Shown here: positions 1-64,000 of the stretch, piece after piece
Numbering within the stretch: position 1 is the first letter of the stretch
How the letters are laid out: the number at the start of each line of letters is the position of its first letter
Assembly (NCBI GenBank): GCA_964019135.1
Contig: OZ025258.1
Coordinates: 36,056,126 to 36,120,125 of the forward strand
Reading direction: 5' to 3'
DNA from: Arenicola marina
Taxonomy: Eukaryota; Annelida; Polychaeta; Arenicolidae
Length of the DNA stretch: 64,000 bases
Notes under the pieces: generated by a model
What the model was told of the DNA's origin: nothing
Database searches by the model: none
Seen by the model: only the letters and a program-made list of their open reading frames with translations
Made by a program: the position numbers and the translations under genes

Positions 1-2185
1 TAAAGTGTCCGGCTGGCGTGTGCGCATGCGAAGCGAATGGGGTTGTTATGTAAATAGCCCATGTATGTTAGGTTTAGGGTTGGGATAGGATTAGGTTAGG
101 GCCAGGGTTAGGGTTTTTATTAGGGTTCTGGTTAGGCTTAGTGGCATGAAAGAAGCGTGGCCGGACAGGTTATTACGGCCGGACAGGTTATTATGTTACA
201 CCGGCACAACCAGCCAATCGTCAGCTCTTGTTGCGGAGGCTTGTGTAGAGAGGCACGAGTGGTCATCTTTCAGGGAAGTAGACAAGGTTACACCACTAAG
301 GGCACAGAGGGTCGGCGTGTCAGAAGTATCGGAAAACGTGGGTGTATGGCGCAGACGTGGCACATCGCGCCAGGAAATGTGTTTATGTTGTGTTCTTTAT
401 ATGTGAGGCGAAGTCGCCTCGTGAGGCGCTCGTCCGGTCCGGCGCCCGTCTGGACAAGTGGCGCCATCTAACGGCCACTGTACGAGGACCGGATCCTGAT
501 CCTGATGCCGTACAAACATTTCCCCGTTTTATCCCACATTTTAGTTGTTATACACGTATTATTAGGATATCATAATTAGTAGAGAAATCAGGTATTATAG
601 ATTTCGACGGGTATTATCCTTTTTGGCGACGTTGTTACTGGATCTCACTTGTATAATTGTGTTCTTTTAAGCATATGAAGCACCATCAGGGCAAGATTAG
701 CTGGGGGGGATATATTGTAAAGGCCGTCTGGATTTCGGCGGAGTTGAGGAGAGGTTCCGTTTCTTGTCCCCGGAAACAAATAGCCTAGCCCTCCCCCTGC
801 AACGTGGCGCAGGCTTTGGCAGCAGCGTGTGGGTTCCGGGCCTAATGCGGATATTCTGCGACTGGTTCCCCCGCACGTCTGCTGTCGCATTCCTTTGGAT
901 AGGGGCGCTCTAATGCGGATTTTGCTGCGACTGAGTGGTCCATCTCCCTCCCCTCCTCTCACCCTACCCAACATTCTCTCTCTCTTCCTCTATCACGCAA
1001 GTCCACCCCCTCCACCCCAACGAGCCGCTTTCCCAGTATAGTCTAGAAGAAGTCAGTCTTTGTAGGTCACCCTTAGTAGATCTTTGTACACAACGAGAAG
1101 TAGTTCAGGAAACGAAGTAAGTTAGTTTTGTTTTATATGCCGTGCCATACATAGCGGGAAGTACTATTTTTATATCTTTACTTTACTTTACTGTTTACAT
1201 CAGTTTAAATATAATAAAATCTGCTTGTCTCTGACCAAGCGACCTTGTTGTACACGTGTATTTTTTCCGGGCCTCACCGGCCAAATCCTCAATCCATTCG
1301 GAACGAACTTAGTCGTATAATTAGTTACGTGGGATCATAGGGGGTCCCACGTAACATATAGAGGTGTGGCATCATGTTGTGGTTGAGATGTGGCGGCCAA
1401 GAGTGTGTGAGCAGTGGCGCACACGGGGGTGACTGGGTGTGGTGGCTCTGTCCTTGGAGTCAGGTCAAGTGGCGGGGTATGAGGTGCCAGGGAGTGTGAT
1501 GTGATGCCCCACGGACCATTCCACCGTGGAAGAGAGCCATAAGCCGGGGAGTGAATATGCATGGGGAAAAGGGTGAAATGTCCGAGTACTCGCCTCGAAC
1601 TTTTAGTGGAAGATGCGGTAGAGAAGGCACCGGTCAGCGATATGCCGAGAGGTCGAGTGACGCATGGGGATAAGGTACTGGCTGAGTTGCCCTGAGGTGG
1701 GTGCGCGGTTTGTGTGCGGAAACACAAACTGTGGTTGTCATTCAATAGAGTGGATGACGTGAGGCCGCTGGGAGCTCGAAGGGTAGGTGTGTCCCAGACA
1801 TTGGTGTCACAGGTCGGCGACGTCCAGGGGACACGCCCTGTATGGGCTTGTGTGATGGCTATGGTGTGGCTGTGGCTGTCTTGCCTAGGTTGGTGGGTAG
1901 GACCGAGGGGCCGGAAGGCGAGAGATCAGTCAAGTCCGAAGGTGTTGTGGACCCATTCAGCAGGCTTTGAGGCACATGAAGCGTGGTGTGACACCCGGAG
2001 GATCGGCGTGTGTGCGGAGGGGGATGTGTGTGGACGCAGTGTGCCGTGGCCCAGTGCCGTGGCGGCGGATGCAATGTGTGAATTGCAACTTGTAGTCTAA
2101 GACCGGCTTCCGTGTCGGGGTCTGGGACTGGGTCACAGTAGGGAAATGACAGCGAAATTTTCATCATTCGACATTCGACGGTGTC
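1..2185. other. Gene-free left edge with diverged repeats
   Basis: No coding exon is recognised here. Positions 67-145 carry degenerate TTAGGG/TTAGGTT variants, and a short unit (GGCCGGACAGGTTATTA) is doubled at about 162-194. Stretches near 235-370 and 1715-1850 resemble each other at DNA and translated level, so they look like two diverged copies of one repeat. A hairpin with arms TACGTGGGA/TCCCACGTA lies at 1325-1352. The open frames here are short and match nothing I know. Confidence 0.5.
67..145. repeat. Degenerate telomere-like TTAGGG repeat
   Basis: About 80 bases consist of imperfect TTAGGG, TTAGGTT and TTAGGGTT words on the plus strand. The run is too short and diverged for a functional telomere. 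It reads as an interstitial telomere-like relic or a simple repeat. Confidence 0.5.
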
Positions 2186-2338
2186 ATGGCTGACTTATGT
2201 CTTCAGTGTAATACGGTAGTACGCCCACTTCAAGAGGGGCTGCAATGTGACCTATGCAAATACTGGCAGCATCGTACATGTGATAGCTGTGTAACGCAAA
2301 ATCAGTATAGAGAAGCAGTCTGTGTTGGCCATATCTAA
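2186..2338 (+). pseudogene. 50-codon PHD-finger-like fragment
   Basis: An ATG-initiated 50-residue frame has C5-x2-C8-x12-C21-x2-C24-x4-H29-x2-C32, with a further C35. This matches the first six zinc ligands of a C4HC3 PHD finger, with W27 in the aromatic position typical of such fingers. The last ligand pair is absent and the frame stops soon afterwards. It could be a first exon spliced to something unseen, or a relic of a repeat-borne domain; PHD-like modules occur in some invertebrate DNA transposons and multigene families. I see no splice donor or partner exon that I trust, so function is unassigned. Confidence 0.35.
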
Positions 2339-4559
2339 TGGACGTGCGTCGTCTATGCCGACCTCGGAGTATGCGGCCAGCCAGCGTACGGCTACCACCC
2401 TACTGAGCGGTCCCGGAGGGACAGGAGGCAGTAGTCGAAAAGGCTGCCGGACCCGGAGCGGAGGTCCCGGAAGCGGAGCTGCCATTGGAGATTGCCGAGT
2501 AGAGGCCGATCCCGGAGAGACATGAGGCACAAGGAGGCTGCCGGACCCTGAGCGGACTACTTTGTAGTAGTTGTCTATAAATATGTATCTATCGTTTTGT
2601 TTTGTTTGTAGTAGTTGTCAATAAATATGTATCTACCGTATTGCACCTTCATGACTAATTGCTTAATCGCAATCAATCAGTCAGTCTGCCGAATCTGCCC
2701 CGTACTCGACTCTGGCTAATCTGCCCAGCCGCTAATCCCCAACTAGACTAATCCCCTGACGCACCCGCCTACCCGACACACGCATACCCCCCCCCCCCCC
2801 CCCAACCCTTGTAGGGGGTGGAAAAATCGTGCGGCCTTCACGCTGCGCAGCCTTTACAGATGTATACCATGAGAGGCAGAGGGCAAACCTGCAAGGGGGA
2901 GCCCTGCTAGGAGCTGAGGCAGGCATGCAAATGCTGTACAGGGAGGGATGAGAGAGTAAGCTCCACCCGACAGGCTACCACTTAGTCCTGCAAGCAAGGC
3001 GCTGTGGCTACCGCCAACAGCGTCTTGCTTCCAAGCGCACCTCGCTCATTAGCAGAGCGAAGCGACGACAACACCCGGGACGTTTTGCGTCGCTTAAGAG
3101 AATCTACACATTGTACAGCGCTCTCTTACCAATATAACTTGCAGGAAAAGGTATTAGCGTCTAATTTTGCGCGGTAGAATTGTTGTCAGACGTTTTGGAG
3201 CGCGAGAAACAACAACCTTGCACTAGTAACAACCGAAAACGAATCAAGCTCCGCCATGATTGCAGTTGCACTTCCTGCCGAGAAGCGGTACGCACTAACG
3301 TACAACTTGTGTGTTCGCCGTAACTGAAAGACTCCTCGCTGGCTTCGTGCCGCGGGGTCCCCCTGCGTGATGAATAGTATGGAGGGGGTTGATGGGGAAC
3401 CCGCCCAAATGTAGCCAAAATTTCCAGACGTTCTCTTCTAATGTTGGTTTTCATATGAAATGTGGGTTTTGTGGATTTACTTTTTTTTAGGAATATTTAA
3501 TTTCTGAAGCTGTATTTTGATGAAAAATACCGCCCCCCCCCCCCCTAAACGTAGCTGACGGTCGGAGCGGGATCAATTGCTACTTTTCCGGCATTTTCCA
3601 AAGGTGGATGCTCGTTTTAACTGTTCAGCATTCCCCATCCGTTTCTGCCAAAACCCACAAATTAGTGAGAGCAGGGGCTGACACAGGGGCGGGAGTCCTC
3701 ACCCACCCGCTTTTCTGAAACATCCCTAAGCTACAATGAATGTGGTGCCCCCCGCCTGTTTGTACTGGAGGCCCTACTTTGTTGGTATCAAGCTCAAGCG
3801 CCCCCCCCCCCCCCCCATCCGCTCGGTCGAGATTCTACTATCGAAATTCGCTCGGTCGGGACGTTTTAATCTTTTGCGGCAACCCGTCTATGAACGCACA
3901 TTTTCAGAGCTACCCCCCCCCCCCCGGTCAGAAGTTTTTAAACATCGGCTCTATAGCCATATGGATATCTTTTTCATCACAAATATCCACTCTCTCAGGC
4001 ATCAAGGCACCCCACGGAACCCTCCCACCAACTTTGTATACGAGGCCTCCCCCCCCCCCCCCCCCCGGCCGCCGGGTTACTGACGGTTTAAAATATTCCG
4101 AGATCCACACCCCTCCCGCTGTCATTTGCTCGGTGAGATTGTCTTCAATGCAAATTAAACATCAATGGAACGCTGAAAGAACGTCCACTTAAGTTATGCT
4201 TTCAAAGATTTTAATGCAACGATGTCACTGATCTGGTAAAGTCAGACCATTTGAAACAAACGACCGTTAATGCTGTTTGATGTGATGTAAAATCCGTACT
4301 TTACATTTCCCAACCAAAAATGTGCGCACGCCCAACGATTATTTCTTCCAGTACGCTTGAACCCCAATCAAAACATGGGGCCCGCGGTAGCCAAAAAAGC
4401 TCAGAAATCACACAGTAGTGGGAAAAGTTATCAAAACACAATCATCAAGCAACGTCATATCCCAGATTGGTAACAAATCAATAGAGAATAGGTTACTTTA
4501 TGTAAATATGTAGTTTATTGCTAAATATCGAGGTGAAAAAGTAGTTTTATGACCGTGTA
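2339..4559. other. Gene-free stretch with poly-C spacers
   Basis: No exon is recognised. Runs of 10-17 C occur near 2788-2803, 3533-3545, 3800-3816, 3915-3926 and 4050-4066. The last three bound similar 80-130 bp segments, suggesting a repeated element with homopolymer ends. Proline-rich open frames here simply translate the C runs. Confidence 0.45.
2555..2640. repeat. Short tandem duplication with AATAAATATG motif
   Basis: A block reading TTTGTAGTAGTTGTC followed by an (A/T)ATAAATATGTATCTA stretch occurs twice in tandem, separated by a TTTTGTTTTG linker. No gene context is evident. Confidence 0.5.
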
Positions 4560-4562
4560 AAG

Positions 4563-4666
4563 CCCGCCCAGATTTCGGGCGGGATTCTGCTAATGGAAAG
4601 AGATTGCTAGGAGATGTAACGTAGTTGCGCGACTGGACCCATATCGGAGCGGACTACGTTACATCT
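4563..4666. repeat. Two adjacent inverted repeats (hairpin region)
   Basis: A short GC hairpin (GCCCGCC...GGCGGG) near 4563-4583 is followed by a perfect 14-bp inverted repeat, AGATGTAACGTAGT at 4612-4625 and its reverse complement at 4653-4666, with a 27-base spacer. No element boundary or target duplication was recognised. Confidence 0.6.
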
Positions 4667-4939
4667 ATGGAACTAGCTACCACTGTGAGGTAAAGGTCAG
4701 CATGAGGTCAAGAGTGCTAGAGAAGCTGCAAGGCTGCCACTGGGTCGTGACTGACATTACTATCATGCTGCAAAGCGGACAAAGGTCCCTGCTATAGATC
4801 ACATGACATGTGTCTAAAAGACATTAGTTAACTGATATTTACTTTGAGTAGTGTTATTTTTAATGTGCATGAGTTGTCAATTGTATAAACATGTCTGCAG
4901 GAGCAGCTATTCTGATGGGAGATAGTGTAGCCCAGAACC

Positions 4940-4969
4940 CTAGGCTGTGTGGGCTAAAACACAGCCTAG
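4940..4969. repeat. Perfect hairpin, 10-bp arms and 10-nt loop
   Basis: CTAGGCTGTG at 4940-4949 is the exact reverse complement of CACAGCCTAG at 4960-4969. The sequence GATAGTGTAG lies just upstream at 4921. A second hairpin of identical geometry lies at 5508-5537. Confidence 0.7.
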
Positions 4970-5507
4970 TCGCAATCCATAGTGAAATTCTGGTCTGGAA
5001 CAACCCCATTTCAGGGTTGTTTGACTTTGAGCAAGTGTAGCTCTGATTCTCCTTTGCTGTGGGAACAGTTTGATAACAGAAACAAACCCTAATCCTTTTC
5101 TTAATACTTCCTGACAAGTAATGACTGATCACATAAGTAACCTTTCTTGAAAGGCAAAAATAATCCAGTCTGTCACCAGAAATTCATATGAAAACATGTG
5201 TTTTCACTGACCCAATGACTGGGTCCCTGAACAATGAACCAATTAGCATGGCTTATAATATCATGTGATGACCTTGCACATGTGCAGTGGTCAACTTCCT
5301 ATAAAAAAAATGGTGGCATGTTGTTGTCTATTTTTATGCCAGTAGGCAATTATGGCTCCTTTTGAAGAGTTCAACAACCTTGGAAGAGTTCATACATCAG
5401 TAATTATATGTAGAAAAGTACTTTTACATTGTTGAAACTAATTATGAAAGCTGTAATTAAACAATTCAATTTGTCATGTGAAGTTGATTTCTCACTATAG
5501 AATGCTA

Positions 5508-5537
5508 CATGGCTATGATTCTTCAACCATAGCCATG
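5508..5537. repeat. Perfect hairpin, 10-bp arms and 10-nt loop
   Basis: CATGGCTATG at 5508-5517 is the exact reverse complement of CATAGCCATG at 5528-5537. GATAGTGT motifs follow at about 5550-5580. Arm length, loop length and neighbouring motif match the 4940 hairpin, so both may belong to one non-autonomous repeat spanning roughly 4.9-5.6 kb. Confidence 0.65.
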
Positions 5538-5745
5538 GATTCATGGCTAGAGATAGTGTGGGGAGTCCAGATAGTGTAGGGGAACCGAAGTCAAAAACCG
5601 TACAGTATGACTAAGCAGGGGTCTGGACACGGCAGCAGCGTACGCCCTCTACCTGTTGATCTACAGCGTCCGTTTCTTCCCAAAGTAAAGTGTTTACCAG
5701 TTTTCCGGGTTTTAGTTTTGGGCCATTTATCGCATGCTTACTTAC

Positions 5746-5918
5746 TTTGAAGTCAAAACTCTTGAGCAGCTCATAAATTCCGAAATATCACAGTAAGCTT
5801 CGTAGGAAGGATCCGACTCCTTTGCAATTTCTACGTAATATGCATATAGGCATATTATAATACCAATAAGGCACAGAAATAACAAAGAAACGTGCCAACA
5901 CCGATACCCACACGCCAT
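5746..5918 (-). CDS. VKORC1: Vitamin K epoxide reductase (VKORC1-like), exon 1
   Basis: The first coding exon of an ER-membrane enzyme of the VKOR family, which reduces vitamin K epoxide/quinone and passes electrons through cysteine pairs. The 57 codons plus two bases show a hydrophobic first membrane helix (about residues 10-29), then the lumenal loop with C43 and C51 in the context YCDISEF..SCSRV. Both cysteines fall at the human VKORC1 loop-cysteine positions. The exon is 173 nt and ends in phase 2 at a strong GTAAGT donor; human VKORC1 exon 1 also contributes 173 coding bases, so start and splice site are well supported. Frames extending further upstream exist, but the ATG at 5918 gives exact length agreement. 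Exons 2 and 3, with the CxxC active site, were not found at lower coordinates. They may lie beyond the window. An isolated exon relic is the alternative. Confidence 0.85.
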
Positions 5919-7382
5919 ATTGCTTTCCGTGTTCTCCGCCAGATGGAGCTGCCCAATTAACCACATAACCACCGAAATGACAACAGTCCACCGAGGCGTG
6001 GGTAAAATTGAAATGTGCAAAAAACGGGGGCGATGAAGCAGGAAATTGGATACCCATGAATGGCCTCGCCTCCTCCGTCGTTCAAGGCATGGGTAGGAAA
6101 TGAAGTTCAACTATTTTGTTATCTTAGTTGCAGCCCAACATATATATATAAAATATTTCATTGAACACGTCGATTTTACTAAGGATTTAATTGATCAGAG
6201 TACCACATACAATGATATATCCGAAAGATGTTAGCCGGACGAACACTTGTCGCATATAAATAAAGTCAACTTAAATAATGCCGTTCACTGCTGTTTTGCC
6301 CGATCTCTTCGATAAAATTTGAGCCATCGCTCAGAAATGTACGGACATGTAGGCTGCACGAAATTAGGACCAAATTGATTTAGTCTTAATTTTCTTTCTT
6401 TGTCGACCAATCTGCATTATCTAAAGAAATATTGCACTTGATGAAGCTCCATCGACCACGAATTTCTGCCTGAAAATAGGCAAAGAGATGCGCAATATCT
6501 ATCGTATTTTTCTCAATATTTTACATAATTTAGATTGTGATACTATTTACAAATTATTATTTTTGCCAATTATTCCTTATTGGAACAAATGTTCTGCTGT
6601 ACTATAGGAAGAGAAATAGTTCGCGTTGACCAATGTCGTTCAATAGCGTGTACATTTGGCCGTGAACGTCTGCCGCGATCGTAAGCGATATGGAACTCGA
6701 CCCAAGACTTGTCATCGGTAATCAACGCGCCTCCATAGAATTTATACTCTTAGCGCAAAGCAGAAAGTTTTCATTATTCGAAATTCATTTGACGTGAACT
6801 GAATGTCTACCAGCGTTGAAACAGTGAACATGCAGTTGATGCAATCGTCTTTTGTCTGCGCTCCACGTTACATTGAATATGAATATGTAGTTACATTTAT
6901 TTTGTGTCAATTAAACTTGGTATCAACAAGATTAGTTCTAGAGTTTTCATTACGATAATATGAATTTGGATGCGGTCGGTTTTAAATATTGTTGGACTTA
7001 CAATTGGTCGGTTTTAAATATTGTTGGACTTAGAGACTTACATCTCTCAAACATCCAACGCGTACTGTTCGTACTTGTTCGTCACCACCGTCGTTGTTGT
7101 CAAGTATTTTGTTGAAGGAATCTTGAAAAAAGAAGACGATTCGTCCGGCTGTCATGTGGCAGTCTAGCCCCTGTCTGCACCAGACGATCTTCCTGTCACA
7201 AGTGCTACCAAATTGGTCACCAGAGGGCGGTACTGAATTTGGTACACATATTTACAGTCTGACAGCTCTTGGAGCGAGGAACATGCATGGCGTTTAAGCT
7301 AGCTAAGGTAATACGTATAGTTTCTCCAAATCGCACAAAACTGACGAGAGGTTGCGCGAAAATTGGCATGTGGTCTGACAGC

Positions 7383-7502
7383 AGGGGCGGATCCAGGAAT
7401 TTGAAAAGGGGGGGTCCACTGAAACTTGCGACCGGGGGGGGGGGGGGGATTTGGTGCATGCCTCAGATAGCGTTCTTCCTAAAAACGGGGGGGGGGGGTC
7501 CT
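7383..7502 (+). mobile_element. DNA-transposon end-like G-run element
   Basis: The block opens with CAGGGGCGGATCCAGGAATT and continues through three G-runs to a CCTCCATATG end. CAGGGGCGGATCCAG-type termini recur on non-autonomous DNA transposons in many invertebrate genomes (recalled, not searched). Only one end is convincing here and no target duplication was found, so it is probably a fragment. Confidence 0.4.
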
Positions 7503-8811
7503 CCATATGACACTGTGTATTAACTGAATAAGATTGAGGTATTAGATTCGAACATTCAACATTAATAAATGGACATACATCAAGTGAATATGTAAAAACA
7601 TAAAAAATAAGAATAAATTGACAGAATTATTTTATTATATGGTATAGTGATGAATGACAACGGAAGTATTTTTCGTCACGTACGATATTCCTTCTCCGAT
7701 TTAAGATACAAACCAAAAAAATGGCATGCAACTTTCGTTTCGAAGTTAACAGGAATTAAAACCTCATATAATGGCAATATGCCATGATAGCAATACGCTA
7801 TGATAGCATAGACTGTCATAGAACGTACAGAGGCTCATGTACTAGAATATCATAATAACATACGCTATTATATGATCACTATCATATGATACACCATCAT
7901 ACCACTGTGGCACAAGGAGTTATCACACTGCACAATTATAAGGACCTATTGATAATCTCTAAAATACCAAACAGGCTAACTAAGTATTTTAATTACAAAT
8001 CCTTCACACAAGATACCCAAAAGTATTGATAATTAACATAATACAAGATTGAACAAAAATTATACTTGACAACAGTTACTACACGTCACGGGACAACACA
8101 CGCGTCGAACCCTAAATCCCTTCCGCAATAATATAGAGAACAATACCAGTATCACTCAACACGATGGCATGTGACAATATGAAGCTCAATAGTAACAGAT
8201 GACACTTTAATAACAGAACAAGTCTTTTAAATATATAAATATCTGTATATTCAAGCGCAGATCAAATGCAATCTAAAGAGATTTCCCCTTCAGTCCTCAA
8301 CAAAAGATCCACATAACGCCGACCATCATTATGGCCTATACTGACAGGAAGTGGGTGGTGGAGTGGGGGACTATCAGATGATATATATGGGCAGAAAAAC
8401 GTGGGGATCGAGGTGGCGGAAAAATGGGAGCCGAGAGATCAAAACTAAAGCTTCATCGATCACTCCAGTAAAATATCTAGAAGATAGATGACGCCAAAAA
8501 TTTAGTTTGTTTTAATACATGTACTACTTAACCATAAACTTTATATATAAAAAAATAAAATGTAACAAATGTCCGGAAAAATAAAACGCTAAACACAACA
8601 AAATATTGCAGGTGATGGCAATAAATAATAGGTAGCTACAAATGGTCAATTCCAATGATACCAAAAAGAAATGAAAAAATGTTTCTTTTAAGACAAAGGC
8701 ACCTCCATGACACTAATGCATCATGCATACCAAGGAGTTTGGCTTATAGCATTATGCCTATGTAGGAACTCAAGGAAATGGCACATTTGGGCTACTTAAT
8801 CAGTATTCCCG

Positions 8812-8960
8812 GGGGCCTCCCTGGTGTAGTGGTTAGCGCACTAGACCGCAGATCAATAGGTTGCGAGTTCGAAATTAAAGGCTTCTGACCGTCAATGTGA
8901 ACACCATTTTGGTCTACGAGTGAACTACAATAGTGAAAACGCGGTAATTCTAGTTGTAGT
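8812..8960 (+). mobile_element. tRNA-derived SINE head (type B)
   Basis: The A-box-like TGGTGTAGTGGTTAGCGCAC is followed about 35 bases on by a B-box-like GGTTGCGAGTTCGAA, the internal RNA polymerase III promoter layout. The same head, including the phrase ACTAGACCGCA.ATCAATAGGT, recurs in reverse at about 25570-25660. It does not fold as a complete tRNA, and it continues into unrelated sequence as SINEs do. Confidence 0.6.
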
Positions 8961-9488
8961 ATAGTTGGAACAACTCTCAGCGGCAAGGGCATAAAATTGA
9001 GGAAATTCTCCTTATAAATGACATCCATCTCATGGTATATGCATCGATATAGTAGAGGCAATGAGGCTGGACCTCAAACCAGTCCTTAAACTAACAACCT
9101 TTAGCAACCCGCTGGAGGGAAATCCAGAATTTCCTGCTACGTCCAGTAAGATTCGATCGATTCAGTTACAATTTTTGCTGATATTTCACAAGCCGTCAAT
9201 TGGGCAAGGCATGATAGTTCAACGTTTAAACTTTAATACCGTCACAACGCTAGTATAGTACGTCTATCACAGGTTATTATCACAAAATTGTCCCAGGCAA
9301 TGGCACTTGGTAGCATTGTATGGCGAGGAAAAGGGCAACAAGGGCATACACTCTTTGAATCTTATATAAGACAATAACTATGTCGAGTGCTATGTAGTTA
9401 AGCGGCTTCAAAAGTAATCTGTGTTTTCTGTCAAATAGGGCAAGTTTATTGTTTGAATACTCTAAATTGGTGGACCCTATATTACGTT

Positions 9489-9494
9489 TTTATT
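9489..9494 (-). terminator. Polyadenylation signal of exon 8b
   Basis: AATAAA on the minus strand, about 28 bases after the exon 8b stop codon. Confidence 0.6.
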
Positions 9495-9521
9495 TACGGG
9501 CGCCGAAATATCAGACCGAAC

Positions 9522-9652
9522 TCAAAGCTTGGCCTTGTCTTCAGGAAATCTGCCGATTCTGAAGAGACGCATGCTGGGTGACTGTGGAGACTTGGACGTG
9601 ACCAGTTCGGTGAGCAGTCGACCAATCACCGGAGCTCTCATGTACCCGTGAC
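9522..9652 (-). CDS. PIPOX: PIPOX terminal exon 8b (ends AKL)
   Basis: Begins after CCTCCAG in phase 1 with [18 protein letters not shown] and ends RFPEDKAKL before TGA. AKL is a good type-1 peroxisomal targeting signal. Its own AATAAA lies about 28 bases downstream (9489-9494 on the minus strand). With exon 8a it forms a pair of alternative last exons. Confidence 0.88.
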
Positions 9653-12600
9653 CTGGAGGAAATGAAAACACAGGTGTTTGTCTATACAGAATAAATATAC
9701 AAATATAGAACTGTGTTACAATGGTTAACAATTTACTATATTTCATACCAAAGTATATCATCAATTATATATCATTGGCTGACTTGCTTACGTGACGTCA
9801 GTTCAAGTTATTTTATTGACTGTTCCAATTTTATAACTCTCCAATATTAATCAACGTAATGAAAAAAAAACATTCACAAACCCTAAAAAAGAAATTGTGC
9901 GACACTCACATAACAGAACTATTTACATAGTTTCTTTAAACATTTACCGAAAGTACACACGAGCGAACAACTACCACATAACCATCCACACATCAGCAAG
10001 TAATAAGCTGTCTGGAAAGCGAATCGGTTAATAAGGGTGAGAAAGCCAAATGTTTCATCATGCCTTTATTCGTCCTTTCTGGCGTTAAATTTTGGCCTTC
10101 TGGTTTGAGAATCTGTTCAATCTAAAAGGCTGCACACTGTAGGAGGTCTGGCAACGCGTGACAAGCTCCATTAGCAGACGACCAATCACAGGCGACCTTA
10201 GGAAGCCGTGACCTACAAAAGAGTGGGACATGTTCTGCATTGTTTAGCAAAAGTTTGTGGCTATATTATTACCGCTTAGATTTTGTGCTATAATTTCATG
10301 TGGTATAGTTACAAGAGGGGCATATATATAGACTAGAGTGTTGTATTAAGGACTGAGCGTCCTGCTGCACCGGCTACATTAATTGGCACTTGTCTCCTGG
10401 TCACCAGCGTGAAATAATGCAACTGTTACAGAAGTGAAAAACGACATGAATTGTATTTCGTCTTCGTCTCCGTAACACAACATAGATAACTAGGAAATTT
10501 TAAACTGTAACGAATGGCAAAGTTCACCTAACCCTTAAATATGCTTATGTGATCATATTTGAGACATTTTTACCATGCAGTGGATACACTTGTAAATCAT
10601 TCTTTCCAGCCAAAACTAAGCCCAGGCGAAATTTATATCAAAATTTGCAGAAAACTCGATTGTTCCATTCCATAAATTCAGAAATCTGATAAACCTCGCC
10701 GTTTCGGCGGTGGTGTGGCAAACGTGTCTATCCCGCGACACCACAGCACTCTGTCGCGGCACTGCTACTTATAACAAAGCATCGCGAAGCACTCAAACTG
10801 ATGACGTTTACCACTAAAATGAAAATTTGTGGTAAATTGATATCACGGGCAAGGCTAAGAGACACTATTTGGCTGTGTGGCATGGGTGGAGTATAGACAA
10901 AACCAATCTTGAATGATTCAAGGACTGATTCTTATTTGAATTTTGACCTCTTTAGTTTTGGCGGGAAAGAGCTCCACATGCAACTTTAAGCACAGCTACA
11001 AACGCGTATTTTTCTGACTTATTTTAGCTTCAATAACCGACGTATATTGTTGTCGACTCTGATGTCGTTGTCTATTCTGAAGGCAGTGTCAGATTTAACT
11101 GTTCCCCCATTTTCGTCGAGACTGCTGTTGGGAGCAGTGGAGTTTAGCAGGCCCCCAGACACCAGCTACACTTGATCGCGGTCTTAAAGACACATTAATA
11201 CGTTAGCGAAAATATCATTGAAGAAGAAATTGCTACGACGGAAACAAGTTTTGCTATATATATACGGTGTCCAGCCATAAGTGACAAGGCAGGTCAGAAT
11301 TGACAACCACAGACAGCAAATCAGAATATTATGAATCAGACGTGGTAGCAACGTTACCTAGGCAACCGTAAATCCTAACCCGACCCACGTCACAATCGCG
11401 ACTCTGGGAACCTGTTCACGCGGAATGGTTCGTTATTGTACGGCGGTGGAGTGCCAAGAACCAGGGATGCGAGAATTCTACCAGTGACTGGAGCCAACTT
11501 GAACCCGGTTCCTAACAACGAGAGAACTCAACACGTTAAAGCGGTCGCGTAGCAACGACTCATGCCATTGATGCCCTGTCGTCTAGTTACGATATAAATA
11601 GGTCATTCATGAACTCGAATACATTCGTTTAAGTTTGATTTTTCATTCTGCTACAACACGGATATGTATTTTGCGCAATCTGAACTTAAGCGTTTTTATA
11701 AATCTCACGTGTGTCTTCTTATGATCTATATATTTCATGTTAATATTCGACACATCATTAATATAGCCAACGTTCACCAGAATCACAGCAACAAGGGAAA
11801 ATATTGCAACCTAGGCAAAGCATATGGCGTCCCAAGCCAATCATCTACTAAGAGGGTGGGGTTACACATAATAACGCCTAGTGTAGGAAGCATATAACCT
11901 AAGCATGAACCCACATAACATATGCAAATAAATAGACAGAATGCCTTCAATCATCACACAAATAGGAAATATTGCATGCCAAAGCCAAATTGACAGATAA
12001 GTCGCACAAATTACTAATTACATCATTATAACAACTTGCATGCAGATTAAATGCACGAGGATGTAACTTGAAAGCTGAAGCGTGTTGATTGTCACGCGGT
12101 ACTGGGTTGTCACGCGGTACTGGGTTGTCACGCGGTACTGGGTTGTCACGCGGTACTGGGTTGTCACGCGGTATTGGGTCGATCGGTCCATATTCCATGT
12201 TAGACCCCCCCCCCCCCCGAAATGTATTATTGTAGTAACTGGTAGTCGTGAATAATACGTGAGCTATGCCAAAACAATGGTTCGATCAAACATGGAAGAA
12301 CGACCGGCCCATCGGTGATAATTGCTGAGCGCCATTTCTGCGTTGTTGTACCACGTGACTTACCGCTGAATCCTGCTCCGATGACAATGTTGGAATGTTT
12401 CGGGTGGGTATCCAACACGTAGTGCTTATCCGGGGTCATCTGTATGATGGGATTACAAAATATCGACATCGAAAGATTTCTATTAATGTGAAGGTAAAAT
12501 GAAACGAATTGGTGTTTAAGGCCGCTACAAGAGCCAACACTAAGCCACGGAACCTGTCTGGACGATAAATGATGAGCAAATAAACCATATTAGGTGCCGG

Positions 12601-15600
12601 ATTGGGAATCAAACCACTAAGACAGGGAGGCCCACCCACGTGTGGAGGTTACTCAGCAACGAGACGAGATGAGCTTGGTTACCACTCGGGATGAATGATA
12701 TGTAGGCTTCCTGAAGTCCCCTGTTGATTATATTCGACATAACACCACGGCCTGAAGTCCCCTGTTGATTATATTCGACATAACACCACGGCCTTGAGTC
12801 CCCTGTGGATTATATTCGACATAACACCACGGCCTGGAGTCCCCTGTTGATTATATTCGACATAACACCACGGCCTGGAGTCCCCTGTTGATTATATTCG
12901 AAATGACGTCCCCCCGTTCGGGACTCACGGTGTACATGCAGGGCTCCAGAATACTGGGTTTGTCCTCCAGTCCAGTCAGATGATCCCGGACGTACTGGCC
13001 TACGATCTTGACCAGCTCCTGGTTGCCCGCCTGGTCCCGCTCATCTGGATGGCAGTAGTACGGCGGCGGCTCACCCCGGGTCACCATCTGGATCGAGTCC
13101 GGACATTGTCTTAATCTGAAGAGCTGGAACTGGAGCTTTACATTCCTCATATTTTAACAGTCCAAGCTGCCCGCCCACCAATTTCACGAAATCAGTTTAA
13201 AAATAATCTTGTCTAAATCAGTTATATTGATACTGTTAGTGTTCACTGGTTTCAAAACGATATGTGTTAGCAAATAGACCTTCAACTTTATGGGCAAAAC
13301 ACCACAACGATGTACCGATGTATTTTGATGACGTAGTACAAAAGTCACTCTTTTCCACATGAGAACAAAATATACCTTTCATTTATTACTTATAATACAT
13401 TTGTATTTAATAGGCAAAAATTAAAGGACCAACATGATCTGATTTTTAAGAACACCTACATATATAAATGATGCATTATTATTAAACAAAAGAAAATGAA
13501 ACGCTTTAAAATTAAAGTAGCGAGTAGTATAGAATAAATATAAGACTTGGGTCAAATTGAACACCAAGTGTAATCTTTGACTTTTGGACAAACAAACATC
13601 CCATATCAATACATCATGCGTTAAGGGCATCGCCTGTTCGCACAACTATACAAAAAGCGCTTCGGTCCAACAAAGTTGGGTATGTTTGCAGGACATACCA
13701 GTCATGCAACTAGCAGCTTGCCACATAGACCCTGCGCACTCACTCCACACAACCTACCTGGTACAACTGGAATGCGGGGGGGGGGGGCGGGGGGGGGGGG
13801 GTTAGACCCACTGTGAAGCCAGACATGAAGGCTAAACCGGATGACGTAATTTGACAATGACACGCACCATGTAATGTGGTTGGTTGAAACATGTCCCAGA
13901 GGCCGGTGGCATGGCGCGAACCCCCGACCCGTTAATCCTAAGCTCAGCCTGTTTACCAACAGAGCTATGGGAAGGGGGTCTCATCCAGTTACAGTACTTC
14001 CATATATATGACAAACATTTAGTCCAAAATAATGAGGGCACTGTCAGCATTTAAACAGCAGCATGAGTTTCAGCTTACCTGTCGATTGGTTCTAGCATTA
14101 CATTGTTCACATGTAGCAAGCTTAGTAATACGAAACACCGATTTTCCCTTGTGACCTCAACAACTCATTAGCAATAAACGATTAGTGTGAAGGTCTGTCT
14201 TGAATATCGTAAACATAGGTGTAACTTGGCAATCCTCGTGTAAGAAGTTCAGATCCACTGTCAAGACCTTGTAGGCCTCACAGCCCTGTCGGCATAGCGG
14301 AAGATACACATGGAGAGAGGGTACCATAACTTCTGTCATGGTACAGTGTATCGCCCACCAAGCCCATAGCCCAACTGAAATTTACCTTGACCATGTTGGG
14401 GTACTCATAGCTCGGGAAGAAGCAGACAAATCGATATTCTCCCGGTTTGTATCGCAGGTACTGGTATCCAATGGGACAGCCATTGTCCACGCTGAAGTCG
14501 CCAGGCGGCGCTGTGGTGTCGCACACAAAGGCGCTACATCCGGGCATTGTCTTGGAGGTGGGGTCACACAAACAGCAAACGAGCGCATTGGGAGCGGCGC
14601 GATGGCAAATCAAGCAAAAAAGCCATTAGTTATATACAACGAAACCATCACATTATTAAAGATACAACACGGCCTGTTGGTCTGTGTTAACAAGCTCATC
14701 AAGACTCGAGGGCAAACATATAGGCTTCGGCAGCAGCATTCATGGGACTGAAAGTGCGAAAGGAATATATTGGCATATATTGTTACAGTCAACTACACTA
14801 AACCTCACAGAATACAAGCCGCTTCAACGGTTATGCGAAGAGAACTTTGTAACATGCCGGATGGAAAAGTTCAAGGAGAGAAAAGTTGGAATATAGTCAG
14901 GATTTGTAGCATAGGCTATATCGAGCTATACTCGGACCAGTTCGAGATGAAAAACAATTGCTATTTGCGCATACCGAAGAAAAATCTCAACCACGATACC
15001 TTACCATGACATAAAAACGTCGTCTCCGCTGCCTTGTAAACACGGAAACGCATTCTAAGTAGAACATTATGTCGACTGGCGCAAGAACAAAACAGACTCA
15101 TCGAAAACGATGTTAGCTACCAACATAATGGACGATTTAAGTCACTCTCTGAACATGTAACTCAAGCCATCGGCGACTTTGACTCACGACCACTCAATCC
15201 AGTTCATTAGTCGCGGTAATCAAATCTTCAAATCAGCCAAAGTCGACAGCGCAAACATGGAATTCAGCCACGCATCCCAAAGTCAACCAACCATGCGCGG
15301 ATTACACACCAGTAGTTAACAAGTGAAGACCTTTAGTTCAGAGGGGAGGGGCGGGGGGGGTGGGTTATAAGCCTGGCGTCACATCACGTCATTGGGCAGA
15401 CCTTGACTAGTCCAGGAAACAGAAGGCAAGGCGTACACGACGCGGTAACCCGCCATTTTGTACCCGTGATCATCAACTACAGGGGGCGCCCCTCTACTCC
15501 TAGAGAGTGTCCGAGCCCAGTGGATAACAATGGGGAAGTGTGAGAAGTCGGTGTGTACAGAGAGGGTGAGAGTCCGGTGACAGCAGACTGTTCCCGGCAT

Positions 15601-17910
15601 GGTCTGAGAGAGAGTAGAAGAGTAAGATGGTGCTCACTATAGAGAGAATAGAATGTGGTCATAAAGGTCGACAAACAAACATAACCATGCAAAACCATAT
15701 GGACCTACTACAGTAACTTAGGGGGCGGAAGTGTTATATCAATATCCTCTAGAGCTGATGGCGATACCGGAAGACCATTAAATCAAACTTCGCATTCAAA
15801 CCAAGATTATTGACTGGGAATTATGGCACATGTCAAAATGATTCAATGTTATAATGTTGCATAATATTTACTAATACTTGGCTTCAGATAATAATACTTC
15901 TATGTCAGTTTTTTAAGCTTCGATCTGGAATGTCATTATTTGAAGAAAAAAACATTTAAAGACTTTTTCCAGAAAAATTCCTGGTACGTAGAAAATGGAT
16001 TACAGCAACGAAATATAGATAATGCTTGAAAACTAGACTTTCGTAAATATACCGATAAATCTGTAATGCTGAGGCCATGTACTACCTTTAAGGGTATATT
16101 AATCCCCAATCCATTAAGAATATCAAGACTCCAAGGGCCAGCCGCCAGAACTATTTTCTTTGCGTAGTACTTTCCGCTCTTTGTGTTCAAAGTGACAGTA
16201 GAGCCCGGCGTAATGCTCTCCACCTTCACACCGTCCTCAATCACCCCTCCCATTCCTTCGAATTGTCTCTGAAAACAAGGAAGTCTATGTTAAGTCGGGG
16301 CTTTGAATTGCAAGTAGGATTCACATACGTAAAATGAATGCATCAAATGAACGGTTCATATCTATAAGTGCAAGCAATTGACATTCACAATGTACTACCG
16401 AGCCGGAGATGAACGAAAAATTGAATTTACCATTAAAAAGCTCCAGATTGTAGTTTAAATAACATTGGCAGCAAAATCATTTCCTTAAAGCTGGCTGTAC
16501 ACTGAATAGTCCCTTTGCTCGACTACTCCAAACATTTACCCTTTGTATGATACGTTCTGTTTGTTTTATGTTCTACTTATGTGTTCCGCCATCGAAGCAT
16601 TTTTTGTGTGTACTCATATATAAAGATGACTAGGCGTTAGCAATTAACTAATCTTAGCCTGTTTCTCCCAACCTGCAATACCTCTGTAATGCGTATGTCT
16701 TTATATAACAACATATTTTTTTGTTTGGTTAAATAAATGAAATGAACTCTCTCAACTCTTACTCCCTTACTCGTAAATCAGCTATTATGTTAGAATTTAA
16801 AAGACAGGGTTACACGCTGCTATCGCTTAGTGATACGACCCTCTGGTACCTTACCGTGAGGGCATTTATGCAGCGACCCGGAAGTAGCAAGCCCGCTGTC
16901 TCGTCCAGCAGTGCGCGCGCCGAGGCGTCGTATTTGAGCATAGGATAACGCGACCGGATGTCGTCTGCCGAAAGCATCGTGTAGGGGAGGCTGAACTTGT
17001 CCATAGCCGACCGGCATTGGGTAATAATCCCTTGATTATCACCCTCCTCCAGCAGCAACAGGCCTGTCTTACTGAGGACGGCAAAAATATATATGATTAT
17101 AATCACCCACATCTTAAAAACAGATAGAGATGCATACATCTATATATCTTAACAAGATATCACATAAGACACATACTACATGCATATACATACAAATTTG
17201 AAATTGACAGTGTAGTTTTAATGATAAATTAATATTTAAATATATCTGCAGCAGTTTCTTTAGCATTTAGTTATCTTCAAACAGTAAATAAATTTATTAT
17301 TCATGAAAATACTTAATTAGTTTCAAATGTATTTCAGCAAATAGAAACTCATTAATTGATTTTGAGTTGAAATATGAATCACATGAAATATTTTATATCT
17401 AAAAAGTGCACACATACACAAACAAAGTTTTGCCATAATCGTTTTCCAGCTTCTTCCATAAAGCATTGCACTCAGGCATCATCTCTGCGTAGAAATCCTC
17501 ATTGTAGACCTGCCTTATGATTCTGGAGTGACCCCCAGAGCTCCCCCGGGAATGGGGCAGCTGAAACTGCACATTAAAATTCAGTTATTAAAATGCCACA
17601 CATGGCTTACCAAACACAATTTTAATTATATTGATGGTATTACTATATATATAATAAAGTATTCTCTTCAATAAATGAGTGACAAGTAATTTTGCTTGAC
17701 TTGCATTTATCACAGCTTGTATCTTCACAGCTAGAATTTGACCAAGGAAACTATGGCATTCCTGTTACAGGGAAGAGTACATTAATGTCTAATTACCTGC
17801 TCCAAGACAAGGGTGCGAAGGCCTTTAGCAGCCAGGTGATTGGCTGTCCACATGCCAACAATCCCTGCCCCTACCACAATACAATCCCACACCCCTTCTG
17901 AAGATGCCAT
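9522..17910 (-). CDS. PIPOX: Peroxisomal sarcosine oxidase / L-pipecolate oxidase, complete gene
   Basis: An FAD-dependent amine oxidase of the monomeric sarcosine oxidase family, which oxidises sarcosine, L-pipecolate or related imino acids with release of H2O2 in peroxisomes. Coding exons (all minus): 17910-17797, 17566-17424, 17071-16855, 16268-16086, 14550-14386, 13087-12929, 12439-12364, then either 10212-10085 or 9652-9522. Phases agree at every junction and give 394 or 395 residues; human PIPOX has 390. Visible landmarks are the N-terminal dinucleotide-binding VVGAGIVG, the GGHSRIIR flavin-contact segment in exon 2, LAAGPW in exon 4, the EPCMYT cysteine (which carries covalent FAD in this family) ending exon 6, and [10 protein letters not shown] in exon 7. 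The least certain boundaries are the exon 2 donor, exon 5 and the 5' end of exon 6. The duplicated last exon gives two C-termini, AKL and AKI. Confidence 0.9.
10065..10070 (-). terminator. Polyadenylation signal of exon 8a
   Basis: AATAAA on the minus strand, 15 bases after the exon 8a stop codon. This is a very short 3' UTR if used. Confidence 0.6.
10085..10212 (-). CDS. PIPOX: PIPOX terminal exon 8a (ends AKI)
   Basis: Begins after TTTTGTAG in phase 1 with [18 protein letters not shown] and ends [10 protein letters not shown] before TAA. An AATAAA polyadenylation signal lies only about 15 bases past the stop (minus strand of 10065-10070). The sequence is collinear with exon 8b and with the human C-terminus. 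The tripeptide AKI is a weaker variant of a type-1 peroxisomal signal than AKL. Confidence 0.85.
12089..12178 (+). repeat. 18-bp minisatellite, 5 copies
   Basis: The unit TTGTCACGCGGTACTGGG is repeated five times with almost no divergence, implying recent expansion. The minus strand translates as repeated PRDNPV, which is an artefact of the 18-base period inside a PIPOX intron. Confidence 0.9.
12182..12310 (+). repeat. Dispersed repeat, CATGTTAGACCCC family
   Basis: CCATGTTAGACCCC, then CGAAATGTA, then TACGTGAGCTATGCC and AACAATGGTTCG form a diverged repeat. Related copies lie at about 58768-58820 and 59412-59516. In the last copy it directly follows a SINE tail, so it may belong to a composite element. 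Confidence 0.55.
12364..12439 (-). CDS. PIPOX: PIPOX exon 7
   Basis: After CATCATACAG it encodes [19 protein letters not shown] and IGAGFSG, 76 nt, ending in phase 1 at AGCG|GTAAGT. This is the most conserved segment of the family. The phase-1 end fits both copies of the terminal exon. Confidence 0.9.
12710..12902 (+). repeat. 41-bp minisatellite, about 5 copies
   Basis: The unit begins CCTGAAGTCCCCTGTTGATT and has starts at 12710, 12751, 12792, 12833 and 12874; the last copy is partial. It ends 26 bases from the PIPOX exon 6 donor, inside intron 6. Confidence 0.9.
12929..13087 (-). CDS. PIPOX: PIPOX exon 6 with the covalent-FAD cysteine
   Basis: Encodes [15 protein letters not shown], then [10 protein letters not shown] and EPCMYT, ending in phase 0 at ACC|GTGAGT. 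The cysteine of EPCMYT corresponds to the residue that binds FAD covalently in monomeric sarcosine oxidases. The 5' boundary is chosen at CGATCCAG for length agreement; an in-frame alternative further upstream cannot be excluded. A 41-bp tandem repeat begins only 26 bases inside the following intron. Confidence 0.75.
13088..14385. other. PIPOX intron 5
   Basis: Contains a G-run at about 13778-13801 and a reverse-orientation tRNA-like head at about 13885-13980. No coding exon was recognised. Confidence 0.5.
13880..13985 (-). mobile_element. tRNA-derived SINE head, reverse orientation
   Basis: On the minus strand, AGCTCTGTTGGTAAACAGGC (A-box-like) is followed by GGGGGTTCGCGCC (B-box-like). The downstream CTGGGACATGTTTCAACC resembles a phrase following the head near 61.3 kb. 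It lacks a full cloverleaf, so it is not called a tRNA gene. Confidence 0.5.
14386..14550 (-). CDS. PIPOX: PIPOX exon 5
   Basis: Fifty-five codons in phase 0, ending [11 protein letters not shown] before GTAAAT; this matches the family motif G(L/F)P..EYP.LMK. The 5' part (from [10 protein letters not shown]) is poorly conserved. The acceptor CCTCCAAG was chosen because it keeps phase 0 and puts PPGDFSV at the human VPGSYGV position. Confidence 0.7.
14551..16085. other. PIPOX intron 4
   Basis: About 1.5 kb with a G-run near 15346-15361 and otherwise unique-looking sequence. I see no feature that I can support. Confidence 0.4.
16086..16268 (-). CDS. PIPOX: PIPOX exon 4
   Basis: Exactly 61 codons, phase 0 to phase 0, between TTTTCAG and AAG|GTAGTA. 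It encodes [16 protein letters not shown] and the IVLAAGPWS strand that precedes the flavin site in this family. Confidence 0.9.
16855..17071 (-). CDS. PIPOX: PIPOX exon 3
   Basis: After the acceptor CCGTCCTCAG it encodes [11 protein letters not shown] through a conserved [17 protein letters not shown] block, 217 nt, ending in phase 0 at ACG|GTAAGG. The TGLL and AGLL motifs are typical of the family. Confidence 0.9.
17424..17566 (-). CDS. PIPOX: PIPOX exon 2
   Basis: Starts after TGTGCAG with [18 protein letters not shown] and continues through the [10 protein letters not shown] segment aligned to human PIPOX. The 143 nt end in phase 2. The donor is a weak GTTTGT, the least certain junction of this exon. 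Confidence 0.85.
17797..17910 (-). CDS. PIPOX: PIPOX exon 1: start codon and FAD-binding GxGxxG
   Basis: Thirty-eight codons from the ATG at 17910 ([10 protein letters not shown]) through VVGAGIVG, the Rossmann-fold ADP-binding loop, to LVLEQ. It ends in phase 0 at CAG|GTAATT. No signal peptide is present, as expected for a protein imported into peroxisomes from the cytosol. Confidence 0.9.
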
Positions 17911-19246
17911 CTTATCAGTCTGAAAATATACATCAATACAGCATCAGTCACACACATTAGTAAATCAAATGATTGATGTACAACTTCATTTCTGACAACA
18001 TGTTGATTGAAGTTACCATAGGGTTTTTGTGTAAAAGCCAAGAGCATGACATGTATTATTAGAAAATTATTAGAGAATGAGGCAGTATTTTTTTTCCCGC
18101 TCAGACTCTAGGGAAGCTGGCTTGCCTGGGGACATCCCCATTTTTGTGAATTGTTTCAGATAACATGCTAGGCACAAGCAGGGAGATATGATTGTTAAAG
18201 TGAGTGTATTTCATTTTGGGCCAGGGTGGGGATACAGCTCAGTACAGTGGTCTGTGTTATACACTTCTGTTCAGCCAACCAAAAACACTGTATAATGGAG
18301 GGAGTCATATAATAGAGAGATCCCCTGAGATTAGCTGTTTTCGCTCAAGTAATCATCACACATTCAGATGGCACTATTTCAGTCTTTGATGAAACTGGCT
18401 TCTTTTTATCATTTGTCCATTATAGTATCAAGATTCAGTCAAATAAAGCAGCTATACTGATACCGATCAGGGATTGAGTTATGTACCGTATAAATAAAAT
18501 ATATAAGTTGAAATGTTGGTTGTAAGTTGTGTTTATGAGGGAGTCGCATAATGAAGGGGCTTTAATATGTAAAAATATTCTGTGCACAGCGAAAAAAGAC
18601 AGGATAACGGAAGAGTCATATAATATGGATAGGTGCTACCTAAAAAATGCGCATTCGGTTGCTTAGGAACTCCCATTGTGACATCCTGTTTATAACATTT
18701 TGACGTCACAACTACTCACTATGACAATAGCTGATGGGCGGTCAACAAGAGCTTTCTGCTTGGCAACAGACATTTAGCCTGTCGCTTAAAAATTTTACTT
18801 TAATTTGAAGTACACATCCAGTGTTAACATTGAATAATTTATTCGTTAATTTTGTGGGGCAGCTGATTTAATTATTAAAGACATGACATAATAGGTTTCA
18901 ACCTCTCTTTGCTTGGAATATATTTATGTACAGCTGATATTTACTCTGAATCCGAAAATGTCTCATGGGGGTTGTTACACGAAATGAAAGTCCTAAGCCT
19001 ATGCTTGAAATGGACTTTGAATATGCATGAATGTTACCTTAAGAGCTCGCTTGCGCTCGCCATAATGCAGAGACCTCTACCCAACAGGTCACAATATTGT
19101 TCTGCACTTGTCACTACATTGTATATATCCATCAAATTACATACAGTCATACCAGCCGTGTTTATGGCCTTCAGGCTTGTCCGCTCCTGAGGAGGTGGGC
19201 CAGTGAGGAGGACTGTTAGATTACAAGGACAAGTCAACTGTCACTG
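17911..19246. other. Upstream of PIPOX; transposon fragment
   Basis: The PIPOX promoter should lie just above 17910, but no TATA box or clear initiator is seen. The rest holds a Tigger/pogo-like fragment at about 18243-18640 and otherwise nothing recognised. Confidence 0.4.
18243..18640. mobile_element. Tigger/pogo-like DNA transposon fragment
   Basis: After a TA, CAGTGGTCTGTGTTATACAC continues into sub-repeats of the form GAGTC(A/G)(C/T)ATAATG/AGAG at about 18300, 18540 and 18605. Termini of pogo/Tigger elements have this character (CAGT start, internal ATAATAGAG-type repeats). The opposite inverted end was not identified and no transposase frame is present. Confidence 0.35.
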
Positions 19247-19254
19247 TCATAGTC

Positions 19255-19935
19255 CTACATTTGGCGCAAGTGCCCCCAGGCAAGCCAGCTTCTCTAGGGG
19301 CACAACGGTAACAATGTTAAAATCCTTTGATGTTAGTAGGGAATCGACTGTAGCTTTTATTACAATGTGGGCTCGTACAATAATAGTGCTTACGTATTCT
19401 ATATACCTTGTTCTATCTTCTGACAGCAAGAAGGTGAGTCAACACTAGATTGTTGCAGTCATATTTTCACGAACAACTGTTGGAGCATGTGACTTTTCCC
19501 TACCAACCGCCATGCGTATGCAGCGCCACCTGGCGAATCCCGAGGGCGGTGCTGTTGTCCTTAAGTTCAAAGTGAGTGACTGACAAGGCCCTCTAGCAGA
19601 GAGTCATATTCTAACGGAGAGGAGGAACCAAGTCGCATTCACAGGTACCGGCATCCGCCAACAACAAATATGCAGATGGCTGGCCGGAAACAGTTGTGTG
19701 CTCCAACATTTCTTCGCGAAAATATAACAGAAACAACCTAGTGTCGACACACTTTATTGATGTCAGATGATAGAACAAGGTATATATAGAATATGTAAAT
19801 ACTATGATTGTTCGAGCACATATTATAATAAAAGCTACAGTCGATTCCCTACTAACGTCGAAAGATTTTGACATTGTTACCGTTGTGCCCCTAGAGAAGC
19901 GGGCTTGCCTGGGGGGCACTTGCGCCAAAGTCATA
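19255..19935. mobile_element. Foldback element with ~235-bp inverted arms
   Basis: The segment at about 19258-19493 is the diverged reverse complement of about 19685-19933, around 85-90% similar by eye. Both arms contain GGCGCAAGTGCCCCC, then AGGGAATCGACTGTAGC and TATACCTTGTTCTATC. The roughly 190-base centre is unique. The arms give matching translated frames on opposite strands, which explains the paired open frames here. It looks like a foldback or MITE-type element, or an inverted duplication. A transcript through it would form a long double-stranded RNA. Confidence 0.75.
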
Positions 19936-22250
19936 CATGTAAATTGTAGGCTGGCGCATTTAGATTTAAAGGCACTGAAGCCAACCTAAGACATTACTTT
20001 CTAAGTAGCCACCCATTTCAGGAGAATGTTTAATACAAGAACCCAACAGTTTTGTTGTGACCTTGCACCTTGCGCCAAGGTCACCGAGTGCAACTTATAA
20101 AACTTGTTTGTGTATTCTGACCGGTCTCATTGTCAGCTTGGAGCGATATTCCCTGTACTTACCAGGCAGTAGGCCTAACACAATTATCCCACTAATTGAC
20201 CGCGCTGGACTTGGTCCTTGATGGTCCAAATGACCGAAACTCACTGCAAAGTAGACGAATAATTCATAGATAACACACCATAACTTGTTTTCTTTGGTTT
20301 CCAGATAAATTTAACGTTGGATTTCATAACACGCCTACTGCACTGGCTGCTTCCCGAGACCAGGTCAAGGTCGTAGCAACAATGATCCATTCATCCTACA
20401 TCTGCGGAATGCAACAGAGTGTGCGCAAATGCAGCAAGCGGTTATCACAAGCCGACCTGGGGGACCTTGCAGTTTATCTGTTTATTTAGCTCCAAATTTG
20501 TGGCGCAGTTACCATTATGTACAAGGATACATGATGTAATTACTGATTATTATGTATGTCCAATGAGGTTTTCGGATCTGATTATTACATGGTGAACTCA
20601 GATGGGCCTTCGACTTCGACCACAACATTATTGAGAGATAATTTTTTAGTTAAAAACGGCATCCAAAATAAACAAAGACATGCAGTCATGGCAATGCATA
20701 TGGAGTGTAATTATTTAACCACTTTCGATATCAAATGGAATATATTTTCAAGAGCTGCAAGGCTGATAAAAAAAAGGGGCACATCGAGAGAAATTTTTGG
20801 TTTCTGCTCTGACGATTGAGAGAAAAAAGGGGTCACTTGGGCAGCATATATATGTATATACCTAACTATGTTGTGCCCCCCCCCCCCGGGGGGATATAAG
20901 TCACTGTTAATATCACATAATCAGTCTAGTGATATCAGAACCTATTTTGGCCTGTATCTCCATTAATTTTAAAATCAATTATATAAACAATATTTGTTAT
21001 ATAAGTATAAGTATAAGTTACCTCAGATGTTTAGCTTTTGACTGTTATCGAACATTCTAATTTTTCTGGCGCATAAATTCACTGCGGCTATACATAAGTG
21101 ATTATTTTTGCCTTATGGGCCTGACATCCAATCCTTGTCACATTAGGCTTGGTTCTGGGTGACCCGTTTCACAATGCTTTCCTCATCTTATAAAACCTAC
21201 AGTTGACAGGTATCATATATCCATGGGCAAAATCGAAAACCCCGAAATCATTTGCAAGGGCCGGAACGATGGAGGGAGGCTGGGAGATGTGAGTGTGGGG
21301 ACAATCGTCCAAACTGAAATGTTGCATGATGCACAGAACCACTTTTGTTATTACAACGTTTGTTGCAAACATCGAACTGACATTTTCTAGCCTATATTTA
21401 ATTTAATTAAATCATTTGCCATGTGTAGTGACTAATAAAAATTGGCTGCGTGTAGCAGTTGCTATAAATGCAAAATGGTGAGAAGTCGGGAGTGGACGCT
21501 TTCACAACGTTAGGACAACGTTACCAGAAAATCAGACATCACGAAAACAATATGTAATTGATTGTCTTTCACAATCATGGTTCTGATGAATTCATCATAT
21601 ATACGCATTTGTTTCTCACAAAAGGCACAATTTTAATATTGGACTGAATGTCTGACGTTATCTGAAAACGTTCGGCAACGTCCAAAAAAACATACATTTT
21701 TACGTGCTCACAACGTTATCGCAACAAAAAATAACGTTGTTTCGACGTTGTCATGACGTTAACCTGTTTGCTAGGACGTGTGTTAAAATAAAAATCTTCA
21801 GACTTTGGTATAATGAAATACACAGTTTTAAGCTTGACTTCAACCATCCCGGTCATCTCTCACCCTGCGTGACGTTTCTGAAAGAGACGGGGCGGGGTCA
21901 CTTAGGGCTAAAGAAGTGATTCATTGATATTTAGTGATCTCTTGGAGGCCGAAATTCGCTAATTAAGGCGCATAGAAAATTAGGTTTTTAGGAGTAGACG
22001 GTTCCAAGGGATAGACTATAGGCCCGGGGGGTGGGAAGGGGGCGATACCCCATATTCAATCGTTTATGAAAGCTCTTATGTATATCTGAAACTGAAGAGT
22101 TAATGCATCATATATTGTCATTGCCTCCGTCCATATAGGCTCGGCGATCGCGGCACAGTGTAAAACTGTACATTAGCTCTAGATGGCGCTGGTCGTGTGG
22201 TCTGACGTTGTCCTAACTATGACGTTTTGGGTCCTAACATACGTGTGTGG
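19936..22250. other. Gene-free stretch with AACGTT repeat
   Basis: No exon was recognised. It contains a C9/G6 run at 20878-20893 and an AACGTT-rich repeat at 21505-21775. It is otherwise AT-rich and featureless to my eye. Confidence 0.4.
21505..21775. repeat. AACGTT-rich dispersed repeat
   Basis: AACGTT or close variants occur repeatedly at both ends of this stretch (for example CACAACGTTAGGACAACGTT and CACAACGTTATCGCAAC). Such AACGTT-rich ends characterise non-autonomous DNA elements seen in many animal genomes. The family is not assigned. Confidence 0.45.
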
Positions 22251-22269
22251 GGGCTTATGTGCCCCTCAT

Positions 22270-22620
22270 CGCCTTTCCACTGCTCAGGTTATAGGGTCGG
22301 AAATTAGGGGTTAGCAGCGATCAGGGATTGAAGATTGTGGATTAGGGGTCAGGGATTGAGGATCAGGGGTCAGGGATTGGGGATTAGCTAGGAGTCATCG
22401 ATTAGGGCTTAGTGGCCGGTCCGGGATTGAAGATTCGAGGTCAGAGATTAGGATGGATTAGGGGTCAGGGATTAGAGATAAGGGATTAAGAACTTTGGCT
22501 CAGGGGTCAGGGACTGAGGATTAGGGGCCAGAGATAAAGGAATTAGGGCCGAGGGATTAGAGATTGGGGATTAAGGGTCCGGGATTGGAGAGATTGGCCT
22601 ATAGATAGGGCCTATGGCCT
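22270..22620 (+). repeat. Degenerate GGATTAGGGGTCAGGGATTG minisatellite
   Basis: About 350 bases of imperfect units built from GGATTAGGGGTCA and GGGATTGAGG. The units vary too much for a fixed period. It reads as an old G-rich minisatellite. Confidence 0.7.
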
Positions 22621-22897
22621 AATGATGGGCGTTCGGTTCGTAGCGGGTTGTAGATAAGACCCGGAGGACACATAAGGTCCCCACATACGTGCTCATATAT
22701 GTGGCTATGCCTTGGGTGATAACTGTATCAAACTGTCGCCTGCGGATTCGTAAAGAGGCGCCACCTACGGAATATACGAACCTATAGCAGTGGGGTAGAT
22801 CTTGTCTAGTTGGGTGAAACGTATGTGACAGATTGTGCTCGTGGGGTGAGAGAGACAAACACACACACTTGTTTGTTGCTGGGGAGGTCTTTATTAG

Positions 22898-22963
22898 CTG
22901 TAATGTCGAAGACCAGACATTAGTGCCGACGTGTTGCCGGTGCAATCCCAACACATAATCTGC
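22898..22963. repeat. 66-bp block, copy 1
   Basis: Nearly identical (about two mismatches) to the 66-bp block at 23106-23171. On the minus strand it is preceded by AG but is followed by CTAATA rather than a splice donor. Confidence 0.75.
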
Positions 22964-23105
22964 CTAATTAAATAGATAATAATGCAATAATCCTCAAGTT
23001 ATAAATACATTACGATATGAAATATACCATATCTATGGACATTAAATAAGTACCATACATATACTGCTAGTGAGAATAACAAATACACAGGTTTATAATA
23101 GTTAC

Positions 23106-23171
23106 CTGTAATGTCGAGGACCAGACATTAGTGCCGACGTGTTGCCGGCGCAATCCCAACACATAATCTGC
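23106..23171 (-). repeat. 66-bp block, copy 2, exon-like borders
   Basis: On the minus strand the block runs from CCCGCGCAG|ATTATG to ATTACAG|GTAACT, so it has acceptor- and donor-like edges. Its length is a multiple of three and all or most frames are open. I do not recognise the encoded peptide. Copy 1 lies 208 bases away with a damaged donor side. It may be a duplicated exon of an unknown transcript or part of a repeat. Confidence 0.4.
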
Positions 23172-24405
23172 GCGGGATTGCTGGTCTCGCAAACAGACTA
23201 GCGGAAATTGACCAATGAAATGCGAGATGAAACAATGGACCAATGAATGGAGAGGAATGATAAACAATATTGACTGCCCCCTAGCGAATATAGGGGTTGG
23301 TAGCGATAAAAATGAAGAATGTGGATATGACTAAAATACGGAATAAGAATGTGTTTGTAATTGGAGAATGACGAGTGAAAACTGCTACACGTACACTCAA
23401 GACCCCGTCGACCCCAACAGCGCTATTTTCAGCCCAACCCAAACCCCAACCTATCTGATCCCAAACCCAGCCCCAATCTATCTTTTCTCAACCCCAATTT
23501 CAAATTCAACAACCCCAACCCCGCTATTTCACCTTGCTAAACTAACCTTCGCCCATTTTCAGGTCGTCTGTTATGGCCAGTTGCTATGGTAAGGCTACAT
23601 GTTCCCCGGAATAAAACCATTTTACTCTGATCATTGTACTATTTTGCCAAGCAACAACCAAGGCTCAAGAGCAGTTCCTCAGTCGAATCGAATTTAAACG
23701 AGTTTGACGCACTGCCAATCGCAGCCAACGCCGATCACTAATCCAACGCAGTCTCTAATTTGTGGGCAGTCATAAATACGATCTCCCGGCAGAGGGCGTT
23801 ACGCTTGCGCCATAGTCCCTCTGCCCCACATCAAATTGAACCATCAGAATTATCCTTCATACGCGAAAATTAAAAGGAATCAAATCGAAGATAAATTTGC
23901 AGTTTGGCTTCAAATACTTCACTGTTTAGCATTTACTGTGCCACTAGTACCATAGCTGACGAATGCATTTGAGTTTGATTAATTTGAAGGCATGTTACTT
24001 TTGAACTATATTTTCGAGTGCGGTCGAAGTCAAAGGCGTGAAGCGTTTTGAACTTTGACCCCGTGTTATTTTGAAATAATTTTTTTGCTTAACTCTTCCA
24101 TTGTGATCATTCGACAACGGAATGTCTATATTTGTCAAATTCTGCATCGAAACAAAACCCACTAAAACCCACTAAAACCATTTGTGACCCCAGGACCGTT
24201 GAGGTCAACCGTGAGGTGGGCGGTGACGTGGGGCAGAGGTGATGTGAGGAACGATCGAGCTCCCTCTGTGACATGTGACAACTTTCGCAGCGAAAACAGT
24301 CTGGCGCTGCAAATACGATATTCACCTACCTGAGCAATCTGTGCACGTGAAAGCCAGAGGGTCTGTACTCACATACTTATATACTATCGGCAGTTGTATT
24401 ACCTG

Positions 24406-24429
24406 AGTGTCGTTATATATAACGACACT
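24406..24429. repeat. Perfect 24-bp palindrome
   Basis: The half-site AGTGTCGTTATA is followed immediately by its exact reverse complement, with no loop. Confidence 0.9.
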
Positions 24430-24689
24430 TAATCAAAATGCAAAACATGCTTTGACGGAACAGCTTGATTAGGGCCTGATTAGGATCAAACTTATCGCTT
24501 CAACTGAGTTGAAAGAAAGAATATGACCTGTCTACTTATCAGACATTCACGAGCAATCAGTTAATGTTTACAGTAAAATGGCGTGCATATTATGTAACTT
24601 GAGCCATGGAAGCCAAGAGATAAGATCTTGTCCCCTTGCCGCAGATGCTGCAACTGCCATGAAAGTCACGTGACAATATCCATATTTGG

Positions 24690-24785
24690 GGAGCTTCGGT
24701 CCTCCGCTCAGTCTGAGCGGCAGGTCGTGGGTACGAACCCTGGTACATATACCACCGACCGACCCCGGCCCCATCGAACCACTCC
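24690..24785 (+). mobile_element. tRNA-derived SINE head
   Basis: CTCCGCTCAGTCTGAGCGGC is followed by GTGGGTACGAACCCTG (B-box-like) and a CCACCGACCGACC tail. The sequence is diverged and the A box is poor. Confidence 0.4.
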
Positions 24786-25136
24786 AAACCCAAACATTTT
24801 ATTTCATTTCATAATATTTCGTATTATGTTTTCTTGTAAAACTGTAATATAATGTAATTCTCCTGTACTGCTCGTATGCATTCCTCAGGCTTTATTTCAT
24901 TTGAAAAGCATGCAACACGTAACATATAAATTCGTTCTCAAAGTTAATCATTGCAATACTGTACACCGGTTTCCGTAGTTAACCATGCCACTCACAGGCT
25001 GTTCCACTGTTTGACATCGATCCCAAAGCTATATCAGTTGACTATCAGTTATATGTAGCGGCCTCCTACCATGAAATATGTCATATATACGCTGCTAAGT
25101 GATTAGTTACCCAGCTTAACCTCTTCTGTCTCTTGA

Positions 25137-25445
25137 CTTAACCAATTCACTCAACGTAAGGTTGGTAGGTTGTATAGTCAGGACGCCTTAACCAATTCAC
25201 TCAACGTAAGGTTGGTAGGTTGTATAGTCAGGACGCCTTAACCAATTCACTCAACGTAAGGTTGGTAGGTTGTATATTCAGGACCCCTTAACCAATTCTG
25301 GTCATATCGCGTCAATGGAAACAGGGAGAGTGGAGCCATGTCCCCGAGGGTAACCCCCTACTCTTTGCGATGAATGGCATAGGATCTTTATCCTGCGCTT
25401 ACACAGACATGACCACAGCGGGACTCGAACCAAAGATCCACGTGT
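25137..25445 (-). mobile_element. tRNA-derived SINE (type A) with tandemly amplified tail
   Basis: On the minus strand the order is a head ending GGTTCGAGTCCC, a central core with ATCGCAAAGAGTAGGGG and ACATGGCTCC, then GACCAGAATTGGTTAAG and a CCTGAATATACAACCTACC tail. The core matches the element at 57.9-58.1 kb and the head and tail match the one at 59.2-59.4 kb. The tail unit (about 49 bp, starting GGCGTCCTGACTATACAACC on the minus strand) is repeated about three times at 25137-25300. Confidence 0.75.
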
Positions 25446-25559
25446 CGTGCCGTGCGAATTAATTTAGAAACTTTAAAAAGGAAATGAATCCGTGGATTAG
25501 GCCGTGTGTGTGCACACAAGAGCCTAACTGAACTGGCGAAGGAGGAATGGATGAAACAG

Positions 25560-25665
25560 GCTCCATATTAGGTGCTTATTCATGATCGCATTCGAACCGT
25601 GGCCCATGACCTATTGATTTGCGGTCTAGTGCGCTAATCACTACACCAGTGGGGCCCTCAATTAA
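25560..25665 (-). mobile_element. tRNA-derived SINE head (type B), reverse orientation
   Basis: On the minus strand, TGGTGTAGTGATTAGCGCAC is followed by ACTAGACCGCAAATCAATAG and GGTTCGAATGC. This is the same head as at 8812-8885. Confidence 0.65.
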
Positions 25666-25669
25666 TTAG

Positions 25670-26600
25670 GAATGTCGAAGGACTTACAAACTTTAAAAAT
25701 ACGCATTTTTTGTTAACCTTCTGCGCGTTTATACGTGTTCAGATGGAAAGTATATAGTATATATATATAATGGAATCTGGCATCAGCTTGCATTTATGCA
25801 AGGTAGAATGTGTGTGCGTGTGGTGGAGCGTCGCATCGTGGATGTTCCAACCTGAGTTTTTTTTAAAGATTTTATGCTTTCATCTTGCTGTCAGTGGCAG
25901 AGAGTGGGATTATTGTTTTTATAGCACGACGAAATAGGGTTGAATAAAAGCATGCTAATCAGTAACAAATATTGTTCCTGCTAAAATGTCACTTGATGGA
26001 AACGTTATGATGTCTTTTACAGGCCAAAATGTATTGAGACATATATATATGAGGATGATCCCATATTCGACGGTGTAAAATGTTCAAAATGTTGTTTCAT
26101 ACGTATAAACATATTTGAAACAGAACCTGTTAATTCATGCTATTATGTGAAATAAAGCATACATTATGATTTTCAAAATCTTCAGAGCATTTTTTTTTTT
26201 TTTTTTTGATCGCATAGTACATACGAAAGACATACATCGGTTGGCTTTGCAGCATGCCATGTTGCATAAATAAGTGTGTTCCTATGCCCTAAGAACCTAC
26301 GTACATCATTTCCATTCAAAACATTTAAAGTTTCTCAGGGAAAATACTGCTGTATGAGTGACTTTACGTGTATCCTTATGTACATGAAGTCCCATGCTTG
26401 CTATTGCAATGGACATTCAGAATCTCAGATAACGTCATTCGAAAGTCACTGAGAATATGATTGCTACCTAGTATTTGTACTACTTAGTATTATATCTCAT
26501 TTCTTTATTTTCCTGAAATTACTCAATTATTGGCCAGCATATACTTTATTGTATATGCTTTGCTCCCCAACGAAGTGTCGTTTTCCGCCTTGATTTTGTT
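25670..26600. other. AT-rich gene-free stretch
   Basis: Contains a short AT dinucleotide run near 25755 and a T18 run at about 26191-26208. Nothing else can be supported. Confidence 0.4.
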
Positions 26601-27640
26601 TATACTTCCAGTAAATAGGAAGGACGATAATTCAGATCTATTGAAACATACAATAAGCTGCGTTGGATCGAGAAAAAAAAATCGTGCCTAATCTTTTCCT
26701 TTTCAGGACTTACTCGGGTCTTGAAATATATCGTTTTCCATTTCAGACGTCGATTTCCAGTGAATGTGTGCAAGATCAGAATTCCCGTATCCATTGAAGC
26801 GGATTTTTTGTTGCGTTGGATCAGAGAACAAAGAGAAAACAAAGTTTCAGGAGAGGCGTATACTATGTCTGTGGGAGAACTCTGATGATGAAGTCAGTAG
26901 ATGGAAGCTTTTGGTGTTAAAATTGAAATGAAGCATGCAATTCTATCTGGCGATTTCGGATGTTATATGTCGCATGTGTATTGAATTTGCTTTTCCGTTC
27001 TTATAATGTAAGTAACTAGATCTATTACCATTAAATTATGTCGGAAAATGTTATTGTTTTTCCGTTCTTATCATGTAAGTCACTAGATCTATTACCATTA
27101 AATTATGTCGGAAAATTGTAATTAACCATTAAATTCTGGCGACTTCAGACGTTTTATGTCGCAGATGTGTTTCGTTCTCATAATGTAAGTAACCAGATCT
27201 ATTGTCTATTGTTTAGTCTTTGATCGATTTCCATTGCATATGAAAAAACTGAATTCTAGTCTCTTTTGCATTGACGGAGATTTGTTGCGTTGAATCAGAA
27301 AAAAATTGGAAATACCAGAATTTCCGTCTCTTTGTATTGAAGCAGATTTGCGTTGACTCAGGGAGCAAACATTCAGGCGATGCGTATACGAATGGAAATC
27401 TGTGGATGACATACATATATGTGGAAGAATTTTTCGCGTTAAAATTAAAATTGACCATTAAATTCTATCGGGAGACTCCGGCTGACGTTGCATTTCTTGT
27501 TAATGACGAAATGCTATGTGTAGATGGATATGCCTTTCCTAAAAACTGTCGCATTTCTTGTTATTGACAAAATTGGACATTATGTGTATATTGATTTGCC
27601 TTTCCGATCTTTCAGTATAAAAACTACTACTATGGTTAAC
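26600..27640. repeat. Complex of diverged local duplications
   Basis: Two or more diverged copies of a roughly 450-500 bp block share GCGTTGGATCAGA, GGAGAGGCGTATAC/AGGCGATGCGTATACG, GTTAAAATT(G/A)AAATT and ATTCTATC(T/G)GG. Inside it, a block of about 67 bp beginning TTTTCCGTTCTTATAATGTA occurs near 26990, 27057 and (partly) 27168. No protein was recognised. It may be a satellite or a nested repeat. Confidence 0.6.
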
Positions 27641-27787
27641 CAGTACAACTGTTTTCGCCTTAGACGTTTTACTCGGGTTTTGTTTCTAATTCACCTTTGT
27701 GGAACGAGTCCAGGAGCCAATATTAAACGAACAATCTTAATTAATATCCGAATTTATCAGTGGTGTGAAGTCCAATCGCCTTGTTGG

Positions 27788-28033
27788 AAATCGTTCACCT
27801 CGTCTGAATGCTTCAATAACATCTTGTAACCGTGTTTACAGATATACATCTGCTTGCCTTAACTCCACGCTTTCGTGCGTGCGAAATGTCTTAATAACAA
27901 TACAACAAAGAAATCGTTCACCTCGTCTGAATGCTTCAATAACATCTTGTAACCGTGTTTACAGATATACATCTGCTTGCCTTAACTCCACGCTTTCGTG
28001 CGTGCGAAATGTCTTAATAACAATACAACAAAG
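27788..28033 (+). repeat. Tandem duplication, 123-bp unit
   Basis: AAATCGTTCACCTCGTCTGA starts at 27788 and again at 27911; the two 123-bp copies look identical. As 123 is a multiple of three, an open frame runs through both copies with a 41-residue period, but nothing else supports coding. Confidence 0.9.
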
Positions 28034-30010
28034 ACGTAGATACATTTTCACATAGTTCATTTTTATTGGTCAGTTGCTGCACATTACACTATTTCATGTT
28101 CTTCATATTTCATATAGACCACAACAGTGTGAAAACACCTCATTGTAAAACAAGAATAAAAATACATATTACTGATGCTCTGAGGAAGGACCCGCCGTTG
28201 CATAGACAGACCATGGCGTACCCGATTCGGTTAGCGAGAAAATTCGGCCGCATTCCCTCTTTGTTTTCGGTAAATAGTCTCAACGCGTAAGAGCCGCTCC
28301 TCACCTGCACACCCCGGTAACATCAGCTCAAAACCCGCCTCACAGCAATAATAACAATTTATAATACAACCCCCCTCAAGTCCGGAAGGTACAGCAAAAA
28401 AAAAAAAAAAAAGACAAAGAGATCATTTTTCATTCTCAAAACTTTTTGATCTTAATTAAATGTTCGTTTCTAATCTAAATCTCCTACAATCTAAAATCCC
28501 CTACGTTTGAAATGTGATTAACAGTTTTTGTTTTGTTTCAACTAAAACAGGATTGTTCATGTGGCCTGGTCCAACCGGCGCGGGAGGGGGGAGGGGGGTG
28601 CCATGGTCCGGCAGCTCCGGTTAGCTCCCCGAATTTTCTCACCCTTACGTAAGCATTTTTGGGGTTCAAACCTCCTGTGTGCCCGGCGAGATTCCACCCG
28701 CCAGATTCAACCCTTCGAGCATTGCTATCCCCACCACCAGTTATGTACAGTCGAGGGTCAAATCCAGACGGGTGTCTCAATGCTGTCGTGTTAAGTCCCT
28801 AAACCCCACTCCATGGGGTGGGGATGGGGCAGTCGTATAGCCTACAATCAGGGAAAGGTTGAGTTTAACGCAGCACCACCGGCCCAAGGAGTAGGAAGCA
28901 AGCGCCCGAACTCAAGTAAAGAAATGACGCCACTGCACTAAAGTAGTGATTTAGGGAGGGCAACCTTGACCTACATAACAAAGGGACGCCAGGCGGATAA
29001 CTTCCGGTCACTCACTGGCCTTGACCTTTAATGTTCACAACCGCTGGCTCCCTGGACATGTCGGTCCGACTCCCAGGACTGTAAGCGAGTGGTAAATGGT
29101 CAGTTTCTGAACACTAACTCTCTCTCTCTCAATAAAAACACAGCAAAAATTTTGGCACATGCTCTTTGTATGGAGGAGGGATGGTCAACCACAGCGCGAA
29201 CAACCAAACGAAAACAAAATGGCCGTCGCTTTGTTTGCAATATGTCTTTGCGTCCCTCGTTTCGGTATTGTAGTTTTTACCTCGTCATCATCTCGGCTCA
29301 TCAACTCTTGACCGTCCAGCCACGTGACAGACCAACCAGTGCATCATCCCCAGAGTGGGGGGGTTGGAGGGGGGAGACCCTGGGCGTGAGTGGAAGGGGA
29401 GGACTGACTCTCAAGGAGCTGGGAGGTCGCGCAAACACAAGGTGTGGAAAGACGTGGTCGACAGACTGGGACACAGACTGCCCCTCTACCTCCCCTCGCT
29501 TGTATAAACAGCTGCTGTGTCTTTATAACGTAACAAGTCATTCTAACTCTAGGACAAATCTCTACCCAACTAACTCAACATCATCACGTTTTGTTTGTTT
29601 GTTTTTTGTACAAGGAATGTTTAGTTTTACTTTACTTTTAGTTCTATTATAAGTAGTTCACTTCCGTTTCTATTAGCAAGGATGTTTTAAAATGGTGTCT
29701 TGTCCGCTGGAGGTAGGAGCATTCCGTCTACACTTGAATGCCCCTTCAAACGCACCCTCTACGTACATTCTATTACAGCACGCTGCCTACTTCAGGGCAC
29801 TATAGTCCGGGGGTCCAACAAGGTTAAACAAGACCCTCGCCTGACCTACCAGGGAGCCCACACACCAGTCTCAGCTCAAGAACGCTTGCACAAGCGATCG
29901 AGATCGACAAGTCTCACTTGCACCCCGCTCGCGAAGGACAACTAAAGAGGAACTTTTCTGCTGTTCAATATTGGACCTAAAAACAACCAGCCTAATAATA
30001 CAAAAAAAAT
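28034..30010. other. Gene-free stretch
   Basis: Contains an A18 run at about 28395-28412, G-runs near 28580, and short open frames including one of 187 codons at 29089-29652. That frame shows no domain, low-complexity bias or splice context that I recognise. Confidence 0.4.
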
Positions 30011-30012
30011 AT

Positions 30013-30136
30013 TTTTCTGGATCTCTCATCTAAAAAAGGGTAAATTAATTTACTAGGATAGTCGAAGACTTCTATTTTCTGGATCTCTCATCTAAAAAAG
30101 GTTAAATTAATTTACTAGGATAGTCGACGACTTCTA
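30013..30136 (+). repeat. Tandem duplication, 62-bp unit
   Basis: TTTTCTGGATCTCTCATC through AGTCGA(A/C)GACTTCTA occurs twice in direct tandem with very few differences. Confidence 0.85.
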
Positions 30137-33100
30137 AAGCACAAGATAAAAGTTAGAGGAGTTCACCATAATCTACGTACACAATGTCAATTTGCATTAC
30201 GTGCAAAAATTGAACATTACCCTGTTCATACACATACAATCCTGATTTGTAATGTTTGATCAGTAAATCACCAAGTTATACGAGCCTCACACTATTTACC
30301 ACAGTTCGGTTTATTCAGACTGAACCTCTGTAATGAACCAACCAAGTAGAGATACCAAACACAGACGGCCGTTTCTGACCGCCGGTTTCCCTAGGGTGTA
30401 ACTACGGAACTGAAATGGCCGAACAGTCTCGAAAACCCCAACAGAACAACGGTACAGAACATGGCAACATATCCAGTCCTACAAAATGGGCATCAAAACG
30501 GGTCAGAACCAAAAAAAATGACTTTTCTTTCATTTTTTTTTAATTTCCGCGAAAAGAAAAACCGAAAGAAAAAAAATATCCATCCAAGTAACCATTAGAT
30601 ACCGTTGTCATGGCGACCTCCCAGAGTTTACATCTCCAAAATCCTCAGACTGGGAACCATTAAAAAAAAAAAAGAGGTTGTTAACAGCATTGCTTGTGTA
30701 CAACATTGATATGGGGGTTTCGGTGCTTTCAATACGATACCATCGTTGTGGGTAGTGAATACGAAACAATATATGCATGTATAGATATGTTTTTTTGTAA
30801 AATATTCATATAGTATGGCATGACAGCTAACCTACTATGTATGTATATACTACGTTGAATGCTACAACACCTACACACTAATAGAGATATACATACGTGC
30901 GATAAAAGACATCCACTATAGGCTCAATGCGACACTAAGGGGGCATGGGGGGGGCCGATCAAGTGTGGTGGGGGTGTTTGGGGTTGGGGGGCGTGGTGGG
31001 TGGCGTAGAATCTGTACAAGAGAGAAAGTCACTCAAAACACTTATATACAACTGGACACGTTTGACAAACAAAACAAGTTAAACATAAAAACCAACAGCT
31101 TCGATCCCCGGCAAATGCACCAGGAACACGTGGTCATCAAAATCAATCAGAGGAGAAAAAAAATCTCAAGTTTTGATACGTGGTTTTGATGTAAGCTTCA
31201 AAGAAGGGCTAAACATGGTGAACTACTTATTGAGAATCATCGACAGTCCGGTTATTACTTATCACACAGATTGTTGAACACTGAACCGCACCCAGCGCCT
31301 CCTAGGGACAGACGGGTGTACTAACAGGAGCACAAATCTCAGGTATGATCGTAAGCAGCACTAGCATAGTTCGTTCGTCTCTACCTTCAAGGGGAGGGAG
31401 AAGGAAGGACACAGATCAGATAGAGAAGTAAACCCTGTTCCATTCGTGATTAATAATATATACAAATACAAATCTCAAGTAAACCATTGTGTATATATAT
31501 CTATATATATAAATGTGGTTGACGGTTGGAACTTTACAGTAAAATAGTTAACGCTTTCTAAAAACAGTTAACGCAGCATGGACCTAACAATAAAACAGTC
31601 TGACTTAATAAAGCATTGTCACTGACAATTCTTTCTATGACCCTACCCTCCCCCCTCCCACCACCGTTTGACAAGGCCGCTCTCCCGCCGTCCATGGCTA
31701 GCCCAAGTCTCGGGCTGCTATATATATATATCAACTCTCGAGCACGCGAGACTAGACCGGTCACACGACGGCAGCGAGAACTGTCCTTGGCCTGAGAGAT
31801 AGACAATAAATAACTTACTTACTGTACTATGGTTAAAATCTGCAAGCTCTGGTTTTCCTTTACTCATGTAAATGCTATTTGATGTCGCAATGACTAAAAC
31901 ATCTATTTCCACGGACCGACACGTTTGCCTCGAACAGCTAAGTGTACAATGCTACAATTACATGTAAAAGTGGCGCACATCTCTCAATCCAATAAATAAC
32001 ATCCACGAGTAATTTCACCAAAATTATAATAGTTAAGTAATAATTAAGTAGCAAACGGTAAAAATCACATTTGTAGATAATTCACATTGGTTTTAAAGAC
32101 GTTTAAAATTCCATACAGGTATTGCTTTTCGGTTGTATATGATATTCTATACGATGCAGATAGTATTATAATAACGACCTCCTCACCTCCACATGAGAAA
32201 AAAAAATGAAAAAAAGAAGCTTTATATACATTGTACTATTATACACTAACTCTGTAGTATAAAATGTACTGGTCTACCTTCCTGCGTACAATTTATACAA
32301 TGTTATATACAGAGTAACTTGTATCAAAACCACTGTTTACAACTGTTAACACACACTCCCAACGTGTTAATTAATACCCATGCAATATAACACTCACGTC
32401 AGCACGAGGCATAGAGCGCCTATTCGGCCAGTTACGCAATCAGCCGGCATATCTCGCGAGTCTTCCAGAAGTCTCGCGCGAGAAGTTCTCCAGCGAGGGA
32501 CTTGAACGAGAATCGAGACAGATGTCGAAGACCGCATAATATCTTTTCAACTCCTGAGGGTTTTGTTAGTTTCGATTGTTAGACTGAAACCGGTAGCGAC
32601 TTTCGTTAATTAAGAAGCTTGTGTTTTTATCTTCTTTTCACAGAATTTTTGTTTCAGCACTGGAGGTGCGTGCTCAAAGCACTGACTCGGTTAAGTACTA
32701 CGTCTAATAAACTAATACTACTTAACAGCTGGCCTTTCCATAGCAAAGAACAAGGTAGTTGTGTGGGGGTGATGCAAAACAGCCCTACTGACTACTTGGC
32801 TATCACTGACTTTGGAGACTGTTTGACCGACGACCCGTGTGTAGAGAGAGATCTCGTATTGCCCAAGTTTACGCAGCGGACAAATGCACAACTCATTTCG
32901 CGTCTTGCGCGTGTCCGTAGTATCACCACTACCGTAATACCTCGAAGATCGCGGGGGTGCGCGAGGCCCAGCGAGCAACCTATCATAGGACTATATGACC
33001 ATACAGCGTTCCCGATATATATACAAAGTGTACACGGCTTACAACGAGACAGGTACCTGATATGGGAATACACAGTGTAATGAATACCGAATAAGAAAAC

Positions 33101-36100
33101 CGCTATAATAGTTATACATGTGTCACCAATAGTCGACAGCGAGGCTTTCTGGAGTATAATCTGCCATATTTGTTAGGGTTTTGTTTACATTGCTTTCAGC
33201 AGTTGCTTCAAACTGAGACAAGACTTCCCACGAGGGTTATCGATGTACCATAAACACCTTTAGTACACGTGCACTGAACAGCAATACAGTTCTGACGGCA
33301 GATGGCGCTTTACAGAAACGACAGCATTGCGCTTAAAAACCAACCGATGATAGCCGTTTTGATTAGAATACCTTGGCCACTTACAAATAGATATTCACAA
33401 TTGACAATATAATATTGCTTCAATCAGTTTAGTCCACTAACTTAATTAAGTAAATGATCCTTTATTTGTTTGTTCCCCCCTCCACCAATCTATATTAAGT
33501 ATCGCCCTCTTGGACACTGTTTAGGACATATCACCCGGCTATAAAGTAGCTGCGGGAGTAGCTGCACGGCTTGGCAGTCTCACTCGCCCCGTAACCCCAA
33601 CAGTCAAGGTCGGTAAACAGTCAAGTCTCGGGCACGCCGCCCACCTCGGCGGCAGCCGCGGATTCGGCGGTTAATATAAACAGTTACATAGTCACATTTC
33701 AGGAGTGATAAAATACTTAAAATCATACATCTGTTATTCTCCGGTAACAACTGGGGATATATATAGTGTAACATGGGAGAGAGACGCCATTACATTAACT
33801 GGCGTGCCCCCGACCGCGGCGTTGAGATTAACGTCCGTCCACATACAATGAGAAGAGAGAGAGAGAAAAAAAACGGAAAATGCAAAGCTTCCGCCACTCC
33901 CGTCGTATGTCGCTGAGCACAACGCATCCTCTGGCTTTTCCATCTTGTACGCAGTTTCCCTCCGCACCAGAGTTGAATGAAGTACGTAGCCCAAAAAAAA
34001 AAAAAAAAAAAAAAAACAGAACGTCGCACACAACCAACTTTCAATAGGGTTCCCGGAGACAACATCCGCTTGGTGACGAGAGAAGATCTCTCCCTGCCAG
34101 AGGGCAGGGCAATCGAGCGATAATACAGCAAGTTATCGGGAGCCACGTGACTTCACCCTGCGACCCTCGTGCAGCTCGGATAACTCGTACAAATCAAGTC
34201 GTGGTGCTGTTTCCAAGTGGCTGTGTGGCCCGGACCTATCTACTCAAAAAACCCTGCAAGCAACAGAAACAAGAAAACATTGTTTACAAAGTTATCCCAC
34301 AAGCGAAATTCAAGGTAAATTTTTTTTTTAATACACGCCCATTCGTTGCTTTTCTGAATAGTTTTGTAAAATATAAGCGGATCACATTTCAAACGCGCCT
34401 TTCATAGTTTTCCCAATCCCAGCGTACTATGGATTACACACTAGTCATCTTATATAAAATAAAACATAAAACAGCCCCCCCCCCCTCCCTCCCTCCACAC
34501 ATGGCATCATTTATCGCATTTTCACCACAACGCGCTCTTCCACACAGCCACAAAGACAGTGCCAGGACAATAGCGGTGTAAGCACGAGGCGCACTGACTC
34601 TCCAGAGGAACGGAGAGGGTGGAGAGAAAAGTCATCAGGCCGGTATGAGAAACAGCCCCAACACAAGAAAAGACTAGCACAATAAGCGGACAACGCCAGG
34701 GGAACTTGTCTGTCACATCAATTAATGTACGGGGGGGATAGATATGGAAGTCACTTCAGAAGAAAAATATGAATATCATTTTGAAAATACCACGAAATAG
34801 ATCTTAAGAGACTATTTACTCACCCTTTACACAACATGGCACAAAACGTTACACTGATTTGTAGAAGAGCTAACAGAGGGTTACGCGACTACAGAAGAGG
34901 ATAATTTAACTTCTAGTTGGGGTAGTTACATATATATATTTACAGCCGGTTTGGGTTGGGTATTGATGTTCGGATCGAAACTGTGGGCGACATGCGCTTT
35001 CGGCAATGACCAGTACCTGCGTGGAGGGTGATCGGGTGTCACCAGCTCAGTGGATGCCGTTTTGGAAGTGAGTGGGGATCAGCGTGCCCTGTGAAAAGGT
35101 CAACAGTATCTATGGTAACTTCGCCACGGCCAGTCTGTCAGTGCGTGCGGGTCCAGACATGTATATTACACACACAAACAATATTCCGGAAGAGGATGTT
35201 GGATATATCGTTATTGATCATTTTACTATAGGGTACTTTTAAGTCAAGATTGCTGCAAGCCCGTTACAAATTTAAAAGGGGCAGTGAAGGCGTTACAACA
35301 AAAAAAAGATAAGGACATTAATAACTACACTTGGCGACTAGTGAAGAAGGCACAGCTTGGAAGTTGTAATAATGCAGCGGAAACAACGCGCGAAGAGACG
35401 AGACTAAAACGAGACAGGAAGTGACGTCATATCGAACCGGACCAACCAGCGTTTGCGTGCATCTCGTTCAAAACCACTTTCGGAAATAAATGAGTAGAAC
35501 ACTCATTTTATTTGGTAGGACGTGGGTTGTTGCTATGAACGCAATGTCTGGTTGGCCAGGCGACCAATGAGGTCGAGCGACCGATACATCTACGACAAAA
35601 TACCAAGTCATGAATATGCAAATGCCACTGACAGACGATGCTACGCAAAAAGGAAAACTACAACCAGAACAGGACGACGCAAGGCGTGACGTCACATGAA
35701 CACTTTGAGCAGATCCAGGTGAAGCAGTGTTATGTCAGTTGCCAACAGACATGCTTCGAAACCGAAAACCGTTTTCGGACTGCAAACTTTTAAAGTTATA
35801 AAAGTTTCAGATTTTCCCATTTATAATGATAGAGAAACTAGATATTACTTCAGATATGACGGGTACGCGGTTTGTATGCGGGTGGCCGCTTTACAGGTGG
35901 TTGTTATGCACTTATGCAGACCAGTTCACCGACGTGAAGGTTCCTACCCCAGGACACCATGAAGAGGCTGAGGGGCTCGGTAGGGTGATGCTGATCACAG
36001 GGGCCCCCCCTCCCCCCCTATATCCCTCATCCGGGGGGTTACTGTATATCCTTGGACCGGTGGGGCAGGACGGGTGGAGCCGAGTAGGGCGAGGACAGGG

Positions 36101-36228
36101 GATGGCGGTGTGTGTGGGTGTGTGGGGGTGGGGGGGGGATACTTACCCCGACGACAGGATGATATGCGACTCGGTAAGGCGAACGGCATGGTGGCGGTGA
36201 GGTATGTAGGAGGTGGGTGGGTGGGCGG
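30137..36228 (-). other. Probable Musashi 3' flank / 3' UTR region
   Basis: AT-rich, without recognisable exons, directly downstream of the last supported Musashi exon. Minus-strand AATAAA signals occur near 33463 and 30310. An A26 run lies at about 33991-34016. Vertebrate Musashi genes have long 3' UTRs, so part of this could be transcribed UTR; this is inference. The 153-codon plus-strand frame at 32619-33080 is not recognised. Confidence 0.4.
36147..36169 (-). CDS. MSI: Candidate Musashi mini-exon
   Basis: A 23-base stretch (SHIILSSG in phase 0) is followed by the strong donor GGG|GTAAGT, but its acceptor (ACCGAG) has a poor pyrimidine tract. If real, a later exon near 35912-35990 could supply a stop. 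Offered only because the exon 12 donor needs a partner. Confidence 0.2.
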
Positions 36229-39200
36229 CTAGAGAGGGGGGGGAGGGAGACTTACCGCCATGCTAGGAAACCCTGAGGGCTGGGGGCTGGCTGCTGTGAC
36301 GTAGCCAATACTGTCTCCACTTGAACTGTACATGTCCAGCGCTCCCGGGCTGTTGGCCTGAGGGAAGCCGCGGTTGTTGGCCGGTGAGGTAGGGGGGCCG
36401 TACGACTGGGCGAAGTTATTCATCACTGAAAGAACACCACCACCTTGTTGTCACCATGGAAACCAGCCAGCGCGGGCGGGCGGGCAGGTCGAGTTTGTGC
36501 AGCGGACATCGCACGGGTCGTCGAGCGGTTCATTGGCGCCATGTTGATTTGTGAGCCCACGCGTCACGTGGTAGCCAGGGCAAGTCACGTGGTCACGGCA
36601 TGATAGGTCGGGATGCAGAAGACAGATGACAGGACAAGATTGTAAGATTTTTTTAAGGGGGGTGGGGCAGACGATTTTTTGTTTATAGTTCCGTTGTTTT
36701 GTTTCGAAATAATTATTCAACACGTTTCACACAGTAAGTAGTATCCAGAGGAGAACCAAACCCAATATGATAGTAGCATAAAGAATTTGAAAGCGGAACA
36801 TGCAGATCCCCCAACAAACAGTGACAAATATGAGAGTACACGGTGTTTGTTTTTGGCTTTTTTTTTGGCGGATGCAACGGGCGTCGGCTCCAGTGGTAGG
36901 GTGGGAGGGAGGGTGGGAGGGCGAGGGGAGGAGGGAGGAGGGAGGGAGGAGATATAATTAAACGTGAAAGCGTGGGGGAGGGGTGGGGGTGATGGAAGGG
37001 AAGTTGGGGAAATTTGAGGGCAAAGAAAGTGAGACAAATTGAGAAGAGCGAACCGACTGTTAGTTAGTAGGACACATTTCATGCCGTGCCACGGACAGAT
37101 GGAACGTAACGTCAACAACACTGCACAAGTGGAGCTCAGCACTCCATCCCATGGTGGCGGGCGGAGGGACTATTTGTTCCGATAGTTAGATATTGGAATG
37201 TCTCCCCAACAACCATAGCCACAGGGCGAGCGTTGAACCCCAAGTGTGCGATGTTGCTGCTGTAGTTTTCTCAAAACCAGAACATTAACATTCTCCAATA
37301 ACAAGCGAGCGACGCAGACCGGGAGCCGTTAGCACAAACACCCGTCAAACTAGGAATCATCGATATATACATCTTTTCACTTTCAATTCGAACAAAATAA
37401 TTCTAAACGATTTTTAAGTTCCAGAAATGCTAAATTAACACTGAATATAAAGAATTTCTCTCAAGACAAAAAAAGTCATATACTTAAATGCAAAAGAAAT
37501 TTCCATAATTAGCTGTAGGTATACACAAATTAAAGTCCATCCTCCAAGTTGACCTGTGTTTAGTAAGTAACTCACATAAAGCTCAAGGAAAGTGGCATTC
37601 GAACGTGGAGGATGGACCAATGAGAGACGGAAATCGGTGCGTAGCAATTTAGTTACAAGTAGAAAGTAAAACAAAATTGGGTCAGGTCAGGTCAGTTCAG
37701 GTCAGTTCGGGTCAGGTCGGGTCGAGATGGAGGGACGGGGCATCCCCTTCCCTCCCTCCCTCAGGGTCAACATCAACATCAAATAAAGCAAGCGCACTCC
37801 TAAGTGAACATCAGGTCAGGGGAGCTCCACCTGGCGGCCAGAGAAGACACGCAGGACCCGAGAGATTGAGTCAGCAGCCAGTGGCACGCAACAGCCACTG
37901 CGGTTGTCAAGGACATCCACCAATAGCTACTGCAGTTGTCAAGGGCAGCCATTGTAGTTGTCAATGACAGCCACTTGCAGTTGTCAATGGCAGCCATTGC
38001 GGTTGTCAATGGCAGCCATTGCGGTTGTCAATGACAGCCACCGCAGTTGTCCATGGCAGCAACCAACAGACCCTGTCATTCTCTGCCCCACCCAGGTAGG
38101 GGGGTGGGGCGGGTGCCAGAATGTCTCTAGCCAGCCACTAAGAGCTACTAACAGTTAACACGGAAACAGCCAACTACTTCTGAATGTGCTCGAGACACAC
38201 AAAACATAACTATGGAAAGCGTGAGTGAGGGTAGTGGGGGTGGTAGTGTTGACACCGGTTAATAACAAACATCTGCTTAGCGCGTTCACTTATATATTAC
38301 CCAGAAAACACCCCCGTTTTGAAGCCCCACATAATACGTCTGTATGGGGAAGGGTGGATAGGTGGGGTAAACGTCATTGTTTGAGCGCGTTATGATGTGT
38401 AGTCAGTCAATTCATAACGTGCTATGCTTTTGAACACCTCGGCGGCTGGACGGAGCTGGGAGGGGGGTCAATATTGTCATCCCCGGGAGTGTGTGGGGGC
38501 GGTGGGTGGGGGCGGGAGGGAGGGGGGGGGTGGAGGGCGGAGGGCGGAGCGGGCAAGGGCAAAATGGAGGAGGGGAGGAAGGTGGGCGAATAAGGACAGT
38601 GGAGAAATAGGGCTCAATTGGAGGGAGCGGGGGGAGGGTAGTTAAGGGTTAGGGGTAAGGGCGAGTTAAGTGGCGGTCGGGGGTGGCGTAGGGTTAGAGA
38701 GGGGACAGGAGGGCAGGGGTGGGGAGGAGGGCCGAGGAGGGAGGGGCGGGAGGGAGGGGAGGGTGGCAGTGAATACCTGCAGTGCCATGGCGCTGGGAGA
38801 TCGGGGACGTGCTGAGCGGAATGGGCGAGGGGTCACTCCTGGGGATGCCCACGCCCGTCGCAGCCGCCGCCATTTGGCCTGCGAGGCCGTGGATCCCGTT
38901 CAGCCCGGCCATACCGTTCAGCCCGGCCATACCATTCATCCCGGCCATCCCGTTCATCCCTGCCATCCCGTTCATGCCGGCCATCCCGTTCATGCCGGCC
39001 ATTCCGTTCATGCCCGCCGCCGTCATGGCACTAGGGTAGTCGGAGTAGTAGGCGGCTGCCGCCGCTGCCGCTGCCGAGAGGTTCGACAGGCGGTCATTGG
39101 CGGCGGAGGCGGCGGGCATACCGGCGGGGGTCTGTACGTAGCCGCCTGGGTAGCCGGACAGGCCTAGACGGGGGAGAAAACAAGCGAGATCCTGGTCAGA

Positions 39201-42200
39201 TCCTGGTCAGATCCTGAAGGGCTGGCGGTGCGGCGGTGGAGGCGCGCCTCAGCGGCTCCCATCCGGAGCACGTGGCAGGATTGTGTGTTGCGGCGGCGGC
39301 GTCGGCAGTGGTGTCTCCGGATACGCTGGCTGTTTCCGGTTGGTGACGTCATTATCAAGGGGGAGAAGAAGATTGGGGGTGGACGGCTCTTTCACTTCCG
39401 GTGTCGGCGTCTTGACGTCAACAGAAAATGGCGGCGCTGCCCGAGCTGGGGCCTTACGATTGGCGTTGTCATGGAAACACTCGCTTGCTGCTCTGGGATC
39501 TTAGAAAACCTTCCGGAGGGGAAACGTCGTCACAAGCAATCAATCAATTTCCTCGTCGCCGCGGGCCCGTCAGGTGGCGCCCTCCATCAGCGGTGGTCAG
39601 TTCCTGAAGTCCCCTCCAGGGGCAGAAATGGAGCCACCCGCGGTGCACGATGTTCATAATCACAGCACGGCACACTTCACACAGTAACCCCCTCCTAACG
39701 TGGGGGGCGGAAAGGATGAGCGGGGGGTGGGAAGAGCTACCAGATACCGACTGTAGGGGGTGGGACAATAAGAATACAGACCAGCAAACTTAGCGCTGGC
39801 TGCTCTCATCACACTTCGCGGGATGCTAGATCTATTAACGCCATTTTGTTTTTACCATTTTGGAATATCTGCTGGGAATGGGCTTCTTTTTTTTTGGTTT
39901 AGTATCCGACACAACGAAGACAAGATGACGAACGGGAAACAAAACTACATCTACTGCTAATCAATGAAACATCGGTTATTATCCGAATACACAATTTAGC
40001 TTGGCAACTACCAATTTTGTTATAGCAGTAATAACAAATACAAAAAAAAAACAGGGGGGAGGGGACTTCATCATCCGAAATAAGTTAAATCTAATTGTTA
40101 ATAATGATGCAGCCATTCGTCATCGTATCCTACGTGTAGGAAGAGGCGGAAAATAAACGGGGAAGTAAAAACAGCGGGAGCGACATGCAAAGAAGTCGGA
40201 ACTCGGCCGCTACGACAGGTAAGGCTACTAAGCAAGTTTCTGATTACGATGAGTGTGCTGTGCTTAGAATATGAAGGTCATGCAACCACTGAAGGTCATT
40301 AGGGAACGGACGCCAACGCCAGTGGGAGAACAAGAGCTGAGCTGAGCAGAGTGGTGGAAGGTGTGGAGACGGGTGGGTGCGTAGTGTAGGGTAGGGCAGG
40401 GTAGAGGCGGGGGGACACAGCCGGCCGCCCCACCCTGCCCTACACTACGCTATACACATCCGTCTCCATACCTCTCTGGTCACGTGGGTTCCGGCGCTTC
40501 ATCCGTCCCGCCTCTCAGTAAACAACCTGTACATCAAACGCTGACAAACAAAGCCACGGTCATCGCCACATTGTACTCGCCACTCGCGACTTAATGCCAC
40601 GGCAAATAGTGAAGAAAAAAACACCTGGTGGGGCTTATTTTGTGTGAAACCATCAAAACTTAGCCCGCCACTAAAAGCCACTCCCTCGCTTCTCACCTTT
40701 GTCATTTTACCAGTTTTACTTCCGTTCGTGCATTTGCTTCCGACGTACTTTTCGATTAATTCCAAAGTGTCTCAAAACATGTTTCATTCAAGTAACCCCC
40801 CTTCCACCCTCAACCCCTCTCCCCGCCCTTATTCTATCAATTGATCGGGACGTGGAACTTCGAGAGGCGTGGTTGCCACGGGCAACAGTCGCGAGTGGCT
40901 CGCTGTTGATTGGCGTAAAGATCTCGGCGTCAATCACAAACAAGATGGCGATGATCGGTTATATATTAATGCATAAAACAAAGCGACGAGTGAAGGTCTA
41001 GGAGCTAGGCTGAAAACACGACTACCATGTCACTAGGCACAGCAGTACGGTGCCGGCCACACAGCGGTTAAGGAGATAAAAAACAGAAAGGAGAACGAAC
41101 GAAACACTGGTGTGACACGGCCACTTTACAGAACACAGTGAGATTTCCTACCGCCGCAGTCAAACAACACGCCGCGGCCAACGGGGGTTGTAGTCGTTGT
41201 AACGGATTAATACAACAGCCTACATTTTTTGCGCGGCTGTTACGACGTCACACACAACACCCACGCTGTGTCGCTACACACGGGAAGGTCACACGTGAAG
41301 GTCACGACCATGAGACAGACAAAAGACAGTCACTACTATAGCAACCAGCCAACCAATCAAATCCATCCAACGAGCAGTAACTACGGCGAGACAATTGTGT
41401 GGAGCTAGCTGCTGCTGCGGCGGCAACACCGAGGGACCAGGGGGCCGTGGAGGGGGTGGGGAAGGGGTGGGGAAGGGAGACCAGGGGCGCGGAGTGGGGG
41501 TGGGGGACGGAGATCAGGGGCGCGGGGAGGGGGGGGGGCGACAGGGGGACAGGGAGAGGAGGGAGGAGGGAGGTCAAGACCATAATACAATCGGAGCTGG
41601 TCAGGGCGGAAGGGGAAGAGAGGAGAAAAGACTGGGGGGGGGGGGGGGTGCGGGGGAGTATAGATATCCATGGACATCCTGGATTGTATTCACCCAAGAA
41701 ATCCGGGTTCCACAATCCAGGGCTTCCCTCGACTTACTGTTTATGGGCGTAGGTCAATAAGTGGGGCGGCACGCGTAGTCTGAAGGGTGGGGGGGTGCGG
41801 GGGGGGGGGGGGCAAGGGGGGTCATAACGGGTTAGAGGGTAGGAGCGGGAGGAGTCTGGATTAAGATGTGAGTATTGGAGAGCTGGAGGGAGGGAGGGCG
41901 GGCTGGACGGGTGGGAGTGACGGGCGGAGGGGGGTGGGGGGTTGGGCAGGGCACGGTGGCCGTCTCTTCTGCTTACCGGGATGTATGCCTCCCATCCCCA
42001 GGTAGCCGCGAGAGTTTGCCGGGATGGCGCGCGACCCCCGCACCGTGGGGAGGGCCCGTGGGGTGCCCATGAGTGAGCCGGGCGCACCCATCGGGATGCC
42101 AAACCCTGCAGGGCAGAAAGCGTGCAACATTGGCGGCTAGGCACCACGGCTAACAGTTGTCCTTGCTAACCCGACTAGGTGTATACCACGGCTAACAGTT

Positions 42201-45200
42201 GTCCTTGCTAACCCGCCTAGGTGTATACCACAGCTAACAGTTGTCCCAGCTAACCCGCCTAGGTGTATACCACAGCTAACAGTTGTCCCAGCTAACCCGC
42301 CTAGATGTCAGAGTTAACCTAACCCAGCCTAACTTAACCAATGACTACAGATCTAGGTCATTATCTATCTGGCTACTTGACTCAGTCGCTGTGGCTCTGT
42401 GCAGATGTAGTTCATTATCTATCTGGCTACTTCACTCAGTCCTTATGACAACACATTTATGTCATTATCTATCTGGCTACTTCACTCAGTCGCTATGACT
42501 ACAACTGCAGGTCATTATTTGTCTGCCATCGTCGCTCGGTCGCTATTACCGTTGAAGGTATTATCAGTCTCCACTTGATATGCTAATACTAAAGACCTAG
42601 TTGCATAGTTCCCTGACAAGCTGGCCACAATATTGTCTGGTCTCCAGACTACATATAAGCCTACGACCCATAGCGCCACCTGGTGATCGGATTTCGGACC
42701 GCCGTACACGCTGTTCATGGGTGTCCGCCGTGACCGAGGATTTACCAAGTAGTTTACTGTAAAAGCAGGACATTGATAGTCTGCCACGTGACTGCAAAGC
42801 TTGTCTAATAAGCAACAATGACAATTATGGGCATTATATGTTAGAAACTTAAAACATTTCTTCAGACAAGAGCAATTATGCCGCAGGTTTAGAACCAAAA
42901 TTGCTTAAGTCCTCAATGCGAGAATGCGCATGGCATGCACACAGATAGCGTCGACAATAGATCTGCCTGATTATCCAAACCGATCAGGTATGAAAACATT
43001 GTACATCGGAGACCTTTTCAACCTAAAAATCAAATGTGACATTTTCGGCTACAAAAGATTTCACGAGCGACTACAGGAACTGCATGACTACTATGCTTAG
43101 ATTTGTGTAAAGAACGCCCTCTATAGGGAGCTGTACACCGTACAGCATCTCCAACGGCGATGACGTCACGGCGGATGTTACAGCCAATCAGAGCATTCGA
43201 TACATTCACCTCACACACACCGCAACAAAAAAACTGAAGCGTCTATATCGATACTTTCGCGTCACTTCTCATCATGCTATGATGTCACGAGCGAGGCCAA
43301 TGACGTCATCGTAAGACGTCATCACTGGAGTGGGTGGCACCCGCCCTGCACATGTATATATACCATCTATCTATATCACAATACATTTTGTTTCAACGAA
43401 ACCATGTTACAGCATCACAAACAAATCAAGCAGAACATATCATTTCAACTAATATTGTCACGCAGTTGACCTCTTCCAGTCACATTGTCACGAAGTTGAA
43501 CTGAGTTTCCCGTGCTCACATTATGCTAAGGCCTCAATTTTCGATAAGTTTAAGAAACGTATTGATAATCCAGAAATAAACTTAATGAAGGGCTTAATGG
43601 CTGGTTCAACCCATTCAGACAGCATCAATTGGGAAATCGGTAAACCGGGAGCCTGTCAGCGTATAACTGACCCCGTGACCCGCCTAACAGGTATCATGCG
43701 AAGGTATCGGGATTAGGAGAGTGGACGTACATCACAACAAAGGTCAAGGTCATAACAAATGGCGTTAGATTCACGCAGCGATCGCTCAAAATATAATCTT
43801 TCGAAATACGAAAACCAATATGGAGAACACGTTACTAAAAAAATAGTATTGCTGCAAAAGACACAGCTTGTTTTGAGAAGCATATTCATAATCATGATGG
43901 ATCACTGCGTGAATGTACTGGTTAAATATGAAGCACAATTGTTGCTACGAGATTCGAGTCAACGCGGAATGGTGGGCATCCTGTAAAATTAAATGATTTT
44001 AGTGAAAAGCAGTACAGTAGTAGTCGAGTACATATATCTAAACACTGCCACAATTGGAGAACTAGGTCAGAACAAATAATATCCGTTCGCTTCACTCCTC
44101 GTACAAAGCGATATATATAAATATATATATATATATAGAGCATATGTTGCTAGCATCAAACAAAACCACTGTTAACATAGTGCATGCAAATGTCAAAAAT
44201 CACACAATGCAAGTATCACACCGGTAGCCTACGCGGGAAATTTGACCATTACTACCACGGCATCTACCGAAATTCATGGGTTACAATGACACTTCTCGCT
44301 CCCGTTACTATCCATTTAATAAATACACAAAGAAAATGGTCAAATTTCTTAGCCTACTATTGCGCGAACAACAAACAGCGACGATCTCATTGGACTAAAT
44401 ATAGTGACGTCAAAACGTAGGCAACCAATCGCGACATAGCAAGTCAAAGTGTTGGAGGGGGCGGGGGGGGAGGGGTGTGGGCGTGGGTCGGGTGTGTATG
44501 GGGAACGTGGCACAGAGCTGCCATCTAGTGGGGCCATCTAGGGGGACATGGGCGAGCGGTGTCGCCGCCTGGTGGGCGAGGAACACGCCGACTCACCTGG
44601 GAAGTAGTAGCCTGGCAGGGCGGTGTAGCCGCGACCGTACGCCGCCGCGGCGTAGGCCGTCGGGAAGCCAGCCGGCAGGAAGGCCAGCGAGTCTGAAAGA
44701 TGTGCACGGGCAGCGTTACCATGGGAACCATACGGCCAACAGTCAACAACAAACAAAATTACGACGTGAAAACAATACTCTTTTTGACGTAACGGAAGAC
44801 CAACCAGAGATCAACGGAAAGGTAACGGTTGCTATGGCAACGGCAGCCTTAGTTATAGCGCCATGTTATAGATCCATGTTCACATAGGTCAGTAGTAACT
44901 TCAGTGGAGCAAGCAGGCAGTACATTTGGAGAGTTAAGTCAATGTGAACTCTCGGTGTGACAACAATGCCGCAACACCGAGAAGACACGCTGGATGTTCA
45001 TAAAGCACTTTGCGCGCTGACTTGCTCGGGGGGCTTAAAGGGGGTGCAGATTGCTCTCCGAGGCGTCGGTCAGGACAAGCGGAAATGCCTGCACTCAACG
45101 TGAAGGCTTAAGCCAACAAGATAATCGCGAAGGGTTAGCTTGCAAAGGGGGGTGGGGGGGGCGCTACAATGTGAAGAGAGTCGAGGGAGAGGCGGGTGGG

Positions 45201-48200
45201 GGAGGGGGGGGGCGCTACAGTGTGAAGAGAGTCGAGGGAGAGGCGGGTGGGGGAGGGGGGGGGGGGGTACTAACCTCTGCTGACTCCTTGTGGCATCATT
45301 ACTTCCTTTGGCTGAGCCTTCTTACATTCAACCTGAAATAGTGGCAAGAAGTGACATTAGTGCTCTCTGGTCCATAGCGGCATCAGTATTCATCAGATCC
45401 CACGTGCCTACAAAAGGCGTATGTCTTACACCAGTACCATGCATGTGGGTGGGTGCAAGGAAACACGCGTGGAGGCACTTCACCCCCCACGCCCCTCCCC
45501 GGCCCCCAAGGTACCACACAGTCTTAACACACGTCAAGACGCGGTGACGTTCTTAACTACAAAACAGTAATAATGTAAGAACGGAATATAGTGTAGTATA
45601 GCGAGTATAGCTTCATATAAAATGAGTGGTCATTAAACATAAGGACCTGGCAAAACTATTTAATACGCGAGGGGGGTGGGGGCTGGACAATGAGGCATGG
45701 ATTATGGGAGCATTTGGAGTTGCTGAGAAATTCTGTGCGGAGTCTGTTTGGGAACATAAGACCTGTAGCGGTAACTCGCAAGTAGCTGGCTTGTTTTATG
45801 TGACCCCTACGTCACGAGACCCACCAGGCCGGGCGGGTATATGTTACTCCCGGAAGACAACTACATATACCGTCCCCCGCAACCACCCCCTTCTCCTCCC
45901 ATCCAACCCCACATCCGACCCTACAAACCCTTTAAGTTGATCCCCTGATCAGGCAAGTCACCGCCTTGTCACGTAGCCTCTAAACCTTAGCCCCATGTAA
46001 GTAACGCCGTCCGCTCCGATATGTAGGCCCTAGCCACCGCGGCCTCCCTGACCCCTGAATCCACCCACTCCCTCTCGCCATAGCCTTCCTGGTCCCGTGT
46101 GATATCTACCATACAGGCATCGCGCTGCCCAACCCTTATTGGGCTGTTACTGACTGCACGGACACCTGCTGCGGCTGTCATCTCAGGGGTCAAGGGTCAA
46201 GTGGCTGTGTACCCTTGCGCCCACTTCAGCCACCACCTCGAGTGATGTGTCGTAAAAACAAAGAACCCCCCAAAATAGTTACGTGCCGTTTAGGGCAGTA
46301 AGATGGGGAGAGGGAGGGGTGGCACGCATGGGGGGGGGGGGTAAAGTGGTTGATAGAGGGGGTGGCGGCAGGCTGGGAGGGGGTAGCGGCAGGCTGGGGG
46401 GTGGGGGTGTATGCATTGAGACGTAGGTTTGCGGAAGAGAATAGAGTGCGGTGGGTATTCCTTCCCAATCTACCACCCCCCCGACCCCCACTATTTCATC
46501 CTCCCTCCCTGCCTCTACGTGTCAGCCACCGGTCCAGTAGCCTCCCATACACGTCGACTGCCTGAGACAAAATCTAGGCGATAACTCTCCGGGGAGAACG
46601 CTTATTCATTAGTCTCCGTTGTTTACTCCACATGGCTATATTTATTGGCGGCGGTCTGGCAGCAAACCCTTGACTGGACGGAGGGGGAGGGAGGGAGGGG
46701 GGGGGGGGTTGAGCCAGAGATTAGTAGCAGGAATACACACCTGGGGCCCAGGTATCAAGTCGCTGGAGCTCTGGGGAGGGAGGGAGGGAGGGAGCGAGGG
46801 AGGGAGGGAGGGTCGCATGGATGGAAGGGGAAAGGGCGGACCAGAGTCTGTCCGTCGGTCTGTATGCCTGGCATCCCAAGGCATCAACAACTGTCAAACA
46901 CGCGGTTTCCACTAAGTCCACAATGTCACAACTCGATCGACTTGAAGAAGTAAGAGGAACTAAAGGTCTGGATTGTCCATACACGCCCAGAGTCCGAATA
47001 TCTGGGATCCAGATTGAAGTACATGGGGATTTTTTGTTTAGAGAATTGGCGACCAAAATACGGTTCCATGAGAAATGTGTTCGTTGTCACGTGTGTGCAT
47101 GGGTTTGTTATTCTTTGTCACGAATTTATTGGTTGTCTCCTGTACATAATTCATCCCATTATATCATCATTGTCATTGTTTGTCAAAAGCACTTGCGATC
47201 ATGTTTAATACCGACGTTAACATCAAACTTATCTTATCTTAGCATTCAGACTGACAAGTTATGGCATATATTACATGTGCATGGGTGACGGACAGATAAG
47301 CGGAGGATGGAGTGATGCAGGGAAGAGAGAGAGAAATGGTGGATGGAGATGGTGGCGAGAGATGGGAGGAGATGGGGGGGGGGGGGGGTGGAGAGTGATC
47401 GGGCAGGAATCCAGTCGCTCACAACAACTCAAGTCGGACCAGAACTCACACCTGCAACCCATCACAGCCGACATGGGCGGCACGGCAAGGGCGCCATCGG
47501 AAATGACGTCAACAACTACCACGAGAAGGTCAAGGTCGAGCGTATGCACTTGAGAGTCTTTACAACACGCGACCGGTAGGGTGGGGTGGGGTGGGGGTAG
47601 GGGTGGGAGTGGGGGTGGGGGGTGGGGAGATTTCAGCTCATCCATAATTGATGTTTATTCAGTAAAGAAAAAACAGAACGCGCAGGAATCCCGAGGAAAT
47701 GAAAGACTGAAACACCACGGTACATGGACATGAATTAAAACAAAAAAACAACAAGATGAATGAATGAATGAATAAATGAATGAATGAAAGATCAAAGGGG
47801 CACGGCGACCTACCATTTTGTTGTTGATTTCGTGGAAGTGAATCTCTACCACTTTGTCCACGAGATCCTCGTTCTCAAACGTCACGAAGGCGAAGCCTGG
47901 AAAGACAAAAGAAACAGGAAATTACGTCATTGCTGAACGTCACATAAACTGGCGAGGCGAACTGAGCACGGGGGCCGGAGAAACAGGGAGAGAGGCGGGG
48001 GGGGGGGGGGAGAGGAGGTGGAAGGAGGGAGAGGAGGTGGACGGAGAGGGAGGAGGAGTGAAAAACAAGTGTCGCACGCAACATTAAGGCAGGAAACCGG
48101 AGCTACCTTTCAATTAAAATGCTGAGGCTGAATGGGGGGAACGTAGCTAGGCAACCAGGTGGAGGAAGGTGGGGGAACGGGGGGGGGAGAACTCGGCACC

Positions 48201-51200
48201 CATTCACCGCCATAAATGGTGGTGTGCCCAATGTGGTTGCAAGATGATGGAGAGTTGGGGGCGAGGGGGATGGGGATGGGATGAGAGGTGGCGAGGAAGT
48301 GGTAGTGGGTGTTGGCGGTGGGGGAATGGGATGGGATGGGAGGGATGGGATGGGAATGGTAGCGTATGATTACTCAATTACAACTCCGTTGCCATTTTAT
48401 ATAAACAAAAATCCCAGTGCTGGTAACTCCCCCTCCCCTCCCCACCCCCATTCATACCATTCACCCCTTTCCCCGGGAAAGTTACCACCACCCCGTACCC
48501 CTCCATTTACCCAGCAATCTCTTCATCTCAGTCCCCCACCCCCCTCTATCATCCGTCCCGGCGCCTGACAAAACAAGCGAGGGGGTTGCCAGCCCGCCCC
48601 CCTCAGACAATGCCGCTAGAACATCAGTCCGACCCCGGGTCTGATTTAAGAAATTCAATTAATTGTGTGGTACCTCTCCACGTCCTGCCAGTCGGGCGCC
48701 GCGCATACCCCAGTGTGCCAGGGGGAGGGTAGGGACCGGGGGGGGGGGGGGCAGTGGGGTGGGTGACCTAAGGGTAATCCGGGGGAAGGAGAGAGGAGTG
48801 ACCCAGGGATAAGCCAAGTGAAGGGGGAGGGGGACGAAAGGTGGATGGAAGCGGACAGGAATAATGCGAAAAAACACAATGCGCGGTAGCTTCCAACAAC
48901 GAAGACTTACCCCAACAAGTTCCCTCACCCCCCCACCCCCCCCCCCCCCCCACCGATCGTATCCCTCTCCAAAGACCCGTGGTTTAAGTAGATCCCCCGC
49001 CGACCAGATCCNNNNNNNNNNNNNNNNNNNNNNNNNNNNNNNNNNNNNNNNNNNNNNNNNNNNNNNNNNNNNNNNNNNNNNNNNNNNNNNNNNNNNNNNN
49101 NNNNNNNNNNNNNNNNNNNNNNNNNNNNNNNNNNNNNNNNNNNNNNNNNNNNNNNNNNNNNNNNNNNNNNNNNNNNNNNNNNNNNNNNNNNNNNNNNNNN
49201 NNNNNNNNNNNAGACTGTCTTAAATCTACCCCACCCCCCCACCCCTCCCGCCATCACTCCAACCCAATGTCTGGCAGCAGCAGCCTTGGGTATACTACGG
49301 CTGGATGGGTGGGTGAGGTGGGGGGGGGGGGGGGGGCGCATGGGGCGACTAGATTTTTATTTCAAGGAAATTTCGGCCGGCTAAGGTGGAGCCGGACCGA
49401 AGTGCACACTTTGGGCGTCACCTAAAGATGCAAGATCGGGAAGACCAGGGGTTTTGGAGGAGGGTGGGGGCGGGGGGATAGAGGGAGAGCGCTGAGAGGC
49501 TTAGGGGCCATGTACCAGGAAGCTACAACGCTCACCCCCCTCCCCATCCCCCCACCCACCCCTTCCACTGCCAACCCATGTGAGCCGCACATGTGTGTAA
49601 CCCCATCTGCCCAGCTAAGCTGAAAGCCGAACAACTAGCATGGTTACCTTGGTACTTGCATTCACCCCGCCGCCTATTCGCATCATCTCCTACCCCCCCC
49701 CCCCCCCCCCCCCGCGCCTACGATCTTGTAAGCCTACTTCTGGCGGGAAATCTCGATAGCAGCGCCAGATGCGGCCTTGACCTCCACCTCACCCCACACC
49801 ACCCACGCATCCTCCCACCCCAGGCCTCCCGACCGACTCGGGTGTCATGGCAACTGGGACACGAGCGACCCCGGCTCACCCACACCGCCCAAGCATGACG
49901 GCACAATATCAAACACGAATGACAGACTGACTGGCTGGCCGACTGACTTCAAATAAATCTAGAACACGAATCAATTTTATACAAGTAACAACAGCGGAGC
50001 TTTCCGCCCAATAATATCGAAGTCTCGCACACAAAAACACAAGAAAGGTTGGCCTGCCCTTTCCCACGCCACGCCCGACATTCCTCCAATAATCGTCAGC
50101 AGATCGTTGTTTCCCCAGTATGGTTCCAGCCCGCCCGTGCGCCCCATGTTGCGCGACTGTGGGGGTAGGCAGGGGCCGCTGCTCCGGGGAGGGGGGGAGG
50201 GAGGGGGGGGGGTTTAGTTAGGGACAGGGGAGATGATACCCTGTGGTTTGGTGGCAGCTCAGCCACATCTGGTGCATAGACCGTCAGAGGAAGAATCACT
50301 GCTTTAAACTGAACCGATGCTCCTCAGGATGTAGCTAGCGCGCCCCTAAACACCCGAATATCTGATTCCTCTCCCTCCCCATATCAACTGCATTTCTCTC
50401 CCACTCTCAATCCAGTACAGCAATCCCACAGCAGATGGCGCTTTCGGAACCGAGTAGCTGGCTGCCTATTATAATCTAGCCGCTCTGAGAGGTGGAGGCG
50501 ACCCCTCTAGGCCTAGGCACAGGGGGTAGCGGCAGCGGCTAGGTGTGTGTGAGGAGGTGAGGGGGCGGGCGGGTGAGAGGTTTGGGAGTGTGAACATGGA
50601 GGAGGTCACAGTGGCCAGGTCTGGGGAGCAAATCAAAGCCAGAGAAATCCATCTCCGTGAGATCCGGAGATCTCGTTCTGGCACAGTCAATACCCAGAGA
50701 GCCGCTGGCGCCACGAGAGATGCGAGTGGCAAGGCTCCACCCCCCCCCCCCTCCTCCTCCACCCATGATAAATTACACCGTTTCATTCCATAGCAACGCT
50801 TATACAATGACCGCGGCTCGCCCGCTCGCGAACTACGGGCTAAATATACTACACTCTGAGTGGCAGCTCCAAATGCCACAGAATCTCCCCACATTCCAAT
50901 CAAACCGCTGCCTCCGCTGCCTCAGCCCCCCCCCCCCCCCCAGTGTCTCCCTGCCATCCCTGACAAAATAGCAGTGCTTTCACCCGAACCATCCATAATC
51001 TGCCCCCCACCCTCCCCCATACATCTCGCGCTCCGGAAGGCACCATTCAGTGAAACAACCCTTAATCACGACCAATTTTCCAAGCGTTGGCTCCGGAAAC
51101 CTGGGACACACATGTATGTATACGTCCCTATAACCCCCCACCCCGCCTGCCTCCATTCCAGCAATCCACCACAGCAGATAGGCAACGCTTGGGTTGCCGA

Positions 51201-54200
51201 GACAAGGATTTCAGCCAGCAGCCACAACGAATCTGCCAGACCCGCCTGAACTGTAGTACCACCTCCCCTGCAACCCCCCACCCCCCCCGCCCGCTCAAGG
51301 TTGTTCTTGTCGCGGGTTAAAACATGTTTTTCACACATGTAGATCTATGTGAACATCCGCCACTGGATAGCTGGCGACCCACCCCTCTTGTCCCCAAACC
51401 GGGCCGCCCATCTGGATCAAGCACCTCCCACACCTCTGTACCAGTAACGATGGGGGAAGGCTGTGGGATAGGTGGGGGGGGGGTACCGTAGTCGCAGAGG
51501 TACTGCAAAAAGACAACTATGCCACAGAATTAGGAGGGGGGAAGAAATCGGCACAAATCTCAGTCTAGGTTCACTCAGAAACGCAGATTCGCCTTCTCAG
51601 CAGTGGGATGGGGAGGGTTGGAGGGGGCAAAGCTCCGGGAAGCCGACGCCACTGTGCATATAAACATATATAGAGATTTAAGTTCCAAGATATTCGCCAA
51701 CAAGTCATCACTACAGTACGAATGAAGGTGCTACAAACAGCTAGAAAGCCTACGGATCTAGCTAGACTAGATAGCTACTGAGGCTAAGAACTACAGCGCT
51801 AGGGCTAGGGCCCGGTGTCGGCCAGGTGACCATGCTGCCTGCTACTGAACACCGGGCGTTTACAGCCACTTACCCGGGCGGCCGAACCCTACCTGTCTCA
51901 CTCACTCTCAAGCCCCAAACCTCGGGCCACAACCAGTGACAACGCCACAGCGTTGGGCAAATCCAAGGGTAATCCAGTAAAAGCGAGCGACTTTTTTCTC
52001 TCTTTTTTTATACTCCTCACTGCCGCATAATCCACAAACGCTGAGCAAAACACGGCGTCCATCCGTTATTCCAATCGGACGCAGCAGGCAGAAGCGAGAT
52101 GGCTACCCCCCCCACGACCCCCCTCCAACCCTGGCTGCTGCGGTTGAGCAGGGAGAGGGTGTGTTGGGGGGGAGGGGGGGCTGGGAAGGGCCACACACCG
52201 ACCGCAGAGGGGAGGGGGGGGGGCAGTCCCTCGTTGAGTGGGTGGTGGTGGTGGCGGCACGGGGTATGTCGTCCCTCACCCCACCCCATTCCGACCTGAC
52301 CAGGCGGGGGGCAGGGGCGGGGGTAGCCCACACCGGCCGCCGGTCACTGAAGGCCACACTGAGCGCCACACTGGGACTCCCTACCTTTGGCTGTGAGGCG
52401 GTGTTTGGACGTCTGGGGAAGGCCAACTTGGGATCCACCTGTAACAACGGAGCGAACAACGCGTTAATTAAAATCTGAACCTTGGTTAAAAAGCACCGGC
52501 CATTGCCAAGAAGAAAGCCGACTCGCCTCATACTAATAACACCGGCGTGCTTATTTAACGTTAATCACCCACTTTGAACCATTACAACAGAGCTTAACGG
52601 CCTTGTTTGCATTACCCCAGCAAACAATAATGGTCACGAAATATCGGCGTTTGAAGTACCAAGAGTCTTAGTTGAAGCCACCAAACCGTTACAATGTGGA
52701 CCTTTATGCAAGTGGACTTGGGGTGTCTGCCTCGCCAGGCGTTACGTCATCGCCCTCTTCCTACATGGGGAGGGGGCGGCGGGGGGGGGGGGGGCTGAGT
52801 ACACAGGCTATGGCCTATTCACCCCTGCTTGGAAGTGTCACATTGAAGATTCATTCATTAGTGACCGCCCCTCCACCCCCCCCCCCCCCCACTCTCCACT
52901 AGCTTAGCCCATACTGACACCAGCTGGGCCACAGCCAACCTCTTGTTGACATAGTGTCAACTTTACTCAGATTAATGAAACTCATTCTCTGGGTGAGGTC
53001 TTCAATTTCAAATGCCATATTTTCAGTATTTCACATATATTGCAATAACTTAATTATCTTATACAAATTTTAGAAAACACACAAGATCAAATATTACCTG
53101 CAGATATAATATGTACATATCAAGAGAAACAGACATCCATCTATATATGCCAGCAAAACATAGGTTAGATTGGCATCTACTGAGATAAAAGATATAGCAA
53201 GTAAAATGCTGGACAGACTACGACATCGTCCACTACAAAGTACAAGAGAAGCTAATGAGAATGCAAGCCTACCACTTTAGAATCTAATTCGTGGGGTCCG
53301 TTTGCTAAGACCTTGTCTACACTATCGGGATCAGTGTAGGTTACAAATCCGAAGCCCCTGAAAAAGGAAACAAATGATTCAAGCCAATGAAAAAAGTGAG
53401 TCACAGGCAAATCAAGATTCAGCAACACAGTGGAACAATGCACTATCATTAAAAGTAACAGTTTTGGGTGCCAGCGACTGGTAAGGCATGATAACTGCCA
53501 TCACACTAATGATTGTTTAAAAGGACTAGCATATACTACAGGGGATAAGTCATTTCTGCAGCTGTCTACAGCATTAACTGCTAGTTCTACCACATACAGC
53601 GAATACATGTGCCTTAGTTACTGATTTCACACATTGCCATTCACCACACTACATGATCAAAAATCCAGAATCCCAAGCAGTTTACTTATCAAAATTGCAC
53701 CGACCAACTTGTGATAGTAATATACCTATAGGATAGGTTAGAAAATGTAGATATGTAACTATCTCTTAAGAAACTACCCCACACTAGATCCAGAAGATTT
53801 GCAATTACAAGATATATGCAAAATCAGTCTAAATTGGTCATGCAAGCAGGAAAAAGCAAACAATCGTTGATTCACTCAGACAATTTCAGAGTCATCACGC
53901 ACCGAGCAAACATTTATAGATCTATAAAATATGTATCAAGACAAAAAAAAAACTGACACACAAATGAGAAATACTTCACCTTGATCGCTTCGTGATTGGA
54001 TCCCGCATCACCATGCATTCGGTTATCTCCCCGAATTTTCCAAAGTACTCTCTAAGTCGCTCTGCAAATATCACACAAAACGAGAAATATGAATGAAAAG
54101 CGTTTGTCCCCTTATAGGTTAAGTATGTAAACACATCACACATGCTGCTATAAAGTGGACCAAAGATCCCCCCTCACTGCCCGCCCCCACCATCTTGAAA

Positions 54201-54695
54201 GCTAACATCGCGATGCCCTATGTTCGACTCGGCTAGGCTACATGCGAGGCAAGTATGCACTTCGCAGTCAACAACCAGAGCGGCTTCGCCGAGCGAGATG
54301 CGCAAAAACATTCAGACAGGCTCGCTTTAATCCAGATCAAATGGGAAGAAATCAGGCGCGTTGTGTTACGTACCTGGAGTCGTTTGCCAGCTAAGACCTC
54401 CGACAAACATCTTTCTGCAAAATCAAAGGAAGACAAAGGTTATTTGAGATAGAAAATGCCGGCGGAATGGCACCCATGTCCGGCCATTTCGCGCTGTTTC
54501 CGCGCCCCACACAATCTCTCGTAGGCCGTCGTACAACATGTACTGTGCACGCGGCGAGCGGCGTATCACGAAAACACACAAAGGAAGGTCCAGCGATCGC
54601 GGCCAAAACACAGGCCTTACTTACCCAGGATCGTTTTGACCTCCATCAGAACTGTTAGACGAGTTGACCTGGTTGGCAGTAGAATCCATTTTCAT
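36229..54695 (-). CDS. MSI: Musashi-family RNA-binding protein
   Basis: A cytoplasmic translational regulator with two RRMs that bind UAG-containing mRNA motifs (for example in Numb mRNA in other animals). Supported exons (minus): 54695-54625, 54414-54374, 54061-53980, 53357-53273, 52438-52385, [gap], 47896-47814, 45332-45275, 44692-44597, 42105-41977, 39163-38777, 36425-36256. Phases match at every junction on either side of the gap. RRM1 has RNP2 MFVGGL (residues 26-31) and RNP1 RGFGFVTY (65-72). [17 protein letters not shown] is the Musashi inter-RRM signature. RRM2 has [22 protein letters not shown] and [12 protein letters not shown]. The first half of RRM2 is absent and probably lies in the N gap. 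The C-terminal region is Gly/Ala/Met-rich and longer than in vertebrates, with [15 protein letters not shown] and [10 protein letters not shown] echoing vertebrate Musashi. DAZAP1 and hnRNP A relatives fit worse. The C-terminal end is unresolved. Confidence 0.93.
36256..36425 (-). CDS. MSI: Musashi exon 12: C-terminal segment
   Basis: Encodes [36 protein letters not shown] and [14 protein letters not shown], similar to the vertebrate NSPGPVADLYG...ISAASPQPGSGFG end. It starts in phase 1 after TTTCAG. A good donor GCG|GTAAGT follows in phase 0. Reading through it instead adds VSLPPPPL and a stop at 36229. Confidence 0.88.
37899..38060 (+). repeat. ~24-bp minisatellite, 6-7 copies
   Basis: Imperfect units of CAGCCATTGCGGTTGTCAA with a period of about 24, inside the Musashi intron between exons 11 and 12. 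Confidence 0.8.
38777..39163 (-). CDS. MSI: Musashi exon 11 with coding minisatellite
   Basis: Encodes [19 protein letters not shown], a run of eight alanines, [12 protein letters not shown], about seven [12 protein letters not shown] hexapeptides and a Ser/Pro-rich end. It is 387 nt, phase 1 at both ends, between CCGTCTAG and GCAG|GTATTC. The hexapeptides are encoded by an 18-bp tandem repeat at about 38895-39020. The frame is open throughout and the splice phases fit, so this is real coding sequence despite its composition. Confidence 0.85.
38895..39020 (-). repeat. 18-bp coding minisatellite in exon 11
   Basis: About seven tandem 18-base units reading GGCATGAACGGGATGGCC on the coding strand. 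Third-position and Met/Leu differences increase toward one end, so expansion was probably stepwise. Confidence 0.85.
39185..39217 (-). repeat. Triple CAGATCCTGGT with branch-point-like CTGAC
   Basis: An 11-bp unit repeated about three times starts 22 bases upstream of the exon 11 acceptor. On the coding strand each junction makes a TCTGACC, close to the YTNAY branch-point consensus and at a usable distance. Confidence 0.55.
40360..40478. repeat. Inverted repeat with ~50-bp arms
   Basis: The segment at about 40361-40402 is the imperfect reverse complement of about 40432-40478. Both contain GCGTAGTGTAGGG, and one arm has an extra GTAGG. The roughly 28-base centre is G/C-rich. The sequence lies within a Musashi intron and would form a strong hairpin in the pre-mRNA. 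Confidence 0.75.
41977..42105 (-). CDS. MSI: Musashi exon 10: Gly/Pro-rich segment
   Basis: Encodes [20 protein letters not shown] through [10 protein letters not shown], 129 nt, between CCCTGCAG and CCCG|GTAAGC, phase 1 to phase 1. It is low-complexity and not clearly present in vertebrate Musashi. Confidence 0.85.
42144..42311 (+). repeat. 42-bp minisatellite, 4 copies
   Basis: The unit CCACGGCTAACAGTTGTCC... has a regular 42-base period (starts 42144, 42186, 42228, 42270). It lies in the Musashi intron, just outside exon 10. Confidence 0.9.
42350..42545 (+). repeat. 50-54 bp minisatellite, 4 copies
   Basis: TCATTATCTATCTGGCTAC recurs at 42358, 42412 and 42462, and as a variant at 42512, each followed by a variable ACTCAGTCGCTATGA stretch. 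Confidence 0.85.
43160..43330. promoter_or_regulatory. Intronic CRE/CCAAT cluster
   Basis: TGACGTCA or core ATGACGTCA occurs near 43163 and 43302, with AAGACGTCATC following at about 43314. CCAATCAG lies at about 43185. The cluster is within a Musashi intron and could mark an internal promoter or enhancer. Confidence 0.35.
44597..44692 (-). CDS. MSI: Musashi exon 9: Ala/Gly/Tyr-rich segment
   Basis: Encodes [20 protein letters not shown] and [13 protein letters not shown], 96 nt, phase 1 to phase 1. AYGRGY matches the ATYGRGY segment of vertebrate Musashi-2. Confidence 0.88.
45161..45266 (+). repeat. 51-bp tandem duplication next to exon 8 donor
   Basis: Two copies of a block beginning GCGCTACAATGTGAAGAGAG and ending in a G-run, starts at 45161 and 45212. 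The second G-run abuts the exon 8 splice donor. Confidence 0.85.
45275..45332 (-). CDS. MSI: Musashi exon 8: end of RRM2
   Basis: Encodes [19 protein letters not shown] plus one base, 58 nt, between ATTTCAG and [22 protein letters not shown] is identical to vertebrate Musashi. The donor is followed at once by a C-run. Confidence 0.94.
47755..47789 (+). repeat. (GAAT)n microsatellite beside exon 7
   Basis: About nine GAAT/TGAA tetranucleotide units, 25 bases inside the intron that follows the RRM2 exon. Confidence 0.85.
47814..47896 (-). CDS. MSI: Musashi exon 7: RNP1 of RRM2
   Basis: Encodes [20 protein letters not shown] and FHEINNKM, 83 nt, between TTTCCAG (phase 1) and ATG|GTAGGT (phase 0). 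FHEINNKM is diagnostic of Musashi proteins. Its number assumes a single exon in the gap. Confidence 0.94.
49012..49211. other. Assembly gap (200 Ns) probably hiding RRM2 exon(s)
   Basis: Exactly 200 N, a common placeholder for a gap of unknown size. It lies between exon 5 (phase 0 end) and the RRM2 RNP1 exon (phase 1 start). The missing KIFVGGL...DKTTNRHR half of RRM2 is not seen in either flank from 47897 to 52384, so the gap is the likely location. Confidence 0.8.
52385..52438 (-). CDS. MSI: Musashi exon 5: inter-RRM linker
   Basis: Eighteen codons, [18 protein letters not shown], phase 0 at both ends. Vertebrates have AFPRRAQPK here, so this linker is a few residues longer. Confidence 0.92.
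53273..53357 (-). CDS. MSI: Musashi exon 4: RNP1 of RRM1
   Basis: Encodes [20 protein letters not shown] and PHELDSKV, 85 nt, between TTTTTCAG and GTG|GTAGGC, phase 0. Confidence 0.93.
53980..54061 (-). CDS. MSI: Musashi exon 3: middle of RRM1
   Basis: Encodes [20 protein letters not shown] and DPITKRSR, 82 nt. It ends in phase 2 at TCAAG|GTGAAG. Confidence 0.92.
54374..54414 (-). CDS. MSI: Musashi exon 2: RNP2 of RRM1
   Basis: A 41-nt microexon-sized exon between TTTTGCAG and CCAG|GTACGT encoding [13 protein letters not shown], the first beta strand of RRM1. Confidence 0.92.
54625..54695 (-). CDS. MSI: Musashi exon 1
   Basis: ATG at 54695 ([16 protein letters not shown]...), 71 nt, ending GATCCTGG|GTAAGT in phase 2. 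A second in-frame ATG two codons later is an alternative start. The short N-terminus ending QNDPGK resembles vertebrate Musashi-2 (QHDPGK). Confidence 0.9.
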
Positions 54696-54829
54696 AGTGT
54701 TGCCTACTGAATCTACTAAAAGAACTACAAACTACGATCTGGCTTGAGAGCTAAATACACGTGGGTTCTCTCAGTGACTGCCTTCGCATCTGACTAGCGC
54801 TCAGCAACTGCCAGCTTACATCGTGGGTG

Positions 54830-54960
54830 GGCGGGAACTTGGCGCCAATAACCAAGGCGCGTTGCCCGCTTGACTGACAGGCCGCTACGCATTCTTATTG
54901 GCTGAGAGCCGTCGCCTAGCAACCGGGTATTAGAAACCGGTGACGTAAGCGATTAATATA
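54830..54960 (-). promoter_or_regulatory. Musashi promoter-like region with X-box, CRE, CCAAT
   Basis: About 140-265 bases upstream of the start codon are an RFX X-box-like GTCGCCTAGCAAC (54911-54923), a CRE-like TGACGTAA (54941-54948) and an inverted CCAAT (ATTGG at about 54897). The stretch is CpG-rich relative to its flanks. No TATA box is evident. Confidence 0.45.
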
Positions 54961-56060
54961 TGCAGCGAACTCCTCCCATGTCAACAGAGCGCACAGGGTC
55001 GGGGAGACAGTGCCCGGCTGACCAAGCAGTATTAGACTAATTTTAAGGCCAAACAAGAGCCACTTTATACTTCAAACCAACAAGGAATACGTAGCCAAGA
55101 GTCCCTCGCCTCCTTGGAGTATGAGGCGGCGTCGTGTGGGAGAAACGAGGGCCGATCGATGTAGTGTTGACAGCCGCGTCAAACTGACAAAAACTCAATG
55201 TTGACTTTTCTGGGCCGCAAGGGATATATGGCGGGAATACAACACAAAGCACCGTTCGATTCAGGGCTCCCTCGATACCCCGAATTTGCCTGAAGCGGTA
55301 CGATTTTGGTGGATGGGGTTGGGGCGGGGGCATGCGGAAGGCCTGCATAATGGGCAAGACATTGAGTTTTCGACAGTAATTTCTATATGAGGCATTGATG
55401 TATGTGATGAATAATTCATCAGTATAACTATATGCGCAATGGCAGTTCAGCTCTGCGGCAGTGGCTCCGCGGCTGTGAGGCTCACACAGTACAGTGTCGC
55501 CCTCTCTCGGCCGCTTCGGGAAGCGCGAAGGATAGCTGCATGTGCAGCATTGAGGGGTCAATCAGTGGCAGCGCTATGTGCCCTTACGATGAGCTATGCT
55601 GCTTTAAAATTATGCCGTACTTTATGTTTAACATGACACCCTCCACTAGGGTGTGTGGGGGGATGAAGTCTCCCTCCCTCCCCCTCCTATAGGCTAAATC
55701 ATGTGGATGGGGATCGTGTTCGAAGCTGCGACCAATACAGTGATGGAGGGACGCTTGGGTCTGCATGCGGGGGGCGGAGTTGGGGAGAGTGGGGGGGGCG
55801 GGTAATATGGACTGTTAGGTGAGCGATTGATCCGCTACATATGCGATGTTGCCTTTGTTTTCATCATCTGTAGCGGTTTCTTTTAGTCGCAACGTTGAGC
55901 CTGACTGAGGTAGAGGGGAGGAGTGGGGGGCGGGGGGGAAGGGGCAAAGGGAATGAATGTTCATGAATCAATTCGTGTTTTAAGCCACCTCTGTGTACAC
56001 ATGCTCATATATGCAAGACCTGCCATCGACCTGATTTGGAGACGTACGGAAGGTGAAGAT
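54961..56060. other. Upstream intergenic stretch
   Basis: No supported gene. A 172-codon minus frame at 55043-55561 is proline/cysteine-rich without recognisable domains. G-runs occur near 55770-55800 and 55925-55945. Confidence 0.4.
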
Positions 56061-56063
56061 TGA

Positions 56064-56680
56064 CAAATCCATTGACATGCTTTACTATGACGAATACACT
56101 GATATGCTCTGCTACGAAAAATACATTGACTTGCTCTACTATGACGAATACATTGACATTCTCATCTATGACGAATACATTGACATTCGAATCTATGATG
56201 AAAACATTGACATTCTCATCTATGACGAATACATTAACATTCTCTAGTATGGCGAATGCATTGACATGCTCTACTATATAACGAATACACTAATATGCTC
56301 TGCTAAGAATAATACACTGACATGCTCCACTACGAAAAATACACTGACATGCTCTATTATGACGAATACACTGATATGCTCTACTATGATGAATACACTG
56401 ATATGCTCTACTATGACGAATACACTGATATGCTCTACTATGACGAAAACACTGATATGCTCTACTATGACGAATACATTGACATGTGCTACTATATGAC
56501 GAATACACTGATATGTTCTACTACGAAAAATACATTGACATGCTCTACTATGACGAATACATTGATATCCTCTACTATAGCGAATACACTGACATGCTCT
56601 AGTATGACGAATACATTGACATGATCTACTGCGACGAATGCATTGACGCTCTACTATTATGCATACATTGACATTTACAC
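56064..56680 (+). repeat. 27-bp minisatellite, about 22 copies
   Basis: Units of the form TACACTGATATGCTCTACTA plus TGACGAA with 10-20% variation. Because 27 is a multiple of three, frames such as (YTDMLYYDE)n stay open in several registers. These are composition artefacts, with no start context or flanking domain. Confidence 0.9.
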
Positions 56681-57915
56681 CAATAGGTCTATAATGAACT
56701 ATTTAATGCGGAGGGATTGCACGCAGCTGGTATATAATTATATCAACCTGATGCCCACTAAGCCACTGCATGTAGGATATCATTCTGAAACTAGCATTTT
56801 TGAATATAGGTGAATTGTCTTTGCAATCAGCAGTGAAAATAATTATTTACGATAAAACAACGGCGCTAATCTTTTTGGCAAACCTCAATAGGCAGCCTAT
56901 TCGACACACCTGTAAAGTCTGTGTCTCGTATACAAGACGGCTACAAATAGCTGATGCAAAATTTTTCGTTAGGATTTGTATGCGTGGGTGTCTAGGGAGG
57001 GACGGCGAGGGAGAGGAGAGGGAGGGGGTACGCATCCAGCCGTAATGGCATTTCAAAGTTAAACTTTTATCACATGTGCGGTGAGACCGCAATGCGAAAC
57101 GCAAACACGGCGAGGTACCCATAATCCCTGTTGTTTGTGAAACAAAACAAGAAGTTTCCGTCAGTCAAACGCTAACGAGCAACGGATGCGGCCAGCCAGC
57201 TCCCAACACCAGCAGCCAGTAAGTAGGATGGGCTTGGAAATACCGACCGGCCGAGCTGCTTGCATGTGGAATCCATTGATTGGCAAACAAGCAAAATGCA
57301 CGGACCGCAAACGGACCGAGACATAATCTTCACTCATTTAGACCGCGCGGCCCCACCTTAGACAGTTTCAGCGCAAACACGGCGCCCATGATAAAAACCG
57401 CACAGACCACGCAGACTACAGACGGCCGGCCTACCTCAAAGTGTATTCCCGGGGACGTTACGGTTTACTCAATGCTTCGGCTTGTATGCTGGCCCGGTGT
57501 TGCCTACAAGAATTCAATAGCTGGTCGACAATTAAACGATCTCAAATTATGCCAGATCGTAATATTGCAATCTGAAGATATTCATTTAATGATTCGGGGA
57601 GAGGCAAGTAGGTCTAATTAAGTCATCGAAAGTATATTTTATGAGACAGAATATAAGACAGGTTTGCGACAGCTCGGCTGTTGCGTTCCATTGTTATGGC
57701 TGAAGCATGGATTCGAGCAAACAACGGATTTAGACACCGGAGAGGAAAAAAAAAACCTTTATGTAGCGTCGGTATTTAAAAGTCCGCAATAAGTATTTCC
57801 ATTCGTGTTATTGACTGACAGTAATAAAGTCACATCAAGTTTATGCAGATGATATGTACAAATATAAATAAGGGGTAAAGTTTCCATAAGTTATGTTTCT
57901 ATCCTATACCTGGGT
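56681..57915. other. Gene-free stretch
   Basis: No repeat or exon stands out. Short open frames have no recognisable domain. Confidence 0.35.
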
Positions 57916-57919
57916 AGCG

Positions 57920-58115
57920 GGCACGGCTATTGTCTAGTATGCTCTGCCAGACCAGTCCCAGCGACCTGTGCGTGGTTCGAATCCCACTTTAGTAAATGTA
58001 TAATTTGATGCAAGATGAACTTCCCATGTCTTTCATCACAAAGAGTAGGGGATTTTCACTGGATACATGGCTCCTCTCTACCTTGACACTTCCCGTTATC
58101 ACGGTATGACCTACG
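57920..58115 (+). mobile_element. tRNA-derived SINE (type A), with central core
   Basis: A head ending GTGCGTGGTTCGAATCCC is followed by a core with CATCACAAAGAGTAGGGG and ACATGGCTCCTCTC, then CGGTATGACC. The core matches the reverse-strand element at 25.1-25.4 kb. Confidence 0.7.
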
Positions 58116-59229
58116 CTGTCCTTCTTCCATGTAAGGACGAACCATTATTTCAACATAGCCCACCAATTACTCACACGTACCATTTACAAACAATAATTTC
58201 GCGGGTTCTAACATGGAAGATGGACTAAAACTAAAACGTTATATTTAAACCTACTCTCATTTACCCACGTGTACCGTGACAGCTAGTACAACGAAAGCAC
58301 AACGAAAGAAGAGAACGACGCCACGCATGCGTGATGTAGCGTGATTGACCTGTCTGACCCAACCGAGCCCCCCCCCCCCGCCCCTCCCAAGCCCCCATAC
58401 CACCCACCGTGTTCCACCCCTTCACCCCCCTCCACCCCCCCCCCCCCCGTCACTGACGTCGCCCGACCGCATGTTATCCTAAGGCGATAATTGGTGCATA
58501 ATGTTGATCTGGTGATTACGTGTCTGGCATCAGGCAATAAGGCGTGAAGCGGTTCTAACGAGGGTCTTAAAGGACACCTGATCGCTTGAAGGTACCGATA
58601 AATGTGTGCAATGCACTCTAATTAAGATCAGGGATATTAATGTAAACATTATGGTTATTACAGAAGTTTGACGGGTCTACCATCAGTAACCAGCTCAAAT
58701 GACAATGCATGCTAAATGTCCATCTTCCATGAACCAATGAAATAATTTCATTGAGTAAATGCCAGGCGTGAGTCATACGTGAGCTATGCCGAAACTATGT
58801 AGCACCCTAACATGAAACCAGGGATATATATATGATACTAATCGTAGTGTTGTATAGTCAAGTGAGTTGTGACACGTGATCTTAAGATAAGAACAATGAT
58901 GATTGTCTCCGTGTAGCTCACATATTGCTCACCTCCACTGGCGCGATGATCGATATGATGACCTTGAAAAGCCAACGGACAGCTGTACCGTGAAGTAGTC
59001 CGAGCAGTCAAACTTCGTCATAATTGTCTGTGCTTACTGGAGTGATTTTGACCTCATTATTGTCTACTTAGCTGAGTGAATTGACCCCATAATTGTCTGT
59101 GCTGTGCTAAGTGAATTTGACCTCATAATTGTCTTATTTTGCTGAGTGAATTTGACTTCATTGAGAATTTAGTGGAAGAAGGTTGGTAGACAGATTGTAT
59201 CCATGGTATAAGGTTGACCTTCCATTGTA

Positions 59230-59420
59230 GATCCGGGGCCTCCCGTCAGCTCAGTGGGTTAGAGCGCTCGCATTGAGCGATGTGGCCATCTGAGAGCCAA
59301 ACGACACGTGGATCCGTGGTTCGAACCCCGCGGTGGCCATGTCTGTATATGATGCGATATGACTAGAATTGGTTAAGGCGTCCTGAACAGGCCTGCCTAT
59401 ACAACCAACCAACCATGTTA
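59230..59420 (+). mobile_element. tRNA-derived SINE (type A), core-deleted
   Basis: A-box-like TCAGCTCAGTGGGTTAGAGC, a long variable arm, then GTGGTTCGAACCCC and GGCCATGTCTGT. It passes straight to GCGATATGACTAGAATTGG and a CCTATACAACCAACC tail. The head and tail match the 25.1-kb element but most of the central core is missing. Confidence 0.75.
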
Positions 59421-59516
59421 GACCCCACGAAATGTAAAGGTTAGGCGTTACCTAGAGTAATACGTAAGCTATGCTGAAATAATGGTTCGCCCTATAGTGG
59501 TAGAACGACCGCTTTT
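59412..59516 (+). repeat. CATGTTAGACCCC repeat following SINE tail
   Basis: CCATGTTAGACCCCACGAAA through TACGTAAGCTATGCTG and AGAACGACCGC parallels 12195-12310. It begins where the SINE tail ends. Confidence 0.55.
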
Positions 59517-61280
59517 CTGTTATATGTCAATGAAGTTGATTGCATAATGTTTGTTCGGTTTCGCAATTTAAATTGATCATGATTAGTGTATGGTTTTGCA
59601 ATGCATGATGGGCAAAACAATTAATCGCGTAGTTTCCATGATTGACGAGTAATGTTAATAGCATGGTTTAAATGCCTGATGAAAAAAGTTAATCGTATAT
59701 TGTAAATGATAAACATCATATAATTGTAATGTGTAATAGTGTGGCTAAGATAGTCCTATAATTTGTCTTCAGTTCAGTTCCTGTATACATGTATGTCGTC
59801 TTAATTATCTTATGCCCTGCCATGATAGCGTTGTTTTGATGGTGTACCTGGCATCAGTTAGACTTTATAATATTAGTGGTAGGAACATAATATCGAATCG
59901 GCACTGACGTTGGCTTGCCAATGAAACATTCCGTTTAAATACGCCATCACCATACGATTCGCTTGTGTTTTACTTCTACTCCGCACGTAGTGACACCATA
60001 GATTGATACCACAATGTCATAAAACTAGTCTCAAACTGGTAAATATCGATCATGTTGAATTCAGAAACACTACCTGTGTGCGCTGTACCATAGGATATCG
60101 ATCAAGCCACCGTTGTATCCTGCCGAGTGAAGCTGTTGTCACGCTAACCAAATATAGTGTGGTATTTAAGATATATTGTACTAGGGCGAGAACGAATCAC
60201 TCGTCAGGGAGGTGAAATCGCGCATGTTATCAGCCGGGTAATTACCCCCATTCACATTGTACCTTTTATATATCGAGGATAATTGATACGTTTCAGTCGA
60301 GAAAATCGTGCTGGAGTGAAGCAATGGACATTTAATGTAGATTACATGGTCCGGGTGATGAGTAGGATGGGGGGGCGGGCGGGTGGAAGAGAGGGTGGGG
60401 TAGAACGGGTGGTGGCTGGAGGTTTATTCATTTTCCAGCCGAAAGATCGTCTTGTATCGATCTCTCGCTTCTGTCCTGATTATTATCCAGGCTATCAACC
60501 TGTTAATGTTACCGTAGGGAAATACACAAGCGGGGGGGGGGGGGGGGGTATGGAGGGGGTAACTGCAATGGTGTGGGCAGTAGATCTGTCTATGTAGGCT
60601 GGGAATCAGTGTATATGGCTCTTTGCATGGCTGCTTGCTGAGCCCGGTGCTCCACACTGTCAGCGTGAATCGCGTTATCATCGCTTATTGGACGGATAAA
60701 TGGACGATTGTAAGGTTTGGTGTTTTAGGCCAGACCTGTGTACACACAGGTTTAACCGGGGAAATAGGCCTCTTGTTATATTGTAGCAACGTCTAAAGGT
60801 AGAGTGTTCTTCCATGTTAGGTGTATATTTTTAATCAGTCAGTAGAATTACATTCCATTTAAATATTGGTACACACTTAATGTGCACGTAATCGCACATG
60901 TATCTTATATAACTTGCGCGGACTACACATGTACACGTTGTTATGATATCAACCCAGGGAGGGTGCCAACTGTACACATGATTGATAGAGTATTTTGTTA
61001 TAGTCTACAATTATTTTTTCTCATAATACCAATATTAATATGTCATATAGGGTAAAACCCAAAGGGCTAGCGCAATTATTTTGGAATTGAAAAAGTTATA
61101 CTGTTCTAGACTAAAGTACCGAATTACCTGGCTCTGTCTGGAAAGAATATGACAAATGTTGCAGATTTCTAGTGCAGATCATTTATAATATTCGCTACCG
61201 GTAATATATATCCATTCATAATGCACAAGATTGGTACTCGAAAAGGCAATATGCACGTGGGTGATGAAGGATTGGGGTGA
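59517..61280. other. Gene-free AT-rich stretch
   Basis: G-runs near 60370-60420 and 60532-60548. No exon or repeat family is otherwise recognised. Confidence 0.4.
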
Positions 61281-61435
61281 AACATGCCCCATGTTAGACC
61301 GCTCAGGCCGGGTGTCGAACCAGGGACCTATTGATTTGTAGCAAATAGAAGACATCTGTGCTTTGATCAAATGCGGGCAGTCGGCTATCATTGTAGGCGC
61401 ATGTGCAATTACCCTGACGTGTAGACAGGAGAACC

Positions 61436-61505
61436 GCCGTGGCCGAGAGGTTAGTGTGCTCGACTACAGACCAACGGGTCAGGGATTCCAAACCGACGTC
61501 CATGT
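61436..61505 (+). mobile_element. tRNA-like SINE head preceding the 28-bp array
   Basis: GCCGTGGCCGAGAGGTTAGT is an A-box of Ser/Leu-tRNA type. GGTCAGGGATTCCAAACCG is a degraded B-box. The last bases (GATTCCAAACC) resemble the unit of the minisatellite that starts immediately afterwards. Confidence 0.55.
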
Positions 61506-62640
61506 GTACGGGGCCGATTCCAACCCCTTTTTGTGTACCGGGCCGATTCCAACCTTATATATGTACGGGGCCGATTCCAACCCCTTTTTGTGTATGGGGC
61601 CGATTCAAACCCCATATGTTTATGGGGCCGATTCAAACCCCATATGTGTATGGGGCCGATTCCAACTCCATATGTGTATGGGGCCGATTCCAACCCCATA
61701 TGTGTATGGGGCCGATTCAAACCCCATATGTTTATGGGGCCGATTCAAACCCCATGTGTGTATGGGGCCGATTCCAACCCCTTTTTGTGCATGGGGCCGA
61801 TTCAAACCCCATATGTTTATGGGGCCGATTCAAACCCCATATGTGTATAGGGCCGATTCCAACCCCATATGTGTATGGGGCCGATTCCAACCCCTTTTTG
61901 TGTACCGGGCCAATTTAAACTCCATATGTGTATGGGGCCGATTCCAACCCCATATGCGTATGGGGCCGATTCAAACCCCATATGTTTATGGGGCCGATTC
62001 AAACCCCATATGTGTATGGGGCCGATTCCAACTCCATATGTGTATGGGGCCGATTCCAACCCCATATGTGTATGGGGCCGATTCAAACCCCATATGTTTA
62101 TGGGGCCGATTCAAACCCAATATGTGTATGGGGCCGATTTCAACCCCATGTGTGTATGGGGCCCATTCCAACCCCTTTTTGTGTATGGGGCCGATTCAAA
62201 CCCCATATGTTTATGGGGCCGATTCAAACCCCATATGTGTATAGGGCCGATTCCAACCCCATATGTGTATGGGGCCGATTCCAACCCCTTTTTGTGTACC
62301 GGGCCAATTTAAACCCCATATGTGTATGGGGCCGATTCCAACCCCATATGTGTATGGGGCCGATTCCAACCCCATATGTTTATGGGACCGATTCAAACCC
62401 CATATGTGTATGGGGCCGATTCCAACTCCATATGTGTATGGGGCCGATTCCAACCCCATATGTGTATGGGGCCGATTCAAACCCCATATGTTTATGGGGC
62501 CGATTCAAACCCCATATGTGTATGGGGCCGATTCCAACCCCATGTGTGTATGGGGCCGATTCCAACCCCATGTGTGTATGGGGCCGATTCAAACCCCATA
62601 AGTGTATGGAGCCGATTCAAACCCCATAAGTGTATGGAGA
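61500..62640 (+). repeat. 28-bp minisatellite with ~394-bp higher-order repeat
   Basis: About 40 copies of a unit written as TATGGGGCCGATTCCAACCC plus CATATGTG. Variants include GATTCAAAC, ATGTTTATG and a one-base-longer CCCCTTTTTGTG form. A distinctive variant (TTTGTGTACCGGGCCAATTT) occurs at about 61896 and 62290, exactly 394 bases apart, showing duplication of a block of about 14 units. As 28 is not a multiple of three, reading frames cycle through all phases every 84 bases; no phase contains a stop on either strand, so long frames arise. Confidence 0.93.
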
Positions 62641-64000
62641 CGATCATCCTTTCATCTCATTGTCCCATGTGTGCACAAAGTTGGCCCAAAACACCAGTCC
62701 GTTAATTCCATTTGGAGGTTTGAGAACCTTGGGTCTTTTGAGAGGGTACATAGAGGGGGTTGCAAATGTTGGGCTTGATGTAGAAGAAGGTCGTGACATT
62801 ATAGTAATCATAAGGGACCTTAATGCTGTTAAGCACAATACAACATCGATCAATTATGAGAATAAATGGTCACATAACGCATTTCTGAGCATTTCTGATA
62901 CTCCACTTGTTTTCTAATAGGCCTATGGTTTGACTGGTTTTGTTGCGCAGGCCGCCGAGGGACAGACGCGCACACGACGTAGTTTAGCTTTTATTAACCA
63001 CCGGCCTTATCACGTGAAAGGATCCTCATTAAAATCTCATAGCTCCCGTTATGGAGAACCCGTATCTTGGCTGCCCCGGTCTGGTCCCTCGGGGTTGCAC
63101 ATTTTCGGTGGCACCTTGTCTCTTAGGCGCGCCATGGGTCCCCTTTCGTCCTCCTCCCCACTCCTCCCCCTCATCCTCTCGTCCTCCCCCCTCCCACCTC
63201 CCCCTTCTCTCATCCTCACCCCCTCCCCCCCCCCTCAACCCGTCTCTCGCGCCCGGTCACGACACTATGATTTGACAGATAGCAAGCGTAGTATCGAGGC
63301 AGATTCCGAACCAACGTTGGCCAGTGTTGGCAGCCACAGTGACAAGGCGGGAGAGATTTTTTCGGGGAGGTGAGGTGAGGTGAGGTGGGGACGAGGACGG
63401 GGTGAAGGTGGTGGGCGCGGATGGCGGATGGCGGTCGGGGGAGGGCGGAAGTAGGATGGGCTGAGGGGGGGGGGCTAGAGGTAGGAGTCGGTTCTGGGAT
63501 GGGGGGATGCGAGAGGGGAGGGGGGGGCGATTAGGAATGGGGGTTGGCATGGGTTACTCGCTTTCCCGCAACATCCCATCTGTCACCTCGAGCACAATAC
63601 ACAACAGAAGACAGTGTATCAACCGAGACTGTGAGGCCGTTGGGCGAGTGGAATCCCCCATCGATCACCCTGGCTCAGTGTCCACAGCCTCCCCTCCCCT
63701 GTGTCGGTCGGTAGAGCCCATCGCCCTCTCGTCCTCCTTCATACGTTCATTTGCAGGCAATACTGCTTCGGCAATAAGCCAATTTATATTGAGAACATAT
63801 GTGTGGCAACTGAGCACGTCATATCATGTTAATGATGATGTGATATCACGTCGTGTCTGTCGGATCGTATGTGATGAATGTGTCACGGCTAAGGTAAGAA
63901 CTGAACTGCAGATTTTTCATGTTCGTTCTTGCACGATAGCATTGCGTAGCTCACGGATTGCCATCCCCCAGCATTTACTTCAATTCTGTATTTTGTGAAC
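62641..64000. other. Right edge, no supported gene
   Basis: CT-rich sequence at 63150-63240 and GGTGAGGTGAGG/G-runs at 63365-63530. A plus-strand frame at 63507-63998 is open but unrecognised. A donor-like AAG|GTAAGA at about 63895 is the only hint of splicing. Confidence 0.35.

Follow-up and report, generated by a model that had tools for sequence, protein, structure and literature searches.

Tandem duplicated exon substitution, the alternative use of homologous neighbouring exons, is well described: of 236 such events in human, 77 affect the C-terminus, the three tandem 3' exons of TPM1 being an example, and the regions exchanged in this way are reported to overlap ligand-binding sites rarely (PMC9741552). 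Several enzymes are known in which a duplicated exon touches catalysis more directly. In COQ-2, the choice between the mutually exclusive exons 6a and 6e alters strictly conserved residues near the substrate and thereby the product, as established by RNA and genetic proof (PMC7434440). In ACSL6, a mutually exclusive pair of fatty acid gate exons alters the substrate-gate motif of the enzyme, and the corresponding transcripts were isolated (PMC1543647). PGM1 carries duplicated first exons that go back to an old duplication, with a divergence similar to that found here (roughly 51% identity) and a paralog lacking the duplicated exon; the active sites of its isoforms are reported to be identical (PMC7101342).

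The gene analysed here, a PIPOX-like gene of Arenicola marina, resembles these systems in having adjoining homologous exons of the same phase, here three terminal exons termed 8a, 8b and 8c. Its closest functional parallel is COQ-2. Whereas the exons of COQ-2 form an internal pair and those of ACSL6 a pair represented by transcripts, the three terminal exons of this gene are known from DNA, and their alternative use, which is documented in the described cases of tandem exon substitution, is proposed from the sequence. Unlike the 5' exons of PGM1, the endings differ in the active site, and in contrast to the human exon swaps, for which overlap with ligand sites is rare, an active-site residue is exchanged. 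A literature search on the splicing of PIPOX or sarcosine oxidase gave nothing among the matches listed, which is weak evidence of absence. The reading that we favour, with a probability of about 0.6, is that 8a, 8b and 8c are tandem duplicated alternative terminal exons that would give isoforms with different substrate pockets.

The gene was analysed in one window, a stretch of 64,000 nucleotides from a single genome of 867 Mb. The size of this genome, its introns and its gene content point to an animal, and its COX1 contains 13 in-frame TGA codons. Located on the minus strand, the gene consists of seven shared exons followed by the three possible terminal exons (Table 1). The full proteins predicted with 8a, 8b and 8c have 394, 396 and 397 residues, respectively. 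Tandem repeats were seen in two of the introns, one of about 41 nt between exons 6 and 7 (window about 12700-12905, by eye) and one of 18 nt between exons 7 and 8a (12071-12178). Elsewhere in the window, at about 61342-62705, there is a long tandem array of a GADSNPICVWGRF-like repeat that is open in several frames.

Table 1. Features of the PIPOX-like gene, in window positions.
Feature	Position	Strand	Remarks
Exon 1	17797..17910	-	start codon, FAD-binding GAGIVG; PF01266 match at this place
Exon 2	17418..17566	-	residues aligned with MSOX Arg52 and Tyr55
Exon 3	16855..17071	-	exon of paralog P1 has equal length, 217 nt
Exon 4	16086..16268	-	
Exon 5a	15402..15603	-	additional copy of exon 5, reading-frame shift near 3' end
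Exon 5b	14386..14550	-	frame intact; 56% identical to exon 5 of P1
Exon 6	12929..13087	-	Cys aligned with MSOX Cys315
Exon 7	12364..12439	-	common donor GTAAGT
Terminal exon 8a	11390..11511	-	Lys at MSOX position 348; ends SRL
Terminal exon 8b	10085..10212	-	Leu at MSOX position 348; ends AKI
Terminal exon 8c	9522..9652	-	Met at MSOX position 348; ends AKL
AATAAA 3' of 8b	10065..10070	-	15 nt past 8b stop
First AATAAA 3' of 8c	9489..9494	-	28 nt past 8c stop
Second AATAAA 3' of 8c	9445..9450	-	72 nt past 8c stop

The gene belongs to the monomeric sarcosine oxidase/PIPOX branch of the FAD-dependent oxidoreductases, as a PIPOX-like paralog. The two isoforms scanned against PF01266 (DAO), those with 8a and 8c, scored 153.2 and 152.1 bits, above the cut-off of 27.9 bits. 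Against TIGR01377 (soxA_mon), the isoforms with 8a, 8b and 8c scored 334, 341 and 329 bits, and two paralogs found in the same genome, P1 and P2, scored 311 and 432.7 bits; the curated cut-off of 479.65 bits was reached by none of these five. Since P2 scored highest, it is the better PIPOX candidate. The window gene, which the sequence-only reading had named PIPOX, is therefore a PIPOX-like paralog. Searching the genome with the protein and two composites of exons 7 and 8, in which only the best candidates were scored and counts are therefore lower bounds, returned the window gene, P1 and P2 at C11:28.9 Mb and one distant match on C19, whose motif reads GASGHGIQHSP. P1 (L030, G000:C11:28907611-28913399) and P2 (C11:28939313-28951072) are located on one chromosome-size contig. 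Both have the splice phases of the window gene and, in the 57 kb examined there, a single terminal exon each. A tree of exons 1-7 placed P1 as sister of the window gene with a local support of 1.0. P1 ends in SKL; where MSOX has Arg52, Tyr55 and Lys348, it carries Lys, Asp and Ala, respectively, and judged from these residues its binding of carboxylate substrates, if any, may depart from the usual mode.

That three homologous terminal exons in phase exist at this locus is as good as certain. Each is preceded by AG, takes up the phase of exon 7 and is open to its stop codon. The sequence-only reading had described two paralogous last exons. Both were recovered as 8b and 8c, with their acceptors, the exon 7 donor and its phase, the open frames to the AKI and AKL stops, an AATAAA of their own and 432 bases between them (433 in that reading), but the third exon, 8a, had been missed. 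8a lies closest of the three to exon 7 and encodes TGFKLAP...FPESRL, followed by TGA. In searches within the window, the 8b and 8c proteins were 56% identical (E 2e-11), and 8a matched 8b at E 1e-7 and 8c at E 3e-6. Moreover, an independent tool joined the three places into a single family of direct DNA repeats, in which identity to the reference is 76% over 58 nt for the 8b/8c pair and 60% for 8a, the third copy. Chance likeness of the terminal exons was ruled out by the E values of 3e-6 to 2e-11 in the window together with the DNA repeat.

Comparison with the conserved catalytic residues of the family indicated where the three endings differ. In the Sox family, Arg52, Tyr55 and Lys348 are conserved residues that form salt bridges with the carboxyl group of the substrate (PMC12582975). 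The Lys of 8a was placed on Lys348 by residue counting in alignments to solved sarcosine oxidase (PDB 1el5 and 1zov). At this position P2, like 8a, has Lys, whereas P1 has Ala, 8b Leu and 8c Met. The Arg and Tyr at positions 52 and 55 come from exon 2, so that, by aligned residues, the triad is complete in the 8a isoform and incomplete in the 8b and 8c isoforms. The Cys at position 315, the position of covalent FAD in the Sox family, is encoded by exon 6 and is common to all isoforms. The proteins match PIPOX and monomeric sarcosine oxidase over most of their length and keep the Cys315, Arg52 and Tyr55 positions, whereas Lys348 is kept in 8a and absent in 8b and 8c. The earlier proposal that the choice of the last exon could change active-site-adjacent residues can accordingly be put more sharply, as the exons differ exactly at the lysine that binds the substrate carboxylate. 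Loss of Lys348 would be expected to alter substrate choice.

Lys348 was found in all 31 distinct prokaryotic relatives examined, out of 33 distinct ones (296 genomes, 31 of which gave 32 matches, plus L050, with L049 and L051 counted as one gene) that had been gathered with a profile containing Lys-bearing rows. L066 and L069 have gaps in the alignment of the motif around Lys348. A scan of genome contigs with one isoform as query returned no relative, and the alignment-based scan returned two. Position 345 is occupied by Thr in 8a and by His in 8b and 8c; among the prokaryotic relatives it is Ser in L049/L051, Trp in L066 and L069 and His in the rest.

The constraint on the terminal exons was assessed by comparing agreement at the codon positions. 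Between 8b and 8c, 59 of 82 first and second positions are identical, against 16 of 41 at the third (Fisher p 0.00045); the corresponding figures for 8a and P2 are 42 of 78 and 11 of 39 (p 0.007). The same test gave p 0.024 for 8c and P2, 0.015 for 8a and 8b, 0.05 for 8a and 8c, and 0.066 for P1 and P2, the genes with a single last exon. A stricter test, in which one side is taken as neutral, was applied to 10 pairs and gave values below 0.05 for 8b-8c (p 0.005), 8a-P2 (p 0.012) and 8b-P2, the last being unreliable because of saturation; the other seven pairs were not below 0.05. These tests are weak because the exons are short. With strong divergence of 8b from 8c at third positions but conservation at first and second ones, the comparison nevertheless argues that at least these two exons stayed under selection. 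In a neutral-decay simulation that started from 8c and allowed substitutions only, insertions and deletions being ignored, the open frame was kept in 39% of copies at d 0.3 and 25% at d 0.63, and the open frame together with a PTS1-like end in 8.7% at d 0.3, 1.8% at d 0.63 and 0.24% at d 1.26.

In a tree of the last exons (34 columns), P1, 8b and 8c formed one group (SH-like support 0.917), with 8b joined to 8c (0.874). 8a was placed outside this group (0.682), with P2 next (0.133). The simplest story, which is weakly supported, would be that a copy without the Lys predates the split of P1 and the window gene, that P1 retained this copy alone, and that the window gene retained both, with a further duplication of the Lys-less one.

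Exon 5 of the same gene appears to be duplicated as well. TMPG in phase 0 after AG occurs at only 2 of the 6970 AG sites in the window, 15603 and 14550, where 5a and 5b start. In 5a, VYALPS is found in one frame and FPGLVK, before GT, in another; this splitting of the motifs over two frames points to a frame-shifted duplicate of exon 5, the shift being either real or an assembly error. Compared directly, 5a and exon 5 were only marginally similar by shuffling (p 0.02 versus 5b, 0.04 versus P2 and 0.29 versus P1), and tblastn in the window did not join 5a to 5b; the case for 5a therefore rests on the TMPG count. Its acceptor, with 14 of 16 pyrimidines, is the richest of the ten acceptors tabulated. 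As to 5a as an intact alternative exon, the donor that looks best (AAG before 15401) falls out of phase and the last phase-0 GT ahead of the stop (15387, after GAC) looks weak, which a frame shift explains. 5a is probably unused, or out of frame if used.

Exon 5 of P2 covers the stretch Met245-Tyr254-Lys265 of MSOX (counted on the alignment), which would make both duplicated exons, 5 and 8, pocket-forming. At the position of Tyr254, with which P2 aligns, 5a has Tyr and 5b has Cys, and exon 6 has Arg where a His of P2 aligns with His269. In addition, TMSG (ACAATGTCCGGA), resembling the start of exon 5b, follows an AG a short way 5' of exon 6 (13109, minus strand); as TMPG is matched at three of four letters at 7 of the 6970 AG sites, this is perhaps a further relic and perhaps chance. 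A more far-reaching proposal, which we put forward only tentatively, is that one gene gives several enzymes by the choice of its last exon, with the Arg-Tyr-Lys set in 8a and Leu or Met in 8b and 8c, that the substrate class changes in this way, and that 5a is a trace of a former pairing in which exon 5, like exon 8, had interchangeable versions.

The extra copies might be explained without alternative use. It is rather unlikely, in our estimate, that a single exon serves as the true ending while the remaining copies are unused leftovers of exon duplication whose decay is pending. Several observations count in favour of such relics and against three functional endings: exon 5a is a decayed duplicate in the same gene, 8a has no canonical poly(A) hexamer, since neither AATAAA nor ATTAAA but only variant hexamers were found in the 1,177 nt between 8a and 8b, and an open frame alone often survives neutral change, as it did for 25% of the copies in the simulation at d 0.63. 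Relics would not be expected, however, to show the codon-position pattern of 8b and 8c, which suggests that both are constrained, nor to retain an acceptor, the phase, a stop and a PTS1-type end in all three copies; moreover, the three isoforms fit the soxA_mon model almost equally well. Very improbable is an origin of 8b and 8c as the last exons surviving from a tandem gene that lost its other exons, even though P1 and P2 lie on the same chromosome-size contig and the last exon of P1 clusters with these two. Within the window, the search detected exons 1-4, 6 and 7 once each, the remaining matches besides the exon 8 copies having E values of 0.001 or worse, and the genome search, in which the best candidates were scored, yielded none to spare for 8b and 8c. 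Constraint on both exons also speaks against a remnant, and, since 5b precedes 8a, the copies are interleaved and not in tandem gene order. With no spare upstream exons found, 8b and 8c could splice only to exon 7 of the window gene, and the view that they are parts of another gene was rejected.

The sequence-only reading had further suggested that the choice of the ending tunes the location of the enzyme, the AKL and SRL forms, in terms of the present exons, being imported into peroxisomes and the AKI form poorly. The less canonical AKI and the occurrence of peroxisomal isoforms by alternative splicing in other genes (PMC4207609) are in line with such a shift between peroxisome and cytosol, which we nevertheless consider improbable. 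SRL, AKI and AKL are all SKL-like tripeptides of the PTS1 type, for which import is predicted, and in the fungus Histoplasma AKI on its own brings a reporter into peroxisomes (PMC13343957). Zebrafish Pipox has the PTS1 SSL, called weak by the authors (PMC8919083). Furthermore, the differences between the exons span the whole exon, including the lysine of the pocket. Taken together, the three PTS1-like ends, the activity of AKI in Histoplasma and the weak PTS1 of zebrafish Pipox make a switch of the pocket, and not of location, the natural reading.

Alternative terminal exons, as first proposed from two copies, thus remain the best reading of the locus and are strengthened by the third copy, the common phase, the lack of spare exons and the codon conservation, the use of the exons being inferred. 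Exon 7 would splice to one of 8a, 8b or 8c, each with its own 3' end, giving isoforms that are identical up to the GFSG motif and diverge over the final 39 to 42 residues. Of the 16 positions from -20 to -5, 11 are pyrimidines in front of 8a and 13 in front of each of 8b and 8c; among the 459 AG sites of the gene region, 14% reach 11 pyrimidines and 2.2% reach 13. As 8a has a middling tract and lacks a canonical poly(A) signal, while 8b and 8c have better tracts and AATAAA, we propose that the balance of splicing against cleavage most likely decides between 8a and the distal exons. A weaker proximal and a stronger distal ending would fit a regulated choice of the last exon. The 8a enzyme would have the full Arg-Tyr-Lys grip on the carboxylate, and the 8b and 8c enzymes, without the grip of the Lys, would have other substrates or weak activity. 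All three isoforms are expected to go to peroxisomes.

If the exons are used, the gene would provide natural active-site variants on one scaffold, one ending having the Lys and two lacking it. It would then be possible to test substrate choice in sarcosine/pipecolate oxidases with isoforms that differ only in about the last 40 residues, and an enzyme-pocket case would be added to the C-terminal tandem exon swaps.
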